From positions 1-34,243 of the forward strand of contig PKUC01000102.1 in assembly GCA_002868865.1 (NCBI GenBank): a stretch of DNA of 34,243 nucleotides, read 5' to 3'. The notes under the pieces are model-generated. The model was not told the origin of the DNA, searched no databases, and saw nothing but the letters and a program-made list of their open reading frames with translations. Of this stretch, positions 1-34,243 are shown piece after piece. The position numbers and the translations under genes are program-made. How positions within the stretch are numbered: the first letter of the stretch is position 1; each line of letters opens with the position of its first letter. This DNA comes from Desulfuromonas sp. Its GTDB lineage: Bacteria > Desulfobacterota > Desulfuromonadia > Desulfuromonadales > Geopsychrobacteraceae.

Positions 1-2
1 AC

Positions 3-224
3 AAGCAGCTCCGGGTCGTCATCTCCATCTCAGAGGAACGCCTGTTTCTCCAGGTTTTCGATCAGGGCAAGGGGTTCGACCTCTCCAAACTGGCCGGTTC
101 TGTGGCTAAAGAAACCGATGAAGAGGGGCGTGGAGTTCAGCTGATCTGCCGCTTGATGGACGCCGTCGATTATCGCAAAAGCCCGGACGGGTATGTCCTC
201 GAAATGGTGAAAAATTTTCAGTAA
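3..224 (+). CDS. Anti-sigma-factor-type ATP-binding protein (RsbW/SpoIIAB-like), C-terminal part
   Basis: Only the last 73 codons are in the window; the gene runs in from the left edge and ends with TAA at 222-224. The reading frame shows the HATPase_c N-box/G-box region of GHKL ATPases: a DQGKGFD motif (G1-like, nucleotide lid), then GRGVQLICRLMD (G2-like) followed by a short strand ending in VKNFQ. The close spacing of these boxes and the absence of a histidine-kinase tail fit the RsbW/SpoIIAB anti-sigma serine kinase family, which binds sigma factors or anti-anti-sigma STAS proteins. The N-box and the N-terminal half are outside the window, so the sigma partner cannot be guessed. It converges on the HAD gene, with only 10 bases between the two stop codons. 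Confidence 0.7.
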   Translation, partial: KQLRVVISISEERLFLQVFDQGKGFDLSKLAGSVAKETDEEGRGVQLICRLMDAVDYRKSPDGYVLEMVKNFQ

Positions 225-234
225 TCGACCCTGT

Positions 235-873
235 TCAGGGCTGCGAAGGTTCCATCTGGTCGATCCATTCAACCAGATGGAGATGATCTCTCAGGCGATA
301 CCCGCCATCGACGCCGCCACCATAACAGGCAAATTGTACGCCGGCGCTCTGCGCCGCCCGGTGATCCAGTTCTGAATCTCCGACAAACAGGCACTGTGCG
401 GCAGCAAGCTTTAGCCGCCGTGCCGCCAGAAGAACCATGTCAGGCTCCGGTTTCGGCCTTGCAACATCCTGACTGTTGATCACTGCGGTAAAATAGCGGT
501 CCAACCCAAAATGTTCCAGTATCGCACAGATGCTCTTTCCTCGATTGGTCGCCACCGCAAGAGGAAACCGTTTGGACAGGTTTTCGAGCATCTCCCGCAG
601 GTGGGGCTCCGGCTCCATGTGAGGGATAAAATCACGGTAATCAAGCGCGGCCGCAAACGCCAGTGCGGGTGCGCGATGTTCTTCGGCCAGCAACTGTGCA
701 AGGACATCGGCGCTGCAGGCGGTGTGACAGAGATGGGCCTTCTCGGTCTGCTCAGCGGTCACCGGTGGATAACCAAAAGCAACAAAGACCTGATTATAAT
801 AGGCCAGATTGGCCTGACGGCTTTCAAACAGGACCCCGTCACAATCGAAAATAATGCCCTGAAATCCACTCAT
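235..873 (-). CDS. HAD-superfamily hydrolase, phosphoglycolate-phosphatase-like
   Basis: A 212-aa haloacid dehalogenase-fold phosphatase. Motif I is FDCDGVLFES near the N-terminus (nucleophile Asp and general acid Asp), motif II is the T of VATNRG, motif III is the Lys of ARPKPEPDM, and motif IV is FVGDSELD. The helical cap inserted after motif I is of the Gph/PgmB class. I start at the ATG at 871-873 because the protein then begins five residues before motif I, and because this ATG overlaps the lgt stop codon as ATGA, a typical translational-coupling junction. The open frame extends 31 codons further upstream, but that part lies inside lgt and looks non-coding. Substrate is not determinable; 2-phosphoglycolate or a sugar phosphate is the family-level expectation. 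Confidence 0.85.
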   Translation of the reverse strand: MSGFQGIIFDCDGVLFESRQANLAYYNQVFVAFGYPPVTAEQTEKAHLCHTACSADVLAQLLAEEHRAPALAFAAALDYRDFIPHMEPEPHLREMLENLSKRFPLAVATNRGKSICAILEHFGLDRYFTAVINSQDVARPKPEPDMVLLAARRLKLAAAQCLFVGDSELDHRAAQSAGVQFACYGGGVDGGYRLRDHLHLVEWIDQMEPSQP

Positions 874-1658
874 GACAGGCTCCTGCGGCGGAGGACATAT
901 AAGCCGACGACACCGAACAGGACCATCGGTGCGGAAAGTAATTGTCCCATCGTCGCCCCGGCCCACAGAAATCCGAGGTGAGCATCCGGCTGACGGACAA
1001 ACTCAACCATAAAACGGAAGACGCCATACAGCAGAAAGAAACAGAAAAAAGGCACACCGGCCGGTACCTTGCGGCGATGGAGAATCCACAGGCAGAAAAA
1101 CAGAAGCGGGCCTTCCAGAGCCGCCTCATACAGCTGACTGGGATGTCGCGGGTCTGGGCCAGCCGTCGGAAAGATCACCGCCCAAGGCACATCGGTCACC
1201 CGACCCCACAATTCGCCGTTGATGAAGTTTCCCAGTCGCCCGAGTCCCAAACCAAGTGCAGCGGCAGTCACAGCAATATCGCCGACCATCAACGTCGGAA
1301 TATTGCGCCGGCGCGAGAACAGGACCAACGCAACAACAACCCCCAGCAGCCCACCGTGGAAGCTCATCCCCCCTTCCCAGACGTAAAAAATTTCCAGAGG
1401 ATGGCTGAGGTAGTATCCAGCATTATAAAATAGAGTGTAGCCAAGTCGGCCACCTGCCACCACGCCGATGACGGCATAAAACAGCAGATCCGAAACGCCC
1501 TCTTTGTCGAGGGACAATCCCCGGTATTTAGCAAGGTGGTTAATCACCAGGTAAGCCAGCAAAAACCCGAGCAGGTACATCAGACCGTACCAGCGCACGC
1601 TCAAAGGACCGACACTGAAAATAACCGGATCAAAATTGGGAAAAGGCACAGCAATCAA
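870..1658 (-). CDS. lgt: Prolipoprotein diacylglyceryl transferase
   Basis: Lgt moves a diacylglyceryl group from phosphatidylglycerol to the lipobox cysteine of prolipoproteins in the inner membrane. The 262-aa protein has the family's seven-helix pattern, the opening FDPVIFSVGPLSVRWYGLMY, the catalytic-region SFHGGLLG and the Lgt signature GRLGNFINGELWGR followed by RHPSQLYEA. Length is normal. The longest-frame start is a TTG (1656-1658) that directly abuts an AAAGAGG ribosome-binding sequence with no spacing; the GTG at 1647-1649 sits 9 bases from GAGG and may be the true start, giving a protein three residues shorter. It lies 17 bases after the pseudouridine synthase gene and overlaps the HAD phosphatase by 4 bases, so the three probably form one transcript. 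Confidence 0.96.
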   Translation of the reverse strand: MIAVPFPNFDPVIFSVGPLSVRWYGLMYLLGFLLAYLVINHLAKYRGLSLDKEGVSDLLFYAVIGVVAGGRLGYTLFYNAGYYLSHPLEIFYVWEGGMSFHGGLLGVVVALVLFSRRRNIPTLMVGDIAVTAAALGLGLGRLGNFINGELWGRVTDVPWAVIFPTAGPDPRHPSQLYEAALEGPLLFFCLWILHRRKVPAGVPFFCFFLLYGVFRFMVEFVRQPDAHLGFLWAGATMGQLLSAPMVLFGVVGLYVLRRRSLS

Positions 1659-1675
1659 CCTCTTTCATGATAGAC

Positions 1676-2593
1676 CTACAGGATACGGATCAAGCCCGCC
1701 ATATCGTCCGGCATCGGCAGGGAAAACGTCAGCCCGTCCGCCGTCACAGGGTGAACAAACGAAAGTTCAGCAGCATGCAGCAGAGGACGCGCGAGATCGA
1801 TCCCTCCGGCTGTGGTCGGCCCATCGTACCGAGAATCGCCCAGCAGAGGACAGCCCAGCTCTGACATGTGCGCACGAATCTGATGAGACCGTCCGGTCAA
1901 TAGTTCGATCGACACCAGCGAGGCCCCAACAAAATGCTGCGTCACCCGGTAACGGGTGATCGCCTCTTTGCCACCACGCTGAACTGATCGCACCCGGTTC
2001 TGCTGACGAGAACGTGCCAGCAGGGAACGGATTTCACCCGTATCGTGCGGCGGACGACCGTCCACCAGTGCAAGATAGCGTTTCTCGACCCGATGTTCCA
2101 TAAATAATCGACTCAGACCTCTATGAGAACGAGGATGAGTAGAAAACACCATCAACCCGGAGGTGCCGCGGTCAAGACGCTGCACCATCCCCAACTCGGG
2201 TTTCTGCTGCGGGCGTTGCGGGTCCTGGAGATAGACCTGCAATGCTTCGTAAATTGTCCCTTTGTAACGGGCGTGGGTCGGCTGAGTATCGATACCGGCT
2301 GGCTTATTCAGAACGATCAGGTATTTATCTTGATAAAGAATATCGCTTGTCTGAAAACGGAAAGGATCGAGTGACAGGTGGTCCAGATAGACATCGATCG
2401 ACTCTCCACGGCGGATGGCACTAGAGCAGCTGCGCGTTCTGCGGCCACTGCGGTGTACCCCGCCCAGATCGATAATCTTCTTGGCACGACCGCGTGACAA
2501 ATCGGGAATTTCAGCTGCCAGAAATTGATCGAGACGGAGACCTTCCGACTGTTCCGAAACGGTCAACTGATGAATTGTCCAACGTTTTGCCAC
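1676..2593 (-). CDS. RluA-family rRNA/tRNA pseudouridine synthase
   Basis: Isomerises uridine to pseudouridine in structured RNA. An N-terminal S4-like RNA-binding segment (GLRLDQFLAAEIPDLSRGRA) is followed by the RluA catalytic domain with the signature VQRLDRGTSGLMVFS, whose Asp is the nucleophile, and RSHQIRAHM further on, matching the conserved HQIR(A/V)H block. The open frame reaches an ATG at 2657-2659, but that ATG overlaps the -10 box of the divergent 6S RNA promoter and has no ribosome-binding sequence. I therefore prefer the GTG at 2591-2593, preceded by AGGCGA, which gives 305 aa beginning just before the S4-like region. RluA, RluC and RluD specificities cannot be separated by eye. 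First gene of the run leading to lgt. Confidence 0.88.
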   Translation of the reverse strand: MAKRWTIHQLTVSEQSEGLRLDQFLAAEIPDLSRGRAKKIIDLGGVHRSGRRTRSCSSAIRRGESIDVYLDHLSLDPFRFQTSDILYQDKYLIVLNKPAGIDTQPTHARYKGTIYEALQVYLQDPQRPQQKPELGMVQRLDRGTSGLMVFSTHPRSHRGLSRLFMEHRVEKRYLALVDGRPPHDTGEIRSLLARSRQQNRVRSVQRGGKEAITRYRVTQHFVGASLVSIELLTGRSHQIRAHMSELGCPLLGDSRYDGPTTAGGIDLARPLLHAAELSFVHPVTADGLTFSLPMPDDMAGLIRIL

Positions 2594-2631
2594 GGGAATA
2601 GTCGCCTGTAAAAAATCTTTACGGGGAGTGC

Positions 2632-2659
2632 TTGACAGGTCGAAGTGGCCTGTTAGCAT
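2632..2659 (+). promoter_or_regulatory. Sigma-70-type promoter of the 6S RNA gene
   Basis: TTGACA (2632-2637), a 16-base spacer and TAGCAT (2654-2659), pointing at the 6S RNA. Transcription would start near 2666, about 20 bases before the terminal stem, consistent with 6S RNA being made as a precursor and trimmed. Confidence 0.7.
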
Positions 2660-2681
2660 GAAACAACAAGATGTGCTCTTT

Positions 2682-2860
2682 AAATCTCTGGGGTGTGCGT
2701 GACGGTGGCTTTACCTTGACCAACGTTGAGGTTTTCGGCCGCGCTGGGAAATGTCGGTGAGCAAGCCCGCCAACGAGTGGGACGCCTGATGTCATTTCCG
2801 GCAGCACAGTTTTTCAAACACGGTCAGTCTATCGTCACTGTTGCGGCACTCTGGAGCGAC
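2682..2860 (+). ncRNA. ssrS: 6S RNA
   Basis: 6S RNA mimics an open promoter and binds sigma-70 RNA polymerase holoenzyme. The roughly 180-nt stretch has the expected layout: a terminal stem of CTCTGGGGTG (2686-2695) with CACTCTGGAG (2847-2856), ten pairs including G-U; a second stem of GTGACGGT with ATCGTCAC; a long unpaired middle; and an apical arm in which GCTG and GGAAATG pair with CATTTCC and CAGC (around 2740-2815). Several pairs are G-U only when read on the plus strand, which fixes the strand. A consensus promoter lies just upstream and no protein-coding gene occupies the region. The exact ends are estimated from the stem. In many Proteobacteria ssrS precedes a ygfA gene; none follows here. 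A covariance-model search with the 6S family would settle it. Confidence 0.82.
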
Positions 2861-2863
2861 TTT

Positions 2864-3027
2864 GGAAATTGGCATCAGCCCCCTGCTACGGGACTTCCAT
2901 CGAGCTGACAACAGCTTTCATCAACCGAAACATCGGCTTCCGAGTGACTTCGACAGTCGCTACGCGCCTTTTGAGTAGGACGATGCGAAACGGATGGACA
3001 CTCTCGACAGGGCTGGTGCCAATTGTT
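2864..3027 (+). other. Structured inverted-repeat element, candidate non-coding RNA or MITE
   Basis: A 164-bp element bounded by AATTGGCATCAGCCC (2867-2881) and GGGCTGGTGCCAATT (3010-3024), which pair over 15 positions with a single wobble. Inside are TCCATC/GATGGA (2896-2901 with 2993-2998), AGCTG/CAGCT, CCGA/TCGG, and GTGACT/AGTCGC. The wobbles in the outer stem and in the last hairpin are G-U on the plus strand but A-C mismatches on the minus strand, favouring a plus-strand transcript, the same direction as the 6S RNA that ends a few bases earlier. No coding potential is evident. I do not recognise it. It could be a multi-branched RNA, a 3' extension of the 6S transcript, or a small mobile element with imperfect terminal repeats; it also lies just past the end of guaA. 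Confidence 0.5.
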
Positions 3028-3036
3028 ATTTGTCCG

Positions 3037-4596
3037 CTATTCCCACTCGATCGTCGCCGGTGGCTTGCTGGAAATATCGTAGGTCACCCGGTTGATCCCT
3101 TTAACCTCATTGATAATCCGGCTGCTGATCCGCGCCAGATCTGCGTAGGGCATCGGATACCATCCCGCAGTCATGAAATCCTTGGTCTCGACGGCACGCA
3201 ACGCCACGACATATTCATAGGTGCGTCCGTCTCCCATCACACCGACGCTCTTGACCGGTAGAAAAACCGCGAAGGCCTGACTGATTTTGTGGTAGTGGCC
3301 ACTCTGATACAACTCTTCAATGTAGATGGCATCCGCCTGACGCAGAATATCGCAATATTCCTCTTTGACTTCGCCGAGAATCCTGACCCCGAGACCCGGT
3401 CCTGGAAACGGGTGTCGCCACACCATCTCATGCGGCAGGCCCAGCTCTTCGCCAATGGCACGCACTTCGTCCTTAAAGAGCTCACGAAGCGGTTCCAAAA
3501 GCTGCAGCTTCATGTAATCGGGCAAACCGCCGACATTGTGATGGCTCTTGATGTTGTGTGCTTTACCGGTCTTGGCTCCCGCCGACTCGATAACATCCGG
3601 GTAGATCGTCCCCTGTGCCAGCCAGGTGGCATCTTTGATCTGCTGCGACTCCTCTTCAAAGATATCGACGAACAGGTTGCCGATGATCTTCCGCTTCTTC
3701 TCTGGATCGGTCTCACCGGCCAGCGCATCGTAGAAGCGGCGCTGGGCGTTGACTCGGGTCACCTTGACGCCCATATTGCTGGCGAATGTCGCCATGACCT
3801 GATCGCCCTCATCAAGACGCAACAGGCCGTTATCGACAAACACACAGTGAAGCTGGTCACCGATCGCTTTATGAATCAGCGCGGCAGCAACAGAGGAATC
3901 GACCCCACCGGACAGGCCAAGAATCACCTGATCGGTCCCGACCTGTTGACGGATGCGCTCTACGGCATCGTCGATGATCTGTCCCGGCGTCCAGCGACCA
4001 CTACAGGCGCAGACCTGGCGGACGAAGGTATTGATAAATGTCGCCCCATGCGGGGTATGATTGACCTCGGGATGAAACTGTACGCCGTAAAGGTTGCGAT
4101 CGACGTTCTGAATGGCACAGACCGGGGCGTTATCAGTACAGGCAACGACCTCAAAGCCCTGCGGCATCGTCGATACATGATCGCCGTGACTCATCCACAC
4201 CGGGCTTTTCCCTTCGACAAAGAATCCGTCAAACAGCGGTCCGGGATTGCCCTGAGACAACAGGTCGGCATGACCGTACTCCCGTTTACCGGCCGGAATC
4301 ACTTCACCGCCGAAGTGACGGCTCATCAGCTGCATCCCGTAACAGATGCCGAGAACGGGCACACCAAGCTCAAACAGCTGTTCCTCGATGGCCGGTGCGC
4401 CGGTTTCATAAACCGACTTCGGTCCACCGGAAAGGATAATCCCGCTGGGCGCAAAGGCTTTGATCTCCTCGAGGTCGAGGTCGAAGGGGTGAAGTTCACA
4501 ATAGACGTGACATTCACGCACCCGCCGAGCAATCAGCTGGGTGTACTGTGACCCGAAGTCGAGAATCAAAATTTTTTCGCTGTGAATATCCGTCAT
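3037..4596 (-). CDS. guaA: GMP synthase (glutamine-hydrolysing)
   Basis: Converts XMP, ATP and glutamine to GMP, the last step of guanylate synthesis. The 519-aa protein has the class I amidotransferase domain first (nucleophile Cys in GICYGMQ, then His and Glu in [10 protein letters not shown]), followed by the ATP-pyrophosphatase domain with the PP-loop [12 protein letters not shown] and the C-terminal dimerisation domain ending in the family-typical PATIEWE. All catalytic residues are present and the length is normal. It begins 5 bases after the guaB stop codon, with a GGAAG ribosome-binding sequence inside the end of guaB, so the two are certainly co-transcribed. No rho-independent terminator follows; the next thing downstream is the inverted-repeat element. 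Confidence 0.98.
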
Positions 4597-4601
4597 AGGA
4601 A

Positions 4602-6151
<1,550 letters not shown>

Positions 6152-6163
6152 GCGCTACATGAT

Positions 6164-6202
6164 TAAAAAAAACGTCCCGGTCATGTTCCAGTCCCGAGAC
6201 GT
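6164..6202 (-). terminator. Rho-independent terminator of prfB
   Basis: A nine-pair stem (ACGTCTCGG with CCGGGACGT on the minus strand, one G-U) followed by eight T residues. The wobble is an A-C mismatch on the other strand, which fits termination of the minus-strand prfB transcript. Confidence 0.85.
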
Positions 6203-6208
6203 CTCAGA

Positions 6209-7304
6209 TTACTTTCCGCTGAGGAGATAGGCCTCAACAAAAGGGTCCAGCTCTCCGTCGAGGACGGCATCGGTATTGCCGGTTTCCTGGCCGGTTCGAT
6301 GATCTTTCACCATCCGGTAGGGATGCAACACATAGGAGCGAATCTGACTGCCACACGAGATCTCCTTTTTGTCTTCGGAGAAGGTTGCAGCCTCTTCCTC
6401 CTTTTTCCGCATCTCCTGTTCGTACAGACGCGCCTTCAGTTGTTTGAGCGCGGTTGCGCGGTTCTTGTGCTGCGAGCGCTCGTTCTGGCACGCAACGATA
6501 ATCCCCGTCGGGATGTGGGTGATGCGGATCGCGGAATCGGTCTTATTGATGTGCTGTCCACCGGCGCCGCTGGCGCGAAAGGTGTCGACCTTCAGGTCTT
6601 TCTCCTCAATATCGATCTCGATGGAATCGTCCAACTCGGGAAAAACAAAAACCGAGCAGAAGGAGGTGTGGCGTCTGGCACTGGCGTCATAGGGAGATAT
6701 CCGCACGAGACGATGGATGCCGATTTCGGCCTTGAGATAACCGTAGGCGTAGTCGCCAGTGACGGTGAAGGTTGCGCTCTTGATGCCCGCCTCATCCGCG
6801 GGCTGGTAATCGGTGAACTCCGTCTTGAATCCTTTGCGCTCGCAATAACGCAGGTACATGCGCAGCACCATATCAGCCCAGTCCTGAGCTTCGGTCCCGC
6901 CGGCACCAGCGTTGATACTCAACAGCGCGTTTCTGGTATCGTGAGGACCGGACAGCATGCGAGCAAACTCCATCTTCCCAATCAGTTTTTCCAGATCGGG
7001 GATCAGGCCGTTCACTTCATCCAGCGCATCCTGATCTTCGCCCTCTTCTCCCAGTTCGATCAGAACCTGGGCGTCTTCGAGTTGTTGCGCAGCGCTCTCC
7101 CAGTCTTCAACAATCTTCTGTAGGCTCGTGCGTTCTTTCAGCAGTTCCTGCGCCTGTTCGCCGCGATCCCAGAAATCGGGCTGAGCGATTTCAGCTTCGA
7201 GTTCAGCGACCCGTTCTTTTTTGACCGGAACGTCAAAGATACCTCCTGAGCTCGGCCAGGGTTTTCTCCAGAACGCTGATCGCTTCTTTCGGTTCGCGGA
7301 ACAT
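6209..7304 (-). CDS. prfB: Peptide chain release factor 2, made by programmed +1 frameshift
   Basis: RF2 recognises UGA and UAA stop codons and triggers peptide release. Frame 0 begins at the ATG at 7302-7304 (AGGAGA ribosome-binding sequence) and gives 23 codons ending ELRRYL, then reaches an in-frame UGA at 7233-7235. Skipping one base continues the frame as DVPVKKERVAELE and on to the end, for 364 aa, close to the usual RF2 length of about 365. The full protein has the GGQ peptidyl-transferase motif in GAGGQHINKTDSAIRITH and the expected N-terminal coiled-coil domain. Conceptual translation without the frameshift would produce two pieces, so this must not be called a pseudogene. Own promoter upstream, terminator downstream. 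Confidence 0.97.
7232..7247 (-). other. Programmed +1 frameshift site of prfB
   Basis: On the minus strand AGGAGG (7242-7247) stands three bases upstream of the slip sequence CTT TGA C (7232-7238). The Shine-Dalgarno-like hexamer, the Leu CTT codon, the UGA and the following C are the classic RF2 autoregulation elements: when RF2 is scarce the ribosome pauses at UGA and slips +1. Confidence 0.96.
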
Positions 7305-7367
7305 CTGTTTCTCCTGAAATTAAAGGGGTATATAAACGGTCACACAGGCAGACCAGATCGGTGCCGG

Positions 7368-7396
7368 AGTATACCCAAAAACGGTGATACAGCAAA
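7368..7396 (-). promoter_or_regulatory. Probable promoter of prfB
   Basis: TATACT (7368-7373 on the minus strand) is a strong -10 box, with a weak TTTGCT (7391-7396) 17 bases upstream. The start site would be about 60 bases before prfB. Confidence 0.45.
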
Positions 7397-7448
7397 GAAC
7401 AAAGCCGCTTCACACCGATTCTACAGCCGGAACGCAACGACCACGGCA

Positions 7449-8099
7449 TTACCGCTGACGAATATGGATCTCCCGCGCCAGCGCATCATCCACAGCAAAC
7501 TGAGAATGTCCCACCTTAAAGATATAGGTCGGATAGGTCTGGATCACCTCGAGCCGGTTGCCAGGCAGCACCCCCATGCTCATAAGTTTCTGCATCTTTT
7601 TATCATCGTTGGCCGCCAGGTAGGCGATCTCGCCACTTTGCCCGGAAGAGAGTTCAGTAAGGGGAACGACCCCGACCTCGCCCGCTCGTCGGGCCTCGTC
7701 ACAACAGGCCCCCGGCGGAATTGGCTTACCGTGCGGGCAGGTGGTGGGATGATTCAGCAGGGTGCAGATTTTGGTGTCGACCCCCTGATGAAGAAGATGT
7801 TCAAATTCACAGGCCTGCTCGTTGCCCTCTTCACCCTGTATGTCAAGGATGTCCATCATCAACCGCTCGGCCAAACGATGACGGCGCACAGTCATCTCTG
7901 CTTCGTGGCGCCCCTCTTTACGGAGATAGAGGCGTTCACCACGGATCTCTGTATAGGCCAGCGCTTCCAGTTCACGTAGGGTCTCATCGCCCGGCGTCAG
8001 ATCCAGATCGGTCAGCAGGCAGGCGACCCGATCCAACTCTTCCACGGCCACCCACAGCGATTCCAAAACCTCTTCAGCTTTCGGGGATAATTTCGACAT
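7449..8099 (-). CDS. DtxR-family metal-dependent regulator with C-terminal FeoA/SH3-like domain
   Basis: A 216-aa protein. An N-terminal winged-helix region (about residues 1-65, divergent) is followed by the DtxR dimerisation and metal-binding region with RRHRLAERLMMD, a CEFEH motif and HPTTCPHGKPIP, then by a FeoA-like SH3 domain (about 140-216: LSSGQSGEIAYLAAND, MSMGVLPGN). The Cys/Glu/His ligands of the DtxR primary metal site are recognisable. The start at 8097-8099 overlaps the stop of the preceding gene by one base (TGATG), with GAGGAG 11 bases upstream; a longer frame exists but runs through that gene. Last gene of fur-feoB-small protein-dtxR, so it probably senses ferrous iron (or manganese). 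Whether it represses DNA or acts on FeoB like free-standing FeoA is open. Confidence 0.85.
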   Translation of the reverse strand: MSKLSPKAEEVLESLWVAVEELDRVACLLTDLDLTPGDETLRELEALAYTEIRGERLYLRKEGRHEAEMTVRRHRLAERLMMDILDIQGEEGNEQACEFEHLLHQGVDTKICTLLNHPTTCPHGKPIPPGACCDEARRAGEVGVVPLTELSSGQSGEIAYLAANDDKKMQKLMSMGVLPGNRLEVIQTYPTYIFKVGHSQFAVDDALAREIHIRQR

Positions 8100-8272
8100 C
8101 AGGGTTTCGTCTCCTCTTTCGATTTCAACAGTCGGCTCAGCAGTTTTCCCGGAGCTGGATTGGCATAACCGCATTCGGGACAGTGGATCTTACGGCAACC
8201 ACCCTTGCAAAGGCCACACGACTCCTTGCTCATCTCGTCTGCAATCTCTTTTCCGCAAAATCCGCAGATCAT
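8099..8272 (-). CDS. 57-aa cysteine-rich protein in the feo operon
   Basis: A short gene placed exactly between feoB and the DtxR/FeoA gene: its ATG overlaps the feoB stop (ATGA, 4 bases) and its stop overlaps the next start (TGATG, 1 base). This tight coupling is the main evidence that it is real. The 57-aa product has seven cysteines, C3, C6, C19, C22, C26, C31 and C34, plus H30, arranged as CxxC...CxxCxxxC...HCPEC, then a basic tail. This can hold two zinc ions or an iron-sulfur cluster. It lacks the membrane segment of the FeoB-associated Cys-rich membrane proteins and the winged helix of FeoC. The function is unknown; context says iron uptake or iron sensing. Confidence 0.8.
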   Translation of the reverse strand: MICGFCGKEIADEMSKESCGLCKGGCRKIHCPECGYANPAPGKLLSRLLKSKEETKP

Positions 8273-10221
8273 TGTAGCAGACCGGTCGCCAGTAACAGAA
8301 TATTCAACAACCACCCGGCGCTGAAGGCGAAGACCGAAACAAACATAAAAATGCCTGCCGACACCTTCAGTCCACGCTCCTTCTTCATCATCAGAAATTG
8401 AGCGATGCACGGGACAAACAGTGTCATGGTGACCGCCGCGACCGTCAACTGAACCGGACTGAGCAGTCCGGCCGTCTGCAGTTGGTAGAGTCCTGCCGCA
8501 CCGAAATCACGACGAAAAAAACCGAAGATAAACGCCGAGGTCGCTTCCCCCGGCAGACCGATGGCCGAAATCACCGGCAACAGCAATGACACCAGACCCT
8601 GCAGCGCTCCGCTCATCTTACCCGCCCACAACAATACCGAAGCGAGTAGGAACAGCGGAAAAATTTCCAGAAAATAGGACTGCATGCGGGTCAGGGTTTT
8701 CACCAACACATTGCGCAATTGCGGCAGGCGCAGCGGCGGGATTTCCATATAAAACATCGGGGATTCACCCGGCATTATTTTAGACGAAAGAAAGCCGATC
8801 AACAAAAATATGAAGACCATGCTGCACAGCCAGACCATCAGCGCCCCGGGCACCCCCGAAAGCAGCCCGAGAATCACCCCCAGCTGTGCACTACAGGGAA
8901 TCGCCAGCGCCAGCAGGATGGTCGAGATGATCCGCTCGCGGCGGGTTTCCAGGGTGCGGGTCACCATTGTCGCCATGGTGTCGCAACCAAAACCGAGAAC
9001 GATCGGGATCACCGCACGACCGCTCAGACCGATCATCTTAAACAGGCGGTCCACCAGCATCGCCAACCGCGGAAAATATCCGGTATCTTCAAGCAGAGAA
9101 AACACCAGAAAAAACGTGCCGACAATGGGCAGGATCAACGCAACTGCATAGCGCACCCCGAGAGTCCACAGCCCGTACTCCCCGACCAGCAGTTCCCAGA
9201 GCCAGGTGGCTTGCACGTGCTGACTGACAAAGTCAATCACCCCGGGGTTGATATATCCCTCGAACAGGTGTCCTTCGAGATAATCGACGACAGTTCCCGC
9301 TCCGAAGCCGCCGACGAACCGATAGAGCCCGAAATAGAGTACCAGCAGAAGGATCGGAATCCCGGTAGCAGGCTTCATCGTCCAACGCGACAGGCGTTCA
9401 GACCACGGCAGGCCATTCAGCACTTTTTGTTGAACAACACCGTCGAGGGCCTGACGACAAATCCGTTTACGCTCAAGACTGATCTGCAGATTCAGATCGG
9501 AGCGTTTCTCAAAGATCACCGTCCGAACAGTCTCTTCAACGGCCACAGTATTTTCACCCTCGATCTTGCCGACCAGAGCGGCGACCTCTTCATCACGCTG
9601 CATCAGCAGTAACGCCAGGGCGCGCTTATCCAGGCGATATGAGCCATTAAGCGTATCAGTTATCCGACCGATGGCGGCTTCGAGAACAGAATCATACGCC
9701 GCTCCCTGTTGTGTCACCGGAGCCGGTGAAAGTGCATGGCGTAATTCTTCAAGCCCCTGCCGGCGTCGCATAACCGCACCGATAACCGGGACATTCAGCC
9801 GCTGCTGCAACTTGGCGAGATCCAGTTCCATGCCGAGTCGCTTGGCCTCATCGAGGATGTTCACCACCAGCACGACCGGCAGGCCGGCTTCGATCAACTG
9901 CATCGTCATCGGCAGCATCCGCTCGATATTGCGAGCGTCGATGACATGGACGACTCGGTGCGGAGTCTCTTCCAGCAGGATCTTGCGAGCGACCCGCTCT
10001 TCTTCGGTAATCGGCAAGATCGAATACATTCCGGGCGTGTCCAGAACCTGATAGTTCTGGCCGTCGATCTCACACTGTCCCCGGGACACCTCAACCGATG
10101 TGCCGGGATAGTTGGAAACGGTCGTATAGGCCCCAGTCAACACATTAAAAAGGACGCTTTTGCCGACATTGGGGTTTCCAACCAGAATAATTTTAGGAAG
10201 AGCATTTTGCTGCTGTGACAT
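8269..10221 (-). CDS. feoB: Ferrous iron transport protein B
   Basis: Inner-membrane Fe(II) transporter with a cytoplasmic G domain. The 650-aa protein has G1 GNPNVGKS (residues 15-22), the switch region containing NYPGTSVEV, G3 DTPG (61-64), G4 NILD (121-124), then a helical GDI-like linker and a C-terminal membrane domain containing two Gate-type repeats (one begins around LPIVGTFFLVFSLLEDTGY, the other around FPLFLLASVLLWAG). It is shorter than the roughly 770-aa enterobacterial protein but within the range of the family. It starts 34 bases after fur and has only a poor ribosome-binding sequence, so it relies on the fur transcript. FeoA is present as a domain of the regulator downstream, not as a free gene here. 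Confidence 0.96.
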   Translation of the reverse strand: MSQQQNALPKIILVGNPNVGKSVLFNVLTGAYTTVSNYPGTSVEVSRGQCEIDGQNYQVLDTPGMYSILPITEEERVARKILLEETPHRVVHVIDARNIERMLPMTMQLIEAGLPVVLVVNILDEAKRLGMELDLAKLQQRLNVPVIGAVMRRRQGLEELRHALSPAPVTQQGAAYDSVLEAAIGRITDTLNGSYRLDKRALALLLMQRDEEVAALVGKIEGENTVAVEETVRTVIFEKRSDLNLQISLERKRICRQALDGVVQQKVLNGLPWSERLSRWTMKPATGIPILLLVLYFGLYRFVGGFGAGTVVDYLEGHLFEGYINPGVIDFVSQHVQATWLWELLVGEYGLWTLGVRYAVALILPIVGTFFLVFSLLEDTGYFPRLAMLVDRLFKMIGLSGRAVIPIVLGFGCDTMATMVTRTLETRRERIISTILLALAIPCSAQLGVILGLLSGVPGALMVWLCSMVFIFLLIGFLSSKIMPGESPMFYMEIPPLRLPQLRNVLVKTLTRMQSYFLEIFPLFLLASVLLWAGKMSGALQGLVSLLLPVISAIGLPGEATSAFIFGFFRRDFGAAGLYQLQTAGLLSPVQLTVAAVTMTLFVPCIAQFLMMKKERGLKVSAGIFMFVSVFAFSAGWLLNILLLATGLLQ

Positions 10222-10255
10222 TAAGGCACTTTCTTATAGAAACATGCGGATCGGT

Positions 10256-10684
10256 TTATTTTGACGCGCAGGCGGGACAGAGACCGTACAATTCAAGACG
10301 ATGGTTTTCAATGGTAAAGCGGTGCTGCCGGGCGACGTCTTCTTGCAGTTCTTCGATCTGGGGATTTTCGAACTCGAGGATCAGACCGCAGCCGGTACAG
10401 ACCAGATGATCGTGATGATCTTCACCATGGACCAGTTCAAAACGCCCCTGCCCGTCGCCGAAATGACGCTCTGCTGCGATACCACACTCGGCGAACAGCT
10501 TGAGGGTACGGTGAACCGTAGCATAACCAACCTTCGGGTTTTTACCGCGCACCTTCAGATAGAGTTCTTCCGTCGACAGATGAGATTTCTGTTCAAGAAA
10601 GACCTCCAGAATAATCATCCGCTGGGTGGTATTTTTCAGCCCCTTACTGGCCAGATAGTCTAAAAACGTCTGCTTCAACTCCAC
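10256..10684 (-). CDS. fur: Ferric uptake regulator family repressor
   Basis: Iron-sensing repressor. The winged-helix part (KNTTQRMIILEVFLEQ ... VGYATVHRTLKLF) is followed by the metal-binding core EDHHDHLVC, a CTGC zinc-type site, and a C-terminal CPAC pair. I chose the GTG at 10682-10684 (142 aa): it has AGGGG at a good distance and sits about 37 bases from the predicted transcription start. The ATG at 10709-10711 would add nine residues, but it has no ribosome-binding sequence and would leave only about 10 bases of leader. Fur, Zur and PerR are hard to separate by eye; the Fur-box-like site and feoB next door argue for Fur. First gene of the iron operon. Confidence 0.88.
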   Translation of the reverse strand: MELKQTFLDYLASKGLKNTTQRMIILEVFLEQKSHLSTEELYLKVRGKNPKVGYATVHRTLKLFAECGIAAERHFGDGQGRFELVHGEDHHDHLVCTGCGLILEFENPQIEELQEDVARQHRFTIENHRLELYGLCPACASK

Positions 10685-10714
10685 GGCAAGCCCCTGTATC
10701 GTTTCCGACATAAT

Positions 10715-10729
10715 TGAAAATGGTTGTCA
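10715..10729 (-). promoter_or_regulatory. Fur-box-like operator
   Basis: TGACAACCATTTTCA on the minus strand is an imperfect 7-1-7 palindrome close to the Fur consensus TGATAATNATTATCA. It covers the start-site side of the fur promoter, so iron-dependent autorepression of the whole fur-feoB operon is likely. Confidence 0.65.
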
Positions 10730-10757
10730 ATATAAACAGACCATCACAGTTCGTCAA
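10729..10757 (-). promoter_or_regulatory. Sigma-70-type promoter of the fur-feoB operon
   Basis: TTGACG (10752-10757, minus strand), 17-base spacer, TATATT (10729-10734). The predicted start near 10721 falls inside the Fur-box-like palindrome. Confidence 0.75.
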
Positions 10758-10761
10758 ACAC

Positions 10762-10796
10762 AAAAAAACCAGCCCGATCAGACCGGCTGGTTTTTA
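10762..10796 (-). terminator. Rho-independent terminator of the kinase-to-ccdA operon
   Basis: AAACCAGCC pairs with GGCTGGTTT over nine bases, with runs of A and T on both sides, so it can work in both directions. It separates ccdA from the fur promoter. Confidence 0.85.
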
Positions 10797-10814
10797 TTGT
10801 CAGCTATTGCTCCA

Positions 10815-11567
10815 TCAACCGAGCGATGAAGGTAGCCACTGGTAGAGATAACGGGTGATCAGGGTGAACTGATCGAAGAACAGAAGGCCACCAGCCACCA
10901 TCAGTAGAACGCCGGTCGCAATTTCGACAAGCCGGATGTGCTTTTTAAACCGCTCAAAAAATCCGAGAAAGGAGTGAAACAGCACCGCTGCGAGCAGAAA
11001 CGGGACACCGAGTCCAAGAGAATAAATCGACAGCAGGACCACACCGTGACTGGCGCCACCCGCGCTGCCCGCGGTCAGGGCCAGGATCGCGCCAAGGATC
11101 GGTCCTATACAGGGCGTCCAGCCGGCAGCAAAAGCGATGCCGACCAACAAGGTGCCCAAAAAACCGGTGGGTTTATTCCCAAGGTGGATCCGCTTTTCGC
11201 CCAGCAGAATGCCGAAGTGAAACAGGCCGCTCAGATGGATACCGAACAGAAAGATCAGGACCCCACCCACCTTCTGGATGATCCCCAACCCCTCGCGCAG
11301 GGTGGACTGAAAGGACGCGGATGCAAACCCGGCAATCGCACCGAGGGTGATAAAGACCAGTGAGAACCCGAGGATAAAGATCAGCGAGTGCAGCAGTACG
11401 GTCATCCGCACCTTGACCCCGGGATGCGCATCCTTCAGTTCACCGAACGATACCCCGGAGATGTAGGTCAGGTAGGACGGGATCAGCGGCAGAACGCAAG
11501 GAGAAAAAAAAGACAGAATGCCGCCAGTAAAAGCGATCCAGACGGTCACGTCAGCTGAGTATTCCAT
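10815..11567 (-). CDS. ccdA: CcdA-type transmembrane thiol reductant carrier
   Basis: A 250-aa, six-helix inner-membrane protein of the CcdA/DsbD-beta family that carries electrons from cytoplasmic thioredoxin to periplasmic thiol proteins. The first redox Cys is C24 in FFSPCVLPLIPSY and the second is in the symmetric AAGWTPCIGPILG; both Pro-flanked motifs are intact. It follows the TlpA/ResA-like gene by 19 bases (GAGGA ribosome-binding sequence), so the pair is a standard reductant relay, useful for cytochrome c maturation or for keeping envelope thiols reduced. Last gene of the five-gene operon, closed by a terminator. Confidence 0.93.
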   Translation of the reverse strand: MEYSADVTVWIAFTGGILSFFSPCVLPLIPSYLTYISGVSFGELKDAHPGVKVRMTVLLHSLIFILGFSLVFITLGAIAGFASASFQSTLREGLGIIQKVGGVLIFLFGIHLSGLFHFGILLGEKRIHLGNKPTGFLGTLLVGIAFAAGWTPCIGPILGAILALTAGSAGGASHGVVLLSIYSLGLGVPFLLAAVLFHSFLGFFERFKKHIRLVEIATGVLLMVAGGLLFFDQFTLITRYLYQWLPSSLG

Positions 11568-11586
11568 CGTAAAAGATCCTCAGTCG

Positions 11587-12093
11587 TTAGCCCTTGACCA
11601 TAAAATCGATCACACTGACGATTTCAGGGTCCATCCAGTCACGCCCGCCGAGCACCTTGGTGACAATATCGCCATTGCGGTTGATAATGACGGTTTCAGG
11701 GAAACGGTAGGCCCCATACATCTGCTGGACTCTGGCATCCAGATCGAGCAGGACAGGAAAGGTGTAAGGGTTCTTTTTCAGAAACTTCTGTACGATCTTG
11801 CGGCTGTTCTCTTCGACATTCACGGCCAGCAGGACAAAATCATCCCCCTTGTAACGCTGATGAAGCTTCTCCATCGACGGCATCTCCTCTATACAGGGAG
11901 GACACCAGGTCGCCCAAAAGTTCAGGATAACGACCTTCCCCTTGTAATCGGCCAGAGACACCTTGTTCCCCTGAACGTCTTCCAGAGTAAAGTTGGGAGC
12001 CTTCTTAACGGGCTGGTCAGCCGCCAGAGCCAAACCAGACAGCATCAACAGAAACACACAGACGGTCGTGATAAGTTTAATCGATAGTTTCAA
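11587..12093 (-). CDS. TlpA/ResA-like thiol-disulfide oxidoreductase
   Basis: A 168-aa exported thioredoxin-fold protein. A signal peptide (about residues 1-24, ending LALA) is followed by the AhpC/TSA-Redoxin domain with the active site WATWCPPC (Cys64 and Cys67), which is the ResA/TlpA form, and a cis-Pro strand in YRFPETVIINRNG. The start is a TTG (12091-12093) with AGAGGA eight bases upstream; the next Met is within the signal peptide, so TTG is the only sensible choice. It lies between htrA and ccdA and probably receives electrons from CcdA to reduce apocytochrome c or damaged periplasmic thiols. Confidence 0.92.
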   Translation of the reverse strand: MKLSIKLITTVCVFLLMLSGLALAADQPVKKAPNFTLEDVQGNKVSLADYKGKVVILNFWATWCPPCIEEMPSMEKLHQRYKGDDFVLLAVNVEENSRKIVQKFLKKNPYTFPVLLDLDARVQQMYGAYRFPETVIINRNGDIVTKVLGGRDWMDPEIVSVIDFMVKG

Positions 12094-12146
12094 GATCAGA
12101 GTCCTCTCTTTGTTGCAAGGGAATGTGCTGTTTACTGTAACACGGA

Positions 12147-13457
12147 TCAGGGCAGATCGACCAGATAGCCGCGGTTGTTGCGGATCACTAGAAATTCGAG
12201 TGGTTCGCGACCCAGCAGCTGGGCGATCACCGTATTGAAATCTTCCAGGTCGCCCAGCTCGACTCCGGCAACCTTGGCGATGCGATCCCCCGGCTCAATC
12301 CCGACATGCGCCGCCGGCGAACCGCTCTCCACCCGGTCGACAACCAGACCTCGACGCGATTCTTCGACCCCGAAGCCAAAAGTCCTGCGAGTATAGGCCA
12401 TCACATAATCTGCGGGCAAGGCCGTAAAGCGAACAGCCTGTTGCCGCTCATCGAGGCCACGCACCACAGTCAGCCGGGCCTCGTCGCCGGGAGTGTAGGT
12501 CGCCAGAAAGGAATAATAATCCTCCTTAGAGGTCAAAGGAACCCCATCGATCGCGACGATCACATCGGCCACCCTGAGACCGCAGTCATCTGCGGGAGAA
12601 TCGGGAACAATCCTTTCAACCAGCACACCACCTGCACCCCGTGAACGCACAAACTCGCTCCCGACATCACCGGGGATTATCCCCAAAAAAGCGTGGCGTA
12701 CCCGGCCATAGCGGATCAGGTCATCCACGACCCGTTTCGCCGTATCGATCGGAATAGAAAAACCGATCCCCTGAGCCTGCTTGGCGATCGCGGTGTTGAT
12801 ACCGATCAGATCGCCGTTGATATTCACCAATGGTCCACCGGAATTTCCGGGATTGATCAGGGCATCACTCTGGATAAAGACCGTCGCCTGACCCGGCTCG
12901 AGCTGAATGCGGCGCTGCGTCGAACTGATAATGCCGGTGGTTATGGAATGGCCCAGCCCGAGCGGATTGCCGATGGCGATCACCGTTTCACCCAGCAGCA
13001 GGTTGTCCGAGCGTGCCGGAGGCAGATAAGGAACATCTCGCGCATCCGCGATTTTCAGCACCGCGAGATCCATACGATTGTCCTGACCTATCAGACTCGC
13101 CTCCAGTTCCGTGCGGCGATCAGGCAGAGCAACAAAGATCTTGGACGCCTTATCCACGACATGAGCGTTGGTGAGGATATGGCCCTTATCATCAATAACC
13201 ACACCGGAGCCGAGGGATTGGGTCTTGTAGCTGCGCGGTGCCATCATGTCCCGGAAAAATTGATCGAAAATCGACTGACCAAAACCGAAAAAAGGCGAAC
13301 TGCTGCGCTGCACGATCTTCTCGGTACGGATATTCACCACCGCCTGTCGCGCCTTAGCAACCGCTTCGACAACCGGAGTTCTGCGATTATCAGCCTGTCC
13401 CGGCGCGGGCGACAGGAGGACAAATACCAGAAAAAAAACAAAGAAAAAACGGATCAT
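12147..13457 (-). CDS. HtrA/Deg-type periplasmic serine protease with two PDZ domains
   Basis: A 436-aa envelope protease/chaperone. A signal peptide (about 1-22) precedes the trypsin-like domain, with catalytic His99 (LTNAHVVDKA), Asp130 (NRMDLAVLKI) and Ser206 (INPGNSGGPLV). Two PDZ domains follow at about 245-335 and 350-436. The open frame continues upstream into the regulator gene; I start at the ATG at 13455-13457 because a clean signal peptide begins there. A GAGG stands 11 bases before it. It follows the NtrC-type regulator by 22 bases. In this operon it is the obvious envelope-stress effector: misfolded proteins are degraded while the TlpA-CcdA pair repairs thiols. DegP, DegQ and DegS identity cannot be assigned. 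Confidence 0.93.
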   Translation of the reverse strand: MIRFFFVFFLVFVLLSPAPGQADNRRTPVVEAVAKARQAVVNIRTEKIVQRSSSPFFGFGQSIFDQFFRDMMAPRSYKTQSLGSGVVIDDKGHILTNAHVVDKASKIFVALPDRRTELEASLIGQDNRMDLAVLKIADARDVPYLPPARSDNLLLGETVIAIGNPLGLGHSITTGIISSTQRRIQLEPGQATVFIQSDALINPGNSGGPLVNINGDLIGINTAIAKQAQGIGFSIPIDTAKRVVDDLIRYGRVRHAFLGIIPGDVGSEFVRSRGAGGVLVERIVPDSPADDCGLRVADVIVAIDGVPLTSKEDYYSFLATYTPGDEARLTVVRGLDERQQAVRFTALPADYVMAYTRRTFGFGVEESRRGLVVDRVESGSPAAHVGIEPGDRIAKVAGVELGDLEDFNTVIAQLLGREPLEFLVIRNNRGYLVDLP

Positions 13458-13479
13458 AAGACTGACGACCTCGTTCGGC

Positions 13480-14835
13480 TCAGGAGGGTGAGCGGATGTC
13501 ATATTTTTCCAGCCGATACAGCAGGGTATGGCGCGGTATCCGCAAAAAAGCGGCCGCTTTGGTTTTATTACCCTGACAATGGACCAGAGCCTGCTCAACA
13601 GCCTCACGCTCGAGGGTTTCAAGAGAATACCCCTCTTCAGGCAGGTTGAGGACTCCACACACTGCAGGAGTACTGCGTCCCAAGCGGGGCGGAAGATCGG
13701 ACAGACCGATGCAGTCCCCCTGTCGCAGTATCAGCATCTGTTCGATAACATTCTCCAGCTCCCGCACATTCCCCGGCCAGGAATACACTTTGAGCTGATC
13801 GACCACCGCGGCATCGATCGTCACCTCGGCGCTGGCCTGATGCTTGTGCAGAAAGTGTTCGATCAGATCCGGGATATCATCAGGTCGTTCACGTAGCGCC
13901 GGCAACTCCATGGGAACGACCGCCAGCCGGTAATAGAGGTCTTCACGAAACTGACCGGCATTCATCGCCTGCTCAAGATCCCGATTGGTGGCAGCGACGA
14001 CCCGGACATCGATCGATTCCGGACTTCCCCCCACCGGCTCGACAACCTGTTCCTGCAGGGCGCGCAGCAATTTCGGCTGCAGATCGATGGGCAACTCACC
14101 AATTTCATCGAGGAACAGTGTCCCAGAACTGGCCTGCGGGAACTTCCCCTGGCGATCCTTAAGCGCGCCGGTGAATGACCCTTTCAGGTGCCCGAACAGC
14201 TCACTTTCGATCAGATCCTTCGGGATGGCAGCGCAGTTCACCGCAACAAAAGGACCCTGCTGACGGGAAGATTTTCGGTGCAGGGCACGGGCGATCACTT
14301 CCTTACCAGTGCCACTCTCACCGGTAATCAGCACCGACGCCTCACTGGCGGCAACCCTTTCAACCCGTTCCATCAAACGCGTCATCTGCACTGAGCGACC
14401 GACGACCTGTCCCCCCTGCTGTGCCTTCTCTTCCAGAGCATCCTTGAGCCGGACATTTTCCTGTTTGAGACCACGGTATTCCACCGCCTTGGCAACAGTC
14501 AGCAACAGATGGTCACGACTGAAGGGCTTGGTCAAATAGTCGTATGCGCCGGACTTCATGGCACCGACCGCCTGTTCTACGGTACTGAACGCAGTAACGA
14601 TAATCACCAGAGTCTGTGGTGCGATACGCAGGATCTCCTCGAGAACCTGATATCCACTGATACCCGGCATCTGCACATCGGTAATCACCAGTGACGGACG
14701 CATCTGGCGGAACAGTCGCAGACCATCTTCACCATTGATCGCCGTCGCCACCTGGTATCCGGCTTCGTCCAGGGTAAATTCCACCACCCGACGCAGCGAC
14801 GCATCGTCATCGATTAACAGGATCGGTTCAGGCAT
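13480..14835 (-). CDS. Sigma-54-dependent response regulator (NtrC/AtoC type)
   Basis: A 451-aa regulator. The receiver domain (1-120) has phospho-acceptor Asp53 in TDVQMPG and the conserved Lys of LTKPF. The AAA+ domain has Walker A GESGTGKE (172-179), a sigma-54 contact loop reading GSFTGA (219-224) instead of the usual GAFTGA, and [10 protein letters not shown] as Walker B. The C-terminus has a Fis-type helix-turn-helix ([20 protein letters not shown]). The start at 14833-14835 is chosen for its AGGGAG and because the protein then opens directly with the receiver; the frame allows 10 more residues. It overlaps the kinase gene by 8 bases, marking them as partners. Confidence 0.94.
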
Positions 14836-15952
14836 GGCTCTGTTCTCCCTGGACTGAAGGATCATCGGCGATTATCAATCGCAGAATAAATTCGCTGCCC
14901 TCACCTGGTGTACTGCGCACCGTAATCTTACCGCCAGAGTTTTGCACGATACGATGGGTGATCGCGAGGCCGAGGCCGGTGCCTTCTTCTTTTGTGGTGT
15001 AAAAGGGGTTAAAGATCCGATCTAGGTCAGCTTCGGCGATACCGTCACCGGTATCTCGAAACGACAGCACGAGATAAGTCTGTTCGCACTGGGCGGCAAT
15101 CTGCAGACATCCCCCTTGTGGCATCGCATGCAGAGCGTTCAGCACCAGATTGAGGAACACCTGCTTAAACTGACCGGCATCACCGACCACCGCCGGAAGA
15201 TCAGAAGGTGGTCCGGTGACTTCCACCGCACCATTGTAAGCCTGGCGCATCGTTAACTGCAGCACATCCTGCAAAACCTCTCCAGGGAAAAACCGGTCAT
15301 TGTTCCCTTTTTCAGACCGTGCAAAACGGAGAAAATCTTCCAGCACCTGATTAAGGCGATCGGCCTCGCTGATCAGGATCCGGGTGAATTCAGCATATTT
15401 GTCGTCAGGGGCAAAGGCATCACGGAGGATCTCAGCCGTACCACGAATCGATCCCAGCGGATTACGGATTTCGTGGGCCATACCGGCCGACAGCTCCCCG
15501 AGAGCGGTCAGACGATCTGCTCGCCTGAGCTGATCTTCGATATCGAGGATCATATCGGCCTGCTCACGCAGTTTCTGATAACTTGCGGACAGATGCTCTG
15601 CCGTGTCCTCCGCACGTAACCGCTGCGAGTGCTCACGTCCCGCCAGAAAACCGGTCAGGATACCGATGACGTTGTAGAGCAGAATTTCGAGATACTGCTC
15701 AGGATGAACCGTGGGCAGGCGTCCCCACTGAAAGACGACATGGGGCGCATACAGGCACGACACCAACACCGCCACACCAAAACCACCGCGCAATGCAAAC
15801 CAGAGGCCCGCGAGGATAATCGGAATATAATATAACCGCCGCAAGACATCGTGAGCATGAGCATGATGGGTCGCGGTGCCGTAGTGCATCAGACTGATAC
15901 CGGCGACCATACCCAGCAGACACACCCATTTTATCAACGTCGATCGCGTCAC
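14828..15952 (-). CDS. Membrane sensor histidine kinase (NtrB-like)
   Basis: A 374-aa kinase. Residues 1-105 hold about four membrane segments with almost no periplasmic loop, so it probably senses a signal in or near the membrane, not a bulky extracytoplasmic ligand; the stretch HYGTATHHAHAHD between helices is histidine-rich and could bind metal. A coiled linker leads to the H-box with His160 (SAGMAHEIRNPLGSIRG), followed by the N-box (NLVLNALHAM), G1 (DTGDGI), F-box (FNPFYTTKEEGTGLGL) and G2. The start has GGGAG just upstream and a good promoter. The overlap with the regulator gene marks a cognate pair. Confidence 0.93.
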   Translation of the reverse strand: MTRSTLIKWVCLLGMVAGISLMHYGTATHHAHAHDVLRRLYYIPIILAGLWFALRGGFGVAVLVSCLYAPHVVFQWGRLPTVHPEQYLEILLYNVIGILTGFLAGREHSQRLRAEDTAEHLSASYQKLREQADMILDIEDQLRRADRLTALGELSAGMAHEIRNPLGSIRGTAEILRDAFAPDDKYAEFTRILISEADRLNQVLEDFLRFARSEKGNNDRFFPGEVLQDVLQLTMRQAYNGAVEVTGPPSDLPAVVGDAGQFKQVFLNLVLNALHAMPQGGCLQIAAQCEQTYLVLSFRDTGDGIAEADLDRIFNPFYTTKEEGTGLGLAITHRIVQNSGGKITVRSTPGEGSEFILRLIIADDPSVQGEQSHA

Positions 15953-15998
15953 ATCATCTCCCTTTACGATTCATGTCGTCCATTCTACACGCTTGGTC

Positions 15999-16027
15999 AT
16001 TGTAGGATATTCTACAGACCATTTCAA
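15999..16027 (-). promoter_or_regulatory. Sigma-70-type promoter of the kinase-regulator-htrA-tlpA-ccdA operon
   Basis: TTGAAA (16022-16027, minus strand), a 17-base spacer and TACAAT (15999-16004). The spacer contains a TGTAG-N6-CTACA inverted repeat (16001-16016), and the octamer TGTAGAAT recurs 27 bases downstream at 15982-15989, a likely operator for an unidentified protein. Confidence 0.7.
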
Positions 16028-16147
16028 TCGTTCGTCCATCATCTTTTCTGCTTTATGCGCATCGTTCTGCATTAATACTGATGCCGCAGGGAACCATGGA
16101 CAAAGGGCGGAAACTGTTCTATTCTGCCCGCTTTCGTGGAGTTGTTC

Positions 16148-17092
16148 ATGGCTGTGTTTACCGATACCATCCTGATCGTACTGCCGGTTTTTCTGGTCAT
16201 CGCCCTCGGCTATCTGCTGCGCCGTTTGCAGTTACTGGACGAAGCCTTCCTGTTTCAAACCAATCGCCTGGTCTACGTGGTGTTTCTGCCACTGCTGCTG
16301 TTCCACAAGATCAGTCACGCTGATTTTCTCAACTACTTCAACGCGCCGCTGGTCATCGGTTCCTCACTGGTCATCCTACTCGGCTTTGTCATCAGCTATG
16401 CGTATGCAGGGCTGCGCCATGTCCCGCAAAGCAGCCGCGGCAGCTTCTGTCAGGGGGCGTTCCGCGGCAATCTGGCCTACATCGGTCTGTCGATCTGCCT
16501 CAATGCCTACGGCGACGACGGACTGACCCGGGCCGGAATCCTCATGGGATTTCTCGTCCCTGTTCTCAACCTGTTTGCCGTGCTGAGTTTTGTCTTTACC
16601 GTCAAACAGAACGATAAGAATCGAAAGACTCCAAACTGGCTGACCCAGCTTGCGCTCAACCCGCTCATTATCGCCTCGTTCATCGGCCTTTTCTGGAGCT
16701 ATTTTCAAATTCCCCTGCCATCGCTTCTGGACCGGGGTATCCAGATCACCACCGGGCTGACCCTGCCACTGGCCCTGATCGCAATCGGCGGATCCTTTTC
16801 GATGGAGCGCCTCAAAGGAGATCTGTTTCACGCCGGACTCTCCAGCACGATCAAACTGCTGTTACTCCCGTTGCTGGCGGCAGTAATTCTGCACCTGATG
16901 GGCGTTGGCGGCACCGATCTGGCCATCGGCATTTTGCTCGCGGCAACCCCTGCGGCCACCGCAACATACATCATGGCCCATCAGCTCGGAGGGGATGCCG
17001 AACTGGCAGGATCGATCGTCATGCTCTCGACCTTCAGCTCTGCCTTCAGCTACACCCTGATCCTGATTCTGCTACGCAGCTTCGGTCTATGA
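16148..17092 (+). CDS. AEC-family (auxin efflux carrier-like) membrane transporter
   Basis: A 314-aa inner-membrane protein with about ten membrane helices and the two-halves symmetry of the AEC family (PF03547): an N-terminal half with ALGYLLRRL...LVYVVFLPLLLF and a C-terminal half ending in ATPAATATYIMAHQLGGD and a Ser-rich helix. Bacterial members export or import malate, malonate and other organic acids; the substrate here is unknown. I start at ATG 16148, six bases after a GGAG; an in-frame GTG 12 bases upstream is less well placed. It is divergent from the kinase operon and overlaps the glycosyltransferase gene (ATGA), so they are co-transcribed. Confidence 0.88.
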   Translation: MAVFTDTILIVLPVFLVIALGYLLRRLQLLDEAFLFQTNRLVYVVFLPLLLFHKISHADFLNYFNAPLVIGSSLVILLGFVISYAYAGLRHVPQSSRGSFCQGAFRGNLAYIGLSICLNAYGDDGLTRAGILMGFLVPVLNLFAVLSFVFTVKQNDKNRKTPNWLTQLALNPLIIASFIGLFWSYFQIPLPSLLDRGIQITTGLTLPLALIAIGGSFSMERLKGDLFHAGLSSTIKLLLLPLLAAVILHLMGVGGTDLAIGILLAATPAATATYIMAHQLGGDAELAGSIVMLSTFSSAFSYTLILILLRSFGL

Positions 17093-18096
17093 GCACACCA
17101 CAGGTTTCCGTTCTTCTGCCGGTCCGAAACGACGCTACACACCTGCCTGCAGCGATTGCATCGATTCAGCGCCAAACACTGACCGATTGGGAACTGATTG
17201 TCGTCGATGATGGTTCCACCGATGGCACCACACAATGGCTGCAGAGTGCAGCAGAAGCAGACCGGCGACTTAGCATCATCACTCAACCTGCACTGGGACT
17301 GGTTCCTGCACTCAATTCAGGTCTTAAGGCCTGTAACGCTCCTCTTGTGGCGCGGATGGACAGCGACGATATCGCCCACCCACGGCGGCTGTTCACCCAG
17401 CTGAACGCCTTTAAAGAACAGCCAGAGCTGACGTTGTGTGCCAGTGCGGTCCGCCACTTTCCACGCCCGCACATCCAAGGGGGGATGCTGGCCTATGAGA
17501 AGTGGCAGAACCGGCTGATCGGCCACTGCGACATCCAGCGTAATCTTTTCGTCGAATCCCCCTTCGTCCACCCTTCAGTAATGTTCAAAAAACAAGCGGT
17601 TCAAACTGCCGGCGGATATCGTAAAATGCCGTGGGCAGAAGATTACGACCTCTGGATTCGCCTGGCTGTTTCCGGATCCATATTCTACCGTTGCCCCGAA
17701 ACTCTGCTCTACTGGCGCGACCGTCCCGAACGCCTGACCCGTACTGCAGAAAATTGCACGTTGGACGCATTTCGCGCATGCAAGGTTCACTTCCTCAGTC
17801 AATCATATCTATGCAACTGTCAGCAGGTAACCCTGTGGGGAGCAGGACAAGAGGGGAAGCTATGGGCCAGGGCACTGCGCGACGCCGGCATCAACGTGAA
17901 TCGTTGGATCGAGGTCGATCCCAAAAAAATCGGACAACGGATTCACGGTGCCCCGGTGTGCGAACCGGACGATCTGAACACACATCCGGCAAAAACATTG
18001 ATCACCGTCGGTGCCAGAGGAGCACGGCAGCAGATCAGAGACTGGGCTGACCAGCACCGACTCATCGAAGGAGAGCACTACCTGTGCGTCACCTGA
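17089..18096 (+). CDS. Family 2 glycosyltransferase with C-terminal Rossmann-like domain
   Basis: A 335-aa protein. Residues 1-230 are a GT-A fold glycosyltransferase: SVLLPVRND opening, VVDDGSTDGT (nucleotide-binding) and the metal-binding DSDD at 91-94, with the acceptor-side sequence MPWAEDYDLWIRLA. No membrane segment is seen, so it is cytoplasmic. The last 90 residues are a separate module with LWGAGQEGKLWARALRDAG and IHGAPVCEPDDL, resembling the N-terminal nucleotide-binding domain of PglD-like sugar acyltransferases but without the left-handed helix that follows it there. This may bind a sugar nucleotide or a cofactor. The start overlaps the AEC stop. Likely role: cell-surface polysaccharide or glycolipid modification. 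Confidence 0.85.
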   Translation: MSTPQVSVLLPVRNDATHLPAAIASIQRQTLTDWELIVVDDGSTDGTTQWLQSAAEADRRLSIITQPALGLVPALNSGLKACNAPLVARMDSDDIAHPRRLFTQLNAFKEQPELTLCASAVRHFPRPHIQGGMLAYEKWQNRLIGHCDIQRNLFVESPFVHPSVMFKKQAVQTAGGYRKMPWAEDYDLWIRLAVSGSIFYRCPETLLYWRDRPERLTRTAENCTLDAFRACKVHFLSQSYLCNCQQVTLWGAGQEGKLWARALRDAGINVNRWIEVDPKKIGQRIHGAPVCEPDDLNTHPAKTLITVGARGARQQIRDWADQHRLIEGEHYLCVT

Positions 18097-18131
18097 AACC
18101 GAAACTTTTGATCTGAACCTGCGAGATATAA

Positions 18132-18728
18132 ATGAGAGAAGAATACCAACCGTTCGAGATCGGCAACACCTGGCGAATTCTGCCCCCCGACTGCCGCCCT
18201 CCCCTGGACCACCGCACCAACCTCATCATGGACCGCGGCGCTTTCGGATCCGGCGAACACGAAACGACCCGAAGCTGCCTGAAGCTCCTCGAAAACTTGA
18301 AGATAGATCAAGCTCAGGTCCTCGACCTCGGCAGCGGCACCGGCATCCTGTCGATCGCCGCTTTAAAGCAGGGCGCGGCACACGCCACCTGCGTGGACAT
18401 CGAACCGTCTGCGGTTGACGCATGCCGCCGCAACTGTCGCCGCAATAACATAGCAGATGCGACCGTCCACCATATCTGCGGAACTCTCGACAAGGTTTCC
18501 GGCTCCCAATTCGATCTGATCCTCGCCAACATCTACGGCGACATTTTGATCGACGTCGCCAGCAACCTTTGTCATGCGGCAAGACCGGGCAGCACCCTGC
18601 TGTTATCGGGAATTTTATGGGAATACAACTTTGACGTTAGAAACCGCTACGAACAACACGGCTGTACCGTCCTGAAGAACAGACTCCTGGATGAATTCAG
18701 TTCAGTCCTGCTACAGAAGACAGATTAA
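18132..18728 (+). CDS. Class I SAM methyltransferase, PrmA-like catalytic domain only
   Basis: A 198-aa methyltransferase. It resembles the C-terminal catalytic half of ribosomal protein L11 methyltransferase: FGSGEHETTRSCL parallels the PrmA FGTGxHxTT block, VLDLGSGTG (residues 63-71) is the SAM-binding motif I, and LANIYGD parallels the NIL-type motif near the active site. PrmA is about 295 aa, with an N-terminal domain that docks on L11; that domain is missing here, with only about 20 residues before the catalytic core. It may therefore modify a different protein or small molecule. It follows the glycosyltransferase by 35 bases. No second prmA is in the window. Confidence 0.8.
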   Translation: MREEYQPFEIGNTWRILPPDCRPPLDHRTNLIMDRGAFGSGEHETTRSCLKLLENLKIDQAQVLDLGSGTGILSIAALKQGAAHATCVDIEPSAVDACRRNCRRNNIADATVHHICGTLDKVSGSQFDLILANIYGDILIDVASNLCHAARPGSTLLLSGILWEYNFDVRNRYEQHGCTVLKNRLLDEFSSVLLQKTD

Positions 18729-18760
18729 AAACGGGACGTGCAGACCCTGCACATCCCGTC
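18725..18760 (-). terminator. Rho-independent terminator of the outer-membrane protein gene
   Basis: A 13-position stem, ACGGGATGTGCAG with CTGCACGTCCCGT on the minus strand, with one G-U, followed by TTTTT. The wobble and the T-run both point to the minus strand, though it also lies at the end of the plus-strand methyltransferase gene. Confidence 0.8.
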
Positions 18761-18787
18761 AAATCCAGTGATAATGTCAGTAACAAA

Positions 18788-19531
18788 TTAGAACCGGACC
18801 AGTGCACCAGCGAAGGGCCCGGAGAATTCAACATCAAGGACCAGATCGGCCTCATCGACGGATAGATCAAAGATCCGGTAGCCAGCGTAAATGCCCACCA
18901 GCGGTAACGGAGAAATCTCAACCTGCGCTTCGGCGTCAAGAAAGCTGTTACCGTCATACTCCAGGTAGCCGATCCGCCCTACGAGTCCGATAAAATCGGC
19001 CAGAGCCACGCGGGTGCGGACCCCAACAGTCGGGATCGGCGCAGTACCGGACACCACCTCTTTTGGCAAAACTAATGAATCAAGACTGGCCTCGCCATCA
19101 AAGACTTTGACAGCAAGCTCCAGTCCGAGCTGCAAACGGGCCGGGATATCATCCAAATTGAGCAGATAATAAGTAAAGCCGATATCGTAAATATCGGCTG
19201 AAACCTCGCCCTTGACAGCCCCGGTAAAATTCTTTCCATTAAAATCATACGTTCCGGTTCCGGTCCCGCTGAAGTCAAGCGGTGTATACCCTAAAGAGAG
19301 GCGTCCATTACCAAACTGCAGCGCTACCTCAGCGGTCATGTCCTTGCTGTCATCGAAATTGAGATCGTCCTCCATGTCGATGGCGGTACCGACACCGGCC
19401 GTTTCACCCGCAAAGGTTCCACTGGGAGAAAGCATCTGGTATCCCAGTTTAACAGATACCATCTCGTCGGCCACGGCCGGGCTGCCAACAGCGAAAAGCA
19501 GACAAACGAACAGCAGACAGATTTTCTTCAT
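18788..19531 (-). CDS. Outer-membrane beta-barrel protein
   Basis: A 247-aa exported protein with a signal peptide (about 1-21, ending AVA) and alternating-residue strands separated by short turns, ending in AGALVRF. The C-terminal Phe is the signal read by the BAM machinery. Many Gly/Asp/Thr turns and paired aromatic residues fit an eight- to ten-stranded barrel. There is no obvious OmpA-like peptidoglycan domain and no lipobox. I cannot assign a specific family or ligand. RBS CTGGAG lies 8 bases before the ATG. It is a single-gene unit between terminators on both sides. Confidence 0.8.
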   Translation of the reverse strand: MKKICLLFVCLLFAVGSPAVADEMVSVKLGYQMLSPSGTFAGETAGVGTAIDMEDDLNFDDSKDMTAEVALQFGNGRLSLGYTPLDFSGTGTGTYDFNGKNFTGAVKGEVSADIYDIGFTYYLLNLDDIPARLQLGLELAVKVFDGEASLDSLVLPKEVVSGTAPIPTVGVRTRVALADFIGLVGRIGYLEYDGNSFLDAEAQVEISPLPLVGIYAGYRIFDLSVDEADLVLDVEFSGPFAGALVRF

Positions 19532-19592
19532 CGAATCATCTCCAGGGGTCAGTAGGACCTCATATCACTAAGTGCGGTCCTGTTTCGACGAT

Positions 19593-19630
19593 AAAAAAAG
19601 AGGGATGATCACAGACGATCATCCCTCTTT
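19593..19630 (-). terminator. Rho-independent terminator of the fumarate reductase/succinate dehydrogenase operon
   Basis: AGAGGGATGATC (19599-19610) pairs with GATCATCCCTCT over twelve bases with a 6-base loop, followed on the minus strand by a run of seven T residues. Confidence 0.9.
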
Positions 19631-19657
19631 GACTTACAACAGAATAGACATCGACAA

Positions 19658-20395
19658 TTATGCCATCGATTTCATGTACTCACGGTTCAGCTTGGCAATA
19701 AACTTAACGCTGATCCCTTTAGGACAGGCTTCCTGACACTCATAGTGATTGGTACAGTTGCCGAAACCTTCATTCTGCATCGCGTCGGTCATCTCTTTAA
19801 CGCGTGCTTTAGCTTCGCCTTTGCCCTGCGGAAGAACCGCTAGCTGGGAGACCTTTGCACTTGTGTAGAGCATTGCCGAACTGTTAGGGCAAGATGCAAC
19901 ACAAGCACCACAACCGATACATTCAGCAGCATCCATTGCGTAATCAGCAACCGGCTTAGGAATCAGCAGAGCATTACCATCAGCAACACCACCGGTATGA
20001 CAGGAGGTGTAACCGCCGGCCTGCATAACCATTTCCAGCGCTGTCCGGTCTACGATCAGGTCTTTGTGAATCGGGAACGCACGTGCGCGCCACGGCTCGA
20101 TGAACAGCTCATCGCCGTCATTGAATTCACGCATATGCAGCTGGCAGACAGTGGTACGCTCTTGACCGCCGTGAGGCTTGCCATTGATGACCTGGGAACA
20201 CATTCCACAGATTCCTTCGCGGCAGTCGTGATCAAACGCAATCGGATCTTTGCCCGACTTGATCAACTCCTCGTTGACATCATCCAGCATTTCGAGAAAG
20301 GACTGATCCTCACTCACTCCTTTAGCCGGATATGTTTCCAGCTTTCCCTTATCTTGTGGCCCCTTCTGGCGCCATACGTGCAATGTCAGGTTCAT
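19658..20395 (-). CDS. frdB: Fumarate reductase/succinate dehydrogenase iron-sulfur subunit
   Basis: A 245-aa electron-transfer subunit. The N-terminal plant-ferredoxin-like domain binds [2Fe-2S] through [10 protein letters not shown] and a later Cys (VCQLHM); the C-terminal domain carries [12 protein letters not shown] and [15 protein letters not shown] for the [4Fe-4S] and [3Fe-4S] clusters. It passes electrons between the flavin of FrdA and the hemes of FrdC. The start overlaps the FrdA stop by one base (TAATG). In Geobacter relatives one FrdCAB complex serves as both fumarate reductase and succinate dehydrogenase; direction cannot be read from the sequence. The gene could equally be named sdhB. 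Confidence 0.96.
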
Positions 20396-22311
20396 TATTT
20401 ATAACTCCTCACAGCAAGTTTGACGTTTTCGAATTTCAGGGGCTCTTTGTGCAGTTCAGGCTCTTTGCCTACGCCCTTGAATTCCCAGGCTCCGACATAA
20501 GCGAAATTCTCGTCATCACGCATCGCTTCGCCATCATCGGTCTGGTGCTCAGTCCGGAAGTGGCCACCGCAGGATTCCTCGCGGTGCAAGGCGTCCTTGG
20601 CGAAGACCTCGGCAAACTCGAGGAAATCTGCCAGACGGCCGGCGTTTTCGAGCTGCTGGTTAAGCTCACCCGCTTCGCCGGTAACGTTGCAGTTGTTCCA
20701 GAACTCGTCACGGATCTCAGGGATTCGCTTGAGAGCGTTCTTGAGGCTGGCGTCGCTGCGGGCCATACCAACGTCTTCCCACATGACCGAACCGAGCTCG
20801 CGGTGCAGCTCGCTGACGGTCTTCTTGCCGTTGATGTTGAGCATCTTGTTAACAGAAGCATCAACCTCTTCGATCGACTTTTTGAACTCAGCATGATCTT
20901 CTTTGACGGTTCCCGGTGTAATCCCGGCCAGGTAGTTGGCAATGGTGTTGGGGATAACGAAGTAACCATCGGCCAAGCCCTGCATCAGCGCCGAAGCACC
21001 GAGGCGGTTGGCGCCGTGAACCGAGAAGTTGGCCTCACCGAGGACAAACAGACCCGGAACGTTGCTCATGCAGTTGTAATCGACCCACAGACCACCCATG
21101 GAGTAGTGCGGAGCGGGGTAGATACGCATCGGACGCTTGTAGGCATCCTCAGCAGTGATCTTTTCGTACATTTCGAACAGGTTGCCGTAGCGCTCGCGGA
21201 TGGTGTCTTCACCGACGCGATCGATCGAGGTCTGGTAATCGAGGTAGACACCACGCTTACCAGGTCCGACACCACGCTCGTCATCACACTGCTCTTTAGC
21301 AGCACGAGACGCGATATCCCGCGGAGCCAGGTTACCAAAGGAGGGGTACTTCCGCTCCAGATAGTAATCGCGATCCTCTTCCGGAATATCCGCAGGGGCC
21401 TTGTCGCAATCAGCTTTCTTCTTGGGTACCCAGCAACGACCGTCGTTCCGCAGGGATTCGGACATCAGAGTCAGCTTAGACTGCTTGTCGCCGTGCTGCG
21501 GAATACAGGTCGGGTGGATCTGGGTGTAGCAGGGGTTCGCGAAGAAAGCACCTTTTTTAGCTGCTTTCCATGCCGCGGTAACGCTACAACCCATAGCGTT
21601 GGTCGACAGGTAGAAGACGTTGACATAACCACCAGTCGCCAAGACAACGGCATCACCCCAGTGGGACTCGAGTTGACCGGTGATCAGGTTCCGAACGGTG
21701 ATACCCTTGGCAACCCCATCAACAACAACCAGATCAACCATTTCGGTGCGTGGGTGCAGTTTAACGGTACCAGCTTTGACCTGACGGGTCAGGGCCGAGT
21801 AAGCACCGAGCAGCAACTGCTGACCGGTCTGACCACGGGCGTAGAACGTCCGGGAAACCTGTGCGCCACCGAAAGAGCGGTTATCAAGATAACCTGCGTA
21901 GTCGCGGGCGAAGGGAACGCCTTGGGCGACGCACTGGTCGATGATGTTATTCGAGACCTGCGCCAGACGCCAGACGTCGGCTTCACGGGCGCGGAAGTCG
22001 CCGCCTTTGATGGTGTCGTAGAACAGGCGATAGATGGAGTCACCGTCGTTCGGGTAGTTTTTGGCCGCGTTGATACCACCCTGTGCTGCGATGGAGTGTG
22101 CACGGCGGGCACTGTCCTGATAGCAGAACGCTTCGACATTGTAGCCGAGCTCGCCGAGGGAAGCTGCACCGGCGCCACCGGCAAGACCGGTACCAACCAT
22201 CAGAATTTTGAATTTACGTTTATTGGCAGGGTTGACCAACTTCATATCGAAGCGGTGCTTGTCCCATGTTTTTTCAATAGGTCCAGTGGGTGTTTTTCCG
22301 TCAAGAATCAC
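20395..22311 (-). CDS. frdA: Fumarate reductase/succinate dehydrogenase flavoprotein subunit
   Basis: A 638-aa catalytic subunit that interconverts fumarate and succinate. The FAD-binding motif [11 protein letters not shown] is followed by [17 protein letters not shown], in which the His is the covalent 8-alpha-FAD attachment site. The capping-domain and active-site Arg/His residues of the family appear in [11 protein letters not shown] and [11 protein letters not shown]. The length and a 25-residue N-terminal extension match the B-type (Wolinella/Bacteroides/Geobacter) enzymes, not E. coli SdhA. Lies 10 bases after frdC and overlaps frdB. Also nameable sdhA. Confidence 0.97.
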
Positions 22312-22321
22312 AATAAACCCC

Positions 22322-22996
22322 CTATTTCACAAAGCGAACGAGGATAAGGAACGGAATAGCGATGTACGCCAGTCCAAAAACAACAGCAACCAGGCGCCCG
22401 ATCAGAACAACTTTGTCCTGACTTTCACCATTGTTCCAACCCAGGGTCTGAACCCAGCTGGAAAGACCGTGGCTCAGGTGCAGGAACAGAGCACACATGG
22501 CGACGATGTAGACAAGGGCGATAAAGACCTTCTGGAAGCTCATGACCACCATCGAGAACACGTCAAGACGCATAGCGGCATCGAGAGGCAACTGATGCGC
22601 TGAGATCTCAGGATTGGTAATCTGCACGGTGAAGTGCAAGAGGTGGTAGATCAAGAACGCGAGCAGAACGAGACCGGTGTAGAGCATCGACTCGGCGGCA
22701 AAAGTCGTCTTAAGCTTTTGCTTGATCGCATAGCTTTCGGGGTTCGCCCGGCGATTTTCCATCGACAGCTGGATGCCGAAACCGATATGAACGGCAAACA
22801 GGCCCAGCATCGCCAGACGGAAAACCCAGACCAACGGTCCGAGACTATGCAACTTCTCTGCATAGATGTTGATGGCATCGGCACCTGCGAATACCGACAG
22901 GTTACCCATCAGATGAACAGTAATGAACCCGACCAGCATGAGGCCGGACACTGCCATCAGAAGCTTTCTTCCCACAGTGCTTGTAATCAAATGCAT
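22322..22996 (-). CDS. frdC: Fumarate reductase/succinate dehydrogenase cytochrome b subunit
   Basis: A 224-aa membrane anchor with five helices, the single-polypeptide di-heme type (B-type complexes). Conserved His residues that can ligate the two hemes lie in [28 protein letters not shown] and [10 protein letters not shown]. It exchanges electrons with menaquinone. GAGGG lies nine bases before the ATG. The first gene of C-A-B, with a 5' leader of up to about 280 bases. Also nameable sdhC. Confidence 0.95.
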
Positions 22997-23094
22997 AATT
23001 CATATCCCTCAGAATGTGAACTGATTGGAAGCCAGAGGGCCAATCCCGCTGACGTCAATCCTGCGTGGCTGCTAGGGCGACTCAGACCCCGCAC
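22987..23094 (-). CDS. Possible 35-aa leader ORF overlapping the frdC start
   Basis: A GTG at 23092-23094 stands 5 bases after a perfect TAAGGAGG on the minus strand. The frame runs 35 codons and ends with a TGA at 22987-22989, inside the first codons of frdC (10-base overlap). The product is Ser/Gly/Leu-rich, without a recognisable domain and without clear coding bias. The ribosome-binding sequence is stronger than that of frdC, which makes translational coupling or leader-peptide control conceivable. Could be fortuitous. Confidence 0.3.
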   Translation of the reverse strand: MRGLSRPSSHAGLTSAGLALWLPISSHSEGYELCI

Positions 23095-23170
23095 GCAATC
23101 CTCCTTAAAGCGAGCCTGCTATCCTGTGGTGTTACTGTTCCTGTCTGACCTCCTTCGTAGTAAAGAGTGA
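22997..23170 (-). promoter_or_regulatory. Structured 5' leader of frdCAB
   Basis: This stretch and the bases up to about 23375 hold no clear gene. On the minus strand it contains a TGCGTG/CACGCA stem (around 23072-23097), a GATTGG/CCAATC hairpin (around 23023-23046) with loop CCCTCTGGCTT, the palindrome TGACGTCA (23050-23057), and eight GGA triplets, two of them in AAGGAGG sequences (23148-23155 and 23100-23107). Upstream, between 23170 and 23340, is AT-rich sequence with a CCTAAA/TTTAGG hairpin and TATACA/TATAAA-like -10 candidates. No riboswitch class I know matches. GGA-rich leaders are typical CsrA/RsmA targets, which is one inference. Confidence 0.45.
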
Positions 23171-23375
23171 AACATACAAAAGCTTTATCCCTAAAACGGC
23201 TTTAGGATCTGTAGAAAAACACAACGCCCTACAGGCCAAGCCATGGGTTTATAACCGCATACTGTATACTAAAAATCAGACCAAATGAAAACAAAAAAAG
23301 CTATCGGAACACTGTTTTCATCCCGCAAAAAAGTCTTAAAAACAGCGCGACAGGGACGTATCGGAAGCAGGGGAA

Positions 23376-24755
23376 TTACCCCCCACCAAGCCGAGTAAAA
23401 TCGTCAATAAACAGTGGTTGTTCGTTGGGGTTTTCCAGGGCGACATCCCCTCGACAGACCACATCGCCCCCGAAGACAATATCCCCCTTCACCGCCAGTC
23501 GGTCACACGCCAACAGCGACGGCACCCCATGGGGAAAGCGGGCTTCAAAACCATCTATGAGGCGGTAATAACGCCCGTCCAGATCGATTCCAGGAGCAGG
23601 TGTGAGACGTTTCGGGTTAGGGACAACGCAGAAGTCATCATTGAGCAGAAACAGATCAGAACGCACCGCTAGCAGGTCGTTGGTGGTCTTGACTGGAGCA
23701 AAACGGCTGCGCGGCACCCGAATCGCTACGGCACCTTGGATGACACCGATCGCGGAGCCCATCGCTGTCTCAACCTGAATGACGGCATCCGAGTGCGGAT
23801 CGCGTGGATCGACGGTTTTGCGATTGTAGATCGGCGCAAGGCCCAACACACCGTGGTTTTTATCGAGAATATCCTTAAGCTGCCGCAGGTCGATCCACAG
23901 GCTGTTGGTATTAAAAAAACGATGGCGGGTAATATCCTGAAAACAGGCCTCGTCTTCGTCGGCACACTGCGCCACCTCCCGCAGCAACAGTTGCCCCTCG
24001 GCGGTGCGGGCCAGGTGCCCTCCTTTACGGTCGGCGTCGGTCCGATCGGCCACCTCCATCAGAAACGGTGCGCCGCTTTCGACAAAATAGCCAAGGATCG
24101 CTTCATCCATCACCGCGCCGAGATTATCGGCATTGGATACGAACGCATATCGGCACCCTTCGTCCAGCAACGTATCGAGCAAGCCGCTGGTCAACAGGGC
24201 CGGGTAGATATCTCCATGACCGGGAGGGTTCCATTCCAAAGCCGGGTGCTCCTCACAGCATGCCGGAACAAAACCGTCCACGCAGATTTTCGGGACCTTA
24301 TGCTGCAAAAAATCAAGGGGGATCGAGCCTTCAAGCTCAGGATAAGGCTCCAACGCTGCAAGGGAGTCCTGCTGGGTACTGAAACTGTTCATCAGCACCA
24401 GCGGAATCTTCGCACTGATCGCCTGACGAGCGATAATGTCGAGAAACGACAACCCCTGCTTAACCGGCAACAGAGATTTGGCCTTGTCGAGCCCCATCCC
24501 TGTCCCTAACCCGCCGTTGAGCTTTATCAGTACGGATTGCGACAGCAGTTCCCGACCCTTCTCCCTAAGATCAACTCCGAAGGTCTCTGCGTCGGGAAGT
24601 GACTGGACCGGGCGAATGTCCTGTTCGCGGATCAGACCTGTTTCACCCTGCAGCAATTGCGCGAAAGAATGGGCAAAACTCCGGATCACAACATCGGGGA
24701 GACCTTCATCGGTCATCTTTTGAGCAAAGGGGGCAAATCGGGCATCAATCGACAT
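23376..24755 (-). CDS. UTP-glucose-1-phosphate uridylyltransferase, UDPGP (eukaryote-like) family
   Basis: A 459-aa nucleotidyltransferase making UDP-sugars from UTP and a sugar 1-phosphate. It has the PF01704 active-site sequence KLNGGLGTGMGLDKAKSLLPV in pieces (LNGGLGTGMG, KSLLPV), the uridine-binding NPPGHGD, and FVSNADNLGAVMD with the metal/UTP-contacting Asp. This is the family of eukaryotic UDP-glucose pyrophosphorylase, not the GalU family usual in bacteria, although it is known from several bacterial groups. A C-terminal left-handed helix region is recognisable (VKGDIVFGGDVVCRGDVAL). I start at ATG 24755 with GGAGGT six bases away; the frame runs 13 codons further. It could accept a different sugar phosphate. 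Confidence 0.88.
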   Translation of the reverse strand: MSIDARFAPFAQKMTDEGLPDVVIRSFAHSFAQLLQGETGLIREQDIRPVQSLPDAETFGVDLREKGRELLSQSVLIKLNGGLGTGMGLDKAKSLLPVKQGLSFLDIIARQAISAKIPLVLMNSFSTQQDSLAALEPYPELEGSIPLDFLQHKVPKICVDGFVPACCEEHPALEWNPPGHGDIYPALLTSGLLDTLLDEGCRYAFVSNADNLGAVMDEAILGYFVESGAPFLMEVADRTDADRKGGHLARTAEGQLLLREVAQCADEDEACFQDITRHRFFNTNSLWIDLRQLKDILDKNHGVLGLAPIYNRKTVDPRDPHSDAVIQVETAMGSAIGVIQGAVAIRVPRSRFAPVKTTNDLLAVRSDLFLLNDDFCVVPNPKRLTPAPGIDLDGRYYRLIDGFEARFPHGVPSLLACDRLAVKGDIVFGGDVVCRGDVALENPNEQPLFIDDFTRLGGG

Positions 24756-24778
24756 CGGCGCACCTCCGGAGCGGGCAA

Positions 24779-24811
24779 TAAAAAACCGGAGCACAAAAAA
24801 GCACTCCGGTT
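24779..24811 (-). terminator. Rho-independent terminator of valS
   Basis: ACCGGAG pairs with CTCCGGT (24785-24791 with 24804-24810) around a 12-base loop, followed on the minus strand by TTTTT. Confidence 0.8.
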
Positions 24812-24827
24812 GTGAATTATCTCAGGG

Positions 24828-27485
24828 CTATTTCAGAGACCGGATCTTTTCCAATCCCTGCTGAAGAATCGATAATTTTTCTTCAGCGGCCTGCAGCTTA
24901 CCGCGGTCCTTCTCCAGAACCTGCGGCGGCGCATTGGCAACAAACTTTTCGTTAGACAGTTTCTTGTTGAAAAAATCGACGTCCTTCTGCACCTTGGCGA
25001 TCTCTTTCTGCAGGCGGGTCTCTTCCTCTTCAACATTGATCAATCCCGCCAGCGGAATCAGAACCTCGACATCACCGGCAACCTGCGTCGAGGTCTGTTT
25101 CGGATGCACCATGTCGATCCCGGCAGAAAGGTCATCGACCCGCGCCAGAGACTTCAGGTAAGCCTCCCCCGCCGTAATGGCATCGAGAGACGCCTGGGAT
25201 TTACAGTCCAGAACAACGGCGATCCGCTTGCTCGGCGGCACCTCCAGCTCCCCACGCAGATTCCGGATGGCGCGGATCACCTCCATCAGCACTTCCATCC
25301 GCTCGACAGCCTTTTTATCCACCGTGCAGAAACCGCCGGTGGGGTAATCGGCCTGCATGATCGAAACAGTGGGGCGTTTCCCTGGCAGTGCATGCCAGAT
25401 CTCTTCGGTCACAAACGGCAGCAGTGGATGCAGCAGCCGCAGAAGACCCTCAAGGACAGTAAAGAGGACAGTCTGAGCGCGCCTTTTAGCCTGTGGATCA
25501 TCACCGTACAGATCGTCCTTGCTGAGCTCGACATACCAGTCACAGAACTCATGCCAGGTAAACGAATAGAGACAGCCTGCAGCATCATTAAACTTGTAGT
25601 CCGCAAGCGCACGATTCATCTCCTGGGCGGTGGTCGCAAACCGGTCAAGAATCCACTGGTCAGCCTGCGACAGTTCCAGAGCAGCCAGATCCGCCGTCTG
25701 CGGATCGAAATCTTCCAGATTCATCAGCGCGAACCGGCTGGCGTTCCAGAGCTTGTTAACGAAATTGCGGTAACCGCCGATCCGCTCGGTAGACAACTTG
25801 ATGTCACGGCCCATTGCAGCAAATGCGCACAGCGTATAACGGAAGGCGTCCGCACCGTACTCATCAACAATCGTCAGAGGGTCGATGACGTTACCCTTAC
25901 TTTTGCTCATCTTCTGACCCTGGGCGTCCCGTACCAGAGCGTGGATATAGACCTCCTTGAATGGGACCTGATCCATGAACTTCAGTCCCATCATCATCAT
26001 CCGAGCCACCCAGAAAAACAGAATATCGAAACCGGTCACCAGACAGCTGGTCGGATAAAATTTCTGCAGCGCGGCAGTCTGATCCGGCCAGCCCATGGTC
26101 GAAAACGGCCACAGCGCCGAAGAGAACCAGGTGTCGAGAACATCCGTTTCCTGATGGATATTGCCGCTGCCGCACTTGGCGCAGCTTGCTGCATCCTCCA
26201 TCGCTACAGTAATGTGATCACAGTCGTCACAGTACCAGGCCGGGATCCGGTGGCCCCACCAGATCTGGCGACTGATACACCAGTCCTGAATGTTATACAT
26301 CCACTCGTAGTAGGTCTTTTCCCACTGGGGAGGAACGATCTTGGTGTCGCCACCCTCCACCGCGTCGATCGCTTCTTTTGCCAGCGGCCCAACGGCGACA
26401 TACCACTGCTTGCTCATGTAGGGTTCGATAATGGTCTTACAACGGTAGCATTCACCGACCGAGTTGGCGTAATCGTCTGTTTTTTCCAGCAGCCCCAGAG
26501 CATCCAGATCTGCGACCACATTTTTGCGGGCCTGATAACGATCCTGCCCCTGATAGGGGCCACCGTTTTCATTGATAACACCTGACTCGTCGAGGACATT
26601 GATAAATTCGAGATCGTGACGCTTGCCCATCTCGAAGTCGTTAAAGTCATGAGCCGGGGTAATTTTCACCGCACCGGAGCCGAACTCCCTGTCGACATAA
26701 TCGTCGGCAATAATCGGAATCTCACGATCAACCAGCGGCAACAACACCGTCTTGCCGATCAGGTGCGTATAGCGCTCATCCTCAGGATTGACCGCTACCG
26801 CGGTATCACCGAGCATCGTTTCAGGCCGTGTGGTCGCAACCACCAGGGTCAGGTCGGTGCCCTTAACCGGATAACGCATGTGCCAGAGGTTACCCTGCTT
26901 GTCGTCATGCTCAACCTCGAGGTCTGACAGCGCGGTATGGCAGCGCGGACACCAGTTGATCAGCCGGTTGGCGCGATAAATCAGCTTGTCTTCGTAGAGC
27001 TTGACAAACACCTGACGCACTGCCTTGGACAACCCCTCATCCATGGTAAAGCGCTCGCGCTGCCAGTCACAGGAGGCACCGAGACGCTTGAGCTGATTGA
27101 TGATCTGTCCGCCCGACTCCTGCCGCCATGTCCAGACCCGTTCGACAAACTCATCCCGTCCGAGATCATGCCGGTCACGACCCTCTGAGGCCAACTGCTT
27201 CTCCACCACATTCTGGGTCGCAATCCCTGCGTGGTCAGTGCCCGGCATCCACAAAACCTCGTGGCCGGTCATCCGCTTCCAACGGCAGAGGATATCCTGC
27301 AGGGTATTGTTGAGAGCGTGCCCCATGTGTAGCACCCCGGTGACATTGGGCGGCGGAATGACGATGGAGTAATGCGGCTTTTCAGAATCGTCCTGAGCGT
27401 GAAAGTCTCCCCTGTCCTCCCAGGTCTGATACCATTTCTGCTCGATCTGAGCGGGATCGTAACCTTTCGGCAACTGCGTATTCAT
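24828..27485 (-). CDS. valS: Valyl-tRNA synthetase
   Basis: Attaches valine to tRNA-Val. The 885-aa class Ia enzyme has HIGH as HMGH in PPPNVTGVLHMGHALNN near residue 55, KMSKS in GQKMSKSKGNVIDP, the CP1 editing domain between them, a zinc-type CDDCDH...CAKCGSG knuckle in the middle, and the anticodon-binding domain. The last 60 residues form the ValRS C-terminal coiled coil. Length is normal. AAGGA lies eight bases before the ATG. It is separated from the upstream receiver gene by a terminator, so it has its own promoter, which I could not pin down. Confidence 0.98.
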   Translation of the reverse strand: MNTQLPKGYDPAQIEQKWYQTWEDRGDFHAQDDSEKPHYSIVIPPPNVTGVLHMGHALNNTLQDILCRWKRMTGHEVLWMPGTDHAGIATQNVVEKQLASEGRDRHDLGRDEFVERVWTWRQESGGQIINQLKRLGASCDWQRERFTMDEGLSKAVRQVFVKLYEDKLIYRANRLINWCPRCHTALSDLEVEHDDKQGNLWHMRYPVKGTDLTLVVATTRPETMLGDTAVAVNPEDERYTHLIGKTVLLPLVDREIPIIADDYVDREFGSGAVKITPAHDFNDFEMGKRHDLEFINVLDESGVINENGGPYQGQDRYQARKNVVADLDALGLLEKTDDYANSVGECYRCKTIIEPYMSKQWYVAVGPLAKEAIDAVEGGDTKIVPPQWEKTYYEWMYNIQDWCISRQIWWGHRIPAWYCDDCDHITVAMEDAASCAKCGSGNIHQETDVLDTWFSSALWPFSTMGWPDQTAALQKFYPTSCLVTGFDILFFWVARMMMMGLKFMDQVPFKEVYIHALVRDAQGQKMSKSKGNVIDPLTIVDEYGADAFRYTLCAFAAMGRDIKLSTERIGGYRNFVNKLWNASRFALMNLEDFDPQTADLAALELSQADQWILDRFATTAQEMNRALADYKFNDAAGCLYSFTWHEFCDWYVELSKDDLYGDDPQAKRRAQTVLFTVLEGLLRLLHPLLPFVTEEIWHALPGKRPTVSIMQADYPTGGFCTVDKKAVERMEVLMEVIRAIRNLRGELEVPPSKRIAVVLDCKSQASLDAITAGEAYLKSLARVDDLSAGIDMVHPKQTSTQVAGDVEVLIPLAGLINVEEEETRLQKEIAKVQKDVDFFNKKLSNEKFVANAPPQVLEKDRGKLQAAEEKLSILQQGLEKIRSLK

Positions 27486-27539
27486 ACGTTCGGTTCCTTC
27501 TTAGACAATGTGACAAAGGCAGGTCACTGCCCATGGAAA

Positions 27540-27573
27540 TAAAAAGCGGGGAGATGGACGAGCCATCTCCCCG
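27540..27573 (-). terminator. Rho-independent terminator of the receiver-protein gene
   Basis: CGGGGAGATGG (27547-27557) pairs with CCATCTCCCCG (27563-27573) over eleven bases with a 5-base loop, followed on the minus strand by CTTTTT. Confidence 0.9.
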
Positions 27574-27605
27574 AAGTTCTTTACGGGTGGAGCAAAATCA
27601 AGGAC

Positions 27606-28886
27606 TTAAGCGGCGCCATCCTTGATGTGACGGATCTCTTCGAGAATGATATTCTCCGCCATATCCGGCACAACTTCCCAGGCAATCCGTTCCAGCATCT
27701 TACCAGCGAGTTTTTCTATCAGCGGACCGGCAACCCGCTCTACGATCTCTTCAAGATCTTTTTCAGACAACTGGCTGAGCTTCTCTTCTACCTCTTCGGG
27801 AGAAACAGCCGCAGGTACTGTAGGTTCCTTAACGTCTTGGGCTTCGTGCTCTACGACAAACTCGTCCTCAGGAATCGCGACCTCTTGAGTTGCGGCGTCA
27901 AGAGGTTCAACTGCCGGGAATACAGAAGACATCGGTTGCGGCTCTTCTGCAAAGGCATCTTCATCAAAGAAATCGGAGACCTCTGTTTCTAACGAGTCAG
28001 CATCGACGGCAGGCGCAGGATCGGCATTCACCGGCTCTTCTTCGAAGGCGGTTCCAAAGGCTGCAGCGCTAAAAGCGTCATCCTGAGAGGTATTGCTGGT
28101 AAAATCCGCCGGAGCATCGTCCGACAATTCGGTAATGTCTTCATCGTCAAGCTGAAGAACGTCACTGACCGGCTCTTCTTCAACAACCGGATCCATCAGC
28201 GGCGGGGCATCGATCTCGGCCGACACGTCGCTGAAATCATCGGCAGGAGCTGCTGCGTTCTCCGATACAGCATCCTCTGTCGCGACCCCGAGCATATCTT
28301 CGTCGTCAAAAGAGACCGCATCCCAGATGTCATCGTCGCCCGCATCGGCGCTGTCCACCGGAGTTACAGCAAACGGCTCATCGACGGTGGCCGACTCATC
28401 CATGACGGGAGAAAAAACGTCATCGCTGAGCGGTTCATCCTCAATCTGTAGAGACTCTTCAACGACAGGAGCATCTGCTATGACGGGCGACACATCATCT
28501 GCGGCGGATACTTCCGGAACCGCGGCGAGAAGCTCTTCGACCTTGGAGACCAATGCCTGAGATTCAAACGGCTTGGTCAGCCAACCGCTGGCACCGACAG
28601 ACAGAGCACGATCTTCATCGAACATCTCAAACGTGCCGGGAAGCATCAACACCGGCGTCTTCTCAAGCCCCGGTGTGCGACGGATCGCCTCACACAACTC
28701 GAAGCCGTCTTTGCCCGGCATCGACACATCGGCAATAATCAGATCGGGAAGTTCATCGACCGCCTGCGCAAGAGCTTCGTCGCCATTGTCTGCGGTCAAC
28801 AGCTGATAATCTTCGTTTGCAAAGATAATTTCTGCAACCTTCTGGATCGTCAAGCTATCGTCAGCTAAAAGCAGTTTTTTGGTCAT
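27606..28886 (-). CDS. Receiver-domain protein with long acidic linker and C-terminal helical domain
   Basis: A 426-aa protein with a CheY-like receiver (1-120): acid pocket Asp9-Asp10, phospho-acceptor Asp53 in IADVSMPG, and Lys105 in LTKPF. The switch Thr/Ser after strand 4 is replaced: the sequence reads MLPGTFEMFDE, with Pro83 at the usual position. Residues about 125-370 are very rich in Asp, Glu, Ala and Val with repeated EEPV/DDE stretches, probably disordered. The last 55 residues (SEKDLEEIVERVAGPL then KMLERIAWEVVPDMAENI) are a conserved-looking amphipathic helical unit that may dimerise or bind a partner. No DNA-binding or enzymatic output domain is present. A single-gene unit with its own promoter and terminator. 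Possibly a polarity or motility adaptor, by analogy with FrzS-like proteins; not shown. Confidence 0.85.
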   Translation of the reverse strand: MTKKLLLADDSLTIQKVAEIIFANEDYQLLTADNGDEALAQAVDELPDLIIADVSMPGKDGFELCEAIRRTPGLEKTPVLMLPGTFEMFDEDRALSVGASGWLTKPFESQALVSKVEELLAAVPEVSAADDVSPVIADAPVVEESLQIEDEPLSDDVFSPVMDESATVDEPFAVTPVDSADAGDDDIWDAVSFDDEDMLGVATEDAVSENAAAPADDFSDVSAEIDAPPLMDPVVEEEPVSDVLQLDDEDITELSDDAPADFTSNTSQDDAFSAAAFGTAFEEEPVNADPAPAVDADSLETEVSDFFDEDAFAEEPQPMSSVFPAVEPLDAATQEVAIPEDEFVVEHEAQDVKEPTVPAAVSPEEVEEKLSQLSEKDLEEIVERVAGPLIEKLAGKMLERIAWEVVPDMAENIILEEIRHIKDGAA

Positions 28887-29054
28887 CGGTGCCTCCTCGC
28901 ATCTCTGTCACCCCAGAGCGACATGCAGCAATCAATCAACAGCGTCAGATTAAAACCGCTATAAACGAGATTCGTCTCACCATGCAAACAGGGTTCATAA
29001 GGCGGGTTGTCATGCGTACTCTATACTGTCATTAAAACCCATTAAATAGGGGCA

Positions 29055-29084
29055 AAACTAGCACAGGCACGTTTTTTCTGTCAA
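29055..29084 (-). promoter_or_regulatory. Sigma-70-type promoter of the receiver-protein gene
   Basis: TTGACA (29079-29084, minus strand), 18-base spacer and TAGTTT (29055-29060), leaving a leader of about 160 bases with no clear structure. A GCACA/TGTGC inverted pair brackets the -35 to -10 region. GAGGAGG precedes the ATG. Confidence 0.6.
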
Positions 29085-29122
29085 GGTTTGTGCTGGGAAA
29101 ATCAATATGTTAGTGACAGATA

Positions 29123-30160
29123 TCAACTGCGCCATGGCTGCGGCAAAAACACCCGCTGATAAAGTGTCAGCGCAAACCGGTCGGTCATACCAGCGATAAA
29201 ATCGGCAATAGAGGTATCCAACGGGTCGCCCGGTAGTCTGCGACCGCCATGGGACAGAAAAACCTGCTCATGGTCCCGATAATAGAGAAACAGTTCCCGC
29301 AACAGCCGCGAGGCCTTGATGAAATCGACATGGACATGATCGACCTGGTAGACCCGGTCGAATAACCAGCTGCGCAGCGCGCAGATCGCTTCATCCATCT
29401 CTTCCGACAAACAGACATCCGCCCCACCTGTCCTCAGCGATTGATCGATCAGATCACACACCATGCGATGAATCCGTCCAGAATGGGTCGTCCCGGTGAC
29501 ATCGATAATCTGCTGCGGAATTTCATCTTCATGGATCAACCCGCCACGGATGGCATCATCCAGATCATGATTGACATAGGCGACGATATCTGCCAGTCGG
29601 ACAATCCGCCCCTCGAGAGTGACGGCCCTCGTCTCTTCATCAGCGGACAGCAGCGGACCACGCCCTTTGGAATGTTTAAGGATACCGTCGCGCACCTCGT
29701 GGGTAAGATTGAGGCCCTGACCATTCTTCTCCAAGGACTCCACAACTCGCAAGCTCTGCCTGACATGGCGGAACCCCCCATCGACAAGATCGTCGAGAAC
29801 CCGCTCTCCGGCGTGACCAAACGGTGTATGCCCCAGGTCATGTCCGAGGGCGATGGCTTCGGTGAGATCTTCATTCAGAGAGAGGGCACGGGCCACAGTT
29901 CGTGCTACCTGAGAAACCTCAAGCGTATGGGTCAAACGGGTGCGATAATGATCCCCTTCTGGAGAAAAGAAAACCTGTGTTTTGTACTTTAATCTACGAA
30001 ACGATTTACTGTGCAGGATACGATCACGGTCGTGCTGAAAAACTGTTCTAACCGTGCATTTCTTTTCACAAACTTTTCTACCCCTTGAGTTAAAACTTAA
30101 ACAGGCATATGGCGAGAGAAATTGCTTTTCTTTATTCTCGAGCTGTTTTCTGATACTCAC
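29123..30160 (-). CDS. dgt: dGTP triphosphohydrolase-like HD-domain hydrolase
   Basis: Hydrolyses dNTPs to deoxynucleosides and triphosphate. The 345-aa protein matches the shorter dGTPase-like subfamily: SFRRLKYKTQVFF (substrate-binding Arg/Lys), the first HD-ligand His78 (LTHTLEVSQ), the HD pair His107-Asp108 (IALGHDLGHTPFGH), and the last Asp in RLADIVAYVNHD. The start is a GTG (30158-30160) behind a G-rich ribosome-binding sequence. The gene is divergent from mucR. Substrate preference (dGTP versus all dNTPs) cannot be judged; the short type is usually broader and often allosterically activated. The symbol is family-level. Confidence 0.9.
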   Translation of the reverse strand: MSIRKQLENKEKQFLSPYACLSFNSRGRKVCEKKCTVRTVFQHDRDRILHSKSFRRLKYKTQVFFSPEGDHYRTRLTHTLEVSQVARTVARALSLNEDLTEAIALGHDLGHTPFGHAGERVLDDLVDGGFRHVRQSLRVVESLEKNGQGLNLTHEVRDGILKHSKGRGPLLSADEETRAVTLEGRIVRLADIVAYVNHDLDDAIRGGLIHEDEIPQQIIDVTGTTHSGRIHRMVCDLIDQSLRTGGADVCLSEEMDEAICALRSWLFDRVYQVDHVHVDFIKASRLLRELFLYYRDHEQVFLSHGGRRLPGDPLDTSIADFIAGMTDRFALTLYQRVFLPQPWRS

Positions 30161-30249
30161 TCAAACCACCCCAAAAGCGTTAAAGCAGATCGAATCAAAG
30201 CTATTTCGCGATTATTTTTAAAAGAATACGTTATATTTTGTTTTTCGTC

Positions 30250-30277
30250 TTGATTTTTTTCTAAAATAAGATATTTA
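30250..30277 (+). promoter_or_regulatory. Probable mucR promoter in an AT-rich divergent region
   Basis: TTGATT (30250-30255), 16-base spacer, TATTTA (30272-30277), in a segment (about 30200-30290) far richer in A and T than the surroundings, with several T-A steps of the kind MucR/Ros proteins bind. Autoregulation is a reasonable guess. Confidence 0.4.
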
Positions 30278-30347
30278 GATAGAGTGTTCCACGACATAAG
30301 TCATAGGGGACGCATTCTATTCAACTACTTTCGGAGGTAACAACAGT

Positions 30348-30773
30348 ATGGCAACGGTAATGGAAATGGCTGCAGAAATAATTGCTGCACACGCATCAAC
30401 AACTCCTATGAGCAAAGACGAACTGATCGCCGAACTCGCCGAAGTTCATTCTGCGCTCTCTGCTCTGGAGAAGGGCGAAAATCTCGCAACTGCCGAAGCA
30501 CAGGACAACGATGAGCCCGCCGTCTCCCGCAAAAAAGCCTTTGGTAAAGACAAGGTGTACTGCATGATCTGCGGAAAGGGATTCAAAACCCTGTCCCGTC
30601 ACCTGAACACCACCCACGACATGAAACCGGCAGAATACCGCAAAAAGTTTGACATCCCCCGTAGCCAGTCTTTGGCCGCACGCAGCTACTCTGAAAGCCG
30701 TCGCCAGATGGCGGTCGACCGGGGCCTCGCGGACAACCTCGCTAAAGCCCGTGAGGCCAAGAAGAAAAAGTAA
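30348..30773 (+). CDS. MucR/Ros-family zinc-finger transcriptional regulator
   Basis: A 141-aa DNA-binding protein. The N-terminal 45 residues form a helical oligomerisation-like region with HSALSALEKGE, and residues 72-90 hold the prokaryotic zinc finger Cys72-x2-Cys75-x9-His85-x4-His90 (CMICGKGFKTLSRHLNTTH), flanked by the basic residues typical of Ros/MucR. A basic tail ends in KKKK. In alphaproteobacteria these are H-NS-like global regulators of surface polysaccharides and motility; deltaproteobacterial homologues are less studied. GGAGGT lies nine bases before the ATG. Single-gene unit closed by a terminator. Confidence 0.92.
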   Translation: MATVMEMAAEIIAAHASTTPMSKDELIAELAEVHSALSALEKGENLATAEAQDNDEPAVSRKKAFGKDKVYCMICGKGFKTLSRHLNTTHDMKPAEYRKKFDIPRSQSLAARSYSESRRQMAVDRGLADNLAKAREAKKKK

Positions 30774-30801
30774 CCGGCCCGCGCAGTTTTTAGGTCAGCA
30801 G

Positions 30802-30829
30802 AAAAGGCACCTGTTCGCGGGTGCCTTTT
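30802..30829 (+). terminator. Bidirectional rho-independent terminator between mucR and the DUF2914 gene
   Basis: AAAAGGCACC (30802-30811) pairs with GGTGCCTTTT (30820-30829) over ten bases with an 8-base loop; the symmetric A and T ends serve both converging genes. Confidence 0.85.
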
Positions 30830-30863
30830 CTATTACGACGCTCTATATTATTCGCTTGATTCA

Positions 30864-31247
30864 TTACAGCAGAGTGAAAGGGATGGTTGCGATTTCATTT
30901 CCCTCCTCGTCAAGAATCAGCACACGCCACGCACCCTTCCAGACGGCAAGAATTTTCTTGGACGAATAGGTTCGCCACGATGCCGATCCGACAGGCAACG
31001 TCACCCGCGCCATTTCCCGCTCACCATAGAGCCACACATGGGTCACCTGCGTTTCAGTGTTCGCACCGACAATTCGGGTAAAACAGAACAGACGACCATC
31101 CTGTGCCGGATAGCTCGTAATTTCATCCACCGGTGCCCGATCGACCACCTGCGTTGTCACCACACCGTCAGCAACACGAAGACCCGCGGCTGAAACAGAA
31201 ATCGCCGACAACAGTATGATTAAAAATGCGCTTATAAATTTCTTCAT
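30864..31247 (-). CDS. Exported DUF2914-type protein
   Basis: A 127-aa protein with a signal peptide (about 1-21, ending SVSA) followed by a compact beta-rich domain: APVDEITSYPAQDGRLFCFT, VTHVWLYGEREMARV and SASWRTYSSKKI, ending in LILDEEGNEIATIPF. This resembles the DUF2914 family; no catalytic residues are known. I start at ATG 31247 with AAGGA eight bases upstream. Probably periplasmic or membrane-surface associated; the function is unknown. Confidence 0.75.
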   Translation of the reverse strand: MKKFISAFLIILLSAISVSAAGLRVADGVVTTQVVDRAPVDEITSYPAQDGRLFCFTRIVGANTETQVTHVWLYGEREMARVTLPVGSASWRTYSSKKILAVWKGAWRVLILDEEGNEIATIPFTLL

Positions 31248-31277
31248 CAAATCAATCCTTTCGATATTCAAACGATC

Positions 31278-31305
31278 ATCATAAAACCGATTTATGCCAA
31301 AACAA
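31278..31305 (-). promoter_or_regulatory. Probable promoter of the DUF2914 gene
   Basis: TTGTTT (31300-31305, minus strand), 16-base spacer, TATGAT (31278-31283), about 30 bases before the ribosome-binding sequence. The 10-base palindrome GGATATATCC lies at about 31310-31319. Confidence 0.5.
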
Positions 31306-31333
31306 GCAGGATATATCCTTCCAAAGCACTAAT

Positions 31334-32503
31334 CTATGGCTCGAGCCGGGCAAGAAAACTCTGTCCTTGCGGAACGGACACGTCAAAGTTTTCCGCCAGC
31401 GTTGCGCCGACATCAGCAAAACAGGACCGGATACCAAGATCACGGCCCGGTGACACTGCTAGTGAGCGGGCGAGTAACGGCACATATTCGCGGGTGTGAT
31501 CGGTACCGGGCGTGGTCGGGTCACAACCATGGTCAGCAGTAATCAGTAACAGATCGTCCACACCCAACTCTTTCTGCAGTTCCGGCAGCCAGGCGTCAAA
31601 CTGTTCAAGGGCTCTGGCAAAACCGGTCGGGTCGCAACGGTGTCCGTAAACCATATCGAAGTCGACCAGATTTACAAACAGCAAACCGGAGCGCATTCCT
31701 TTTAATTCCGTCAGGGCCTGACGCATCCCCTCATCATTATCGGATGTCGGCACAGTGCGCGAGAATCCACGACCGGCAAACAGATCAACTACCTTGCCCA
31801 CCCCACAGACGGTTTGATCCGACACCCGCATCGCATCCAGCAGGGTTTGTTGCGGCGGTGCGTAGGGGAAATCATGGCGGCCGGAAGTCCGTTCAAAGGT
31901 CTGTGCAGAACGGCCACGGAAAGGGCGGGCAATCACCCGGCAGACCCGATACGGCGCGACAATCCGCTCAGCAACGCGGCAAAGCCGGTACAACTCTTCA
32001 CGGGAGATCAGGTCCTCATGGGCCGCGACCTGCAAAACAGAGTCGACACTGGTGTAAACAATCGGCCAGCCGGTTTCAAGATGCTTTTCACCGTAGCGCA
32101 CCAGGATATCGGTACCGCTGGCTGCGATATTTCCGAGGACAGGCAGTCCCGTTTCTGCGGTAAAGGCTGCGATTACATCGGCGGGGAAACCGTGCGGGAA
32201 GGTCTTAAAGGCTGCCCTTTGAATGACACCGGTCAACTCCCAATGACCCACCACAGAGTCCTTTCCGGCGGAGCACTCGCGCATTTTCCCCCAACTTGCG
32301 GCAGGAGCAGAGACAGGAGCAACCCCGAGGATATCCGCGATATTCCCTAAGCCCATGCGCTGCAGATGAGGAAGGTTCAGCCCCCCTGTTGCCTGCGCCA
32401 CATGCTGCAGGGTCGCACTGTCAGCATCACCATAGTCAGCCGCATCGGGCAGCGCACCGATACCGACGCCATCGAGCACAATCAGTACAACACGATTAAA
32501 CAT
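31334..32503 (-). CDS. deoB: Phosphopentomutase
   Basis: Interconverts (deoxy)ribose 1-phosphate and 5-phosphate, using two Mn2+ ions. The 389-aa alkaline-phosphatase-fold protein opens with VVLIVLDGVGIGALPDA (first metal Asp), has GKDSVVGHWELTG with the phospho-acceptor region, and near the end NLVDFDMVYGHRCD and LLLITADHGCDP with the remaining metal Asp/His residues. Length is normal. The ATG at 32501-32503 overlaps the deoC stop by one base (TGATG); the frame also runs 10 codons upstream into deoC. With deoC it forms the deoxyribose 1-phosphate to glyceraldehyde-3-phosphate plus acetaldehyde route. Confidence 0.97.
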   Translation of the reverse strand: MFNRVVLIVLDGVGIGALPDAADYGDADSATLQHVAQATGGLNLPHLQRMGLGNIADILGVAPVSAPAASWGKMRECSAGKDSVVGHWELTGVIQRAAFKTFPHGFPADVIAAFTAETGLPVLGNIAASGTDILVRYGEKHLETGWPIVYTSVDSVLQVAAHEDLISREELYRLCRVAERIVAPYRVCRVIARPFRGRSAQTFERTSGRHDFPYAPPQQTLLDAMRVSDQTVCGVGKVVDLFAGRGFSRTVPTSDNDEGMRQALTELKGMRSGLLFVNLVDFDMVYGHRCDPTGFARALEQFDAWLPELQKELGVDDLLLITADHGCDPTTPGTDHTREYVPLLARSLAVSPGRDLGIRSCFADVGATLAENFDVSVPQGQSFLARLEP

Positions 32504-33174
32504 CAGCCGATACGTTCTCCGCGGCGAGCCCACTCTCCGGCGATGTCCACACCAGAACTGGTACCGATCCGGGTTGCACCGGCCGCCATCATCAGCTCAC
32601 AGGTCGCAAGATCTCGAATACCACCGGCCGCCTTGACACCGATCCGTCCCGCCGCGGCAGTCGCCAGAGTCGCGACATCATCCAAGCGCGCCCCATGGGG
32701 ACCGAAACCAGTCGACGTTTTGACATAGGCCGCCCCACAGCGGGCCACCTGGTGGGTCAACTGCGTCATCAACTCCGAAGAGAGATAACAGCATTCAAGA
32801 ATCACCTTGACCCGGGCCTGATCGGCAGCGAGCACGACCTGAGAGATCTCCTCAGCGACCGCCTCAATCTTGCCATCAACAGCCTGCCCGATTGAAATCA
32901 CCATATCCAGTTCATTCGCGCCGGCGGCAGCCAATTCACGGGCTTCCAACACTTTATGGCGCAGCGTCGCATACCCGCAAGGGAACCCTACAACGGTGCC
33001 GACCGCAACCTCGGAGCCGTACAACGCTGCAGCCGCCAGGGGAACATACAGCGGCGGGACACAGACAGAGGCGAAGCCGTATTCAACGGCCTGTTCGCAC
33101 AGAGTCGCCACATCGCCCTCCGTCGTCTGGGGGCTCAACAGGGTGTGATCGATCAGGGGAATCGGATTCGACAT
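32503..33174 (-). CDS. deoC: Deoxyribose-phosphate aldolase
   Basis: Cleaves 2-deoxyribose 5-phosphate to acetaldehyde and glyceraldehyde 3-phosphate. The 223-aa class I aldolase opens with PLIDHTLLSP, and has NELDMV (Asp90), the Schiff-base Lys152 in AAYVKTSTGFGP and the proton-relay Lys181 in GVKAAGGIRD. I start at ATG 33174 because the protein then aligns with the usual DeoC N-terminus; there is no good ribosome-binding sequence, and it lies 7 bases after the argJ stop, so coupling is likely. The frame extends 13 codons into argJ. Confidence 0.97.
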   Translation of the reverse strand: MSNPIPLIDHTLLSPQTTEGDVATLCEQAVEYGFASVCVPPLYVPLAAAALYGSEVAVGTVVGFPCGYATLRHKVLEARELAAAGANELDMVISIGQAVDGKIEAVAEEISQVVLAADQARVKVILECCYLSSELMTQLTHQVARCGAAYVKTSTGFGPHGARLDDVATLATAAAGRIGVKAAGGIRDLATCELMMAAGATRIGTSSGVDIAGEWARRGERIG

Positions 33175-33181
33175 CAGGATA

Positions 33182-34243
33182 TCAACTGCGGTAGTCGGCG
33201 TTGATCCGAACATAATCGTAGGTCAGATCGGAGGTGTAATAACTGGCAACACCAGTGCTTTTCCGCAGGTCGATCGTGACGCGAAATTCTTCCTGTTTCA
33301 GGACATCTGTCGCCTGCGCTTCCAGCTCTTTACCGGTACTGAGACCGTCGCGCACAACCGACACATCATCAAAAAAGATATCGATCTGCCCCGGGTCGAC
33401 GGCAACCCCGGAATATCCAACCGCGGCAATAATCCGACCCCAGTTGGCATCTTCACCGAAAAACGCGGTTTTTACCAGCGACGAGGTCGCGACACTACGG
33501 GCGACCTGCTTGGCGCTGGCATCATCCTGTGCACCGGTGACCCGCACCTCAACAAGCTTTGTCGCCCCCTCACCGTCACGTACGATCATCTTGGCGAGAT
33601 CGATAAGAACCCGCTCCAAATGCTCACAGAATGCTTCTTCCTCGGCGCTGTCAGCAGCAATGTCGATTTCGGAAGCACCATTGGCCAGAAGCAGCACCAT
33701 ATCGTTGGTTGAGGTGTCACCGTCAACGGTGATCGCGTTAAAACTTTTATCCACCGCCCGGCGCAGCGCCCGATCAAGGCGTTCAGGTGAAAAAGCCACA
33801 TCGGTCACGACAAACCCGAGCATCGTCGCCATGTTGGGGTGGATCATTCCCGCCCCCTTGGCCAGGCCGAGGATACGGTAACTGCTTTGCCCCACCATCC
33901 CCTGCGCAGAGGCCAGCTTGCTGAAGCAATCCGTAGTCATCATCGCTTCGGCAGTGTGCGGCGCAGCATCAGCCTTCAACTCTTCTACAAGTTGCGGGAT
34001 TCCAGCCAGTAGAGTCTCTGTCGGAAACGGCTCGCCGATCACTCCGGTGGACGCTATCGCAACATCTTCGTCCGGCACACCGAGCTGCCGGGCCAGAGTG
34101 TCACCGGTACGCAAAGCGGCACCCATTCCGTCCGATCCGGTACAGGCGTTAGCATTGCCGCTGTTGATCAAAATCGCCTGACAGGTCCCGGACGCGATCC
34201 GCTCGCGGGTCACCACCACCGGGGCTGCCACAACAAGATTCTG
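33182..34243 (-). CDS. argJ: Arginine biosynthesis bifunctional protein ArgJ, N-terminally truncated by the window edge
   Basis: Transfers the acetyl group of N-acetylornithine to glutamate (and, in bifunctional forms, from acetyl-CoA). The 353 residues present run to the stop; about 40 N-terminal residues are beyond the right edge. Landmarks are ASTGVIGEPFP, the autocatalytic cleavage site MATMLGF, where Thr becomes the N-terminal nucleophile of the beta chain, and NAITVDGDTSTND. There is no start codon in the window. Followed closely by deoC and deoB. Confidence 0.96.
   Translation of the reverse strand, partial: QNLVVAAPVVVTRERIASGTCQAILINSGNANACTGSDGMGAALRTGDTLARQLGVPDEDVAIASTGVIGEPFPTETLLAGIPQLVEELKADAAPHTAEAMMTTDCFSKLASAQGMVGQSSYRILGLAKGAGMIHPNMATMLGFVVTDVAFSPERLDRALRRAVDKSFNAITVDGDTSTNDMVLLLANGASEIDIAADSAEEEAFCEHLERVLIDLAKMIVRDGEGATKLVEVRVTGAQDDASAKQVARSVATSSLVKTAFFGEDANWGRIIAAVGYSGVAVDPGQIDIFFDDVSVVRDGLSTGKELEAQATDVLKQEEFRVTIDLRKSTGVASYYTSDLTYDYVRINADYRS

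Follow-up and report, generated by a model that had tools for sequence, protein, structure and literature searches.

A structured element behind a second 6S RNA gene

The DNA analyzed here, referred to as the window, is a stretch of 34,243 nucleotides from Desulfuromonas sp. (contig PKUC01000102.1, positions 1 to 34,243). It contains a second copy of the 6S RNA gene ("6S-B"), linked to a divergent gene that we take to encode an RluA-type pseudouridine synthase, and the 6S-B match is followed on the same strand by a folded element at 2864-3027. The other of the two 6S matches in this genome is the canonical copy, 6S-A (G000:C94:33851-34031). The features of the locus are as follows.

1676..2659, minus strand: gene divergent from 6S, presumably for an RluA-type pseudouridine synthase (translation); synteny anchor
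2632..2659, plus strand: sigma-70-like promoter of the 6S/element unit (TTGACA, 16 nt, TAGCAT, with a TG preceding the second hexamer; 10 of the 12 letters agree with the consensus)
2682..2861, plus strand: 6S RNA, second (6S-B, rlu-linked) copy (RF00013, 41.9 bits, E 4e-7 in a 581-base search)
2864..3027, plus strand: structured RNA element (fold z score; 103.3 bits to model R1, which was built with the window; covariation; G-U bias)
2864..2878, plus strand: P1 5' arm, which carries AAUUGGC (covariation alignment)
2897..2901, plus strand: CCAUC, 5' strand of an inner stem (MFE fold), which probably corresponds to CCAUCCG in the class-type RNA (comparison by eye)
2917..2922, plus strand: P2 5' strand (partner 2982-2987), covarying; 2918/2986 unpaired in the window
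2923..2932, plus strand: core strand A, AACCGAAACA, GAA strand of a candidate bulged-G (loop E) motif
2935..2938, plus strand: P3 5' strand (partner 2965-2968); 2938/2965 unpaired in the window
2943..2949, plus strand: P4 5' strand (partner 2955-2961), apical hairpin; each of the 7 pairs shows a double-sided change in some relative
2955..2961, plus strand: P4 3' strand (partner 2943-2949)
2972..2981, plus strand: core strand B, UGAGUAGGAC, AGUA side with the putative bulged G
2982..2987, plus strand: P2 3' strand (partner 2917-2922)
2992..2997, plus strand: GGAUGG, 3' strand of the inner stem with CCAUC 2897-2901 (MFE fold)
3013..3027, plus strand: P1 3' arm (covariation alignment)
3023..3034, plus strand: U-rich tract after P1 (sequence)
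3037..4596, minus strand: convergent gene, which we take from its translation to be guaA-like

The score of the 6S-B match lies under the Rfam gathering score of 46.4 bits, so a default Rfam scan omits 6S-B, and default annotation misses the 6S gene at 2682-2861. The gap between this match and the element is 2 nt. Thus, the earlier note was right that the two are adjacent on one strand, while its estimate of about 4 bases between them was too large.

The minimum free energy of the plus strand of 2864-3027 is -64.4 kcal/mol, compared with a shuffle mean of -45.7 (z = -4.46; 0 of 200 shuffles as low), and the minus strand folds less extremely (-61.2, z = -3.33; 1 of 200 shuffles as low). All 15 positions of the closing stem, 2867-2881 with 3010-3024, are paired, including a single wobble, U2875-G3016, which reads as G-U on the plus strand only, and several inner stems lie inside the closing stem in the MFE fold. 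The terminal stem of 15 positions and the internal stems that it was said to enclose are therefore both present as described. Open reading frames overlap the element, for example the one at 2869-3261 on the plus strand in the ORF list of the window.

A promoter scan of 2560-3120 returned two sites, compared with 0.3 expected in shuffles, and boxes similar to the one at 2632-2659 precede 6S in relatives (by eye). No canonical terminator was found by a scan of the same 2560-3120 region. In relatives, the element sits by eye between 6S and a terminator hairpin, which suggests that it belongs to the 6S transcription unit and is more than a terminator. This separate hairpin 3' of the element lends support to the earlier proposal of a folded RNA from a putative 6S transcript, not just a terminator.

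In relatives belonging to f1, the window's own family, the guaA position is taken by a convergent ihfB-like gene (by eye; translated in L004 only), and in the window's genome an ihfB-like gene with a terminator-like palindrome is found on contig C94 (L108) instead. At the 3027-3037 junction, guaA-guaB lies behind the element where f1 relatives have the terminator hairpin and the ihfB-like gene. A rearrangement breakpoint just 3' of the element, at 3027-3037, is likely. Given that the ihfB-like gene and the palindrome are on C94 and guaA is here, the 3' end of the unit in the window is probably P1 with its U tract; as the separate terminator of the relatives is missing, P1 and the tract at 3023-3034 may act as a terminator in the window, and a U-run also follows P1 in several outgroup copies. 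With the ihfB-like gene and the palindrome elsewhere, the unit in the window could be decaying, and it may be less robust here than in relatives.

Compensatory changes and strand

A covariance model, R1, was made from five sequences including that of the window. When nine f1 members were aligned to R1, 19 of 35 pairs changed on both sides, compared with 7.6 in shuffles, none of which reached 19 in 500 trials; this alignment was fitted to the structure, which favours the covariation count. In the same alignment 92.4% of the cells pair, and a control in which the partners were slid by 1-3 columns gave 3-6 double-sided pairs. The covariation of P2 persists when the sequences are lined up by the core motif alone, free of any model. 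The pair counts leave out three MAFFT alignments, two (A4 and A5) with gaps misplaced in P4 and one (A3) that mixes in minus-strand matches. The structure of the element is under selection, and the search for compensatory changes in homologues that the earlier note had proposed as a check thus gave a positive result.

Across the nine homologues there are 36 G-U/U-G cells and 6 A-C/C-A cells on the plus strand, and the window scores 103.3 bits with R1 on the plus strand and 12.0 bits on the minus strand. Taken together, these two differences indicate that the conserved fold is that of a plus-strand RNA. The earlier note had read the wobble positions as G-U only on the plus strand; the direction is right, and the plural was generous for the terminal stem, which has one. 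Folding energy alone is less telling than covariation across homologues: 9 of 17 homologues reach a z score of -3 or lower on the plus strand, four (G051, G041, G104 and G131) stay above -2, and in five (G014, G007, G051, G045 and G129) the minus strand has the more extreme value.

Occurrence in the order

In its own genome the element was found at one place, by DNA search and by search with R1, so the check for multiple copies revealed none that are dispersed. R1 matches 10 of 136 genomes of the order, namely the five that supplied its sequences and five further ones, and the element lies directly behind 6S in all 10; searching related genomes with a covariance model, as had been suggested, thus extended its range at a constant position. 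A second model, R2, matched the same nine source genomes and no others among 277. A pattern scan of genomes gave 11 stretches, of which six score with R1 (L057, L058, L060, L061, L064 and L067; L058 weakly, at 31 bits) and are places already found in the genome set, and five (L059, L062, L063, L065 and L066) fail with R1, the best of them a partial match of 17.8 bits. The carriers of the window-type element include a cultivated strain, Malonomonas rubra DSM 5091, as well as Desulfuromonas sp. BM509 and MAGs. The Malonomonas rubra element, one of the sources of R1, has an R1 score of 132.4 bits.

One of the scoring stretches, L067 (JADFVC010000261.1), is titled as a Chloroflexi MAG and holds an f1-type element of 102.9 bits whose coordinates are the same as those of G104 in the window's family; the Chloroflexi title is probably a misassignment.

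For 60 genomes of the order, we viewed the DNA that follows 6S-B and classed it by eye, with six further loci left out (second copies, 6S-A, and cut or doubtful matches). An element with the core motif described below was seen in 22 of the 60, an element recognized later by the wider model R3 in three (G054, G114 and G115), and a shrunken or degraded element in eight (G005, G012, G022, G036, G044, G047, G079 and G080). No element was seen behind 6S-B in the remaining 27, three of which (G039, G119 and G128) have an R3-type RNA elsewhere. Its absence from 27 and its reduction in eight of the 60 genomes indicate that the element is dispensable. None was seen directly behind canonical 6S-A at the 20 such loci inspected. 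At two loci, L125 and L127 (G028 and G129), an identical stretch unlike 6S lies behind a weak 6S match (32.9 bits), and it may be a shared repeat or contamination.

A putative bulged-G core

A bulged-G, or loop-E, motif classically has GAA opposite AGUA with pairs on either side. In 22 core-bearing members from 6 families, which were found by searching for this same motif, [CU]GAA (GGA in two) is followed 43-52 nt later by AGUA and G or A. All 22 cores have a standard pair adjacent to the motif, and 18 of 22 have a standard second outer pair; the frequency of the core pattern in dinucleotide shuffles of the window element is 0.0001. As judged from sequence, the core CYGAA/AGUAR of the element would form a bulged-G (loop E) motif, since CYGAA opposite AGUAR has the base order and flanking pairs that are canonical for the bulged-G/sarcin-ricin (loop E) motif of rRNA and T-boxes. 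That motif is a recurrent three-dimensional module, not a family, and by itself is silent on function.

Eight of the core members belong to families other than f1. With the f1 models, G048 alone among them reaches a good score (37.8 bits with R1 and 33.7 bits with R2), and the other seven are at noise level with both, so the homology of these seven rests on the motif, the P1 sequence and the position.

A larger RNA family in the class and phylum

In 20 sampled genomes of the class outside the order, 14 have 6S, with 20 matches in all, and behind six of these matches a structured stretch of about 175-195 nt precedes a terminator. This out-of-order RNA behind 6S, of about 185 nt, is better conserved. 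MAFFT lined the six class RNAs up with G129 and G055, and with G129 alone; G129 combines the loop-E core with the class signature CUAUCCG...ACCGACGGAUUG. The model R3 was made from seven sequences, those of the six class RNAs and G129.

R3 matches 100 of 277 genomes of the class, two of them weakly (G042 and G074). In the phylum sample it matches 20 of 395 genomes: four are members of the class, 10 from outside the class match at E <= 1e-4, and six match weakly (E 0.0015-0.007). We take the phylum of these carriers to be of the Desulfobacterota type. Under strict filters, R3 matched 0 of 395 genomes of another phylum, entered via a Sphingomonadales record, a set that held no positive. In an alignment of 35 R3 matches, fitted to R3 and including one source sequence of that model, G129, double-sided changes are seen in 15 of 18 pairs (0 of 500 shuffles). 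A MAFFT alignment of 12 copies, 11 of which are not directly behind a recognized 6S, yields 36 predicted pairs, 26 with double-sided change. An RNA family with covarying structure thus extends across the class and into the phylum.

R3-type RNAs occur behind 6S, alone, or just before tRNA-Sec. Rfam was run on 20 of the 30 best R3 loci. At E <= 0.01 it recognized 6S immediately before the RNA in 19 of them, and the remaining locus was one found in the 6S sample of class genomes; six of the 20 had been used to build R3, which favours 6S-linked copies. Of 13 new loci from the phylum sample, 11 were scanned (L183-L193; ten outside the class), and in seven of these (L183, L184, L185, L189, L190, L191 and L193) tRNA-Sec lies downstream on the same strand at a distance of 8 to about 280 nt, the order at L191 being 6S - RNA - tRNA-Sec. 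No tRNA was found at L194, and at four more phylum-sample loci the sequence upstream resembles 6S (by eye). A rough regular expression, which misses known 6S-linked copies such as L126 and L152, finds no 6S core within 200 nt of 23 of 38 R3 copies. A -10-like box is present in the 55 nt upstream of nine of these 23, compared with a shuffled rate of 6%.

Relationship of the window element to the larger family

R3 gives the window 5.6 bits (E 1.2), below significance, and noise-level scores for the other f1 members that were given to it; among members from the order, its scores are 42.5 bits for G054, 29.3 for G114, 17.3 for G045 and 15.0 for G055. Likewise, an nhmmer sequence profile of 35 R3 members misses the nine f1 elements and recovers G129, one of its own 35 sequences. 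As R3 does not score the window, the link between the two rests on intermediates, position and landmarks.

Several landmarks of R3 are present in the window. Behind 6S, the P1 sequences AUUGGC/GCCAAU are the same in the window and in the 6S-linked class members, and the start of P1 in the window, AAUUGGC, is common to these members, while stand-alone members differ there. AGUA is then followed at 11-15 nt by CGGAU.GG: the window has CGGAUGG 13 nt after AGUA, as CGGAUUGG in L209. These landmarks were chosen post hoc, and their shuffle frequencies are 0.003 for ATTGGC at the start and 0.004 for CGGAU.GG 13 nt after AGUA. AGUA or ACUA followed by CGGA or CGAA is found in only 10 of the 35 R3 members. 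A loop-E-like core is seen in some class-type members (G215, G187, L209 and L203). The window also shows the marks of the R1/R2 type, namely a model match, covarying P1-P4 and the core CYGAA/AGUAR, with the window itself among the model sources. Finally, under strict filters, none of 44 f1 genomes has an R3 match elsewhere. Judging from the position, AAUUGGC, CCAUC/GGAUGG, the loop-E core, CGGAU.GG and the lack of an R3 match elsewhere in f1, we think it likely that the window element belongs to the R3 family, and it is probably a derived member of this larger RNA family.

Alternative explanations

Alternatively, the element could have no homology to the class-type RNA and be a lineage-specific RNA domain of its own, an addition to 6S-B that took over the position of that RNA in this order. 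The lack of a significant R3 score for the window and the negative nhmmer result for the f1 elements would fit such a replacement, as would the differing inner stems and the fact that the f1 models score only G048 among the eight other core-bearing members. Nevertheless, we consider it improbable, given the same position behind 6S and the same P1 AUUGGC/GCCAAU as in the 6S-linked class members, the loop-E-like core in the class-type G215, G187, L209 and L203, the intermediate G129 that bears both signatures, and the 0 of 44 f1 genomes with R3 elsewhere under strict filters. The P1 stem and U tract of the window, and the U-runs after P1 in several outgroup copies, could instead point to a hairpin that stabilizes the 3' end of 6S or terminates its transcription and has no independent function. 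This is quite unlikely, because relatives have a separate terminator hairpin 3' of the element (by eye), the internal core is conserved and R3-type copies stand alone without 6S. That the element might be a diverged tandem duplicate of 6S, and so a third 6S-like RNA, is suggested by its tandem arrangement with 6S, by its closing stem, large internal loop and apical stem, and by the resemblance by eye of GAGUAGGACG to the 6S segment GAGYRGGACG (about 0.2 chance matches by our own arithmetic). With the 6S covariance model, however, 2560-3140 gives only the match at 2682-2861 at E <= 5, and the elements of the scanned relatives give none, so we rejected the duplicate as very unlikely.

The complex conserved fold is of a kind typical of riboswitches, and the element could in principle be a riboswitch or leader acting in cis on a neighbouring gene. 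Yet the next gene is convergent in the window, as is the ihfB-like gene in relatives, and the neighbours of other R3 copies look unrelated, on either strand, except within family f4, where those of L198, L201 and L211 partly agree (ORF translations). There being no consistent downstream gene, we give cis-regulation only a slim chance. The small mobile element that the earlier note had offered as its own alternative, a MITE with terminal inverted repeats, would account for the inverted-repeat ends and the patchy presence. It finds no support in the single copy in its own genome, the same junction behind 6S across the loci inspected, the compensatory changes inside the element, the strand bias of the wobbles and the lack of a viral match, and we rejected it as highly unlikely on copy number, position and covariation. 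A viral origin was also rejected: the f1 core pattern had 0 matches, and of the 64 matches to the R3 pattern none scored with R3 at E <= 0.1.

Proposed role and relation to known RNAs

The explanation that we favour, and hold to be probable, is that the element is a co-transcribed, trans-acting structural ncRNA gene, a fast-evolving lineage member of an undescribed family. Transcription of the plus strand from the 6S-B promoter would yield a 6S-element precursor ending at the terminator behind the element or, in the window's genome, probably at the element's own P1 and U tract. The element would fold with its closing stem P1, its inner stems and a bulged-G core, would presumably be freed from 6S by RNases, and could then act in trans as a structural, protein-binding RNA; co-transcription, processing, trans action and protein binding are all inferred. 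Better conserved members of the family are found downstream of 6S genes, by themselves, in some cases with their own promoter-like boxes, or immediately ahead of tRNA-Sec.

The neighbourhoods of 6S and tRNA-Sec serve as leads on the physiological role only. The frequent tandem with 6S might tie this role to RNA polymerase or to growth-phase control of the kind exerted through 6S, a lead that we hold to be less likely than not. A broader proposal, for which we judge the chances to be even, would make the element the most divergent branch of a housekeeping ncRNA, so far undescribed, that Desulfobacterota-type bacteria ancestrally encoded in a 6S - RNA - tRNA-Sec cluster. This RNA would form an RNP that works, or is co-regulated, with 6S and RNA polymerase, and in the class it would have been fused into one transcript with a second 6S paralogue. 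An RNA of about 190 nt with many conserved positions, matched in 100 of 277 class genomes and without an entry in Rfam 15, would represent a new class of RNA, new in the sense that it belongs to no known RNA family, its broad kind, that of a trans-acting ncRNA, being familiar. Its position beside 6S and tRNA-Sec yields concrete hypotheses, and the window illustrates the extent of drift that such an RNA can undergo with its fold kept.

At the gathering score, Rfam 15 places no family at the element in the window, and at E <= 5 a search of 2560-3140 gives nothing besides 6S at 2682-2861. The homologue loci have overlapping Rfam 15 matches far below the gathering scores, several of them on the following terminator hairpins. 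The earlier remark that no RNA family with this outline was known thus holds for Rfam 15, at the element and at the homologues scanned. The element resembles 6S RNA (SsrS, RF00013) in its apparently common transcription unit, its long closing stem with an apical arm and its similar size, and 6S lies directly upstream of most of the high-scoring R3 loci that were checked; it differs in having no match to the 6S model and a core that would be a bulged-G motif. Ms1 RNA of actinobacteria is likewise reported to be a further ncRNA acting on transcription beside 6S that was traced by gene synteny; it comes from another phylum and is likened here by description. The tandem 6S genes of the Bacillus cereus group (PMC7726162) also form a tandem of two ncRNA genes with 6S as one of them; both are 6S there, whereas the second gene here matches no 6S model.

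Literature searches returned no description of this RNA, within a coverage that ended short of the supplementary tables of multicopy sequences in Geobacter papers, where an unnamed listing is possible, and the term-matched passages of PMC2864571, PMC2996986, PMC3543383, PMC2700814 and PMC11124144 do not mention the element. Two or three R3 matches are present in each of several putative Geobacter-type genomes (L195, L196, L205 and L206), and at these loci a 6S-like sequence lies directly upstream of the further copy (by eye), which Rfam confirms for L205.
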